64,000 bases of DNA from Bolinopsis microptera. Lineage: Eukaryota; Ctenophora; Tentaculata; Lobata; Bolinopsidae. The first letter of the stretch is position 1; each line of letters begins with the position of its first letter. The notes beneath the pieces are model-generated. The model was given only the letters and a program-made list of their open reading frames with translations, searched no databases and was not told the DNA's origin. Positions 1-64,000 of this stretch are shown here, in pieces. The position numbers were made by a program, and so were the translations under genes. The DNA lies in assembly GCF_026151205.1 (NCBI RefSeq), contig NC_087077.1, positions 7,865,983 to 7,929,982 of the forward strand. The letters are read 5' to 3'.

Positions 1-2188
1 TAGTCTAAATTCAGACTTTAGAGCGAGGCTCTATAATTTTACCGGGGATGTGAGGATGGGTAGACCACGGTCTAAAATTTTAGACGGTCAACATCTTAAT
101 ATGTACTAAATTACTAGATAATTTTGAATTATACGAACCTTCGCGGCGTATGGAACTCTAGATTGAGTTCATGAGACAAGATGGTCGGTATGACAGTGTT
201 AGAGACATCTACATACCTTTCTGTAATTTGTCGAGCTATAACATTGATTCCACATCAAGGTCCAATCAGCTGAAGAGCTATTTTTCCATTTTGTCACAAC
301 TTCCAGTTCCATAACCGTCTATCCTAAGTAAAGTGAAATTTGATGAGATTTAATTTTACAACAAAAGATAAATTAAGACAAAGAAGGATCCCACAAAGTA
401 AGGTATTTTATTAATTGGGGGATGGAAGATAAGAATTGTGCAAATCTAACAGTTTTAACAAGAATGTGTAATCGAAGGTTTGGTGGAATTTTGAGTCAAA
501 AATAGAAAATTGTATCAGTTTAGGTCTGCATAGTGCATATAGCATAAGCGATCTCTTCTCTAAACTTTGCAATAATTGCATCAGCTGTTATGATAGGTGG
601 TCTTTAAAATCTCATAGTACATAAAACACGTACGTCTCAAGACTAATCTGCATGATTTATTGATATCTTGTCAGTTTTTAAGTTTCGACCAGACATTTAA
701 TATGTAATTCTCCACCGATCAGCACAATTCCGAAAAATGTAGCTTAATTAAGTTGGCCTAGAATTAAATAAGAAATTTGTTTTGTGAACGATTCTAAAAT
801 AGAAACATCTTACTATATTTATATAACAATAAGTTTAGATTAGAATATATTTCGTGAATATGTCTTTATCAACTGTCAGGTTCGCAGAACTTAACTATTT
901 ATTTTTCGTGTAAAAATAATGTTTCATATTGTACGAGCAAACTTATGAGTTCCTCCGTGGGGCACATATCTAGTAGAGAGCGCACTCGGCGACATCAAAT
1001 AGCCCCTGCCCTTTTTGGGAATAAGTGGCCAATGAAAACATTTATGGTGTGCAGAAAAGAAGGACTACCAAACTCGTACCACATGGCTAGGGGCCCTTTT
1101 ATTGTGAGAAAATTGCATACGTCGTAGAAGCTGAAATCAAAATCTAACAGCAGTGGAAGATAAAATTACCAAAAACATAGATCGAAGAGAAACCAAAAAA
1201 TGAACCTTTCTTTGCACAAAAAGAAAGATATATATAAACCGAATTAAGTCCCTGAACTATCATCCTGCAAATGATCAGGTAAGCAAGAGAAAGAACAGCG
1301 CTCCCTGACCATTCAAGTCTCAATAGAAGCTCAGACAAAAGCTGAAAGGAGTGTCCTCAAAGAGCTTAACTCATACATAGATTAAGAATAGACGGACTAT
1401 AATAGATAAACGAGATAAGTGATCAATTGATCAAGATTCAAGAGATGAACGAACTAGCCCAGACAATACTGTAACTGCACGATCATCAAACACAGAAACC
1501 ACCACAAACACAGAGTCCTAAACTACACAATACTGAGCTCCATTCTCTCTCGAAGCTCGAGCGAGAGATACATCTTTTCTACCATCACCTTTCTTTGTAT
1601 TAGATTAACACGTAAGTCCCTCTGGACACAATACCCTGAGCTCGGGTCATACAAAGACTGCATTGTGCCCAAACTTATTCATCACTCGAGTCATATTGTG
1701 TTGTCCAACAATACACCAGCTATAGCGGTCCCCACTATAACTTCATAAAGTTCATTGTCAGCAGCCCATCTATACTACCCTGGTCTCTCTCCAAACCTTT
1801 GTTTTATCTTTCAAGCTTCGCTAATTGAATCGTCCCGGACTCCGGCGATTGTTCTCAATTTTAAACAGCTGATTTTGAAGGGAGTTCCGCAGAGTTAGTT
1901 GTAACTCAGGGACACGGTTGAGCCCTCAGTAGGGACTCTTTTGTTTTAGAATTAGAGCCAGTGAGTAGAATACTTAGTATTTTGTTAGGTCGATAATAAG
2001 AAATAAGAAACAGCTGATGGTACAATATAACATTGTCTAGCCAAACACTTGCATTATTCATGATATTTAATATGTTAATACAGTGTTCGTGTTCCCTTGC
2101 CTTGCTATCTTCAGTAATTTGTTTGAAAAATAAGCACGGTAAATATTAAATAGTACCAGGTAATAATGCATAATTGGTTAAATAATTC
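1..2188. other. AT-rich non-coding stretch
   Basis: No ORF above about 65 codons has recognisable protein features, and no exon chain with matching splice phases was seen on either strand. There are no clear tandem repeats or RNA genes. It may be intergenic or intronic sequence of a gene lying outside the window. Confidence 0.5.
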
Positions 2189-2429
2189 TTAACCCATTAG
2201 GGACGATAGGGTCGTTTTTATGACCCACCTTTTCTAGACGAAAAACCAAATTACTAAACGCTATAACGAATCTATAGCATATATGCTCAAAATTTATTGG
2301 GCTACGTATAATGAAGCCCAATAAATTTTGAGTATATATGCTATAGATTCGTTATAGCGTTTAGTAATTTGGTTTTTCGTCTAGAAAAGGTGGGTCATAA
2401 AAACGACCCTATCGTCCCTAATGGGTTAA
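2189..2429. mobile_element. TTAA-flanked foldback MITE (piggyBac-like)
   Basis: A 233-bp element (2193-2425) is almost entirely one inverted repeat: each arm is over 100 bp and the two arms mirror each other around about 2300-2320. It starts CCCATTAGGGACGATAGGG and ends with the reverse complement of this. It is flanked on both sides by TTAA (2189-2192 and 2426-2429). TTAA target duplication with termini beginning CCC and ending GGG is the known signature of piggyBac-type elements. There is no ORF, so it is non-autonomous. The near-identity of the arms suggests a young copy or hairpin-type conversion. Confidence 0.85.
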
Positions 2430-3818
2430 AGTTAAATTATTCGAAAATTTCTTACTTACAATTTTGCGATTTACTTTATACAATCTCTAAGGGAATTTAA
2501 GCAATTACAGTTGAGTGGAGACTCGAAAACCTAATTTGTTAATTTGTTTAATATTTCATCGCCATATTTACACATTATATTGCGAAAATATTATTTTGTG
2601 ACACGTAAACATAATCGATGCACCCTGAACCGTGTTTCCGAATTCTTAACTTTAAGCACCATATAACGACAAAACTATGTTACGATATGCAATTATTCTA
2701 ATCTAAGTTTGATTTATCCATTTAATTTTATTTGGTTTAATCGTCCCATAATCATATATAAATTTATTATTTATCTAATACTTAGAATTGGAGCAACATA
2801 CTGTTATCTTTGCGGCAGCACATCATCCAAATAGTAATAGGTACTGCTATCAGGAGGCAGATGCAATCTAGTTCGGCTAATTGATCAAAATAAGTTCTCA
2901 ATCCTCATCCGTAAATTGTAGTACAATAACTTTATCGTTTACCATATGTCCTTTAATTTCATTTGTTACAGTAATAGTACTCATTATTTTGAAGCTTGAT
3001 GTACAATTTACTCATTCTCATTTCCAGGTCTGCAACTTCTAATATCCTCAACTTCCTAATATAATCATTCTGACTTCTCCCTCATCCGCAATTTTCCTCC
3101 GATCCACTATTAAAATGTTCAAATCACAATAATTCAAGTATCTTCATCGCTCTAAAAAAGACTCGCCTCAAACGTGTGCTGAGTTACCAATCCTTACACA
3201 CACTAAATAATAACATTGTCCAGTCCACCATGTCTAACTCTTGTAATTACCGTACACCCACAAACTTCGTGGCACCTCCCAAGATAATAGAAAATTAGGA
3301 ATTTCTCTCCGCACTTAACCAACTGTATTAATTCTCTCTAACTTTTAGACCTTCATCACTGCCGCATTAAATTTTGATAAATGTTCTACACGTAGCCACA
3401 ATGTCCACGCTAATTTAAGGCCCTGGACAAGTGTTGGTCTATTATATCGCTTTCTCTTTGACCCATCTATTCTCCACCGTTTAGACCCCGGCACACTTAT
3501 CGAGACGGAAACATGGGTCCCCAACTTGTTTTTGGGCCCTATAATTCCCTATTTTAGCGGTTTACCGTCAGTATATAATGCCCTGTAAACTCCCTCTAAT
3601 CCAGGCTCATGACGAACTGCTAGGCAGTGTATAATACCCTAATATTACGATAATTCACAATTTGCTAATTCGTGATTTATGGTATACAAAGCAAGCAGAG
3701 GAGCGCAACTCATTGGCCGAGCAGCTTGTATCACGTGATGCAAGGTCAGGTGGTAGCCTGGAGATCCAGTAGAGAGTTGGCGGTTAGCTAACAACTTGGT
3801 GTTCTGTTTAAATCAGTG
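2430..3818. other. non-coding, nothing recognised
   Basis: No coding potential or repeats were seen in this AT-rich stretch. A CACGTG motif follows at about 3733. Confidence 0.5.
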
Positions 3819-3849
3819 GAGAGAGAGAGAGAGGGGGAGAGAGAGAGAG

Positions 3850-3927
<78 letters not shown>

Positions 3928-3935
3928 GAGGGAGC
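3819..3935. repeat. (GA)n microsatellite
   Basis: About 115 bp of almost pure GA dinucleotides is broken by short G runs near both ends. It opens minus-strand frames encoding only Leu-Ser repeats, which are artefacts and not proteins. Confidence 0.95.
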
Positions 3936-6346
3936 CCCAGTCTCCACGTCCCTGGTGTACAATGCTAAAAGTAGGGGCAAGGTGCATGCACCAACCCATC
4001 CACAGCTCATTCTTCTCCAAAAAAGGAGCGGGAATGTATTATAAATTATGCAAAATACTTTTAAACGGCCCGGGCAAGCCGAGTTTTACTTGTGTAATTG
4101 GGCAGCTTATTTGCATCTCAAAGACCCATGTCGTATTACTGTACCCATTTGGCCAGCACAAATGCAGATGGTTCTAAGCAGAAGGTAAGCGGTTATTCAG
4201 GAAACTAAGCCTGGGGGTGGTAATGTTTATCGGGAAACGGGGCGCATCGCCCAGAAACCTTTCTCCGGAGATGTGGTGATCAGTAGGCTATTGTCAAATA
4301 ATCAAGTAATTTCACTACTAAGTCCATCCTTTCAACTTGACCTGAAGGCGGAGCAAGCTAGATCATGTCCCCCTAATAACTAGTAATTACTTACTGTAAC
4401 TGAAAGCTTGCTTTTAAGGGCCCAACTCTTTGAGTTAATCGCCTGTGAAGCGGTTGTTTTGCAAAGCCAAGAAGGGCTTAATAGCATTGTATGGGCTACA
4501 AATAGACAGCAACTTATTGACAAATTTAGGGGTTAACAGGGATTTATACGTGGTTAAATCGCTATTTCTATCAATTAGCTTTGTTAGTGTAGATCCAGGC
4601 AGATGCACCCAGATTGCCCCCGCTCAATCAACAGCGATAAATGATATCGATATGGGAAAAGGGCCATTGTACTTTGAGGAGTTCCAGAAAATGTTCTTGG
4701 CGCAGTATTGGTAACATACTCCGTGTTATAGTTTAAAATTAAAGTATCATGTCCGCACCACATCGCTGCAAACCACACATGAGAACATTGAGGCAAAAAA
4801 ACTGTTCGATGTGATAGGGTATAATGTAATTGGGGCTGATGTGGCATTGGCTGATGGATGAAATTAGTGTAAATTAAGGAAAGCTGTACTATTTGATTGG
4901 AAAGGTGCAAATCTAAGTAGTTTAATGGACGAGATATTATAACTGAGGTGAAAATCATTAAATGAAATTGATCCTTGTTGAGTGAATTGGGATTTAACAC
5001 ATTAACAAAGCTAAACAAAACTACGACTAGTAATCGAAGTTACAGATATTGGATAGGATAAAATATAGGACCAAAGCCCTAGAGCAAAAACAAAAGGTTG
5101 AACGAACTGTAAAATACCGCCACCAGGGAATAAACTATAGGTAGAACGAGAAATATAGGACAGAAGCTAAAGAGATGGCTGATAACAAGGCCATACAAAC
5201 CGATAGGGCCTTTACTGAACAATACATCTACACCACAATGGATGTTAACTGTCAGGAAGATATATTATTCAAGAGACCCTTTATCCCTTACAATGGCAAG
5301 AGATTCTTCATTAAACAAACTCGGGGATCTGGCGGTATACCTGGACTATATATATATATATATATATTGTTATTCTCTGCTGAATTTTGGAGTGAGGTTA
5401 GGGCTATTGTTTGGCATGAGCAGCATTGTTTAGTGGCAGTTAGTGGATCATCCGTCTTAGTACTCAACAACAGGAGCGGACCGAGCTGAGCCACCACAGA
5501 GAGCCAAGTGTATTGTATCTCGGCCATGGTGGGAGACAATACGGCATGTCATGTAATACATGTTTCAGGGCGACTTGAGACAGGGTACCTTATTGACGGT
5601 GAATTACACCAACTGGTTAAGTTTAGGTTCGAGATTTAATAAAGAGGTCATGTTGGTTCCAGTGACGTAGCTGTATCTTAGATCTTAGGACACGATCAAA
5701 GAATGAAAATGTTCTGTATTAAATAGCTGTAAAGAAGTAATAAAATTGTAAGCACTATGGCGACTTATTTGAGCGTGATAGAAATCAAATAAATACTGAC
5801 TAGTCGATTTCTTGCGGTAAGAAACATGCTGAATTGCTAAATTCAATCTTAGTTAGGGCCGGAGAGGGCAAAGGATTATAGAGTTAGAAGGACAGCGGGT
5901 TTGAAGCACAGAGGATAGAGTCGGCGAACACTATAGAATATGTACTTACATTTACAAAAGGGGGTTGCTGTAGCTGTTGCCGATTGGGTACGACCTCTAT
6001 TATTATTGAAGCATCCTATCAAGTGTGTGATTTGCATGACAAGCCCACTGACTCATTGTACCCGAGACGTTACCACAGGTTCAAGACTCCGGAGCTAAGG
6101 ATGAAATGATGCGGGCTCATTGTTAAGCCGTACAATAAGCCTATGGAGTACATATTACCATTACTAGCAGCAGGGGGATGGTATTGATGATAGCCGCGAC
6201 AGTGTGCACATCGGGCCTGACAATACGACAGGGAGTTCAACAATAGTCGGGTAGGACGGTGCCGGGTGCATGTAACCATGCTGGTATCAATATGTATGGT
6301 GATAATGTGTACGGAGGGGGAGGATGGTGTATTGTTTAGGGTGTCT

Positions 6347-6820
6347 TCAGTGAGTGTCGTATTGTCCGTTGTATTGTCCGTCTGACAATATGTGACGGTT
6401 AGACCCCGCCAACTGACTCAGTTGACAGTCGGGATTCATTAGAGCTGTGTTGTATTTATGCACTAGAGAGTTCCTCCGAACTGTGATTATCTTTTGAGGG
6501 GTCTGTATATTTTGGGTTGTTCTAGAGATATCGTTAAGGTTCGTGTCAATTCGGCTGCACGCTGCCGATTTTCCTGTGATTTTTATCGGTGTCGTTATCA
6601 GCTTTGGGAGATTTAGGTTAGTGGATGCGGGATCCTGAATTGCTGAGACCCGGTTTTGGTTCGACGGTATTTTATAAGCGATAAGCGTGTTTTGTAGGAT
6701 TGAAGCGATATCATACCATGTGTGGTTTGTATATTGTATGAAATGAATCAGATACTCGGTGGAAAAAGTGTTCATGGCGATATTTGATGGCGGCATCAAA
6801 CACTGGCAGTCTTTTGACAT
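6347..6820 (-). CDS. hypothetical ORF, 157 aa, doubtful
   Basis: An uninterrupted 157-codon ORF from an ATG on the minus strand lies in a patch of raised GC content. The predicted product is polar and rich in Asn, Ile, Thr and Ser. It has no signal peptide, membrane segment, clear cysteine pattern or known motif. There is no neighbouring exon and no identifiable promoter. Because stops are rarer in this GC-richer patch, an ORF of this size may arise by chance. I do not recognise it and keep it only because it is one of the longest open frames in the first 18 kb. Confidence 0.15.
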   Translation of the reverse strand: MSKDCQCLMPPSNIAMNTFSTEYLIHFIQYTNHTWYDIASILQNTLIAYKIPSNQNRVSAIQDPASTNLNLPKLITTPIKITGKSAACSRIDTNLNDISRTTQNIQTPQKIITVRRNSLVHKYNTALMNPDCQLSQLAGSNRHILSDGQYNGQYDTH

Positions 6821-9800
6821 TATCCCACCTCAAAAACTGATTCTCAATCACACTCCGCTCAGTGCATGTATAGAATCCTTGAATAGTTAGGAATTATTGC
6901 GTCACCAGGAATCTGTATTCTTCCTAAGTTTCAGAATAGCACCACCAGGTGTAGACTGTTGCTGATATAATCCGTACAAACTGAACAGTTTCTTAATAAG
7001 TTTATTAATATTGAAGTGTTCTAGTCGAGTGAAATATTCGAGATTGGCAAATACGTGACATACAACTTTGAGTCAGTTCAACTTCAAATGTATTTTCCAG
7101 AAAACATCTCCCTTTCCGATCGCCAGTGTTTCCAAAGACTGGACAAAACTTAATTGACAACTTGCGGTGATCTATACGTGGTTACATTTATATTAATTTT
7201 TACTACCGTTTCTTTGGATAGATAAACATTTACAAAATTGTCTTCCCAATCAACAGCTGGTGGCAATCTCAGTGATAGCTTGTATACAGAGCAGGTTCAC
7301 GTAACATGCCCCACATGTGATGGAACAGATTTTCCCAGGCATTTGTTGACATTTAGAGGTAAAGAAGGCGTGCTTACTAATCTCCTGACTAGGAAGTAGT
7401 GGGCACTTGTTACTATTAGTAACACCAACATTCGTTGGTTAAAGGTGGACTGGTTTTGGTTAAAACCAGAGACGGAGTATTTTAGGTTTATACCTGCTGT
7501 ATGACACGTATCATCCGTCAATTACAGTCGGAGTCTGGTTTTTAGAACTGGTCATTCTATTAGCCTGTCTGGTGTCTAACGAGTGCGTCTATTTGATTGA
7601 ATGGTGTCGTTTTCATTGCAACATACAGTCAAATGTAGGACTCCTTGTCTTGATTATAAAGTTCGAAATGTCTGTAGAATTCTGAATCCAAGCAAATTGG
7701 ATGGTACCATTATTTCTTATCAACTTATTGCAGTCTACATCTTACCCATATCTCAAAATCCTTTATCATTTCTCCGATTTACAACAACAATTGCGTAACC
7801 ACTGTAAAATACTACACCTGATCCCAACAGACCAGTCATGGTACACATTAAACTGGTCTACGGATCAATTATTCCGCATCCAAAGAGGACAAGTGTCACA
7901 ACTATCCAGCTGATCCACCCTTTGTGCTTGCATTAGGAGTGCTACATGAGGTGCCTCAAGTCTGTATTGTCTAACAAAAGGTCAATTTGCTCTGTTTGTC
8001 TTGGTCATTGTGAGACACAATGGGCGGGGAACAGTGGTCTCATTAAATCTCTGGCGGAAGAATACTCCAGCGGAAAGTACGATGATTTAACAAAGTACCT
8101 TGGAAACGACCAGAGAGTTTCAATTTATTTTTCAATGAAAAGGCCAATGAAAAGGCCACTTAGTTTATTAATTTTAATGGTACATAAAAGATCAAATCAA
8201 TATGATGCTTGTGAACAATAGTAAAGCACACTCTTCACCGCACACGCTATCATGCATGCAGACTTTAATTTTCAGAAACCTTTTACCTTAAAGTTAATAC
8301 AGTGATTGAATCTATCCCATCTTTTTAAAGTTCAGAAATACTGACAGTTTGGGTGACCATTAACATTAAGTGTAGCCCGATTGAGAGATTTACCCTGCTA
8401 ATCGAATATCGTTACCCTAATGACCACACGAGGCTCGCTCACGTCGGGAATCGGTCTCACTTTTCAAGGTGGAAGTACAGCTGGATCTGCTAATTACAAG
8501 ATCCCACAACGTGTGGCCCACACCTAGAGGGTCGGAGTTGAGTTGGCTACCCGGCATTTCGGCTCCCCTTAGGGGAACCGGCGCGAGACTCAACTCATAT
8601 AATTAATTACAAGTGTTTTTAGTGGACTGAGCAGAGGTGCAGGTATATTTGGTCCGAGCAGGTGCATTAGGCTTGGGCGCGTGCCCTTAATTTGCATTGG
8701 ATCTAGCACTCTGCCGAACTGCTGGGTGTACTTTAGAGTCACTTTAGGGACACGTGCCCCCGACCACACATAAATCTACTCAAGTCGGTACCCGCTAATG
8801 TTTCTCGGGTAGCTAATGGGTGTGCATCACCACCCCCCATCAAGTGCTGACTTGGGGTAATATAGTGTAGAGATTAGCGTAGATTGCACGGTCCCCTTCG
8901 TTAATATATTCATTAGGTTTAGAGCATGAATGACATTATAATTCAAGTCAGAATTTTAATTGACTTGTAATAAGGTGACTCGCCATACGGGGTTATAGTA
9001 CGCAGACAGGCTAAATAAGGGGTCTAGAGTTTATGTATGAGTGCTGTAAGAACAGATCTAACTTGAATGTTAGATTTAGTTAATTGAGGGCTAATTCAGA
9101 ATTCAGCTATGAAAAGGAATATTAATTGCGGAGGTTTTGCCCTAGAATTAGGCATAGGCTGTCTAGATTCAGATAATTCCTAAGAATTACACTGCTCAGT
9201 ACTTAATCATGTTAATAATCTCAATCATAATCCTCCTCCTTGAAATAAGACCGAGCTCTACGTCCATTGTCCAGATACGAGCTAAAAGAAAGCCGACATC
9301 TGCAGCCTTTACACTTTCATGACATTTCCATAACTAAATTTACATTACTTAATCATCATTAGCCAATCGCAGAGGATTAAGTTTGAAAAGCTTCACGGTA
9401 CATGTGCGGGCCGGTTCCTTCTCTTTCTCTCTCTCTTTTAGATTTAATGTCTATAAGCGGAGAGAAGTGTGATATTTGCCTTCTCTCCTCCATTTTTAAC
9501 ACATTTTTAACTGCGAGTGAGAGCACCTGGCAAATAGTTTCTAGGCCTTTACTGGATGTGAAAAGTTAGGTTTGTTAACGAAGATCTCACGTATAAGGCG
9601 GGGTGGTCGGTGATCTAACTACCTAACAGGTTTTTGGTGAATATTAATAAGCTGAGCTGTGATAGGACGAATGAGGGGGAAATGGGAAACTGTGCTGAGT
9701 GTACGAAGGCAAAACTGAGGCCTTTAACACATCGTCTAGGTGCTATGTCTAATAATAGGTCAGATTGAAGGGATGGAAATAAAAAGGGAAGTTCTGTGTT

Positions 9801-11333
9801 CACAAAGATTAACGGTAATTATCTACGCAATGGAATGACGGAATGTTGTGCTGAATTATTGAAGGAATTTGTTGATCTACATTAAACTACGTGTAATCGT
9901 GTAAGAACAGGTAGATATAAGATGGCGTGGAGGTATCTGAGATGAATTTTAGACGTAATAGTTGGATCCAGTCATGATTAAACTTTCTGTTTCCCTACTC
10001 ATGCCGATCGGTTGCTATATAACACGTGACCCCAGAGAATACCAATCTCCCGAATACTGACATTAATCTCAGTACCTGGCCGTTAATGTCTATAAAACAC
10101 CTTTATTTTTAGTACTATCCCTGATTAAAATCATCTCATCTAAGCGTGAGTAGCAAGCCTGGTCAAGTTTTCGTCCAATAAGTATCCCTGCATGTGGAGA
10201 TTACCTTACTCTCAAGTTCTCGGACGACTGCTCCATCAAAGCAATCACACCACCTGACCTGTACAAACAATGGCCGGCTCAATATTAACTAGCGGGTCAA
10301 TAGTTGTTCAGGCAGGGTTAACAAAGGCCCGTCAAATGCACGTGGGGTTGTCAGTAAGCCCACGTGCTATCTGAGGCACGCGCACAGTCAATATCATTGA
10401 TCAGAGCTCCCCAACTAGTGGGGGAGAGGTGTGATCATGATAAACCAGAGGTACTATATCCCACATGCTTCATTAGTATGTACTCTTCCAAGTTATAGGG
10501 CGCTAATACTTTCCAATACAGCTATATATCAGAGGGCACGTTTTAACCATTATTGGAGAGGAGGCGGTGGTGGCGGCTGGGCGCGAAGTGGTTACCATGG
10601 ATACCGCCTCAGTTGCCAGGGTTACTAGTACTGGGGTAACCTTACCTCTGCCACTGACTACTCAGACCTTGACAAGCACGTTTCTACAATTATCCGCACC
10701 TCCCCCAGATTAGCGGCAGCTCTGTATAATAGACGGCAAGCTGCACCGGTCATCATTTAGCGGCACACATCTGGTCCACCCGCGCATACAGTCCAACGCA
10801 TTGTATACTCAGAACAGTCAACCGAGCTGGCAGCCGGCCAATGACAGAGAGGAATGAGATGTGGGAGCCAATGAGATGGCCCGATCTGGGTCATGTGATG
10901 TGGCCGTGTGGTGTTGAGGAGAAGTGAAGTTAACAAATGAGCGTCACTAACTAATACTGCTCATTTAACAGCACTTGGCAGTTTAATCTCCATTAGGACC
11001 AAAAATATTGAGATCCCTTGACCGCTAAATTGGCAATCATGCTAGAGTTACTTTTCGAAATTTGTGATCACTGATGTAAGATGGAGAAGGATTACAACAG
11101 TTCTATGAGGTTGAGTAGAGAATTTCAATTTGAACAGTGATATTGTAGGAACGATCTTAAGGCTAATAAACGTATCTATTGTGCTAATGTCTAGGTCATC
11201 AATCTATTTTGCAACATGGTTATTAGTAATGGTACCGAGCCAACAAACTTACCTTTTGTGCATAATAATAATATAATTATTTCGCAACGGTTCTTATGGA
11301 AAAGATATGAGGCATCATTAGCGACTGTCTGCT

Positions 11334-11372
11334 GGTCGATGAGGAAGGCTAATTTATCCCTCCTCATCGACC
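11334..11372. repeat. short inverted repeat (12-bp arms)
   Basis: GGTCGATGAGGA at 11334-11345 is mirrored exactly by TCCTCATCGACC at 11361-11372 across a 15-nt loop. It could form a hairpin. No target-site duplication or ORF marks it as a transposon. Confidence 0.6.
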
Positions 11373-12292
11373 ACGGACCAACATGAGACGTTCACTGTGA
11401 TCAAACAATTACAATGGCAGTAAGTCCGCTAATAACTTTATAAGATGACGAACTTAAATCCAAAACCGAAAGTATTAAAGATGGTACGATTCATTCCCTT
11501 CAGAGCCCGCCGTTTTAACGAAGAGTACTTGATTATACGCTGAGTAAGAGAATGTATTGTTTTACAACAATACCGAACAATGGCGCTTACCAGTACCCTA
11601 TTGTTAGTGCTGTGAGCTGAGGATGTAAACACACCTCGTTACCTCTCCACCCCCTCTTGTTTATAAATTATATAGCAAAGAAACGGTGATGGAAATGAAA
11701 CAATTTGTTTCGGATAAAATGTGAATAATGCATCAAGCGGTTTCTTTGGTATGCTTTGCACCAGTTGTTGTGATTCATGATCGTCATTAACATTAAAAAC
11801 ATGAAACACGCCTAAACTATACGATTCATGACGAATTAATAAGGCTATCCATTTTAAAAGTTTTGACCAAATTTGTAATCACCATTTTCTTGTACCGAGG
11901 CGGAGGTGCAAACATCTTGATAATCTATCTTCCAATCATATATCCTTTATTTTAGTTGTGAAAACCAAGCTATAATCTTGGTTATAGTTGTAAGATACGA
12001 CATAGCCAGTCTGGTTAACTTCACGTCAACCTATATCGCTATTTATCTCACGAAATTAATAATCTGAAGTATATGTGACATGGTACTGACATGGTACTGA
12101 CGGTGACATGTGGACAGTGGGAAATTGCCTCGAACACCCTGTCAGCTCCCACTCTCTCAGGATCATCTTCCTTTAACGTACCTGGGAGAGGAGGAGTACA
12201 CATTGTAGGAAGAGGGGAGTGTCGTAATGAGCTAAGTAGAGACGCAGATTTAACACTTCTAACTCGACAAAAACCCTTCATATCCTAGAGTT

Positions 12293-12397
12293 CACGTGTC
12301 ACGTGCCCGCCCACGTGACAAGCACCAGTCGACCAATCACAGGACGCATCGAAAGAAATCAGCCAATCACATAGCCGGTAGATTAAACCGGACCAAT
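12293..12397. promoter_or_regulatory. CACGTG + CCAAT promoter-like cluster
   Basis: Three CACGTG E-boxes (12293-12298, 12300-12305, 12312-12317) are followed within 80 bp by three CCAAT boxes (12333, 12363, 12393). The stretch is clearly GC-richer than its surroundings. CACGTG is the core bound by bHLH-ZIP factors (USF, MITF/TFE, Myc/Max), and CCAAT is bound by NF-Y; clusters of both are typical of TATA-less promoters. A plus-strand ORF with an ATG at 12833 lies about 430 bp downstream and is the nearest candidate target. Promoter activity is inferred. Confidence 0.45.
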
Positions 12398-12832
12398 GGG
12401 AGGGAAGCTGGCTGTCAGAAGTGTCAGAGAGATAGGAAAGAGAGAACAATGGGTTGAGCATGTGGAGAGTGCATTGTTCCTCCTCTCTCTCTGTTGGTGA
12501 GGACGGAATACGGGGGAGCTGGGTGACTACTCCTTCTTTACGTGTGTAATTAACAACATATACCTGAGATTAATATAGTAGGAGCAGAGATTGTAGTAAT
12601 GACATTAACTACCCTCGCGCCAATCATTGGTCTCCGATAATTTGGGCCTGACTAGAAGAGCAGAATTACTAGCTTTGTTACGGGAGGTGAGGAGTAATGA
12701 TTGAGATGCGAATTAAGACACCATATGGCAGGCTTTAGTATCGTGTAATGACTTACTTGGTAATGTCGACTAAACCCGAAAAGCAGCTAATTATAATTTA
12801 AAGCTAACGGCAGACGAACAGTTTTTTCCTCG

Positions 12833-13237
12833 ATGAAGGAGAAGGGGAGCCGCGGAGCTCAAGTCACAAATAACAAAACTGTACACTGTACAGCTAGAAA
12901 ACCCAACAGTAGCAGTAACAACAACAACTCCCACTCACAGTCACACACAGTCACACACCCAGCAGCTATAACACGGAGCTCCACAAAGAATACAGAGCAA
13001 TTCACCATTGCAAGGGTCTGTTATCGTGAGATCGAGACAATGGAGGCTCCTCCACAGAGCTACAATACCTTCCGAGAACACTATGTCTACCCTCCACCTA
13101 TAGCACCTTCATACGGAACAATATCAGCCAGTAACACCGCCATATTTAGACCACGTGGGCATCCTGCTGCTTTTTTTCTCGAAACAATATTTCATCGTAT
13201 TGTCCGACAAGACAAAAATTGTATTGTTTTTATTTAA
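12833..13237 (+). CDS. possible first coding exon, unknown protein
   Basis: A 134-codon ORF begins downstream of the CACGTG/CCAAT cluster. The product is rich in Ser, Asn, Thr and Pro, with an SSSNNNNSHSQS low-complexity stretch early. An internal ATG at 13040 (context ACAATGG) would start a shorter Tyr/Pro-rich peptide, MEAPPQSYNTF and onward. The tail after about codon 105 turns basic/hydrophobic and looks non-coding, so a real exon would probably end earlier; a weak donor (CCA|GTAACA) lies near 13129. No partner exon or domain was identified. Confidence 0.25.
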   Translation: MKEKGSRGAQVTNNKTVHCTARKPNSSSNNNNSHSQSHTVTHPAAITRSSTKNTEQFTIARVCYREIETMEAPPQSYNTFREHYVYPPPIAPSYGTISASNTAIFRPRGHPAAFFLETIFHRIVRQDKNCIVFI

Positions 13238-13239
13238 AA

Positions 13240-16200
13240 TAACGAACAATCGCTTCCCGAAGACAATACATGAAGAAAGGTGGTGCTGCGGTTCTCGCAA
13301 CGTTATATCATTATAAGAACTATCGATTGTTATCGAATACAATCATTTTCATTGATAGACATGAGTAATTCCATGATTGTTTCAATGAACTATTGTTATG
13401 CAGATGAATGAATGTCTTTTCATAAATATATGCACTGTATATAGTAGAATATAATATTATAGTATAGGAAGCTTCGTAGGCCCTATACAAAGATATTAAG
13501 TTTGGCACCTTTTCAATTTCTACCCGTGCACCATTCTTGACCAAATCCAATACGGCACTAAAAATCACATAGGTGTTAATATCATGAAATTGTGGGACAA
13601 AACATGACTTTTTGTTAAATTAGCTTTCGAAAAAGTTAAAAACAAATCAATAATCTCATCGGACGAACCTAGCATAATTTGCTTTAACTCTCTCGAAAAA
13701 TGTAAAAATTTGATGTCTGAACTGCATATTCAGGTTGAAGGTCAGGCTGAAGTTCAATCCAGCCTTTAACTTGTAACTGTCTGTCCCCTCTCTATTTCTT
13801 ATTCGAGCTCATATCTGAAATTTCCAACATTTCATCATCTTCAACACACAGCTCATATTATGAAGGAGATATTGGTGTTTTCAGCCACCAACCGTTTAAC
13901 TCCTGTAATGACTCGTGTCCGCATAATTTGCAGTAACGTTCACGTTCAAAAGGTCGCTTAAACTCTTATGTGTCCATTAGAGTAAATGGATCAGCCTGGT
14001 CTTCTTTGTTACGGTCCCTAACAATAGCTCAGCAAGCTTTTACCCCACTCACACGGGTCTAACTCTAACTCTTGCAGTTGCCGTCAAGAGTTGCACGTGC
14101 ACATTATTAACGGTGAGAGTGATAGAGTGGTTTAGAGATATTTCACTATCATAGCTCGGTTAGATGGCATATTTCTCGGAATTTGAGACAGGAAATTGAA
14201 TGGGTGGAGACTAATGGAGGATAAATTCTTTTAATCGAAATTTGTAATTTAAATGTAAATTGACTTTAATTCTTTATACATCATGCAGTTCAGGAGTGTT
14301 TCATGTTTGATCTGTTCACCATGGCCAGCTGATCCAAGATTTACAGAGGTGATCGCTCATGGAGATCGACCAGTCGAAGTCGTTCGACTAAGTTCGACTA
14401 ATGAGCACAAATCCAGGTAAACAGCCGAAAGCCCGGGTTCACATATTCGACCACACAGTAAATGTTTTCCACAAAAACTGAATCTATGTTATACATGTTA
14501 TAGATATCCTGGAAAATATGGATTATTCTCCAGTCTCCACCGTTTCGGCTGACCCCCCCCCCCCCTCAATATGTATTGGAATGCCTTGAGTGCTGATCAG
14601 CTGATGCTATGTGGTTTAAGTGTTTGAAAATGCCGAATTATTTAAAATGGATAATTGCAGCAGCTCAGATTAACATTTCATTTAATTTCTAAGACAATGA
14701 AGAAATAGAGCCCATAATTTGCATATATTTCGTGTCCAAATTTGCTATGAGTACTTAATTCGCTGCTCTTTGAGTACACCGCCATCATTTCGAACCACAA
14801 TTATCAATTCCATTTCGAAAATCTCGAGAGTAGTTATATTGTTTAAATCAGAAACATGTTAATAGTAAGACTCAAGTTGTAAATCTTGGGGGTCAGCCAA
14901 ACATGGGAAACTTTCATGAGGACTAAAACTAAAAGCTAAATGATCATTGATTATGATAGAAATATACTTAAACTAAGTTAAAATAAGGAATAATCCACAG
15001 CTCCATACTTCTCAAGAAGTAACACTTTTCTCAAAAAATAGTAGTAATTTACTATTATCAACACATTGAAGTAGATTAAATCATTAGTTTATTTGGTTTA
15101 TTTAGTTCGATCATTAGGCAATAAGACTCTGACTAGAATATTGTTCGGAAGAAGAGAGTAAATTGTTTTCCTCTTGAAAGTTTTCTCGAACATTACGAAA
15201 GACTTGATAATCGATTCAAGAGAACTTGTCTTAGTTTGATGAGATACGGGTAAACTGCCATAAATAAATGGACTTAAACTAACATATTACACACTTTTAA
15301 AGGTCGGCTGACAATTGACAAAGGAAGAATGTTCTCCTCTGAACCTAAAGTAAACTTGCCTTGAGGTGAAAGCTTCCAAGATTTGAATTTTCCCATCGCT
15401 TAATTACAAATTTGAGGCTCCAATTCTTTTTGTGATTTCCTCACGCTGACAATCAGCTGGCAAAATTTCAATGCATAAAAAATGTACCTCTTAAATCGCT
15501 ATTTTAAAGAAAAAATCAGAAAAACTCTCTTTTTTGGCTCACATCCTCAAGTACTTTTTGTTTTCTTGCACTCCCAGCAGCTAACACGCTGCTCACCACA
15601 AAAAGGCGGCTTGTGATTGGCTGAAATACTACTGATAACAAGCAGAAATCATTCCGATAACAAGCAGAAAGTTCCCACGATACTATCCCGCTCATGCTGT
15701 TCAGAAGCATCCGAAATACATGCTGCAACACGTGGCGTGATCAGGCCATGGAAAAGTGAAAACAGATTCTTTAGAGAGAGGTGAAACAATTTAATTTTAG
15801 TCTGTTTACGATTGAGGATGAAACGGTTGAAAAGTTGCAAGCCTCACTGGATAGCATGAATGAAAGATTTTCAAAAAACTGGCAACTAATGTAGTATTGG
15901 TGCGACGAATGAAAAATAGCTCGAAATTGAGGAAATAAAATAAGGGCATTGGACGATTCTTCATTTCAAGGACGCGTGACGTGTTTAGCATTTGGTCGCA
16001 AATACTTAAAAATTCAAAGGTAAGTAAGGCTGAGGACCGCCACAGATACAAGATACAGTGATTCCATTGACAGAAAAGACAAAATAAGTTGATAGTGTGA
16101 GTTTTGCAACCAGCGACCTTATAAAAGCGATGAATGCTGCTGTCCATTGAGTTTTACACCTGTGTGATCTTTTTGTTTTAGTTCTTTCAAAAGATTTGTT

Positions 16201-16550
16201 AATAAACTTATAATGCCACAGCAGAGTATAATAAAGCTGCCTTGAGGAAAGCATTGTAGAAATTATTGTAATTCGTATGAATGTGCACAATGCAATGTAT
16301 TGTTAGGAGACTGATATTATTTTGACAATAATGTGCTATAGCAGTTTATTATATTGATCAATGACGATCTTCAGTTTATTGATTAACGATCTCTGTTATT
16401 TTCAACCTGATAAATTTTCAGCATTGAAATAAAATGGAGCTATCATATATTATTCTTCCGCTGGCTTGTAAAGTGTTAGCCGGATATTTACAAGGTATAT
16501 ACTATATAATTGGACGTGTCGAATCATCAAATATTCGCTGAGTTGGCGAG
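13240..16550. other. AT-rich non-coding stretch
   Basis: No supported gene. It contains a run of 13 C at 14553-14565, a CACGTG at about 14094, and several 60-113 codon minus-strand ORFs (15.5-16.3 kb) without recognisable features. Confidence 0.5.
14553..14565. repeat. poly(C) homopolymer, 13 nt
   Basis: Thirteen consecutive C residues lie in otherwise AT-rich sequence. It is a simple repeat that is prone to length error in sequencing. Confidence 0.9.
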
Positions 16551-16552
16551 AT

Positions 16553-16905
16553 GGTCACATGACCTTTGATCTATTCTTAGCAGCCCAACATTTCGAGTAC
16601 ATCAAACTTAAATTCTCATTGGCTCAGTCTGGGCACGTGATAAAATGGGGTCCCGTGAATGGTTGTCCAGCGGGTCACATGAGATCTTGACTCATAGTAG
16701 TCAGGTCATGTGACGGCCGGCTATAGTACAATGAACATAAAAGGCTCCTTTATAATGCACACAAAGGGCGGAGGCACACGTGCTTTGCGAATGCTATAAT
16801 GGCTACCCCGCCAATCGGTAACCAGAAAACAATCACGCGCCGCCGATCAGACCAATCACGGACTAGCACCAGATTTGTCATGTGACCGAAAGTCACGTGA
16901 CCCCT
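16553..16905. promoter_or_regulatory. cluster of E-box sites (TCACATGA / TCACGTGA)
   Basis: Within 350 bp there are at least five related sites: GGTCACATGACC at 16553, CACGTG at 16634, TCACATGA near 16675, TCATGTGAC near 16706 and 16878, and the full palindrome GTCACGTGAC at 16892-16901. CCAAT motifs lie near 16810 and 16851. GTCACGTGAC matches the CLEAR element bound by MITF/TFE-type factors in animals. Such density is unlike the surrounding AT-rich DNA, so an enhancer or promoter is likely. The target gene is not known. Confidence 0.45.
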
Positions 16906-18255
16906 GGACCGAGCGATAAGGGAGAAAAAAGAGCGAACAGAGTTCGATCTCGAGACCTCAGCGGTACGGGCTGTACGAAGAGTGCTCGGCAAAACAATGG
17001 CAAGTTCTTAATTTACCAGCACTAGCACGCAATTGTACTGGAAAGCTTTTAAAATGTAAGAATTATGAGTCTACCTCACCTGATTGAGTCCATGGTGCGA
17101 TAGTATTCCAGGCTTGGGATTAAATAATAATGGAGGCTTTTATTACTATACCTTACTAGTTGTAAAAATCAATATTTAACAATTGATTGACGTAAGTTTA
17201 TACTTGCTCATTATACCAACAGTTCATTTGCTATAGAAATAGCGAATCCGGCCCTGTGACGTCGTTCATTATTGATATTAAGGCATTTCATTGGATTTAA
17301 AGGGAGTCCCACAGGTACTGTTTCGCAACTGTATACTGTATACTTATAGTTATTTCGAGTATATAACAAAAGCTCGTTTTTAAATGTATCACGTCATAAA
17401 ATGTATTACGTCACAGATTACAGGCACACGCCAAAAGCAGCAACGTACTTTTTAATATGCACAGTTCATAGTTACCTAATCTTAAATCTCAAATTGCAGG
17501 CAGAGACATGAAAATTCCCACATTAAGTTACAGATCAGATATCGACGTAATCATGAGTAAATTATCAATGGACATGACGTTATTTTTCTGTTTTTATGTG
17601 TACTTACTACTTACAATTAAAAGGGCGCAGACAGTGATATCATTCCTTAGCTACAAGCACAGTGTACACCCACATATTTTAACGTCGTTACCCTTTTATG
17701 TACATTGTACTTGTATAGAACAGTTAGATACTGAGAGAAAGATCACAAAAGTGACATAGAAATGGGGTTCATTTGAGCTGGTGTATACCTTGGAGTAGGG
17801 AAAGTGTCCGCATTACATTTTAGAGAACTAACTTGAGAACCCACTTCTCAGTCCAAGTACGTGTTTTATACAATCGCCCACAATAAGTATAAAAGTGTAC
17901 CTCAACATCATATCGAGCCTACCCGCTTCCCACGTGTTTGCCAAATATACACCACTATGGTTTGCTCGCAAGCGACAGTCTGTTAGGCTACTCTTAACAC
18001 ACTGCGTGATCAGCATGCGGTTATTGTATTTGTCCTAAACACTGCAATGAATTGCGCAAAATGTTAAATGTTGTAAATGGTCTCTCCGTCACTTTGCCAT
18101 GCTGAATTCCAGTTTACCACTACAAAGCAAATTCGATAACATTTAATGAATTTGTGTTGCCTATTTTTTTGTTATTTCTTAAAAATCGTCTGGAATAATT
18201 CAGAAGCTGACAAACTCTTTAATACATCAGATTTCATTCTTGATAATAAGAACAG

Positions 18256-18342
18256 TATAAAAATGCACTTGGAAGTGCTATCAGTCCTTAAAATCGGTCC
18301 ACACTGTTGATCAAAACTAGTTAAACATGGACGAACTTAAAC
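18256..18342 (+). promoter_or_regulatory. candidate TATA promoter and short first exon
   Basis: TATAAAAA at 18256-18263 is followed 25 nt later by TCAGTCC (18281-18287), an initiator-like sequence at the normal TATA-to-start distance. An ATG at 18327 opens MDELK and is cut after one more base by a good donor, C|GTACGTAA (18343). Together these resemble the 5' end of a plus-strand gene with a minimal first coding exon. I could not find a convincing phase-1 second exon before the opposite-strand gene ends at 19.1 kb, so this remains a candidate. Confidence 0.3.
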
Positions 18343-19128
18343 GTACGTAATCAATAAGTTGTGGGTTATTGATTTAAGTTTATATTTAGACTGAAATTCC
18401 ATAAATTATACATTATCAACGACAACACTTACAAGATTAACATGTTTTAATTTTCTTGTCCTTTCAAACAATTCATTCATGAGATCGTTCTTACATTGCA
18501 GTATATACTCATTCATAATCAGAAAATGACATCAATTTTATTGCAAATCATAATGAGCAAATGAGCACTGGGCTAAGGAATCTGAAGGCGAAAGTAAATT
18601 TAAACACTGCACCCACACCAAAAGCATTGTCCTTCCAAAAAACTGGGGGCAGCAATTGGCCCCGCAATGTAAGAAAGATACAAAACTTATGCTCACAGTA
18701 AAATAAAGTAGCTGCAGAGGTAGGTTCGACTGAATGATGTTCATTGTCTGGCGTTCATTGTCATGTACATACAATAAGTTCTGAATAAAGCGTACAGTTA
18801 TTCGCTTCATACGATTCTCATTGACTCACCACACACTGGAGCACCCCTAACATTGTTGTTGCCCCACAAAAGGAGGTTCAGGGAGGCCAGTGTAGTATAT
18901 ATGTTCGTCATTATTATATTACCAACCAAACAATACACCTGCCAACATGGAGCAGTCTGACCTTTCAATGGGTCGTACCCTCATTTTCATTTTCCTTCGT
19001 CATTATCATTATTAGGGACGGTTCAAAAGAAAATTTTGGGAGCTTTGTCGCCGTATAACAACAGGTCAAACACAATTACTATGCCAAAACAAGGCCAAAA
19101 CAAGGCCAAACACTTCAATTCCACAAAG

Positions 19129-19134
19129 TTTATT
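19129..19134 (-). promoter_or_regulatory. AATAAA overlapping the stop codon
   Basis: On the minus strand the last codons read GCG AAA TAA ACT, so a canonical AATAAA hexamer contains the TAA stop of the TLDc-GTPase gene. If used, cleavage would leave a 3' UTR of only some 10-30 nt. Use of this signal is inferred. Confidence 0.5.
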
Positions 19135-22100
19135 TCGCTCCAGGATCAGCCCGTTGTAAGTCGAGAGAATGCCTGTGCCTCATGCTATCACTGTGATGAT
19201 AAACTTGAGTCTGAACTACGACGGCACTGTTGGACCTCCTGAAGACTGGAGACCCAGTGTTGTCTGAGGCAGACCTGTCTCTGCTCATCAGCTGACTTCC
19301 CAACGAGCTCCCTGCGGGAACTGAACCACCACTAAGGTTGGATCCTGATCTCAGTTTCTGAGCGAGCTCGGCACATTGTAAACTCTCTCGATCCTCAAGT
19401 CCAGACTCTGCTGCGTAGAGGATTTGACGGAATGCGCTTAGAGCCAGAATACCAATATTCTGAACTGGTTTTATTTCGTGTTCATAGCATTTCATAGGGT
19501 AGATGTAGTTTCTAGGGAGAGAAAATGATGTGGACACCATCTCGACTATGTCAGTTACAGTGCAGCTCCGGTAGATGTAGGACAGGTTTGATTCTACCAA
19601 CTTGCATGCTAGGTCCGTTTTCGTCAGAAGTACTCGGATTGGGATGTCTGAAATTGGAAAAACAAAATTTATCAGTTAACGTACATTTTATAAATACAAA
19701 TAAATACCAATCATAAGTTACTTATTCAGCTACTTATTGAGTAAAATTACAATGAGTAACTTCCGATTAAATATCATAGGAAGAGCAAAAAAATGTTATC
19801 CCGATGACGAATTTGCAACTAACAACACCGTCGCGTCAATATTCAGAAAAAAGCAAGTTTACCTCTCGCGTCCATTTGTTCTTTGAGTTCGAGAATCTTC
19901 GAGTGAAGTGGCGTGTCTTTGGCTGGTATTTTAGTAGCGTCTAAAACCAGAGCTATACAGTGCATCTCGTCACGGATAGATGTGTCACTGTTGAAACCAG
20001 GAGAACGGTTGGTAATGAGGTTTCCTCCGGTCAGATTAAACCTGGTTTAAGTATTAATACTGCTCAGTTAACAGTGTCAAGGTAACAGTTTTAATACAAG
20101 AATAGAAGGGAAAATTTTTGCTTAAACAATCTTGTAAGGAATATTATTTAGCAAATAAACAGGGTTGAAAAGAAAAACAGCGGGGAAGAAACCTATCGGA
20201 AAGGTGTCCATCCATCATGTAAACTAGATCTGTAGAGGAAATATTATTTAGGGATAAACCAGGAGTGTCACAGATCCTTATGTTGAGAGGATCTTTAGAC
20301 CTCTGAGGTTGCATCATGTATCTACGAAACTGAAGGGAGACATTACAAATTATAAAGTTATCAAAAGACAGCAAAATCGATCAATTAGTGAAATCTTGAG
20401 ACTGAAACTGGAATCGTTTGATAAAGCTGTACCATGAATACATAGCTCTTTTCCACAGTGAAAAAGTGAGTGACACCCACTCATACTTCATACTCATAGT
20501 TAGCAACCTGTTTAGTCGTGACTGTTGATCCATCTCCAGTCCTTGCTCTCGACGTTATGTGACCTTTAAATGTGCTCTCGAAAGTGTTGAATACGCTGCT
20601 TTTACCAGATCCTACAATAAAAGGATCATAGTTCCTTTTATCGACATCAGTGACAAACTTAACGATATCAACTGTATCAGCTTTCGAAAAAATGGCTATA
20701 ACTGGAATTAGAGATAAGTCATTAAGACTAATTAGGACTAATTAAGACTAATAGGAACATAAGTTACCGATAGGTCCTAGTAGAAGAACGTTGATGAATT
20801 CGATCTGACAGAACTCTGGTTTATAATTTACGAAGTAGTTTATGCTTTCCGCCAGAGTTGTCCTGAAACAATTTATCAGAGATAAAGGATCATGATAACC
20901 TACATTGTCAGTGGACAATGTCCATAATTAAAAAAGTCTCTGTTGATGAATCTTGATGCCCATTGGGTTCGAGAATCAACGGCCATTGCTCATATTGACC
21001 ATTTTTATGATCGATGATACGAAGGGTTATTTGTATCATTAACTTACGGTTGGTTGAGAGTAACTTCTCGCCACGGCCTTTCGAGAAATGCTGAAAAAGT
21101 CGCCAAATGTAAAGATATCAATAATGTGAAGAATTGGTCCAATGCTTATCATAGAAACAAATGAGTTCAAAAAAACCTGAAGAATAAACGTTTATAAAAA
21201 GCAAATACGTACGAAGATGTTTCTGGCTAGCATCAAACACTTCAATATCAGTAACTTCTATCTGTCCCTCTTCTACTCCAGTAAGATCTAAGAGGGAGCC
21301 TCCCTCAAAGGGCCCTCCTGAGTACACCTGATAACATTTTAGTTGAAATACTCTGCTGATAGCAACAATAAACTATTCAACTTATTGACAGAGGAACGGT
21401 TATCTATAGTTATTAAGACATGAATATGATCTATTTAAAATGTAAAAGGATAGGGTGATATCTATAAGTTAGGTTAAGTGAAGAGTAAATGATAAGATAC
21501 ATAAAGTTCATAATTCAATGCCAGTCCAATTGCTTCAAACCAAGAAAGATAGTGTACCTGAGCACTCTTTGCTCCGTAAACTTTACAAAAAAGACGAAGT
21601 GTAGGCTTAGCGGAGGAACCAAAGAACGGACCCAAATCAGGGTCGTCGTAAATGTGGAGATCAGTATCAGACTGAGTTGCGCTTATCTGGGATTATTTTA
21701 TAACTCAAAATTATAAAAAAGAGTTCTTTACCATAAACTAACATGGTAACTAATGCAAATGGAAGCAATTCTGGCCCAGAATCTCATTACATATTATATA
21801 AAGAATTGAACAGTCTTTTCAAAAACAATAAAATCCAATCCACGTACCTTGAGCTCATCACAGAGATGATCTTTTGCTCTAAAGAGGAATGCTTTCTTGT
21901 CGTTTACCGGCTCCCCCCGGCTGAACCACCCAGCACTCGTGTAGCAACCAAAACACAGCTGTTAGGCAGCAGTGAGAAACGGCAAATAAACATTAAACAA
22001 TTTAAGTATCAATAATAACGAATAAGGGGTCGTTCACATATTATTACGTAATCAACTTTTTAACCCCCTCCTCCTTCGTAATCAGTATTGCACATAGCTT

Positions 22101-24278
22101 TTGTATAAATATTACACTAGCGTAATCATTTAGAAACCTCCTCCTTCCTACTCAGTGATAATGTAATATGCGAACGAACCCTGAAGCGATACGTTCATCA
22201 ACAAAAATTTAACTGTAAGAATACAGTTAAGTTAGAATAGCAAACATGAAACTTTGAAGATAACTGATCAACATAATTTAACAGTAACACAACTGCGAAA
22301 GAATTAATCATTGACGCAGATTAATATTGTACTTTGTCGACACTCGAAATATTGATAGAGTTTGCCACAACTCAAACAATAAACAACATGAAATATGATT
22401 TTTATAGTACGACATAAATCAAGTGAGTGGGATTTAAGTTTTCAAACTTTGAATCAAGGCAGATTTAGCTTATAACATTTTACAGTTTTTAAGTTCTCCA
22501 AATTCTAATCACAATATGTACTCATTCATTGACACTACGACTAGAGAATAAACACTGAACAACATAACGTTACACACAGTAAGAATTTACCCCTGAAGAT
22601 AAGGTCACTATGGTAACAGAAGGACCACGCTTATCACACAAAGAATGGAAGACATGAGTATCAAACCCGTGTACTGAAGCCCTGAAACATTGTTCTACAG
22701 TTGATACTCAAGAGACGGTATAAGAGCCAGTATAAGAGCCGCTATAAGAGTCAGTATAAGAGCCGGTATAAGAGCTGGTATAAGAGCCAGTATCAGAGTC
22801 AGTATAAGAGTCAGTATTAGAGCCGCTGTAAGAGCCAGTATAAGAGCCGGTATAAGAGCTGGTATAAGAGTCAGTATAAGAGCCGGTATAAGAGTCAGCA
22901 TAAGAGCCGCTATAAGAGCCGGTATAAGAGCCGCTATAAGAGCCGGTATAGGAGCCAGTATCAGATTCAGTATAAGAGCCAGTATAAGAGCCGGTATAAG
23001 AGCCAGTATAAGAGTCAGTATAAGAGCCGGTATAAGAGCCAGTATCAGATTCAGTATAAAAGTCAGTATAAGAGCCGGTATAAGAGCCGGTATAAGAGCC
23101 AGTATAAGAGCCAGTATAAGAGCCGGTATAAGAGCCGGTATAAGAGCCGGTAAAAGAGTCAATATAAGAGCCGGTATAAGAGCCAGTATCAGAGTCAGTA
23201 TAAGAGTCAGTATAAGAGCCGCTATAAGAGCCGGTATAAGAGCCGGAGTAAGAGTCAGTATAAGAGCCGGTATAAGAGCCGGTATAGGAGCCGGTATAAG
23301 AGCCAGTATAAGAGTCAGCATAAGAGCCAGTATAAGAGCCAGTATAAGAGTCAGTATAAGAGCCGGTATAAGAGTCAGTATAAGAGCCGGTATAAGAGCC
23401 GGTATAAGAGCCGGTATAAGAGCCAGTATAAGAGCCGGTATAAGAGCCGGTATAAGAGCCAGTATTAGAGCCAGTATAAGAGCCGGTATAAGAGCCGGTA
23501 TAAGAGCCGGTATAAAGCAGGGTTTTTAGCAAGGAACCTCTCGATCACATTTTGTACTTTTCACTTCAAAAGGAACCGTATTTCAGTCACGATCAAGATC
23601 GAGATTCTGGTTTACATTAAAACATATATAACTTTTGGTCCCTGGCATTTATCAATTACTGTCCCCTTGTCTGTGCCAGGATTCAGATCGACAGATATTT
23701 TCTTGTAAAGAAACCAACTATTGTTTGTAATCCTTCAGCCAAACGCAAAGACGAATGTTTTTTCACGAAAATTGAATGCAAAAGAGTCACAAACGTAGTC
23801 TTTATATCGACTATAATGAAGGTATTGTCAACATTTTCCGCGATTTTGTCAAAGATATGAGGATTCTGGCGCTAAAATGTTGCTCAACCACAGACTAATA
23901 AATATTAAACGGTAAACCTAGCCATGTGTGCCTCACTCGCTTTTATATCGCTATTAGTAGAGGCAAGCATAATAATGTTTTGAATAATTTGGAAAGTTCG
24001 TAGATTCCTCTACAGGGTCAATGGTCATCGAATAGTTCGACCGCCCTTGTTTACTACAATGTGGATGTTTTGAAGGGGTATCCTTTCAGAACACATTCTC
24101 AGAATACCATATCAAAACATAATACTACCTCAGTCTCCAACTCACCAATAACTAAAATAAGAGATAACAAATGCTGCACTTACTGGTAAAGGGGCAGTAG
24201 TATAAGTCGGCTATCTCCTATCAATCTTCTGATCTGTCTTTCGTCAAGGGGGCTCAGTGTGGAGTTCCCCATCGTCGT
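19130..24278 (-). CDS. TLDc domain + IFI44-type GTPase protein
   Basis: Eleven exons with fully compatible phases encode 536 aa: 24278-24184 (ATG at 24272), 22681-22591, 21958-21848, 21686-21558, 21327-21213, 21090-21048, 20862-20768, 20611-20508, 20329-20193, 20041-19863 and 19647-19130. Exons 1-5 form a TLDc domain (HGFDTHVFHSLCDKRGP, CFGCYTSAGW, KKAFLFRAKD, DPDLGPFFGSS, VTDIEVFDA). Exons 6-11 form a P-loop GTPase of the IFI44 type: P-loop GPIGSGKSS around residue 225, DTPG (G3) near 281, and TKTD (G4) near 373. A Ser-rich tail of about 80 residues ends the protein. IFI44-like proteins are linked to interferon or stress responses in vertebrates and are expanded in many invertebrates. An immune or stress role here is inference. 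All three GTPase motifs look intact. The start at MGNS is plausible, but the reading frame is open across the upstream acceptor, so five more exons may precede it. Confidence 0.92.
22026..22181. mobile_element. short MITE, GGGGTCGTTCACATATTA family
   Basis: The element begins GGGGTCGTTCACATATTA and ends in a near reverse complement (TAATATGCGAACGAACCC). Two internal CCTCCTCCTT tracts also recur. It sits in the intron between exons 2 and 3 of the TLDc-GTPase gene. Related termini occur at 29101, 30926, about 50522 and about 55579. The termini resemble those described for ISL2EU-like DNA transposons; that assignment is tentative because no clear target duplication is visible. Confidence 0.6.
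22708..23517. repeat. 12-bp minisatellite, about 67 units
   Basis: About 810 bp of tandem 12-mers has consensus GAGCCGGTATAA on the plus strand. Variants are GAGCCAGTATAA, GAGTCAGTATAA and GAGCCGCTATAA. It lies in the 1.5-kb intron between exons 1 and 2 of the TLDc-GTPase gene, starting only about 27 bp from the exon 2 acceptor. Because the unit is a multiple of three, long open frames exist: Ser-Tyr-Thr-Gly repeats (274 codons) and an Ile/Leu/Pro/Ala frame (208 codons). Both stop before exon 2. I regard it as intronic, not coding. Confidence 0.95.
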
Positions 24279-24823
24279 CTGAAAAAATATTAGGTATTTA
24301 CAGAATCCAAACCTTTTCGTGTAAATTTTGGTTCCGAAGCATGAAGGTTTACTTTTACGATTTCCGCGGGAGGATAATAATATTGGCTTACTTTAAGCCA
24401 AGATTAATTACGAATTATCGCTGATAAGAGATTATCTGATTGCTTAAATTTATCTTTGTCACGTTTTGGATAAAAATTAACATTATTTTATCTGGCTGTA
24501 TCTTATTTCTTGAGAAAATGCCAAAACAGTTTCTGGCATAAATGAATGTTTGGGGTAGACGATATTTTTGTCAATTTTGAAATTCAAAAATAATTCGTCT
24601 ATAAAGTTATATGTGGACACTGGACCCGTATTGAAATAAAACGACAGAATAACTTCTTAAAATCGAAGTACGAGAAAAAGGGAAGAACTAACAGGATCAT
24701 TTCAAAATCAAAATAAAACACAGTAGATGGGACCAAAACATTTCTTCGACCTGCAACCCTGTTTGTTCTTAATTCCAGAAAAAGTCATTAGTAACATGAT
24801 CAAATCCTTAGCGTTCGTTTTAA

Positions 24824-25204
24824 TCAGCAAGTATCCCCAAAATCTGAGCACGCCAAGTAGTTCATCTCATTAATTCTACTGCACATACAAAGCTTGCAAG
24901 CTTTTCCCTGGAACTTCGAGTTGGCTTTCTCGACGTTGTGTACGAAGAGTAGATGTTTGTCTGCGGAATTAGTTTTGACAGGAATTTCTTGAACATCCAA
25001 CTCTCCACCGTCCAAACACTGAACAACCTTACACTGGTTAGTAAAGTCCTGGAACAATATTCCTGGATTTAGCTTCATGTCCATACTTGCGACTGTGTAT
25101 TTACACGTTGGAACGTCTTTATTCTTCGATCCTCCGTTCCTGTTCTTCTTTTTCCCACACTCAATGCAAACTACAACCAACAGAATAACGAATAGTAAAC
25201 GCAT
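24824..25204 (-). CDS. small secreted cysteine-containing protein
   Basis: A single-exon ORF of 126 aa starts at ATG 25204 (context ACCATGC). It opens with a strong signal peptide, MRLLFVILLVVVCIEC, followed by a Lys/Asn/Gly-rich basic stretch. The remaining part of about 90 residues has spaced cysteines, including TCKY, QCKVVQC, ACKLCMC and a C-terminal Cys. The layout is that of a small secreted, disulphide-bonded protein. I do not recognise the family. It lies on the same strand inside the 3-kb gap between the upstream exons (27.35 kb) and the first TLDc exon (24.28 kb). It could be an independent nested gene. Confidence 0.6.
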   Translation of the reverse strand: MRLLFVILLVVVCIECGKKKNRNGGSKNKDVPTCKYTVASMDMKLNPGILFQDFTNQCKVVQCLDGGELDVQEIPVKTNSADKHLLFVHNVEKANSKFQGKACKLCMCSRINEMNYLACSDFGDTC

Positions 25205-26452
25205 GGTAAGCAACTTTTTGACTCAAATTGGTACAACAGAAAAGCAGCTCAATAACTTCATCCAGTGGAGTTTACTTTAGTCCAATGCCTCATGAAGGGA
25301 TGTTTGTTTATACGTTATCAGAAACATGGTGCTTTAAGTGGTTTTAACCACAATGCTCTGCCCAGCTAACATGAAAAACGTGCGGTAACAGGGATCTGTC
25401 TGCTGGTGAAGCTGTGGAGGTGCTCAAATTTCACTTAGCAGTAATAATCAAACAGTTTGCGAGTACTCGAGTTAACGCTACGATGGTCAGACCCCTAGAA
25501 TAAAGCATTAAAGTAATGATCTGGGCTGTAGCTAGACATCAAGTGATGTTATTATTATTATTATTTGAGTCAAACCTCGGTAGACGACGGCTGCTGGGGT
25601 GAAATGAGCTCTCCATAAATTAATTTCTGTAGTACCAAAAGGAGTTTTGCGTTATCATCAGAAGAAGATAATGTAGAAGAGTTTATTGAGTCAAATGAAT
25701 TCATCACCATCTTTATGAGTTTATGGAAGCACACGTGATTTATAGCTCAATCTGGAGAACAGGTGTGAACTATAAAACTCGGCAAAAAACGAAACGAGAC
25801 TGGACCGAACAATTTTTCTTTGATGTCAATTTGTTTTAAGTGATAACGCAGAACTAGAAAACTAGCCTGAACCAAAGGCATAAACAATGAAATACTTATT
25901 TCCCATCATAAGGTTTTAACATCTTATCTTTTATCTTTTGTCTGCTATCTCTATTTCGTTATGCAACCGAATTGAAACTTAGTTGGTATTTCAAATTCAA
26001 TATTCTGATATTGGCACATAAGGTTCCTTTTGCCGGCCCTAGGAATGCTTATCTTATATTCAGAAAAAATTAGACACTCGATCCGACGCATACTCATAGT
26101 CATGGTACGATACCCTGTCCAGTCAAGAAATTCATAAGTTAACCTAGAGGCACTGAGGCAGCTGGCAGAGCCTTCATCGAAATTTTCGAGCCGATTAAAA
26201 ACAATCTCGTTTGACGTTTCTATGGTAATATGTCTTTGCACGTGCGACTGGAAACCTATATAAGCGCTAAGACCAATCAATATCCGTTATATATATTGCA
26301 TATTGTGATATGATGAAACATATTGCTGCAATCTTGCATTTATCTCCGATTATCTAGTTGTCTGTCTACTAGACATCGCAGTGATAAGATTTTTGATGTA
26401 ATTTCCAGCTCAGATTAACAAGTACAACGTTTAATTACTTAACTGAAATCTA

Positions 26453-26995
26453 ATGGAAAAATCTTCAATTTTCAACCTCTTCTGTGAAGAAACAAGCCCA
26501 GCTAGCGGCAAAAAATATCCGTCGGCAGACGAACTGGCAAAGAGATTCCAAAGCAGACGAAAACAACCAAACAAGAAGTCAGAAAAAACGAAAAAAGAGC
26601 GGGAACCTGGAAACAAAAAGAGTAAACCCATCAGGAAGTCATTGAAGAGTAGCATAAGAGCATTGCTCAAGCAGAAGGCTGTGAGTAGTTTGGTTAATCT
26701 TGATCATGGAAAAAGTTCACAGCATCCTGACAATCCAACATCCACGGAAGCCAATCCTATACAAAACTGCCATTCTAAAATAAAAGCAGCAACGCATCCT
26801 GTTCACGATGGAAAATATGACAGTAAAAATAGACAGTCTAAGAAAACCATCACAACTAAATATAACAAAAACCTCATCATTAGTAAAACTTCTGGTTCAA
26901 ATACAGCGAATAAAGTCATAGTTGTACAAGAATGGGACGGTCGCAGCAACAGTTTCTGTATGAACTTAAATGTCAACGTACAGGCGAGGAATTAA
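26453..26995 (+). CDS. basic Lys-rich protein, single exon, unknown
   Basis: A 180-codon ORF starts at ATG 26453 (context CTAATGG). The product is highly basic: the first 80 residues are dominated by Lys/Arg (for example KKSEKTKKEREPGNKKSK), followed by an Asn/Ser/Lys-rich middle and a more ordinary end with VIVVQEWDGRSNSFCMNLN. There is no signal peptide or membrane helix. A nuclear or nucleic-acid-binding role would fit the charge but is a guess. Such length without a stop in AT-rich sequence favours a real coding region. It is antisense to, and possibly nested inside, the intron upstream of the TLDc-GTPase gene. Confidence 0.45.
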   Translation: MEKSSIFNLFCEETSPASGKKYPSADELAKRFQSRRKQPNKKSEKTKKEREPGNKKSKPIRKSLKSSIRALLKQKAVSSLVNLDHGKSSQHPDNPTSTEANPIQNCHSKIKAATHPVHDGKYDSKNRQSKKTITTKYNKNLIISKTSGSNTANKVIVVQEWDGRSNSFCMNLNVNVQARN

Positions 26996-27349
26996 GAATT
27001 GGCAACATAGTTGGCAACGTCGATCGCTGATCCAAAATATGCAACTTCAAGTTAATAATTTTATTTTATTTTACCTAAATTATATTTTTGGGGTTTTTAT
27101 TTTGATATAGTATTAGTAGAAAAGAAAGCCTAGATGTAAATTAGAGGTAGATGTCGAATAATCCAATGTTTTATGAGATAACCTAGTCTTGAAGTTAATA
27201 TTTGTGGCTGCTGAAGTGCTGTTAGAGGTAAACCTGTATTTACTTCACAGTTTAACATATTACTCCTTCATAAAATTAACAATTCAAATTTTTCGGATGT
27301 TCACTATCGAGAGACGTTCAATCCATGAAATGACGAATTATTCACAAAC

Positions 27350-28903
27350 CTGTGCGATATGATTGACCGATGGAGCTTCAGAGGTAACTGATGGTGCTAC
27401 ACTATTAATAGGAAACGGGGGAATAGTGGTGGATGGAGTTCGACTTTTGTTCAGGACGGGAGTCGACACAGATTTTTTGAGCTCCCACAAAAACCTGAAA
27501 ATAATTAAAAATTATCCGTAAAAATGATCAAGCCGTATGAGACTGTCTGATTCTCCAAATCAGTCAGAGGGCTTGAGTAATGAGTCGTTCAAGGTCAAAG
27601 TGATATCACAAGCGGCACATAAATCCAAAAAAAATATGCATTTGATTTGAATGAAACTTAGATACGTAAAATGTCTGGTGTAAATTCAGAATACCTGTTA
27701 GGGTTATTGTCAAAATGTTTGGGAGACTGCTGAGCCTGCATATCTTGCTGCTCCGACAACCACTCTTCTACCTGACAGATAACATTACATATCACCTAAT
27801 GTCAAGGTAAAATCCACTTCAGATTTCTACAAACTTCGTACTGTCTTGTCTTTTAATAGCGACAAAACATAAGGCATGGAAACGTAGAGAAAAAAATGGT
27901 ACGATTAAGGTTGTGGATTAGGCCAAATTAAAGATGGCCGCGGATGCATCAGCGTTTTAAATCCGCTGTGGATCATATTTTAAGTCAAAGTGAAGATTTC
28001 TATATGTTGAAGAATGAGGATCACCGTTAACAGTTAAAGTTGAACAGTACTGCCGACTGGTCTAATTTTGTTCAATATTGATGACCATAATTATACATAT
28101 TTGTATAGTTAAAATAGTCCCTGAAAACTCTGCTTCTACTTCTATACTTCTAACATAAAATAACCTTGTCGATAAGGGTAGCAGTAAGATCAGGGCACTG
28201 TATCCTCGGTACCGTAGACCTCGCTCTCGGGTCACTACTCTGAGAAGCTGAAGATGTAGTTCTTCCTTTCCTCTGGAATCTTGGGCTTGGATTTGTACTT
28301 GCTCTGTGTTCTTGTTCAATCTGATAGGAGTTACTATAAACAAAGGCTGCTCACTATGGCTACATCTTGGTTATAGTATAACCAAGATGTAGCCAACTTC
28401 GGCCAACGTTTATGAATATTTTCAATGAGAATTACTCTAATGAGAATTACTCTATGAAGTATGATATTGTATTGGATAATTAAGCTCGTGTTTCTGGGTT
28501 CTGGAAATTGCTACTTTGTTACTTCAACTACTCGAACTGCAAACCGATCGAATATAAATTAGGTTTGAAGTTATATCATAACAGAAATGCTCGTAGTTTA
28601 CTAATCACTAATCACTAATACTATGTCGAGTTAAATTAATTATGTAAAGTGGGGAGTGTGCAGAACAATATCAAATACGGAATGAGATTTAGATCACACC
28701 TTACAATATTTCAAAACGTTATCAGTAATCTGCCGTGACTCTAAAGATTTAGAATGATGCCTGAGACTGAGGGTAAACATTGGGATCAGATTTCAACGAA
28801 CCAATTGTAAAGCAGCGAAGTCGAAGGTTGCTCTCCTTCCATCATTAGGACTTTGGTTAGGTGAATCAATGATGCAGACAGAATCTCCTACTTCTTCAGC
28901 CAT
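27350..28903 (-). CDS. five upstream exons, possible N-terminus of the TLDc-GTPase protein
   Basis: Five exons join in phase: 28903-28802 (MAEEVGDSVCIIDSPNQSP start), 28738-28700, 28320-28165, 27771-27695 and 27494-27350. They encode 173 aa that are mostly polar and probably disordered (Ser/Thr/Pro/Gln/Arg-rich), with a short helical-looking segment around VEEWLSEQQDMQAQQS. The last exon ends in phase 0, which fits the acceptor of the first TLDc exon at 24278, where ACG ACG precedes the MGNS start. The joined protein would be 711 aa. Alternatively the last exon reads through to a stop four codons later and this is a separate small gene. The second exon (13 codons, acceptor TTTAGAG) is the weakest call. 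No known domain was recognised. Confidence 0.55.
28358..28394. repeat. 37-bp near-perfect palindrome
   Basis: GGCTACATCTTGGTTATA (28358-28375) is followed by one base and its exact reverse complement (28377-28394). It is located in the intron between upstream exons 2 and 3. There is no target duplication; it may be a cruciform-prone site or a hairpin relic. Confidence 0.8.
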
Positions 28904-29810
28904 AATAACTAAAGCGATTTTTTCTATACAACATGATGCAATTAATAAGCAAATTAACGAACATACACTCTGATATGTGTAAAATCTAAATATCAATTTG
29001 TTCTTTCTAATCAGTGAAAGTAAAATTTAGTTTCAAAAGCTGTTTAATGTTTTAAAAGCAAATTTAGGATCATAATTATAAATGTACTCATAAAAACTCA
29101 GGGGTCGTTCACATATTACATACTCATTTTTTTGTAAATTTTTACCCACCTTCCATAAATATAATCACTATCAGTAATCACGACCCAACGTAGTCAAGAA
29201 CTGACCCCCACCCCCACCCGTAGCCACAAGAAATACACAGTATTAAATATTATTTGAAACCGGATATTGGGGATATTGAAGACAGATATCTGAGATATCA
29301 GGCCGGAACCGAATTCAGCCGGACATCCGGTCGGTTCATATCGTCGCGGCGTTTTATAAAAAGGGCTTATCTCAAAAATTACAGTTTTGCCTTTGGGTTT
29401 AATGGACGTTTTCGCCAGTATTTTGCCGGGTCCCAAATGCAAATGGTTAAAAAAATTAGTTAGAACTACCAGATACTTTTGACCTCATCAAAAATATTAA
29501 TCCTGGCAAAAGTAATATGGGTCTTTGAAGCTCAGAGTGTATGTATAATTATTATTAGATATATTGCAAGCATAAATTTCAAACGCGATTTCTGGAAAAA
29601 CTGCAATTTTGGCAAATTAATTTTCGGATTCCTCCTACAATTTTTATCACATAAAAACTAGGTAGGCATAAACTATACAATTACAGTATTTAGAAACTTG
29701 TGGACTGTTGAGAAATATGATTATGAGTCAGGCCATATTCCATATTCGTTCTTCAAAAAGGGCTTATCTGAGATTGAGCCGTTTTCAAAGAATTTTTGAA
29801 TTGTATCAAT

Positions 29811-30720
29811 AAATTATTATTATTATTATAAAACAGGATCTTACCGACAAAAATGATTCTTAAAAATACCTTAATGCGGTAAACTGTACCCTTGAAAAAG
29901 ATTTTCCCAACATCTGTTGCATGCAGCTATATCTTTAATTTCGTTCAATTCATACAAGTTGTCCATTTGCAAACTTCTACTATTTAAATCACTTCTTAAA
30001 ACCGATAACAAGTTCATTCTAGGTCTCCCCAATCTTCCAATGAATAAATTATCTGATTCAATAGCAAATGAGAGAGCCGTTTGGGCTGGGGTGTTCTCCA
30101 TACTCCTGAGAATGTGTCCAAACATTTTCCACCGCTGGTGTTCAATACGCTTGGATAACTTTTCAACTTTGCACCTTTCATACAATGCTTTGTTGCTTAT
30201 CATACCTTTAGGCCATTTGATGTTTAAAATGAACCTGAGGTGTCTACGATGGAGTGTGTCCATTTTCTCCAATAAATTATCATGCGAATATATTCCACTA
30301 AATCCTGGATTAAACACCAACGACTCCTCAACTGACCATCCATCAACCCCTAGCCCCTAGGTAACCTATCAGAGATCCCTGGTGACCAGTGGCGTAACGT
30401 TGCCTGTTGGCGCCCCCCTGCCGAAAAAAGCGCCCCCCTGTTGGCGCCCCCTCCCCTTTTGGTGCCCCTCCCTAAAATTGAACAAATTAGGTGATTTTAA
30501 AGAATACGCCGGTAAAATCTCTAAAAAAGTGTGTATCTAGAGCAAAACGCGCAGTTTTGCTAGTACTTTAGTTAAGTTTTCGAAATTGTCCCACATTCAA
30601 ACGACGATTTGGCGCCCCCCCTAAGACGGCGCCCCCCTGCACAGCGGGGTCAGCAGGGCCTTTCGTTACGCCACTGCTGGTGACCATCGTCCAGTCTAAC
30701 TCTAAATGTTCCTAGACTCA
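29811..30720 (-). mobile_element. LINE 3' end fragment, interrupted by a hAT MITE
   Basis: On the minus strand an open frame covers about 149 codons (30320-29871) and has the C-terminal pattern of a non-LTR reverse-transcriptase ORF: HRRHLRFILNIKWP, ISNKALYERC, RWKMFGHILRS, and GRLGRPR. An (AAT)n-type tail follows at about 29811-29830, as is usual for LINE 3' ends. Upstream, LINE-like sequence continues on the far side of the MITE at 30387-30676. No RT catalytic core is present, so the copy is severely 5'-truncated and dead. The clade is uncertain (CR1/RTE-like). Confidence 0.7.
30387..30676. mobile_element. hAT-type MITE, 290 bp
   Basis: The terminal inverted repeats are CAGTGGCGTAACG and CGTTACGCCACTG. 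An exact 8-bp target duplication, CTGGTGAC, flanks it (30379-30386 and 30677-30684). An 8-bp duplication with CAGTGGCG-type ends is diagnostic for hAT transposons. The interior contains repeated GGCGCCCCCC motifs and no transposase. It inserted into the LINE fragment, so it is younger than that fragment. Confidence 0.9.
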
Positions 30721-30926
30721 TGATGTAAAGAAAATATCAGTCAGCATTTTATAAAAAAGGCCACAATTGAAAATTGAACCCTTTCTCCCTTTTTCGACAA
30801 TAGCAGTTCCGGCAAAAAGTAACTAAATAAAAAAGGGCTTGACTCGAGTTGAGCTGACGATATATTTTATCACTCATCGGAGTGATATTTAGTAAATTTG
30901 AATTGAAATAATATGTGAACGACCCC

Positions 30927-32394
30927 TTTTATTTCAAAACAAGTCTATAAAAGGTACCTACAGAACAAGATAGCTAATCATAATGCAGCGGCAGATTAAG
31001 ATTTAAGAATTGATCAGTAATCTGCATTCTGTGTGGGCCTAAACACTAAAGACAAATTTAGTTTCCTCAAATGTGAAAAGAGGTTGTAAATATATATACA
31101 TATCCCTAACATTCAAAGTCAAAACAAAGTAGTGGAACTACAATTTACTTGAGTCTGAGAGACGTGTTCGAAGCTTGGCACGATACGTCCCGTGACTTCC
31201 TAATGACAGTTCACCAATAGAAATATGTTAGTTTTCACTCCAGACCGGTGTTAAATTTCAGTTTTTAACAAGATTATCGGCATTTGACCACTCCGAGACT
31301 GTCTGAAGCAAGCTTTGAAGGAAGTACAGAAGGTGCAAGCAAGCGTGTTTGGGAATTCGGATTATAGAATTAGTATAAAATTAAGGTTTCCGTTATTTTT
31401 GATATTTCGACGTAACCATGAACCAGTATAATTATAAAATTGAGATAGGAAGATACGCTTCAACTTTAAAAATCATAAACTCAGGTTATCATATTCTATT
31501 TATATCGGGCAGTAAAACGAATTAAACGCATGAGATTCAGCTTAAATTTCTATCGTTCATTCAATAACATTCAAACAAAAAAGTTGTACAGATTTTATTA
31601 ACCGAATATTGCCTAACGAAACAAATTGTTATGCGCTAGATTTTTAATTTTACATTTTATGAACATTTGAATTCTGTGGGATTTGAGAAAATAATAGACC
31701 GACGATAGCGAATGCAGCTCCAAAAATGCAGATTAATTAAGCTTGGAACTTTTTTGTTATAGACCAGCTGGTTTTGAATGACAGAACGAACATTATATAA
31801 ATAAACACTACACAATAATACTATTGTACTATCAAAGTATTTCGTTCAGATATCACTCTATCCGAATAATCAACATGCATCAATTATCCTAGTCAAAATT
31901 CTGGGTTACTTATATCACCTACTCGTAAAACTAAATGCCTACTTGACAAGCATGCACAACAAATATAAAACTGAAAATATAACCGTTGTCCCTTACAAAT
32001 AGTTTTAAGGGAAGATATTAGCCGAAATGAGGAAGTGTAGCATACGTTTCAACATAGTAAGCCGGAATTTCTTTTTGGGAAATCTAATCAGTGAAATTTT
32101 TACTGGATATGATCTCTTATCAAAAGTAATTTTAATCGTATTTGTATCCCGGAATAGTATTCACATGCTTTCCTTAAAATAACATTTTTTATCTATTTCA
32201 ATATCACCAGTTCAAACTCTTCACCCAGATAAAATTAGACACAATCCTGAGCCCAGACAGCCTTACTCTTATCTGGAAGGACCAATGCCAGTACTTTTAC
32301 AGGCGTTCATCAGATAATAAAATGCACTTCTGATGTATCGAATTCTTCGCATTCTTCTCCCCTAGCTTCTAACTCAACCTCTATTAGTGTCAAC
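30927..32394. other. non-coding; 3' flank of the TM9SF2-like gene
   Basis: No ORF with protein features. This is downstream of the minus-strand TM9SF2-like gene and should hold its 3' UTR. A minus-strand AATAAA lies near 31598-31603. Nothing else was recognised. Confidence 0.5.
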
Positions 32395-35300
32395 CTAGTC
32401 GGTCTTGACAACAGAGTAGATCTTGTTGATGAAGAAGAAGCATGACATGAATCCCACGAAACCTGAAATTTTGAATGTTGTTAGGGCTTCAAATAGAAAA
32501 AGAGGTGACAAACAACTAATCGTAATTCTATTGCAAAGATAAGAAATTAGACTAGGTTGAGGGTTATCGTCACAAACAAATCTTTTCGTGCCTTAAATGT
32601 ATATTTAAACATTTTACGTGACCATAATAAGCAAATAAGCTGCCAGATTATGTAACATCATCATTCGTGACGTCATAGCTCGAAGCAGATAGTACAGAAG
32701 GAAATGTAAGCGATAAGAATTAAGACAGATGACTCGCATCCGGTGATATTGGTGTTTAAAATATATATTACGTCCATAATAAGTCTGTCCCGTAGAAACA
32801 ATTTTCCGGAGGTTAAACTTCTGGTATATTATCTCATAAAAACCCATAACAGAACCCTGGCCTTATCTGCGGCAAAATCACAAAGCTCAAAAGCTGCAAA
32901 TCTTGTTAAGCGTTATTGATAATTTTTTAGAGGCGTGCACAGCGTACAGTTTTCGTTACAACTGATACAGAAAAGTTTTCCTGAAAGTTTATCCGAAGAT
33001 TTCCAAGCCTAAAACTAAAATTGGCGCCATTTTTTGGAACATTCCAGAAGAGACAATCACTGTACGGTGAACAAATACAATAATAACGTATTACACAGTT
33101 TTGGCTGAACTGGTACAAAGTATCTCACCAGTCAAAAGGAAGAAATAGATGGCCATGATAAAGGTGTAACCAAAGAAGATGAAGAGAGACGCAGCACCTT
33201 CCATCTGTAGCCGCTCTGAAAATTATTTAGATTAGTGCTGGGAATGAAAGTCGGGATAAAATCGGACGTATTTTAATATAAAGACAATATATAGTGAAAA
33301 CAATTTCATTTCGGTAAATTAATAACAGTTGATCATGGCCTCTTGGCCTTGCATACCTAATAATACACTATACAAATATGAATGCAAACCTGCATAGAAG
33401 TAAATAGAATATAGGAAGAAGTAGAGAGCTGTAGAGCCGCTGCTCAGGTAAGCTCTCCACCACCAGTGATAGTCCTCCGAACAGAGGTGGAAGTAGCAGA
33501 GGAGGATGGTGGTTTCAGCACACGTGATCACCAGGATCAGGAACACGATGAACAGGAACCAGAACATGTAGTAGATCTGGTGAGCCCTGAAGTTGGACGG
33601 GGTTAGGACTTGCGGGAAAAGATGTCCAAAAGGGTATTTTTTGGTTTGCATGAGCGAATAAAAACCAGCCCACATCCAGAAAGTTTTAAATTTATTCATG
33701 TAAAATTTTCCTGTGCCCTAAAAAAGGACAGGTCTTCTAAAAATTTTCTCTTTGACAACAAATTGCCTCCAAAATCCACAATTTGCTGTCAGATTATCTG
33801 CCGATCTGCTGACTTTCTGGATGTGGGGAAACCAGACACTCGTTATCAATTCATATTTAACGCTACATTGCTGCCTCTGATGCATGAATGTATATAACAC
33901 TATTCTTATCACAATTATTCATGTCATTTGTCTTCCATTTTTAATGTAACGCTATTTTAACATACCACAAAAGTTTACTTACCATATGCTGTTGAAGATG
34001 AAGTAAAGCTGAATGAAAACGCTGCCCACAGGTAAAACTCCGCCCATAAGAATGCCAGGAACTCTCTTCGTGTAAAATGACTGTTCAGGAATGTGACGAG
34101 GAATCTGGTTTGTTTGGGTCGGGTAGGTGATAGCTTCCTTCCGGAATCCAAAGAATGCACCAACGAAGGTAAGTGGCACAGATACGCAAATCCTGAAAAA
34201 GATTGTTGGATCAAAATTTCCAGTACAATTCAACCAAACAAAAGGCAGCAGAGTATTAGTGTTTAATTATTCTGTTCATTTCAGCTCATATTGGCTATTG
34301 CCACTTAAGTAATGATACTATAACTGAAACCAATTCAATGATACAGAACGATAAATTGTAAACCCCTGAAGTTTTCAGTGTCGTTATGACTCGGTACACT
34401 TACTAATCATGGTGTCACTGTAAGGGAAAGCTGGGATTGGCCGTATAATTTTATAGAAATGAATGTCCTTTTTAACATCCATTCTTCTAAATTAAAGTAC
34501 GACAAAGGAGTAATTTATGATAAAGCAGGAAACTTGGTGTGAAGAAAAGGAGATCACGAACATGGGGGTAACATCACGTACTTTAATCACGTGGGGGAAC
34601 GAGAAAGGTAGAGCGGAGATAACTAGGGTTAATTAGCGGTTGAAATTCTTATACAAAGAAAACAAAACTTATACTCAGCAGTGTTTAAACTAGTCATCCC
34701 AGAAAATAACATGAATACTAAGTTAAGAAAAGTAAATTATGCTTGAAAATATATCGTCAATACTAGAAAAAGGAACTTAAACATATTATGCAAAGATCAA
34801 ACACCAGATATGACCTATAAAAATAGTTTTTCAAGTTCATCTAGGGACAGTTTAGAAAGGTAGGTTTTTAGAAGAGCTTTAAAAGATTCCAAGGATTGAG
34901 CTGAAGAGATGAACCTACCTACCTATTGAACCTATTGATGGTAACAGGCAGACGATTGTAGATCTTTGGAGCCACCACAGAGAAGCTACGCTCACCAAAC
35001 TTTGAATTACAAGAAGGAACAATAAGTTTCAATGTGTGACCATGGTGAGAATACTTGAACAAGTATCATGATGTGGTCAATGAAAAAAGATATGTATTGT
35101 GCGAAAGGACGTAGAACGGTACTCATATTATATGCTGTGGTCATAAAATCAAATTATCCCTGACAGTGGCTTCCCCTTTCGTGTTCTAATTAGGAGAAAG
35201 TGCCACATCACAGACGGGAAAGATGACTTATCAAAATTATACCGATCCAGTCAAACGTACGCGAGCGCAGCGCGCGCACGCGTTTTACGTACAATTGCAA

Positions 35301-38300
35301 GCGATAAGAATGAAATCTCGCATCATGAAACTCTACTCGCGCGTTACAGTTGTGTCCGATATAAACTGTGACTGGCACAACGACAGTGGTGGCTACTGTA
35401 AATTTGGTCTTTCGTAATTCGTCATCTTTGTAATTATCATCTAGCGTTAACATCAAGGACATAAGCCTTTAGAAACTGAGAAGTGTTCTTTACACCAGAT
35501 AGACTTATTTATAGCGGAACATAATTGCTTAAGATTATGATTAGCTGATAGCTCCATGGGAAAGTATAATATGCTAACCGTTGCTTCGGGTGCCAATTTC
35601 CTAAAAAAGGCGAGGCTCTTTAAAAACCAAAATTAAAGAGAGTTATTTTTCAATTAAAATGTTTGAAATACGTACCATAGAGCCAAGACACCGCAAAGTG
35701 TTCCGAATGGTACAGCTGACGAGGATCCTTCGCCCCAGAGAACCAGATTTAGTACGAAGAACACGGAGAAAACAATCCTGAAGAAATATACAATCTAGTA
35801 AGAATGGCAAATGTTAAATATCTTGATACATCTACTAAAAAGATCTCGATGAAAGAGCCAATTTTATGAAAATAATTACAGATCGGTTACTTTACTTACG
35901 CAGGAACAAAGAAAGCAGTGAGCAGCACATTACTCTTCCACTTCTCTCCTCCAAAACCTGTAAATTATATTGATATTAAAATCAGAAATCATATAATAAG
36001 GTAAATACATAATTATAAAATTACGACGACCTCATAAGGTGACGTTGCAGCATGTACGGATGCAGGATTATTATACAGCATGCGCAGTGAGCACGATGTC
36101 AGAATTATTTGCGCGTTGGAGATTTATGCGTATTTTATAAGGAAATCATTATTTTACGACCGTTGATCACTTCACAGTTACATCCGAGTAATATCGAAAC
36201 GCGCAAATGGCACCCTGCTATTATGTTATATATAATATCTTATGCACACCACTTGGTGATGGTACACGTTATTATAAGTAGTACAAAGTTCAGGGAGTTT
36301 ACAATGAAATAAAAGTGTTAATGATATTAGGTTTATACAGCCAATATGTGAATATGTGTATAGCAAATGCCCCACTGTGCAAAGTGCAAACTGAACTATA
36401 TTGTTATATTGAACTATAATTGAATGATGTTTACAGAGTGGACACAATGGCAATATGTATTGCGACACACAACGTAATATATAATGGCCAACACCTACAA
36501 AATATATGGGAGAATAAAGACCTTAATATTTTAGTCTCAATAAAGTAATTATCACTTTTGTATCCTTGTATCCTATAGTCCTCCGGTCACCAACTACTCC
36601 ATGATGGCATCTAAACCTACTACTATACTATAACTATAAAACGTGTGATGAAATGCTCCATATTATCTTCGATAACATAATTAATTCAAACTATAGGCCT
36701 TAAAAGATCCTGTATTGTATAGAAATTCACGAAACTCAATTTCTCACTACTTAATCAGTTAATACTGGATGCTGGAATGTAGCACGTGACAAAATACGTA
36801 CTCTTGTAAATCCTAGCAGAGAAGTAGCCGGCAGGTGATCCGAAACAGACGTACATGACCACACCCATACTGAGCAGGAACCCTCTGTTACCAGGGTACA
36901 GGAAACCAAGACACGATACCACTGGGAGGGGAGGAGAGGGTTAGGGTGGGGTACTTGGTATTTCTATCTTAATAAATGAATTTATAACATTTTGCTGGAA
37001 TAATTGTATGTATTTACCAATGAAACTCATAGTCGTACTGCTTCATGTAAAATTTACACGTATGGCATACCGCATATTTTGCTCAAATAATCACATTTAT
37101 CAACACATCACTATTTCTTACCGAGTGTAACAGAGATCATCATGAAGACCTGAGCTCCACTTCCGATCAGGACACTCAGCATCATACCCTTCCTGGGCGG
37201 CCTGAATACATCTCCATGTACCAACTTCCAACCAAACTCTTCTTGCGGGTCCTCCTGTGTGGAAATTAAGTGGAAATTAAGTTTCTGTACTAGTGAATGT
37301 ACTCAAATTAAGAATTGGGGTTTTTGATCACACGACACTGCAACTGGTTTGGATTACAGTTTTGAAATACTAGCTGCGACGAATTCTATTATAAATTTCT
37401 GCGGTAAAAATTGATTGCAGTTTAACGTAAAGTGGAGTAGTAAAAAGTGGTATGAGCAGTAATAGTGGTAATAGTGGTAATAGTGGTAAAAGTGGTATGA
37501 GCAGTAATAGTGGTAAAAGTGGTATAAGCAGTAATAGTGGTAATAGTGGTAATAGTGGTCTGAACAGTAATAGTGGTAATAGTGGTAATAGTGGTAAAAG
37601 TGGTAATAGTGGTAAAAGATGTGGGAGACTTACGGGATCAAGTTGGTTATATCTGGCAATATCTCTATGAAGGGTCCTCAGTAAGATCATAGCAACCATC
37701 CCACTTAAGAATAACACTATCACTATACTGTTTAGGATACTGAAACAAGCGAGTTACAAATGGTGTTCAATATGGTTAAGTTCATAGAAAGGTCTTATTT
37801 CAAACTTTCTTACTCTCAAAATATCTGAAAATTACATAACGTCATAGTACAGTAAAACCCCGATTTACCGCAGAGTTTGGGGAAAGGAAAAAATCCGCGG
37901 TAAATCGGGGTTTACGGTAAATCGGGGTTTTGTTTTTAAATTATACATGTAAAGCACTATTTGAGGAAAGGAGATGTCCGCGGTAAATCAGGGTTTGCGG
38001 TAAATCGGGGCGCGGTAAATCGGGTTTTTACTGTAACATAAACCGTGTCACACTTACCTATACCACTGTACGTTGACTTGGTTACTTGAGTTGAGGAGAT
38101 AATCCCACCTAGAGGCCCACTCTACCTTGTTGTTCTCTACCCATGTTACTGAGTAGGTGTAGGGCACGGTGAGAGACCCAGAGGAGTCGAACTCTAGAGC
38201 CAGAGCTTGGGAGTTACTGCAGGATTCACCCTCTCCTGAGCTGGCGTGTCTGGAATTGTAGGAGATGACAGATCGTATTATATAGAGCAGTGCAAGAAAT

Positions 38301-40283
38301 CGGGGTTTCTACAACCTTTTTTCTGTGGTTTTTTAAGGTTGAAATTTTCTAGAGGCAACATTTGGAAGTATTAAATCGATAAAGATTGTGACTTTAAAAT
38401 AAGTGACTTACGAGGTAGGTTTGATTTTGACGGCGACAACTCGGCCAGATCCATCGTTCATACTCTTATACTCTATCGTAATCTCAACATGGTTCAGAAG
38501 ATAGTAGTACTCCTTTCCACTTACATGAGGCTGAGGGGTTTCAGACTAGAGAGTGTTAATATTTGGGTTCGTTATGATTCTTCGAGATTTCAATCATAAC
38601 TGGGCTGCTATTGTGAACAAGATACATAGCAGATCTAAATGTTAATCATAACCGGGCTTGGTACTTTAGATAAGCTGCCATCGCAATTCCAAAACTCTTG
38701 TTATATTTCAGAGTTTTGTTACGAATAAGGTTTCCACACAATAATAAGGTGTGACAAATCTTTTAGTTAAACGATCAATAACTTTACAAAAGCCAGTATT
38801 GATATCTTACAAACTATGTGTGTATCATAAATTCAAAATAATCAAACATGATCAAAATAAATAGGCTAGTTTAATTATAGCTAAAGGACGGCTTCTAGCT
38901 AGATTAAGAAAAAAAATGGCTCGATCTAAAATCATAAATTTTACACTTTTCACAATCAGCAGTGCAAAATCATCTTAAAGGGGAGGATACGGGCTTGACA
39001 GAATTTTAAAATCTCAAGAAGAACACTCAGAACACTCATGTGAATATTATCGATCGAGATATTATGGGCAAAGAGATTATTGGAAACGTGGCAGAACCCT
39101 TATAATACCTTACTGTCTGAGTGCTTGCTTTCCACCTATTGATTTTTCTGTTTAAAAAACCAAAAGTCAAGTCCTTACGACTTACAAGCCTCAACTCATC
39201 CAATAGTTATTTAAGTCTAAAAATATATGAATAAATTATGTTTTTTAATTGAATTAAAAACTCACGGGGTCACATCTGCTTAGAGTTTGTCCGTTCTTGT
39301 CAATGAAACATCCCACAGGGAATGAGGTAGTGCAGATATCCTTCTGATTGGAGTTAGTGTTCTGTGTACACCAAGCTACTGGCATGTTATCTACCACCCT
39401 GAGGAAGATTACAGTTAGTACTCTGATAACATTCTCCTTTTCAGGCATGTTATCTAGTATCTACCACTATTAGAAAGTTAGCTAGAATCTACATAACATT
39501 CTGGCATGTTCTCTAAAGAGACACAATATCATATCATTTACCACTGCACCAGTGTCTCACGATACTAGTAACACTTGTACAGATAAAGTTACAATTGAAT
39601 GGCACAAACATTAGCCAATTTTTATCACAATTCTGCGCTCTTATATCGTTTTTTCCTGATCTATTTGCAGTTCGAGGACACTTTTATATTTTGTGATGTG
39701 AAGTGTTAACCTTGAACCCAGTAACACATGTTAAATGTACCTCATATAAGCTATGGTGTGAGTTGTACACTATATGTGTACCTCATGAAAATGTGTCCCT
39801 ACCGGCAGTGTACATTCAGAGTCGTGGCCGTTATTTGACGACTATTTTAACAAGATAAATTATCTTAAAGAGTGTGCATGGGTCCGCATGGGTGATGTAG
39901 AAGGAACAACTACTATGTTTTACACTAGAATGTAACCTTTACACGCAACGCTCCTCAGTTTACGACGTAATCTTTACAAGCCAAACTGGTACATTGTGCA
40001 ATAGTGAATAGTGTACGTCACGACAAATCTCACTCCAGTGTAATATAATGATGTTTGAGTCAGGCTCGTAGCAAAGTCCAGGTCTCCTATACCAGCCCTC
40101 TAATATAGCTAATAAGATAATAACATTCCAGTTGATAACATTCCAGACTTATTACCAGTGTTGTTGATAATCTTGAGCTATAATCTTCTTTATTGCCTCT
40201 AGGTTACTGAGGTCATCCTTATTATCCTGCTTGTACGTTTTGTCGCACAGCTTTTTACATGTTTCCGATTTCTTCCACTGAAT
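32395..40283 (-). CDS. TM9SF2: TM9SF2-like nonaspanin (N-terminal exons not found)
   Basis: Thirteen exons in phase encode 555 aa plus stop: 40283-40156, 39398-39266, 38545-38412, 38249-38058, 37739-37634, 37254-37122, 36921-36802, 35957-35900, 35777-35676, 34192-33983, 33586-33390, 33215-33129 and 32462-32395. The lumenal part has VVDNMPVAWC and the membrane part nine hydrophobic segments with family signatures: LFLSGMVAMILLRTLHRDIA, EEFGWKLVHGDVFRPPRKGM, FGGEKWKSNVLLTAF, IPRHIPEQSFYTK, CYFHLCSEDYHWWWRAYLSS, and the end KIYSVVKTD. These match vertebrate TM9SF2 closely. Nonaspanins are Golgi/endosomal membrane proteins implicated in sorting of transmembrane cargo. The family is about 660 aa, so roughly 110 residues (signal peptide and early lumenal domain) are missing. 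They should lie upstream of 40.28 kb, but I could not identify them. A MITE and a GGT-type repeat sit in introns. Confidence 0.93.
37452..37618. repeat. AGTGGTAAT-type minisatellite in TM9SF2 intron
   Basis: About 165 bp of 9-bp units (AGTGGTAAT, AGTGGTAAA, AGTGGTATG) lies just downstream of the donor of the exon ending at 37634. Minus-strand frames read Leu-Leu-Pro repeats. It is intronic simple sequence, not coding. Confidence 0.9.
37850..38033. mobile_element. pogo/mariner-type MITE, 184 bp
   Basis: The ends CAGTAAAACCCCGATTTACC and GGTAAATCGGGTTTTTACTG are inverted repeats flanked by TA on both sides (37848-37849 and 38034-38035). The CGCGGTAAATCGGGG motif recurs several times inside. 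TA duplication with CAGTA-ACCCCG ends is typical of pogo/Tigger relatives. It has no ORF and lies in a TM9SF2 intron. Confidence 0.85.
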
Positions 40284-41535
40284 CTGAGGGAAAATGTGTG
40301 TAAGAATAGTGTTATCATATAGTACATTAATTACCTAAAACCACTAGAGTTGTTTGAGATGAACTTGACTAATTTCGTATGCATTCTGCAGGCCAGTGTA
40401 GTCTTTAGCTAGAATTTTACATTTACTTTTTGGATTTACGCGTGCAAGCGAGATATACATTTGACCATTTATTTCACATTACATTTGACGTATTGGATAC
40501 CCTGTAGGATGACTAAATAAGATACACATTTCAAGTGGAGTTTGGATAGTATTTTTAAGAAGCAGTTTAATTAATTGGGGGAAGATAAAGCAGGCTCCTT
40601 CTGATCACATACTAATCTTGAAATTGCGCCAACTCAGGCCCTTACATATCAAAACACTTTCATCCCTCATACATCACTTTTATTTTCAGGATACGGTGTA
40701 CTGATGGGTTGTGCGTGATCAAATATTTTGAGAAGAGAGCAGTTGGCATCGACTTTCAATGATTCAGTTCTAAAGAACCTTTCGACGGCTGCTTCAGTAT
40801 TTGTCTATATATAATCCACTTTTGTCTTTAACTATTACTGTATAGTAAATAAAGTTTTTGGTTCTTTGTGAGGCATTCGCATAGCCGTGCAGCAAGGATG
40901 TTATAGGTTGGATTTATTTCATTAATCTAGATTAGAATGCCCCATCTTCGAATACGAAGAATTCTATATAACACCTAGTTGACAGTTTAACACGATCGTC
41001 ATGACAACCACGCTGTCAACCTGCGTTTTGTTTGTAAATATCTGTACTATTTCCTGCCGTTTCATTTCTCGACTCAGTGACTTAAGTATGTGTTTACTGT
41101 TCTGGGAGAGACAAACATCCCGCTACATTCACGCCAAAATACAAATTTGCAATTTAGGATATTACCTTATACATATACATGTTATACACATTATATGGAT
41201 TGAACTGCGAGCAGATCATTTCATATTACCTAAAATTCCCCTTCCTTACGGAACTAGAATAGATACAAGGTTGCTTATTCAACCCTCCGTATACATTACG
41301 TAGAATGTACCAGGTTAATATCAGACAATTTGTCAGATCCTACATTACAGCGGTATAAACTGTCAGGAGTGTTTGTTTTTGTAAATTGTTACTTGTTGCG
41401 CCCATTTGAATAAAATTGTATTCACTTGTTACCATGGCCATGAGTATAATAAATCCGCTTGTTAATCTCAAACATTCTGTTGTCTTCCTTGATTCAATTT
41501 TCCTAAGATTCTAATTGCGTGCCAATAATTTTAAA
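40284..41535. other. non-coding; expected site of missing TM9SF2 5' exons
   Basis: I searched the minus strand here for the conserved N-terminal nonaspanin sequence (a signal peptide, then a Tyr-Leu-Pro-Gly motif and a Pro-Tyr-Glu-Tyr motif) and did not find it. The plus-strand ORF at 41001-41303 has no features. A LINE copy begins at about 41536. Confidence 0.45.
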
Positions 41536-44120
41536 GTGAGTGGCTAAGCGAGAGCTCAATATTCTAACAAGGAAGTACGGGAAAAACCCCTCGGACGCCC
41601 TTCTACGAATCCGCTTCTACTCTAGGAAGAAGGACTATAAAAAATTGTTAAAAAGGAAAAAGGCTGTTTTCTTCCAAGAGTTAAACCAGGAAATTCTGCA
41701 GGAAAATAAGATTTCGTGGAAGAACTTGAAGAAACTGAAGAAGTTTAACGAAAAACCCTCCAAGCTGGACATATTCGACATGGCGAAGTTCTACCAATTC
41801 TTTCTGGATCTCTACAAAAAGAAGGATACAAACTTCCCACAGAATAGAACAGTGACTAAAGCAAATGAACAAATAATGAGCATACTAAATGATGAGATAT
41901 CATCGAAAGAGGTTGTACATGCGGTGAAAACACTTAAGAATGGTAAGGCAGTTGGACTAGATTGTTTACTCAATGAGCAGCTTAAGTCTGCCGCCCAGAA
42001 CCACTGCGCTCTCTCAGTGTTAGTTAAGCTCTTTAATGGTTGCTTGGACCTTGGTGTCTACCCATGGAACACTACGATTGTGAGCCCACTCCACAAGAAA
42101 GGATGTATCTACGACCCCGATAACTACAGAGCCATCGCGATCGGGAGCAACCTTGGCAAACTTTTCGCGACAATCCTATTGGACCGTTTGCTAAAATTCA
42201 GGAAGGAACATTGCCCGGACACAGTAAACCAGCTTGGCTTCTGTAAGAATGCTAGAACTGTGGATCATCTGTTCACCCTTTCCACTTGTGTAGACAAATA
42301 CGTGAATAACAAAGGACAAAGACTCTATTCTTGTTTCGTGGATTTTCGCAAAGCTTTCGACTCCATCAGTCGTGAAGCTCTTCTGTACAAGCTCTCAACC
42401 CTTGGTATAGATGGAAAATTCCTAAAATGTCTAGAACATATGTACAAGAATTCCAAAGCTAAGATCAAGCTGATCGCCAAAATATCAGACTCATTTGATA
42501 TCCTTGCAGGTACGGAGCAGGGCCACCCAATGAGCCCCGAACTATTCAAAACTTACATCCACGAACTTTCGGAACGACTGAACAGTGTTCAAGACATCTC
42601 AAGTCCATTGCTGAATGAAACTATTCTGACCCACCTCTTGTGGGCAGATGATCTTGTCCTCCTCGCACTTTCGAAAGAAAGTCTTCAGGTCATGATCTCT
42701 GAACTTGAGTCATTCTGCAGAGAATGGGGGCTCACGGTGAACACCAAGAAAACCGCCATCATGATTTTTAATAAAAGTGGAAGGCAACTCAAAGAGAGTT
42801 ACGGTTTTCAGTACATGGGAGCAACAATCCCATCAGCGAAAACATATTGCTATTTAGGGATCACCTTCTCACTGTCGGGCAGCTTTAAGACAGCACTAAA
42901 CCTTCTGCGACAAAAAGCTCTCCGGGCATACTTTGGACTGAAAAGTGAAGTAGACCTTAACAATATATCCAAGGTCGCAGTTCTTAAACTGCTCGACTCC
43001 CTCATACTGCCAGTTGTATCGTACGGAGTGGAAGTCTGGATCAGCAGTAGCTCAGGAATTAAGGCTTTTGCCAGCAAAACTGACAATACGAAGCAATCCC
43101 CACTGGCAGGCATTGCAGCTGACCCATTCGAAAGAATGCACCTCGCCATCCTTAAATGGACCCTTGGAGTTGGCAAATCTACATCTAACGCAGCTGTTTG
43201 GGGAGACTGCGGAAGAACCCCTATTGTAATTCGATATGTTAAACAAGTCACCGATTTCCATAATCGCCTTGCAAGACTTGAACTAGAAGACTCACCAGCC
43301 CTAGCCAGGCACGCTTTTGCTGAGCAGAAGAAACTTGATTTAGGTTGGTTCAGGGCACTGGAATCAATGCTAATGATACTCGACGAGAACAAACTTGAAC
43401 ATCAACTTTACAACCCATTGTTATGTCAGGAAAGGGCACATAACCGATTTATCAATCCATGGGAAACAGAAAGACAAAGCAATAAGAAGCTTACGTTCTA
43501 TAATAAAGTTAAAGGTGCTTTCGAGCAGGAGCCGTACCTCACGCTACCGTCGAGAACTGGAAGCAACTTAGTGGCTAGGATCCGAATGAGCGGACATAAG
43601 CTAAACGTAGAAACTGGAAGATATGGGAGCAGAACTGGAAGTCAACATCACAGAATTTGTGAATTCTGCAGCGAAAAGTCCATGATGGAGCTCTTTGTTA
43701 ATCTTCCTTGTGTTGATCCGATAATAGAAGATGAAGAACACTTCCTTAGAACATGTCCCAGGTACCATTCCAGTAGGACTAACATGAAGGAGCCCACAAA
43801 GTCATTACTATTTCATGACATGAAGAGCCTCTTTCTACCGGAGCACATAGTGGAATTCACCAAGTTCGTCGCTCAGCTATGCAGAACACGATTCCCTATA
43901 ATAAAGAAGAAACACGAACATTAGTGTCTCAGTACGGGATATCACATTTTCTCCACAGCCCCTTCATTTTCACTTTTTCTTTACACTCATCAAACACCTT
44001 ATTGGTAACGGATTTTCTATTTGGATTTCGGACTTTGACCTTTAGCTATGCTGATCTGACATTACCTCACTGTAATATAGATCTATTTTTTGTAAACCTT
44101 GTAAACCTTGTAAACCTTGG
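41536..44120 (+). mobile_element. 5'-truncated LINE with open RT ORF
   Basis: The copy starts inside ORF2 at about 41536. It contains the whole RT and C-terminal parts and ends in three copies of TTGTAAACC (about 44090-44119), a short tandem tail as seen at LINE 3' ends. No endonuclease domain or 5' UTR is present, which fits 5' truncation during target-primed insertion. The single uninterrupted 794-codon frame shows it is young. Confidence 0.85.
41540..43924 (+). CDS. non-LTR reverse transcriptase (partial ORF2)
   Basis: The frame of 794 codons has no ATG at its start; a stop lies just upstream at 41537 and coding begins with AKRELNILTRKYGKNPSD, a linker normally found between endonuclease and RT. 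RT motifs in order: KNGKAVGLDCLLNEQLK, PDNYRAIAIGSNLGKL, SCFVDFRKAFDSI, TEQGHPMSPELF, and the catalytic WADD (residues about 368-371, a variant of the usual Y/FADD). The C-terminal region has a CxxC-H-C zinc motif (HRICEFCSEK then EEHFLRTCPRY). All catalytic aspartates are present, but without its endonuclease and 5' end it should not move by itself. The clade is not resolved by eye. Confidence 0.9.
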   Translation: MAKRELNILTRKYGKNPSDALLRIRFYSRKKDYKKLLKRKKAVFFQELNQEILQENKISWKNLKKLKKFNEKPSKLDIFDMAKFYQFFLDLYKKKDTNFPQNRTVTKANEQIMSILNDEISSKEVVHAVKTLKNGKAVGLDCLLNEQLKSAAQNHCALSVLVKLFNGCLDLGVYPWNTTIVSPLHKKGCIYDPDNYRAIAIGSNLGKLFATILLDRLLKFRKEHCPDTVNQLGFCKNARTVDHLFTLSTCVDKYVNNKGQRLYSCFVDFRKAFDSISREALLYKLSTLGIDGKFLKCLEHMYKNSKAKIKLIAKISDSFDILAGTEQGHPMSPELFKTYIHELSERLNSVQDISSPLLNETILTHLLWADDLVLLALSKESLQVMISELESFCREWGLTVNTKKTAIMIFNKSGRQLKESYGFQYMGATIPSAKTYCYLGITFSLSGSFKTALNLLRQKALRAYFGLKSEVDLNNISKVAVLKLLDSLILPVVSYGVEVWISSSSGIKAFASKTDNTKQSPLAGIAADPFERMHLAILKWTLGVGKSTSNAAVWGDCGRTPIVIRYVKQVTDFHNRLARLELEDSPALARHAFAEQKKLDLGWFRALESMLMILDENKLEHQLYNPLLCQERAHNRFINPWETERQSNKKLTFYNKVKGAFEQEPYLTLPSRTGSNLVARIRMSGHKLNVETGRYGSRTGSQHHRICEFCSEKSMMELFVNLPCVDPIIEDEEHFLRTCPRYHSSRTNMKEPTKSLLFHDMKSLFLPEHIVEFTKFVAQLCRTRFPIIKKKHEH

Positions 44121-44586
44121 CGGTCCGCAGTGATGAAAAGTCACTTAGCAATTAAAAGATCTTAACTCTGTAACTCATATTCAAGCTTCAAGTTGGAATT
44201 TTGATAACATTATTTTTATACACAAAGTCAGAAAATGATGGACCACTTTCGCTAGGAACAAATTTGCTCTTAATGAGATTTTTAAACAACCCTCAGCTCA
44301 GACGCTCAGTTTGAACTGATTTGTTTCGCAATGTTTGCCTTCTCCACATTATTCAGTTTGATAGTGATCTTCCTTAGGTATTTTAGTTACACGGAGTTAA
44401 CTAGGTAGCTGCTGGGCTTATATTGTTTAAACAATACATTTTGTATACATTTTTTACACTACATATAATACATCTATTACATATATTGTAAAATTAATAG
44501 GATCCAATCCAAATTATTTATCACATTTTCAACCATGAAATATTTCTCATCCCAGCAAGAATAAATATTTGATAGTTTGTTAGTTT
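44121..44586. other. upstream region of GPCR gene A
   Basis: AT-rich sequence between the LINE tail and the first GPCR. No clear TATA/initiator pair or CCAAT cluster was seen. Confidence 0.4.
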
Positions 44587-46654
44587 ATGGGATATAATGT
44601 GGAGGATACCCCGTGCTTAGATCAGAACGTGACATGTACTTTCAGTTTAGTTAACGTAAGTTAATTTACAAAATTATTAATGTTAAGCTTTGTGAATTAT
44701 TTTTTTGACTCAGCTCAGCTAAATTCTTCAAAAAGGTGCACAATTTTCGACTGAAGAGCCTCAAGTTTAAACTCAATGTTGGGGATACTAATAATTATTA
44801 TTTTCAGGGAGGCATCTTGACAAGTGTGGGGATCATTGGTACTTTTCTTAGCGCTTTTACAATTTACGCTCTTATTCGTCATGTCAAGCTGCCCTACTGC
44901 CAGGTAATTATTATTTAAGTCATTGGATCAAAATTAAGATGCGTATCAAAGGCATTTTATTAAATAAAACTTAGAAATGATTATTTATTTATATTATGTG
45001 CCTCAACTACTGTAGTAATAATTAATTAAAATAGGAAAAACCTGCTAGTATGCATTGACACCGAGGATTATTTTCCAGAATTTGTTCATCCTGAACGTGG
45101 CAGTCAGTGATGTTTTGATCGCTATGCTTGGAATTATCCGAGGTCTTGGGATTTTATCTCCCCGATTTATTGGATATGACGTGGAAACTGGGACACAGAA
45201 TCAGTGGTGCTCCGCTTATACTTTCATTGGAAACACTCTTTGGTAAGGAAAATATATTTTGGAAAATACATGACAGCAATATATTCATCTTACAAGTTAC
45301 ATCGTCCCAGTTTTTTCTAAACCAAATTAATGTCAAAAAGGCAAATTTGATATAGTTTTTAAAGCACATGCACATGCAAATAACATGGCTGAATGTTCCA
45401 TACCAATTACTATGTATTTGATTGATTGAAATAAATTTTTTTAAGATTATTTAACAGAACTATTTCAGGATGTCAGCAATACCAGTACTGATACCTCTAA
45501 CAGTAGATAGATTTGTGGCTCTAGTATTTCCTATGAGATATAAATCGTTCATGACAAAGACAAATTGTAAGATTATGGTCGCGTTGACATGGACAGTCCT
45601 AATTCCTATCGTCATTATCGACATCGTAACTCTCTCCAATAAATCTAACGAGGTACATTTAAGCCATTTGGTTTTAGTTTGATAGTGAAATGATCCCATA
45701 TCAAAAATGTAAACATCCTCCGGGAGACTTTCAAAATTTCTATATTACTGTAATCCTTAATCAATAATCTTTTCAGCTGCTATATCAAACGACATACCAC
45801 AGATGTGTATTCGAAAATGATTTATCTTGGAAAAAGTCCGTATACGTTTTATTTCCATTCATAGTAATAATCATTATGTACATAACGATGGTGTTCTTTG
45901 TCAACAAAGCGAAGTTGGAGACAAAAAAACTGCTTATCATTTCAACTGCGATAATAATAACTGGACTGATAACTAACATACCAGATCAGTTACTCATTAA
46001 TTTCAAGGTAGTAGCTTTTAATATTCCTTTATATTACAACATACCCAGCCTCGCCGCAACATTAGTAAAAATAATAAGCATCTGTACAATGTACACTGTA
46101 CATTACTACATAACTCACTAATGCATGATTGAACATTTTATAAGAAAAACCATTTTATCCATATTCATAAATACATAATGTCCGTGCCATTCCTTATATT
46201 GAGACATATTATCAGGTGACTATGAGCTACGAAGTTTCGCAAGTACTTGCTTTAACATTTTGGTACACTAACTCCATCTGGAATCCTATCATATATTTCT
46301 GTAGCAACAAACGAACTCAACAAAATTTAGCAGGTAATTCACACCTTTTCAAAACACCAACTGGCCTCTTTTAAAATAATTTTGACAAAAATTCCAAGTC
46401 ATACAACAAGGTGTCAGAATAATTGGTGTGTTTGAAATGTAGATGAGACGATGTCGGTAAGAATCAGATTTCTAAAGTTCATATTTTCAGCGACACCAGT
46501 GGGTAAGAAGATCTCAGTAGCCTCAGGAAACATAGCACGAAGAATAAGCTCTGTTACAGACTCCAAAATGTTTGACAGTTCATTATTTTCCAATGAGATA
46601 GCAATTGGGACAATTCAAGAAACAGATGAACGTGTAAGTGAAGCGAACTTTTGA
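44587..46654 (+). CDS. class A GPCR (tandem copy A)
   Basis: Seven exons in phase encode 341 aa: 44587-44655, 44808-44903, 45079-45242, 45469-45652, 45777-46007, 46216-46333 and 46491-46654. The short N-terminus starts MGYNVEDTPCLDQN and has N-glycosylation sequons (NVT). Exon 2 is TM1, exon 3 TM2 with LNVAVSD, and exon 4 TM3-TM4 with DRF in place of DRY, followed by ALVFPMRY. Exon 5 has the extracellular loop Cys (YHRC), which can pair with WCSAY before TM3, then TM5-TM6. Exon 6 is TM7 with NPIIYF (NPxxY type). The cytoplasmic tail is short. TM6 lacks CWxP. The residue at the opsin lysine position is Tyr, so it is not an opsin. The ligand is unknown. The same exon plan recurs in copies B and C downstream. 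Confidence 0.9.
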
Positions 46655-46660
46655 TTCCTT

Positions 46661-47843
46661 GCCAACTTTTCTTCAGAATTATTACCCCAAGAGAGATCCG
46701 CAAACCTTGCCTTTCGCTCGTTTTTAAATATAACTTTATGAGAGAAATAAGCTGATTTTTCAAACTTTACTATCTAGGAATGTTTTTACATATGAAAGTG
46801 CATGATTTTGGTAACTTCATACAAATATTTGTTCATAAAATCTGAACTGTTTAAAAAGTCCATAATCTTGGTATTTCAACACTAAGTCTCGCTTGAATGA
46901 CTTGAATGACTTGAATGTACATCTTTGTTGGGTAATTTTAATGTCGAAGCGTGTAATAAATGTTAGAATTTATTTATTTATTTATTATACATTTTTATCA
47001 CATCCAGACCTGTTAGAATTTCTACCTGTAAATTTAACATACATTATGGATAACAGCTAATCTATTAAGATTATTGCACGACTTGCCAGTTGCTTTTATC
47101 TGTATTAAGTTGACCGATTTAACAATTCTTGAGTTTATTTTTGTATTTTACTTTAACGCGCGATGTTGCAGTTAAAGGACATAATGATAAAATACTAAGT
47201 AATTATAAGTTATAATTACGTTATAATTTATAACGGTTCTGCACGAAACCCTTTCCCAGATCCACGCCTTCGATAATATTTAAAAATCATAATTTTTCGC
47301 AAACATATTAGTTCATATCTAGCAGCAGCAGCACAATTTGGCAGGAGTTGAGATGTTTATTTCAGTCAAGACTTACTGTACATACTCAATGATTCGTTAG
47401 TACATCTATTTATATAATATCTTGTATCGCGGATGAAATGGACCAGAGTAACAAATAATAATATAGCTTAGTATCTGTACATAGTTTAGTGCCTGTTTGC
47501 CATAGTGATCGTTATTCACACATTAAAATTGTTGTGAATTATTAGAGTGACGTTCGATACTGCAGGGATTAAATCGCTTGACAACTTCAAAGATGTGACG
47601 TAATTGGCTATGAAACATCTTAATCCCCTGGTTAAATTCTGTTGTAAGGACTTTATTCTGTTAGACAAATCTATTGATATTTTACAAGCATACAAAGTTG
47701 AGTTAAAGTATGAAATACTGTATTGTCTTTTACATGGTTTAAACAAAAAATATATCCAAACCAAAACATAACAGCACATTGGGAAATCAACCTCACACGA
47801 TGTTATCTTAACGTTCCATTGAGGTGCAGTTTCATAGTGGTTT
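46661..47843. other. intergenic between GPCR A and B
   Basis: Contains the candidate poly(A) signal of copy A, a TTTA tetranucleotide run at about 46972-46990, and no supported gene. Minus-strand ORFs here have no protein features. Confidence 0.45.
46955..46960 (+). promoter_or_regulatory. poly(A) signal candidate, GPCR A
   Basis: An AATAAA lies 300 bp after the stop of GPCR A and is the first canonical hexamer downstream. Use is inferred. Confidence 0.4.
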
Positions 47844-49990
47844 ATGGGACTCAATGTAGAAGATACCTCGTGCTTAAATGAGAATGTAACATGCACCTTC
47901 AGTTTAGTAAACGTGAGTAAATTCATAATTTGTATATTCAATATAATTCAGGTACATAAATTGGGAATTAGGTATGAGGGTAGCAGCTGGATTCCCCGAT
48001 AAATAACATGATATTCCCACATTCAGAAACACGCCATCTTGCCAGGCAGCCTGGGAGGAAATTTTTTTTGGGAGGAAAAAACGGGAGGAAAAAGAGGAAA
48101 TTTTTGAGAAGTTACTCCTAAATTTCGAAATATTTTTTTGATATAAAGACAAATTAATTGAGGAAATTTTTGAAGAAAATTTTTCGATTGTATAAAAATC
48201 AAAGAGGAACATCCTGTCAGTTTTGGAACACAGTGAAATATTCTGATTGGAGAATGCAGATTGCTGTTGTGAAGTTACCAAAGTTACGTGAGTACTTGAT
48301 TCTTTTCAATCCCAGTTTATTGCTGTCCTACAAATTTCTTTAATGCCAAATGCCGTCTAAAACACCCTATTTCGCAAAAAATTTCCGTCAAGTTGCCTTA
48401 CTGTCAGGTATTTCAACCTAAAATATACCAGAAGGGGCGTTTTTGAAATATATATATTATGACACGAAAGGTTTTTTCAGTAGTACCTAACATATTATAT
48501 ACCTAAGATTTATATTGCAAAGAACTACCATGAGAGGCCCAAATATGGGATTATTGGTTTATTGAATCGTTCATTAGCTTTTCATGGTATACTACGTACT
48601 GTACTTAAAAGTTAGAAGTTAGAATATTTAAAAAAATTCAACTTGAGCTACCTGGACTGTAGTTTGACACCTACCAAACTAGCGGCTACTTCAGATTCTT
48701 TACTGTGAGCATTATTGGAAGTCCACCTACTTATAACAGTAATCATCTCCCAGAATCTGTTCATCTTAAACGTGGCAGTGAGTGATGTCTTAACAGCATT
48801 ACTAGGCACTATCCGGGGACTTGGCATTCTCTCTCCTAAATTGATGGGGCATGATGCGGGAACTGAGTCACAGAATTGGTGGTGCTCTAGCTATACTATT
48901 CTTGGGAGCACTCTTTGGTATGGAAGTAAAATTAGCCAATCCGTACATTACTTTTGGCCTAGTTTTAGAACCAATTTTCTAGATTCCACAATATCTTACC
49001 TTTAGGGTAATAAAGCCCCGCCGCGCAGTGAGGATTATTATTTCAGGATGTCAGCAATACCAGTACTGATACCTCTTACAGCGGATAAATTTGTGGCTCT
49101 AGTATTTCCTATGAGATACAAACCTTTCATTACAAAGACAAATTGTAAGATTATGGTCGCATTGACATGGTTAAGCATTATAATTCCTATCTTGCTTTTC
49201 GACATTGTGACCCTAGCTAATGGAACCAATAAGGTATGTATCATGTATGATCTGACGGTCACAACATCATTTATTCTTCGTCAACAAAGCTAAGTTGGAG
49301 ACAAAGAAATTACTTATCATTTCTACTGCTATAATAGTAACGGGATTGATAACTCACATACCTAATCAGTTACTAGTTACATTCAAGGTTTATAAATGAT
49401 CTAAAAGGCAATAACTTGACAACAAATTAATTCATTCTTATGTATTTTGCTGATAGTGCAAACCTCTATCATGTATAAAGGAACGTATTCAAAAGCAATT
49501 ACATGTTCTGATTGTCTAAATCTATACCACTCGCCAGGTAACAATGAGCTACGAAGTTTCGCAAGTATTTACATTGACATTTTGGTACACTAACACCATC
49601 TGGAACCCCGTCATATACTTTGCTAGACTGAAACGTACTCAACAGAACTTAGCCGGTAATAGTAAATTATTATAGTAATAGTAAATTATTCCTAACTTTT
49701 TTGTCCCAAAAAGTCTACCGGGGCCGAGACGACTGAAATTGACTTAAAACGGCCGAAGAAACTTTTTGGCCGAAATATTTTTCAAAACTTCCTGTTCCAC
49801 TGTAAACAATACAAGTTATATACATAAAATTAATAAGTTATTTTTTTCAGCAACTTCAGTAGGAAGAAGACTGTCATTAGCTCGACGATTCAGCACAGTA
49901 ATCCATCCTAAAATGATTGACAATAATTTGGTATTTTCAAATAGAGCCGCAATAACGACGATTCAAGAAATAGCCGAGACAGAACTATGA
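47844..49990 (+). pseudogene. class A GPCR (tandem copy B), decayed
   Basis: Paralogue of copies A and C. Recognisable pieces: exon 1 47844-47912 (MGLNVEDTSCLNENVTC), exon 3 48754-48917, exon 4 49047-49233, the 3' half of exon 5 (about 49272-49388), exon 6 49538-49655 and exon 7 49851-49990. Exon 2 (TM1) is reduced to its last seven codons, VKLPYCQ, with the normal donor at 48412. The sequence before it is unrelated and the TM1 residues are absent. Exon 5 has lost its acceptor, the loop Cys and most of TM5: the frame picks up only at FFVNKAKLETKK. The DRF motif is changed to DKF (TADKFVAL). NPVIYF in TM7 is retained. No seven-helix receptor can be made from the visible exons, so this is probably a pseudogene. 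Splice sites of the remaining exons are intact, so decay is recent. Confidence 0.85.
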
Positions 49991-51733
49991 CACTACAAAT
50001 TTGAGTAGATTAAGGCCCCCCTCGCCCTCTGGCCTTAATTAGTTTATGTTTATGACTGGCAAATAATGATGAATAATTAACAGCACCAGTTATTTAATAT
50101 CGTTGTGTTTTTTGTGTGATAAAATTAATTAATTAAGGAGGACATAAGTTAGTTCCTGACGATGCTCTTTGACACGAAACATTTATTAGGCTAGATATTT
50201 AGTTGTCTCACTTTGAAACGATTCGTTCCTACATCTTTATATCATTTCGTAACAAATGGTATTATAAATTACAACTTTTATTTACCGCTATGAACCCGTC
50301 ATAAGCCGGGGACTACTATGAAAGTGATGATGCTGTGTTGTTAAAAGACCTTCGACCAATCAAAGATGTACCTCATCACGCCAAGCAGTTATGCTTGTAA
50401 GTGAATATACACTTATAGAGTACAACAACTTTATAACACTCCTGATGTGATGTGCGTTACTACATTTTTAGTATTTTTTTTCGACCCCCTAGCCTTTACA
50501 TCTTGGCTGGTTTACGTGATATCATGTGAACGATCCCCAACTACATGGTAAATTAGAGTGAGAGGGAATTGACTTCTTTAAACGATCGAAATAATTAGTT
50601 AGAAATTAGAATGTCCGTTAAATAAACTAATAATACAAAGTTTGGTTAAATCTTATTATGATTTAAAGTTTTATTTCATAACATGTTAGCCAACTTTATA
50701 ACTTATTAATAGTTCTATACTCCACATTTAAAAAAATTTGAATACAATTTGAGTGAAATAATTTTTATTAAATGACATACGAAACTATTTATAGCCTAAT
50801 ATTTGTCAAAACAACGCGAACTTTCATAGAAAGGGGCAATCATTTCCACAGAGATTCCTGCCCCTGGACGAAGATACCATAAAATATTATTGTACTAAAC
50901 TTCTAGTTTCACCTCAATGTACACCGTAAATATAGTTTTCGTGGCCTGAATCTTGAGATATCACATTCCTTTCTTTTAAAAGGAACTAAATACCTATGCT
51001 GTAATACAACAACTCGACTAGTCACTCAGTGCTCATTAAGGTACATAGTGCAGACTACGTCTTCTAATTTTGCTTTCAGTTGGAATAATAAAACCCCCTG
51101 AAGAGCGTAAACAAAATAGTATAATCATTTGTTTGCTATCAACAAACGTCTATATATTGGTTAATGTTTATGACTGCACCGGTTAAAACTTAATCAGAAG
51201 TACACCGAGCACCAGCAATGTACCTTTCTTTAAGGAACTAGATAGCTAATACCTATGTTGTGGTGGGTATAAGTCACGAGGGTGTAGGACACGTGGGCGA
51301 CACGTGACCTCCGCCCTCGACCCTCGTGACCTCCGCCCTCGTGACTTCCGTCCTCGTGACTTCCGCCCTCGACACCGATTCCCGCTATGAACAACAACTT
51401 GTTTCAATCATAACACTACATCGTGCAATTCCTTTGTATTCTGAGTTCTGACATCTAATTTTGTTTTCGGCTTCAATAATACCTTTAAAAGAGCGTAAAA
51501 TGAATAGTTTAATCATTCGTTTGTTACCTCAGCTTGTTTCGATTTCGGCTTAAATAAAAATTATCGAAATTTTTCGAACTAATTAGTATTTTTATTGTGG
51601 CAAAGTCGCCTAGTTCGAGCCACTCAAGCTAGCTGTAACATAAAAACGTTTATCAGAACAACCATCTTAATTCTCGTAGCTCAGTAAATTCGATATCCCA
51701 GAGAAAGATTACAATCAAAAGTGCAGAAATAAT
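49991..51733. other. intergenic between GPCR B and C with duplicated flank sequence
   Basis: No gene. A 3' flank segment is repeated: CTATGCTGTAATACAACAAC-like sequence near 51000 and GTACACCGAGCACC near 51202 both recur after copy C (about 55700-55860). AACGATCCCCAACTA near 50529 recurs near 55585. This shows that flanking DNA was duplicated with the genes. An AATAAA at 50621-50626 could serve copy B. The end of a GGGGTCGTTCACAT-family MITE is recognisable at about 50515-50535. Confidence 0.55.
51284..51372. repeat. GC-rich 15-bp tandem repeat
   Basis: Four to five imperfect copies of GTGACYTCCGCCCTC follow CACGTGG and CACGTGA motifs. It is much more GC-rich than its surroundings and is absent from the corresponding flank of copy C. 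Confidence 0.7.
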
Positions 51734-54700
51734 ATGGTATATAATGTAGAGGACAGCGCCTGTTTGAGTAAAAACGAAACATGCATTTTCAGAGTCGTTA
51801 ACGTGAGTTTTGTTTGAGGAAAATCCTCTTTTACACAAGTTCAATTTACTTCATTGCAGTAGAGACATGCTCTTTAATCTGAGAATTTGAAGCTCATTTG
51901 CCGATGCACAATCACAACATTTTGATTATTTCAGGGGAGTGTTTTGACATTCATTGGTAGCACGGGAACTATTCTCAGTGCTTTTACAATATACTGCCTT
52001 ATCAAACATGTTAAGCTACCAAAACGTCAGGTAATCTAAATTGGTCACTCATTTCCACTAGTTATATACGCTCATAAACTTATTATAAACAAAATCGGAT
52101 GATGTTTAATATAATCTCAGCGAATTACGGGTAAATGCCTCACAGAATGGCTAGCCTCACAGAATGGCCAAATTTGTAAATGTTTTTGTAACTAATTTTT
52201 TATATAAGACTGGTAGGTTTTGTGGATACCATATGAAACAAAAGTCTTCTGGCAACACTTCCTGTGGTGAAATCATTAACTAGGACCACATTTTCTGGCA
52301 TAAATATGACTGTTTATGTAGAAATTTTGAGCACTGAAAATTTGTTTTCAAATTTTTGAACTAAGTTTACATTTTGGTGAGAACTTCTGGCACCAGTATG
52401 ACAGAAGATGTTTAAAGAATAGTATTCATCAAAAAAAACGAACATTGTTCAATATAGGAAGAAAAAAATGCTAAAATGGCTACACGCCTCACAAAATGGC
52501 CAAAATATGCCTCACAACATTTGTTTTCAAATTTTTGAACTAAGTTTGCATTTTGGTGAGAACTTCTGGCACCAGTATGACAGAAGATGTTTAAAGAATA
52601 GTATTCATCAAACAAAACGAACATTGTTCAATATAGGAAGAAAAAAAAAAGCTAAAATGGCTAAACGCCTCACAAAATGGCCAAAATATGCCTCACAAAA
52701 TGGCCAAAATTTAAAACTCCTTTTATTCAATGAAACAATAAGTCTAAAGTATTCACAAGCTATTTATCATACAATAACACCCCAGATGGAGTGTTTTTAC
52801 AGCCGAATGAAGGTTATAAATCATGAAATCAGGGAATATGAACAACACCACAAAAAATGGCCATTTTTGGTGTAGGAAATTATGCCCTTTTTATTCAGTT
52901 CTAAGAAATTTCACCTATATGGGGGTGTTAACAAGGCATATTAATACAAGCAGCATGCCTGAAACAAGAGCCAAAGGTTTTAGAAAAATAAAATTTTCTC
53001 GTTTTCATTTTTTTTTGCCATTTTGTGAGGCATTTTTTGTCTTTTTTGTGAAATAATTTTTCACAGCTCAGTTTTTTCGTGAGTTTTAGGTTATTACCCC
53101 ATTCCTTGATAGGTTTTCTAACAACGTGTGGTGATAGAAATTTAAAAAGTATCTCCATCAAAAAATTATAGAAATTCAGATTTGGCCATTCTGTGAGGCA
53201 TGTTTTTGGAGGAAGATTTTCCGGCCAATTTTTCTCAAAGAAAAAATGGTTATGAGATTAAATCAACCCCCGGGAAGAAATATATGAGTGTCAACTTAGC
53301 TTCTTATGAGATAAAAACTGGAATAAAGTGTGTTTTGTGATTTTGAGAGACCTTCCTTTTTTTGGCCATTCTGTGAGGCATATACCCGTATATAATAATT
53401 TAAAAATTACTTAGAATCGACAGTTATAGTCGTAGCGCAGCTATTCATCCGGTCAACTTCATGAAATAGCAACAATTGCAGATATCATACCACTTTAAGT
53501 TTAATGACAAAATAAATCCCCCAGAATTTGTTCTTATTGAACTTGGCAGTGAGTGATGTTTTGATAGCAATGCTAGGACTCTTCAGAGGTCTTGGAATTA
53601 TCTCATCGAAATTTGTTGGTTATGACAGTGATACCCAAGAGCATAATTGGTGGTGTTCTGCTTATACTTTCATCGGAAACACTATTTGGTGAGTACATTT
53701 TGTAACACTACACATTTCAACAAAGAACTCGCAACTCGTTTAGAACACTCCCGTGTTATTACTTTAGTCGAGTGAAATGATATTTTTAACGTGATTACAA
53801 TTATTACATGTGCTAATGTGCCTAGATTCTAAATCGGAATTTACAGGATGTCTCCAGTGCCAATGTTGGTCCCTCTCACATTTGATCGGTTCATTGCATT
53901 GGTGGTTCCTATGCGGTATCACATTTTGATGCAAACCAAAAATTGCAAGATCTTGATTGCAATGAACTGGATTATACTCAGTGTGGCCCTTATAACTGAT
54001 ACTGTACTTCTTAGTACCGGTTCTGAGGTTTGCCTAATGCCTTAGATTAATCTTTAAAGTTTGTTGACCAAAAGTACCGCCTCTATATTTGGATTTAGAT
54101 ACTTTCATGCATACATTTTAATTGTGTCACAATCAATGCAGTGCAAATGGTTTGTCATAATATGAGATAAATATAATAATTACTAACTACATTTATTTCA
54201 GATGGTGTACCAAGCATCATATCATAGATGTATCTTTGAAATAGACCGTACATGGAAGAAGATTGTTTTTGTCTTGCTACCTTTTTTAGCAATAATCATT
54301 ATGTACGCTTTGATGTTGTTTTTCGTCAAAAGAGCCAAGATAGAAACAAAGAAGCTCCTCATCATGTCTTCTCTTATAATAGTTTTTGGATTGATAACTA
54401 TTATACCGGATCAACTGCTTATAACATTTGGGGTAAGTCACTAGGAGCACAATATGACATACATGAATGGTACAACACAATTCCAAGAAATATCTTACAT
54501 CTTAATGGCGAAAAATTATGAAGGCAACATGAAGTCAGTAATGATTAAAATTACTCATGAATATTTACTTTTGCAGGTTCGAATGTCCTATGAGGTGGCC
54601 CAGATCACTACAGTAACGTTCTGGTACACAAGTTCCATCTGGAATCCCATCATATATTTTTGTATGAACAAGCAGACCCAAAAGGATTTAGCAGGTATAT

Positions 54701-55009
54701 AGTTTATCACTGTAATCTTGCAAAATAGTTGTTTTTAGTTGTTTTTAGACCGAGATGGAACAGATATTCGGTATTCCTTCTTACATGTAAAATTCATATC
54801 ATTGTTTGAACTTTGATGACTAATTGTGTATATTTTCAGCTATCAAGAAGATTCCCAATGCTACCCGTAGGATTAGCACTTTCAGTGATTCTGATGGTTC
54901 AATAGTGATAGCAAGAATACCAAGCAGCCTGGACAACTCACATACTGTTACAGCAACACCAGTTCCTATGCAGTCCATAAATGAGCAAACGAAAGGCACC
55001 AAGTCATAG
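51734..55009 (+). CDS. class A GPCR (tandem copy C)
   Basis: Seven exons in phase encode 342 aa: 51734-51802, 51935-52030, 53525-53688, 53847-54027, 54202-54432, 54577-54694 and 54840-55009. The N-terminus is MVYNVEDSACLSKNETC with a glycosylation sequon (NET). TM2 has LNLAVSD, TM3 ends DRFIALVVPMRY, the second extracellular loop has YHRC, TM6 has IIPDQLL, and TM7 has NPIIYF. The cytoplasmic tail is Ser/Thr-rich and unlike that of copy A, suggesting different regulation. Intron positions and phases are identical to copy A, so the genes arose by tandem duplication. Intron 2 is enlarged by a 1,261-bp TA-flanked transposon. The ligand is unknown; Tyr/Ser residues near NPxxY exclude opsin-type retinal attachment. 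An AATAAA at 55258-55263 is the likely poly(A) signal. Confidence 0.9.
52128..53388. mobile_element. TA-flanked non-autonomous transposon with many subterminal repeats
   Basis: The left end CGGGTAAATGCCTCACAGAA is mirrored by TTCTGTGAGGCATATACCCG at the right end, with TA on both sides (52126-52127 and 53389-53390). The element is 1,261 bp. GCCTCACARAATGGCC or its complement recurs at least eight times inside, mostly near the ends, as expected for transposase-binding repeats. A 179-bp internal tandem duplication covers 52341-52519 and 52520-52698. ORFs inside (135 and 77 codons) only translate the repeats. The TA duplication suggests a Tc1/mariner-like mobiliser. It sits in intron 2 of GPCR C. 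Confidence 0.85.
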
Positions 55010-57589
55010 AGTTATTTAAACCATTTGAGTTTATTTTGCTGAATATGAACTGGAACATTATTCAAATTTAGCTACGATGATTTTAACATTTTTTTGCATT
55101 TTAAATTTTCATCAGAAACGGTCATTGTTTGCGTTTTAAAAATTTGTATTCAATGCGATTTTCAAAGTGATTTAGATTTTTTTGATTTTGTTTAATAGTT
55201 ACAAATGTTGTAGGTAAATCAAGTTTTGTGGGGCCTGCATACGTTGATACAATTACGAATAAATATAACTGATATTATTTTTCCTTTTAAAATGTAATAA
55301 CATTGTTAATTTTTCATCATAACCAATAACATGTATCAATTCTACAGAATTAAAAATTAATTTCAAATTGTCGGTTAGTTTTTAGTACAGTGGAATTCCA
55401 CTACAAGATAGTAAAATTCCACTGACTGTGTCGGGTCTCTTGGATATTATACAAAATTAATGAGCCAGAATTGGGTCTCTTTATACCCCTCCCTTGCTCC
55501 GTAAGCCATTATACAGTATACACATAGCCATTGTGTAGAAATTACAAGCTCTTTTCCGAACTCCTTTCCACCTTGGTAATATTATGTGAACGATCCCCAA
55601 CTAGACGGTAATTAGTTCTACTAACGGTCAAAATAATTATTAATTATATCCGTTAGATAAATGATAAATGATTAAATTGTGAAGACTGGTTAAAACTTCA
55701 TTAGTACACCGAGCAACGGAAATGTCTTTTTTTGCCTGAAATTCTTGAGGTATCACATATAATCTTTCTTTTAGGAACTAGATACGTAATACCTATGCTG
55801 TGCTACAACAAATAGTTACAATCATAACACTACGTCGTGTAATTGCTTTGTACTACGTCGTTTGATTTGTTATCTATTTGAATAAAACTATCCTAAGCTT
55901 AATAAACTACGTCATCTAATTTTGTTTTCGGCTTGAATAGTACGTTTAAAAGAGCGTAAATTAATTGATAGTGTAATCATTCGTTCGTTATGTCGGCCAG
56001 AATAAAATCAATTGAAATGTTTCCAACTAACTAGTATTTTCATTGTAACTAAGTCTTCTAGTTCGAGTCACAGCTACTGAAGCTTGCTGTACTAACATAA
56101 AACTATGTATAAAAACGTTTGGCCAGCAATTTATCAGCAGACAAGGCATACTATTACTGTTATCTTTTTCATTAAAACTCATCCTCATTAAAAATACCGG
56201 AATAATATTTCATTCATGATACATTTTTTAAGTTGTTTTAAGTATTTGTTGTTTAAATGTATCATTCATGTCGTTACGTGTCACGAATAAATTTGTCGTA
56301 TTTACAATTTTCTTCTTCTCGCCAATGAACACCAATATTTTTAGCATACGTAATTTTTTCGATAGAACTTAGAATTTAATTTTGAACACGTTTTTGCTTT
56401 AATATAAACATGGCACACCGGAAATTTTAACAATTTAAATGCCCTCGGATTATGAAAATAACGTACCCAAATTATATGAGATGTGACTTCCATGAACTTC
56501 CCTGCCAAGATCAGTGTCTGCAATTTAGTTCCTACTATTACTACCACTTAGACAAGTTCTTTTTCTACATTCTATGACTATAAAAACCATTATCATTCGG
56601 GAACTCACGCTAGTGAGCTCCACTCGATACTCGGGATTTTTTACATTATTCGTAGAAATCTGTGAATTGAAGGACAATTGGAGATTTTGGTGAAGGGTAT
56701 AATAATGTATATTCATGGAAATTTTGCTACTCATATGCCAGCATTATCCGGGAAATTGATCTGCCGAATTTGGAGGTCTGGACAATTTACTGAATTAAAT
56801 GTTGCTTTTTAAGTGTGCAAAATGAAGTATGTATTGGTAAAATACTGTTATAAAATTAATCACCACAAAATTCAAGAAATTTTTAAAGGTTGTTCCAAAT
56901 CAATATAAACTAGGAAAGCCCTGCTTCCTAGACGGCTGATCACTTCTCCTCTTTTAGATAAACATATACCGGCAGTTTCCAGGCCAGGCTGGAAGGTAGA
57001 AACTAAAGAATCAAAGATGCTAACCCGGTTATCTAAACAATATCACTATCAGCTGATTCGGACCGACCGCGGCCGCACCGAGCCAAAACTGCTTAGTTTC
57101 GGGTTCTAAAGTTCCGCGAATTCTTAAATTCCGTGAACAGATCTTTTAAAAGCAAGATGACTGATCTTTAGCTGGCAGGTAGCAATCATAAAGTCACGTT
57201 ACACGTTTTAACGATAAGAAAATATCACGTTATGACTGCTTTTTCGAGCTTATCCACTGCTAATGTGACTGAAGCTCTGGGAAATCGTGATAGTTGTGAT
57301 TAATAAACTAATATCTCAGAACCGTAAAATGTCTCGTTTTTAGCATTCCAAGTATTTGCTGTAAATAGTTTACTTTATAATTATGTTTTAGATGTAATTA
57401 TATAAATGTCCAGGATGAGGATTAGCTGATCCAATTTTCGGCATGGAAAACTAATTCGTCACTATGGAAAACTAATTCGTCACTATGGAAAACTAATTCG
57501 AAAAAAATTAACGGCTGGAAATTTTGACTTTTTGAGATCACATTACAACTTTACAAGGGGAGTTCCCCCTTTTGTTCTGGTCCAGAGCA
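55010..57589. other. non-coding 3' flank of GPCR C
   Basis: Contains the poly(A) signal for copy C, a flank segment duplicated from the B-C interval (about 55580-55950), and a GGGGTCGTTCACAT-family MITE end near 55567-55590. A short direct repeat, GGAAAACTAATTCGTCACTA in two to three tandem copies, occurs at about 57445-57500. No gene was seen. Confidence 0.5.
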
Positions 57590-57728
57590 TTAGCCAGGCA
57601 GCTTCCCGGTAATTCGAGCGGCTGGGTGGGTCCTGGGCGGGATTGGTGTGGGTTCGTGCTCCTCGTGGTATGGTCTGAGATCTGGGGGTTGGCACGGGGG
57701 TGCGGCGGGGATGGGTGAGTGGTGCTGG

Positions 57729-57835
57729 CTGGAGGGACGGTTACTATTCATACCGACCAGCTTAAGCAAGTAAAGTTGTTTGCAGTCGGGACGGATGGGA
57801 ACTTTGAATCGACAGTTAGCATTGCGATCCTGGCT
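57729..57835 (+). repeat. about 100-bp direct repeat, copy 1
   Basis: CTGGAGGGACGGTTACTATT and the following 80 bp recur at 58613-58715 with about ten differences. Copy 1 is in the LINE leader and copy 2 is inside ORF1. It may reflect partial duplication within the element or a second, truncated element upstream. Confidence 0.8.
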
Positions 57836-58316
57836 CTTGTCAAACTCTCGGGCCTTGGACCCGTTTCTCGGGGCTAGCACGGGGGGTTTGGGCTCCCGCC
57901 TCTCGTCTGGGGCCTCCTGGACGCTTTAGAATTGCTGGGATTATAAGTACGGCGGCGGAGTCAGTCCTGAGCACCAGAGCATTCGTGAAGACTCCGCCCA
58001 CTTACTCTGATTTATCTGACTGTAATTCCTTTCAACCCACTTCTTGTTCGTGTCTTTCATTCTTGGATTGATTGGAACTGCAGCCTGGAGTCGGTTAAGT
58101 GACCTTGACGTGGTAAGGGGGCTTACTCGGCTTCACTCGACCTGCCGAAACTAAGCCGTACTGTCCAGCTGGGCATCACTGGACATAAGTCGCACGTGCA
58201 CTTCTTTTGGCTATTTAACTCACCTGATCCTTCCTCCCTGAGCACTCACAGCTTTCATTCACATTGAGCTATAGGGTTTTTGAAGTTTAGGGTGTGCGCT
58301 TCAGGTCGGGCCCTTA

Positions 58317-59051
58317 ATGCCGATCATTAGCACCCATTTTCCCTGTTTTATTGGGCGGCATTTCAACACTGTCGTCGTAGTATTTCTCAGCATCTTTCTA
58401 CGATTCGCAGAAAGTGTTAAAACTCACGATACACCCTCACTGATCAACCATTTGCTTTATAGATCGTGGATAGAGTGTGCTTCGGCAAACACGAATGTAT
58501 GTGCACGGACTCTTGGGTCTGACTCATGCACTTTGTGCACCGTCCACGAACCCTATAAAGTAATATACTGTAACAACACCAAAAACCAACCTTTACTACC
58601 AACAGTGGTGCCAACTGGAGGGACGGTCACTATCCATAACGACCAGCTTAAGCAAGTAAAGTTGTTTGCAGCCGGGCCGGATGGGGACTTTGAATCGACA
58701 GTTGGCATTGCGATCAGACCAACAACCTACTTTCAACCGACCACTTTTGACTCTCGGCAAGTCTCAATGGTCCAACCGACATACGACATTATTGTGTTAA
58801 AAGCTAAAAAAATCATATCTTCGCGCGGGTGCGCGCATCCACGTGAGAACATATGGTCACAAACAAAAGATAACAACAAACACAATTTCACACACAAACG
58901 TCTATTGAGCGGACTGTGGGAGCCATGTTCAGGGAAGGTCTGGCGGGGGCTGTTTGTCTGGAAGGGACCATGCGTACCTTCTGGAGGGCCAGCTGCTGCT
59001 ACCCGACCCTGTCCAACTCCTCAGCGCCCCACCGGCAATGATAGGTCATAA
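58317..59051 (+). CDS. LINE ORF1, unknown fold
   Basis: A 244-codon ORF with ATG at 58317. An N-terminal hydrophobic stretch (VVVVFLSIFLRFAES) is followed by a Cys-containing region (SWIECASANTNVC, DSCTLC, YCNN) and a segment with VPTGGTVTIHNDQLKQ. It lacks the CCHC knuckles usual for R1/Jockey-type ORF1 and I recognise no coiled coil or RRM. The position, same strand, and 14-nt overlap with the ORF2 ATG (59038) make ORF1 the most economical reading. The hydrophobic start could instead mean a secreted or membrane product, which would be odd for ORF1. An internal stretch is duplicated upstream at 57729. Confidence 0.45.
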   Translation: MPIISTHFPCFIGRHFNTVVVVFLSIFLRFAESVKTHDTPSLINHLLYRSWIECASANTNVCARTLGSDSCTLCTVHEPYKVIYCNNTKNQPLLPTVVPTGGTVTIHNDQLKQVKLFAAGPDGDFESTVGIAIRPTTYFQPTTFDSRQVSMVQPTYDIIVLKAKKIISSRGCAHPRENIWSQTKDNNKHNFTHKRLLSGLWEPCSGKVWRGLFVWKGPCVPSGGPAAATRPCPTPQRPTGNDRS

Positions 59052-62000
59052 TACCTGTCTAGGGGGAGGGACGGCTTCCACTCCGCTCAATGACGCTCAA
59101 ACTAGCACAAAAAAGAAGAGACGCCAAAAAAAGTTAAAAACTACTATTGCAGCACGCAATAAGCAGTCTGAAACTTACTCTGTCACCCAAATTAATCTCA
59201 AACGCAAGTTCAATGCATGGAAAACCCTCCTTATCAACACTCACGGCCGGAGTAGTGTAATATGGTAAGCTAGTTGCAGCAGTATTTATATATATATTAG
59301 GCTTTTTAGATCTTTTAGAATATTCTAGTATAAGTATTGAATAACCGTTAGGATTAGTATAAGATTAGATTAGATTAGTGGAATAGATTATGGATGGTTT
59401 TGCGGAGGAAGGCACGTGTTAGTCAGGTTAGCTAGTTAAGTTAGGTTATTGGACAGACTGGGCCGCGCGGTGTCACGTGGTTCGCCATGTGATGTCACGT
59501 GACCCAGTGCTGATAGGTTTTGCTTGCCCCGTTAGCGGCAGTTCTTCGGGAAGCATTTAACGGTAAGGTTGTAAAAGTTACCGCTTCCGAGGACAGTGTA
59601 GCGTGGCCTTCGAGTCGCTAGTCTTGGTTTATTGATCTAATAGTAATATATTACCTTTCGAGACTTATTGTTCGAACCCCCTGTTTCCTTTGTTCCTACC
59701 TAACTTAGGACTCGATCAAGTCATTCGATCATTTAAAGTTGTACGGCACTCAGTAGCCAGTAAGAGCTAAAGTGAAATTGCAGAGCTTGAGAGCTAGAGA
59801 TTTGCAGGTATTCGTGTACGAGACTACGACATCGTACCCGTATATTTCTTTAAGTACCGCGTACGATACTTCAAGATCGTATCCGTGTATTTCTTAAGTA
59901 CTGTGTACGACACTTCTCTATCGTACCCTTGTACATTTTAATTACCCGTGTACGCCACTTCGTTACCGTACCTTTGTGAGCAGGCAGAGTTTACCATCGG
60001 TACGCCACGGGAGGACTGTTCTGGTGCCTACCTTGTTTTACACTAGGAGAAATCCAATCATTCTTGCAACAGAACCGTACTCTAATAACAAAAACCTAAT
60101 ACCACCCATCAATAAGGATCTCACCCAATATTACTACAAGGTCGGGGATAAAAGACCCCGTGCCGCTATTGTACTGCACAAAAACCTGACAGTAAAATGT
60201 TGGGAACTTACACAATTCACAACAACCGATCAAGTGGCCATTAAAATCCAACTCAGCTCGACAGAACTCATTCTGGCAGCTTCGTACATGGATATAAATG
60301 GGCCGGTACCGCCACAAGAAACATCACCTCTAGCAAAATACGCAAATGATAACAACATCCCGCTCATTATAGGGTCGGACACCAATTCCCACCACACCCT
60401 TTGGGGGAACAAGGCATGCAATAAAAGGGGAGAGGAGCTTCTTGACTTTCTCTCCTCCCTAGGGCTGTCATGTGCCAACAAAGGATCATCCCCAACCTTC
60501 CTCAACTCTCGAGGCCACAACTCAATTATCGATCTCACAATAACAAACCAGTTGGGAGGAGATCTCATTAGTAACTGGCATGTTAGTGACCTTTACTCCA
60601 ACTCTGACCATCGCTATATTATGTTCGATATAACTACAGGGCCAAAGAAGGAACCCAAACAGATCCGACTAGTCAAAAACACTGACTGGGACAGATTTGA
60701 TGAGATCCTATTGAATAACCCCAACCTTAACAACACACAAATCAACACTACGACTGAAATTGATCACAAAATAGACATAATCAATACTGCACTAAAGGAA
60801 GCCTTCGAGGAGGCATGCCCCATAACTTACATCTCAAGTTCCGTCCGCAAACCCCCCTGGCTAACTCAAGAAGTAGAGGAAGCACAGAGGGGAATAAGAC
60901 AAAAACTGATTACTGCCCGCAAAAAGAAGACTGATGCCCTGTGGCTCGCTCTTAGAGAGAGCAACAAACAATACAACAGACTTATAACCAACTCCCAGCG
61001 TAATGCCTGGAGAACTTTTTGTCAGGAAACAGAGTCTGTTAAGGAATCCGGAAGGATGAATAAGATTCTGAAATCCTGTAACGACAACAAACATACACTA
61101 GAAGCCGTTTACAAACCAAACGGAGACATCACCAAAAATGCAGAGGAGACATTGGAGGTCATGACACGAACCCACTTCAAGGATAGTGTCACTGATCCGC
61201 CAGTGCCTCCACCTGGTCCTCTACCAATCACCACCACCTTACTCAATACCATCTACAGCCCAGACAGAATCGAGGAGGCTCTTAAATCCTTCGATCCGTT
61301 GAAAGCTTCTGGACCCGACACCCTCAAACCTATCATCATACAGAAAGCTTGGACACACATCAAAGACATCACCAGAACCATTATGACAAAAAATCATGAA
61401 ACCCAACACATTCCAACTTTGTGGAAAGAATCCCTTGGAATCTTTCTCCCAAAGCCTGGAAAAACTGACTACAACCAACCAAAGTCATTTCGCACTATCA
61501 CCCTTTCTCCAGTGATGTTAAAACTACAGGAGAAGGTGATACTGTGGCATATGCAACACGACCTTAAGGGGGCATACACCAAATCTGTCCAGACCAAATG
61601 ACCTCATAGGCAGTTCAGTGACCTTCTAGCGCACCGTTTCCACACCAAAAAAAATTATTTTGAGAATACCCATTTTTGTAATCGACCATTTCCTGGTTAA
61701 GAGTGCATTTTCGGAAAAAATTATTTTGTGGTTGAGACGCTATAAGTTAATCATTTCTTGCGGTATCGGGTTGAAATTTTGCTCGCCGTTTATTCACATC
61801 TATTTCAAGGTGTGTGTAAAATCTTGATATCGTATCTAAAAAGGCTGGTGTGTTATGAATTTTTAAAGTCAAAAAGCTAAAATTGTCCTTTTAAGGCTTA
61901 TTTTAACAAAAAGTCAGTCAGGGAAGATCGGATTATTTGATGCTTGACATCAAATTGTTCTCTGAATTCTGACACAGTTTTTGATGCCCTCAAAAATGTT

Positions 62001-64000
62001 TTTACTCATTCACCTTCTGATCTATTGGACCTCAAAGCCAAACAACAAATTAAGACACATTTTTCGTTTTTAATATTTACCGATTTTTCCAAAATTTTGA
62101 TAGGAATGTGCTAGTGACTTTTTGAAGGGTGAAAAATAACCGCAACTAGCACATTTATATATGAGTTATGAACAAAAAAACACCCTAAAATGCTTCCCTT
62201 TGAAGTTATGGGAGAAAATGTGATTTTTTATCTGCAAAGCCAAAAAATCACATTTTCTCCCATAACTTCAAAGGGAAGCATTTTAGAGTGTTTTTTTGTT
62301 TATAACTCATATATAAATGTGCTAGTTGCGGTTATTTTGCACCCTTCAAAAAGTCACTAGCACATTCCTATCAAAATTTTGGAAAAATCGGTAAATATTA
62401 AAAACGAAAAATGTGTCTTAATTTGTTGTTTGGCTTTGAGGTCCAATAGATCAGAAGGTGAATGAGTAAAAACATTTTTGAGGGCATCAAAAACTGCGCC
62501 AGAATTCAGAGAACAATTTGATGTCAAGCATCAAATAATCCGATCTTCCCTGACTGACTTTTTGTTAAAATAAGCCTGAAAAGGACAATTTTAGCTTTTT
62601 GACTTTAAAAATTCATAACACACCAGCCTTTTTAGATACGATATCAAGATTTTACACACACCTTGAAATAGATGTGAATAAACGGCGAGCAAAATTTCAA
62701 CCCGATACCGCAAGAAATGATTAACTTATAGCGTCTCAACCACAAAATAATTTTTTCCGAAAATGCACTCTTAACCAGGAAATGGTCGATTACAAAAATG
62801 GGTATTCTCAAAATAATTTTTTTTGGTGTGGAAACGGTGCGCTAGAAGGTCACTGAACTGCCTATGAGGTCATTTGGTCTGGACGGCACAAACCACTGTT
62901 TTGGTGTATGCCCCCTTAATATCGCTAAAGACATCAACAAACGACAATTTGGCTTTAAGAAAGGATGTTCAACCGAAGCAGCCCTTCATAAAGTTACTCA
63001 CACCATCGAGCGCAGGATAGCTAAGAAGGGATATGTCCTAGGCGTCTTTCTAGATATAGAGGGAGCTTTTGATAATGTCTCTTTCAAGGCTATTTCTGAC
63101 GCTATCAAGACCACGAAAGTGGATCTGGCCACAGCACAATGGATTATCAACATGGTAACTAACAGATTCATCACATTAAATCATAAGGATAAGTCGACAA
63201 GGGTTCGGATCCGGAGAGGGTGCCCTCAAGGTGGCATCCTTTCCCCTTTCCTCTGGAACCTGGTAGTCGATGATCTCCTGGCCTACACCGCAAGAGACAT
63301 ACCAGGTTATCTGCAAGCTTTTGCAGACGATCTGCTCTCTCTAGCGGAGGGGAATGATTTAGACATCATCTGGAACAGAACACGCAAAACCATCAACACA
63401 ATAGAAAAATGGTGCCAAACCAAAGATCTATCCATAAGCGCACTCAAAACACAAATAGTCATGTTTACCTGGAATAAGAAATGGACACTAAGACCTGTGG
63501 TGGTGGGTAACACCACTATAGGTCTATCCAAATCTGCCAAATTCCTAGGAGTGACCCTCGACAGCAAGCTCAATTTCAATGAACATATCACCAATACCAC
63601 CAAAAAAGCTACGGCATCCCTTATGCAATGTAGAAGAGCTGTCGGCCCCACTTGGGGTATGAGCCCTAAAACATGCAAATGGATGTACACCGCTGTCATC
63701 AGACCTATTCTATCATACTGCTGTAGTATATGGATTAGAGCAACCCAAACAGACACCAACGCGAGGAAGTTCAAACGAGTTCAGGCATTGGCATTGAGAA
63801 TGATGTCTGGTGCCATGCCTAGTACTCCCTTCATCGCACTGAACCACCTCACTAACACTCCAGATATCATACTTTTCCTGAGAGGTGAAGCAGCAAAGGG
63901 CACAGCCAGGCTTCAAGCCTATGGAAGCCTAACCCTCGAAACTATCGCCCCCAGAAAAGGTACCATCACAACTCACACCACTATCAACAAACAATTCATG
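59038..64000 (+). CDS. LINE ORF2: endonuclease-reverse transcriptase (interrupted, 3' end outside)
   Basis: Segment 1 (59038-59264) has a Lys-rich lead and the endonuclease start SVTQINLKRKFNAWKTLL. Segment 2 (60047-61563) continues with the endonuclease: ILATEPYS, GSDTNSHHTLWG, SIIDLTI and SDHRYI carry the expected catalytic E, D, N and H. It then has the RT start with DPLKASGPDTLKP. Segment 3 (62916-64000) carries FGFKKGCSTEAAL, VFLDIEGAFDNVSF, GCPQGGILSPFLWNLV and the catalytic FADD, and runs off the window. Removing the palindrome with one TTAA joins segments 2 and 3 in frame (DL then NIAKDINKRQ). Segments 1 and 2 join in frame through TG|G as with a spliced intron. All visible catalytic residues are intact. 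Confidence 0.85.
59265..60046 (+). other. 782-nt GT-AG segment inside LINE endonuclease
   Basis: The endonuclease frame stops at 59266. It resumes at 60047 after a stretch beginning GTAAGCTAG and ending TTTTACACTAG, a perfect donor and acceptor pair. Phase 2 is preserved (TG|G gives Trp). Inside are CACGTG motifs (about 59470-59505) and about 45-bp tandem repeats (59816-59975). It is either an intron or an inserted element that can act like one. No flanking target duplication was found. Confidence 0.55.
59816..59975. repeat. 45-bp tandem repeat, about 3.5 units
   Basis: Units begin at 59816, 59861, 59905 and 59950 with GTACGANACT or a near variant, followed by ATCGTACCCGTGTA-like sequence and a T-rich spacer. 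It lies in the 3' part of the intron-like segment of the LINE. Confidence 0.8.
61564..62919. mobile_element. 1.35-kb TTAA-flanked foldback element (giant palindrome)
   Basis: The element spans 61568-62915. It starts GGGGGCATACACCAAA, ends TTTGGTGTATGCCCCC, and is flanked by TTAA on both sides (61564-61567 and 62916-62919). The left arm (61568-62229) and right arm (62243-62915) are nearly identical inverted copies of about 660-670 bp around a loop of some 13 nt. The left arm lacks about 11-13 nt near its tip. There is no ORF. The TTAA target suggests mobilisation by a piggyBac-like transposase. It sits in the RT domain of a LINE; excision to a single TTAA restores the LINE frame. Confidence 0.9.

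Follow-up and report, generated by a model that had tools for sequence, protein, structure and literature searches.

A TTAA-flanked palindromic transposon family in Bolinopsis microptera with evidence of sequence exchange between its arms

Results

A palindrome within a LINE

The stretch of 64,000 nucleotides analyzed here (the window) holds a near-perfect palindrome at positions 61564-62919, 1356 bp long when both flanking TTAA copies are counted. It interrupts the reading frame of a LINE, and the features of the locus are as follows.

59898..61567, plus strand: 5' part of the host LINE frame (profile match, Exo_endo_phos_2, E 4.3e-21)
61564..61567, unstranded: left TTAA target-site copy (from the sequence; the LINE frame is restored once the flanks are fused at one TTAA)
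61568..62229, plus strand: left arm, S type, terminus GGGGGCATACACCAAATCTGTCC (sequence, repeat search)
62230..62241, unstranded: 12-nt loop ATCTGCAAAGCC, present in either orientation among other copies (repeat search, copy comparison)
62242..62915, minus strand: right arm, N type, terminus GGGGGCATACACCAAAACAGTGGTTTGTGCCGTCC (sequence, repeat search)
62916..62919, unstranded: right TTAA target-site copy (sequence)
62920..64000, plus strand: 3' part of the host LINE frame (profile match, RVT_1 from profile position 35, E 9.5e-28)

A sequence-only reading of the window had proposed a giant near-perfect palindrome with a TTAA duplication at this site. This was confirmed, with TTAA at 61564-61567 and 62916-62919 and inverted arms recovered by a repeat search at 61587-62229 and 62242-62884 (643 nt, 99% complementary). 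The arms lie 12 nt apart, so the loop is 12 nt long and not the approximately 13 nt first given. The claim of near-identical arms holds for these inner 643 nt, but the arm ends differ. The left (S) end, CCAAATCTGTCC, and the right (N) end, CCAAAACAGTGGTTTGTGCCGTCC, make the mirror slightly uneven, the left being shorter by 12 nt; the S-specific TCTG lies at 61584-61587 in the left arm, and the N-specific part of the right arm spans about 62884-62899. An outer pair at 61559-61588 and 62895-62924 (30 nt) is 87% complementary. No open reading frame longer than 56 amino acids, with ATG, GTG, or TTG starts, lies entirely within the element, in line with its earlier description as a gene-less foldback, and no tandem repeats were found in it. 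Its RNA is predicted to fold into a single hairpin with small bulges, at -1148 kcal/mol as computed for the native sequence alone.

When the flanks were joined at one TTAA, the LINE frame ran without a stop from 59898 to the end of the window. The insertion was therefore precise, and the proposed precise TTAA duplication is borne out. By inference from the same open frame, the insertion in the window is young. The earlier suggestion of a recent origin suits this insertion, but alone it leaves the pattern in the arms unexplained, because variants private to a copy tend to occur in both arms of that copy (see below).

Copies and ends across the genome

The search covered one assembly of 264,652,675 bases in 232 contigs. 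The palindrome is no chance structure: searching with the arm gave 77 matches from 40 scored of 509 candidates. The terminal 20-mer, at up to 2 mismatches, occurred 452 + 452 times, against 0 for the control; this count includes a second family, whose 20-mer differs from that of the first at two positions. At the same tolerance, S-specific ends numbered 74 + 77 = 151 and N-specific ends 110 + 91 = 201, while a 60-mer from the centre was found 32 + 48 times, damaged copies included. Reversed-pattern controls of the pattern searches returned 0. Exact 16-mer termini numbered 130 + 139 = 269 genome-wide, and TTAA stood in front of 119 + 131 = 250 of these. TTAA thus recurs at other insertions, and the outcome that would have told against the sequence-only reading, a lack of TTAA at other copies, is not what these counts show.

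With 100 places listed for each end type (of 151 S and 201 N), 57 facing pairs of ends could be formed, and all 57 joined one S with one N end. The length of these pairs was 1347-1384 bp in 37 cases, shorter in 17, and longer in 3. In line with this, every full copy that was sequenced carried S and N ends (32/32), and the shorter or interrupted copies examined that have two family ends likewise had one S-like and one N-like end.

Disrupted copies were found at 15 of 40 loci, and 13 of the 15 retain at most 67 bp of the second arm beside the loop. One of the 13, L039, was counted at 52 bp by BLAST, the ungapped walk having halted at an indel. Under uniform breaks along the arm, this central clustering has a P value of about 1e-11, which is too small since the events are not all independent; among the central breaks, L032 and L045 have flanking DNA in common, and L022 and L041 look like insertions. 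Half-elements were considered as a non-palindromic ancestor and rejected, as in the ungapped walk all six (L059, L061, L062, L063, L067, and L068) include the loop plus 0-8 bp of second-arm sequence. These one-armed copies are read, from their sequences, as broken palindromes.

A second family with similar termini

Ends of the second family, TTAAGGGGAGATACACCAAAAMCGTTTTTGCTC, occurred 115 + 113 times at up to 1 mismatch, and the 100 listed places gave 37 facing pairs, 26 of them at 1387-1420 bp. The sole full copy of this family that was read, L090, is self-complementary (93% over 1424 columns), with arms of 495 nt at 98% and inner arms of 168 nt at 92%, 90 nt lying between. It gave no BLAST match to the first family at E values up to 0.01. 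Because its two ends match, not every relative requires unlike ends. L089, a relative of L090 that is 3069 bp long with second-family ends, has only 25 terminal nt in common with the first family; it was tried as an autonomous source and rejected, having no frame of at least 100 amino acids.

Variants are shared between the two arms of a copy

Forty loci were fetched around the scored arm matches, and a full palindrome was present in 25. A comparison of 26 copies left out L072, in which no loop was found. For a set of 32 copies, L079-L083 and L087 entered from ten later loci, and L084, L085, L086, and L088 were left out, as no two of their ends lay 1280-1450 bp apart.

In the 26 copies, mean arm identity was 98.8% within a copy and 97.8% (S-S), 97.9% (N-N), or 97.5% (S-N) between copies. 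Variants present in exactly two arms fell in both arms of a single copy in 39 of 47 cases, with about 0.9 expected. With 32 copies the count was 23 of 34 (1000 shuffles: mean, 0.9; maximum, 8); in this larger set, many of the earlier doubletons had gained extra carriers. For common variants in these 32 copies, the arms were unlike in 87 copies-by-site versus 448.6 expected over 63 sites, a deficit of 0.81 that is inflated by clade structure. Beside the doubled variants, 102 single-arm variants persist in the same set.

We placed all arms of the 32 copies on a tree, omitting the first 45 columns. The arms of one copy were exclusive sisters in 16 of 32 cases, and the S/N label changed 25 times, where a history free of arm exchange would give one change. 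Measured against all other copies' arms over the same columns, the partner arm ranked first in 7 of 32 copies, shared first place in 3, and was surpassed in 22; when the ends were counted, another copy's arm was closer than the partner in 23 of 25 copies. We read this as an exchange that is real yet slower than the spread of copies, such that the resemblance between closely related copies can exceed that between the arms of a single copy. Collectively, the doubled private variants and the 25 label changes support the homogenization of arms that the sequence-only reading had suggested. At position 14, outside the S/N difference, both arms were alike in 7 of 8 carriers (26 copies), meaning either that exchange extends as far as the outer end or that the same change occurred twice within one clade. 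GC-biased conversion was tried as an explanation and set aside: the W>S to S>W ratio was 13:10 among doubled and 36:64 among single variants, which is not significant (Fisher p, 0.10).

The centre is found in both orientations

In the S-to-N direction, the loop was in the + orientation in 16 and the - orientation in 16 of the 32 sequenced copies. Of 80 centres, 55 could be assigned to a listed end by coordinates, and these gave 24 + and 31 -, a sample that overlaps the sequenced set. The copy tree required 9 loop flips (bootstrap, 8-10), 2 of them forced by well-supported branches; shuffled orientations required a mean of 11.0, and a count as low arose in 83 and 76 of 500 shuffles.

A clade of 1384-bp copies allowed the flips to be followed with linked markers. 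Eight copies were first grouped as this type by their centres; the tree left L047 outside and one was unplaced, and the six used were L071 and L079-L083, with + loops in two and - loops in four. Columns 529, 558, 599, 686, and 698 are all five of the inner markers at which the arms of L081 are unlike. Relative to L071, L082, and L083, L081 is phase-mirrored at every one of them and has the opposite loop. Columns 686 and 698 also agree with the loop in L079 (+) and L080 (-). The column 44 marker keeps its phase relative to the ends in all 6 of its carriers, 3 with each loop orientation. Since columns 529-698 invert with the loop and column 44 goes with the ends, the exchange in this clade is placed between the ends and column 529. 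The joint inversion of inner markers and loop is direct evidence of arm-to-arm crossover in this assembly. Taking all shared unlike-arm markers, at the better phase for each site, 85 of 103 cells follow the loop and 77 of 103 the ends, a modest difference; L044, outside the 1384-bp clade, violates the loop rule at column 698.

Termini and candidate mobilizers

The element is 1356 bp long and noncoding, with inverted ends, a target duplication, and 151 S and 201 N ends in the genome, all as in a MITE, and its long inverted arms occupy most of its length, as in a foldback. It works like a foldback MITE. The 4-bp TTAA duplication characteristic of Kolobok and piggyBac accompanies 250 of the 269 exact 16-mer ends. 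Termini of piggyBac begin CC. Those of the present element begin GG, and its arm was absent from 10 fetched loci of about 4 kb drawn from 26 matches to the piggyBac transposase profile PF13843; piggyBac was rejected as the mobilizer. One of these 10 loci, L053, carries the 8-mer TTAAGGGG or CCCCTTAA. The GG...CC termini have the form RR..YY, in agreement with the rule of 5'-RR and YY-3' termini given for Kolobok in the available portion of PMC9587614. TTAA target and RR..YY termini would together fit Kolobok, a resemblance that we do not extend to membership. The transposase expected of a Kolobok element is of the DDE/THAP type. No transposase tied to the ends was found: the nearest of the genome's 43 THAP matches lies 13 kb from any of the 300 listed ends (of 580 counted), and a partner could differ in its subterminal letters.

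Discussion

We consider it probable, judging from these comparisons, that the element is a nonautonomous, TTAA-specific cut-and-paste transposon of palindromic form, with Kolobok-like termini and with arms that exchange sequence. It would be mobilized in trans by a putative transposase. The arms of one copy may pair in a cruciform, in a hairpin formed at a replication fork, or across sister chromatids. Noncrossover exchange would transfer mutations from arm to arm and keep the palindrome near-perfect, exchange with crossover would flip the centre, and breakage at the hairpin tip would leave half-elements. The S/N difference may persist because exchange seldom extends into the terminal ~40 bp, or else because the transposase requires unlike ends.

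The palindrome might instead be remade at each transposition, one arm being copied from the other by template switching or hairpin-primed synthesis. Such remaking would likewise yield doubled substitutions, and L090, the full copy read from the second family (similar termini, unrelated arms), is a palindrome too, as if mobilization tends to create palindromes. In its simple form, however, remaking gives two like ends, whereas all 57 listed end pairs are S with N, and the unlike-arm markers at columns 529-698 are common to several insertions. We think this account unlikely.

An assembly artefact is also improbable, and slightly more so. Palindromes are hard to assemble, the analysis rests on the assembly and not on reads, and mixing of the reads of the two arms during assembly or polishing would make arms alike and orient loops at random; the nearly 1:1 loops, almost randomly placed on the tree, are what random placement would give. 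However, 102 single-arm variants remain alongside the doubled ones, the S and N ends remain distinct in all 32 copies, and in the 1384-bp clade the inner markers shift jointly with the loop across ~170 columns. The large contigs, listed at 15-26 Mb, suggest reads long enough to span 1.4 kb.

A recent burst from one perfect palindrome, in which the arms never exchanged and their identity reflects youth only, seems very improbable. The window copy is young by its open LINE frame, the best arm matches are 97-100% alike, and for 22 of 32 copies the partner arm is less close than some arm from another copy, all as a burst would have it. But a burst predicts separate S and N groups of arms and a single label change where the tree needs 25, and it does not give private substitutions in both arms of a copy. 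Unless the assembly is wrong, the arm tree and the doubled variants contradict it; within this assembly they exclude, as we interpret them, a history without exchange. Selection on RNA hairpin pairing, as a host siRNA source or a regulatory hairpin, is the least probable of all: the predicted transcript is almost wholly hairpin, but 102 single-arm variants persist and loop inversion is left unexplained.

Exchange between the arms of a mobile palindrome may be compared with several known systems, as these are described in the available portions of the papers cited. The Kolobok superfamily, of which T2-MITE of Xenopus is a presumed nonautonomous member, likewise has a TTAA duplication and 5'-RR...YY-3' termini; as far as those descriptions go, a body that is a single palindrome with a 12-nt loop is found only in the present element (PMC6004289, PMC9587614). 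KolobokP shares the RR..YY termini and has a repeat unit of ~450 or 660 bp at each end, but these repeats are direct and surround a coding interior, whereas those of the present element are inverted around a 12-nt loop (PMC9587614). In Galileo and Tetris, as here, most of the element consists of long inverted arms; homogenization has been suggested for the Tetris repeats, and a table for Galileo separates same-copy comparisons of TIRs. Galileo belongs to the P and Tetris to the Mutator superfamily, while the present element is TTAA-specific (PMC4079207, PMC2775673, PMC4168063). According to these sources, Tetris has duplications of 8-10 bp, a middle domain, and tandem arm repeats, in place of which the present element has the 4-bp TTAA, the 12-nt loop, and no tandem repeats.

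The goldentouch repeat of Midas cichlids is also a transposon-derived giant inverted repeat with almost identical arms, but as described it is 8.2 kb, at a single locus, and composed of two piggyBac copies, unlike the dispersed family reported here (PMC8758764). Palindromes of the primate X (PMC8981503) and of Caenorhabditis (PMC1803023) have near-identical arms, as here, and are kept alike by arm-to-arm conversion, and in Caenorhabditis the arms are reported to be closer to each other than to orthologous arms; these are single loci, in contrast to a mobile family with many replicates. From the arm divergence within a copy of ~1.2% (26 copies) and the primate X figures accessible in PMC8981503, we estimate that conversion per site may run at roughly 160 times the mutation rate, assuming equilibrium. 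Among the listed titles and opening lines of abstracts of the open-licence literature, no palindromic Kolobok MITE or loop-inverting foldback was found. What is new here is the manner of variation among copies, namely, doubled variants, flipped centres, and constant S and N ends.

A broader possibility, which we put forward as doubtful, is that palindromy is the element's mode of existence: two or more families that share one type of terminus, their bodies being unrelated, would have become giant palindromes through self-repair and through hairpins that are tolerated or favored. Long palindromes that are near-perfect and have tiny loops are regarded as unstable. If the broader idea is true, pairing of the arms lets the element mend its own mutations and outlast ordinary MITEs, and the shared transposase or the host tolerates or favors hairpins that most genomes destroy. 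In that case, the constant pairing of an S with an N end would reflect what the transposase requires, and the centre would be an invertible segment in equilibrium. The dispersed copies are replicates at separate sites (32 sequenced; 37 of the 57 listed end pairs of full length), and the products of crossover can be read directly as flipped centres. One genome could thereby yield rates of conversion, crossover, and centre breakage, together with any bias of conversion, and the palindromic copies offer a natural test of how DNA palindromes survive.

A second giant-palindrome family

One full copy of a second giant-palindrome family was read (n = 1; locus L090, G000:C1:13046305-13047730), and in this copy the terminus was related to that of family 1, the gene-less palindromic family at TTAA, whereas the arms were unrelated. 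Family-2 sequence was also found at these loci of the source genome (G000):

L076 position 573-576 (G000:C3:11430572-11430575): family-1/family-2 junction, one TTAA common to both
L089 (G000:C6:14039940-14043035): 3069-bp element bearing family-2 ends

At L076, the two elements directly adjoin with only that TTAA between them, as if one had inserted into the target copy of the other. The L089 element possessed arms of ~560 bp; its interior was rich in repeats and held no long frames.

Other repeats and frames

Another palindrome (window 2189-2429), unrelated to the 61564-62919 element, has 115-nt, 99% complementary arms and an 11-nt loop. With TTAA at each side and termini that read CCC...GGG, it resembles a palindromic MITE of the piggyBac type. 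Further features of the window were:

22695-23544: short-period repeat array, three long frames open across it (ALIPALI / SIRAGIRA / SYTGSYTG)
41540-43924: open frame, 794 aa, separate from the LINE frame interrupted by the 61564-62919 palindrome

The array resembles a minisatellite and the frame, judged by eye, a LINE reverse transcriptase.

In the genome-wide search, three THAP matches, each in a 796-aa frame, had identical scores:

C1:16946869
C1:24398622
C9:11280744

These frames possibly represent a recently mobile THAP transposase gene.
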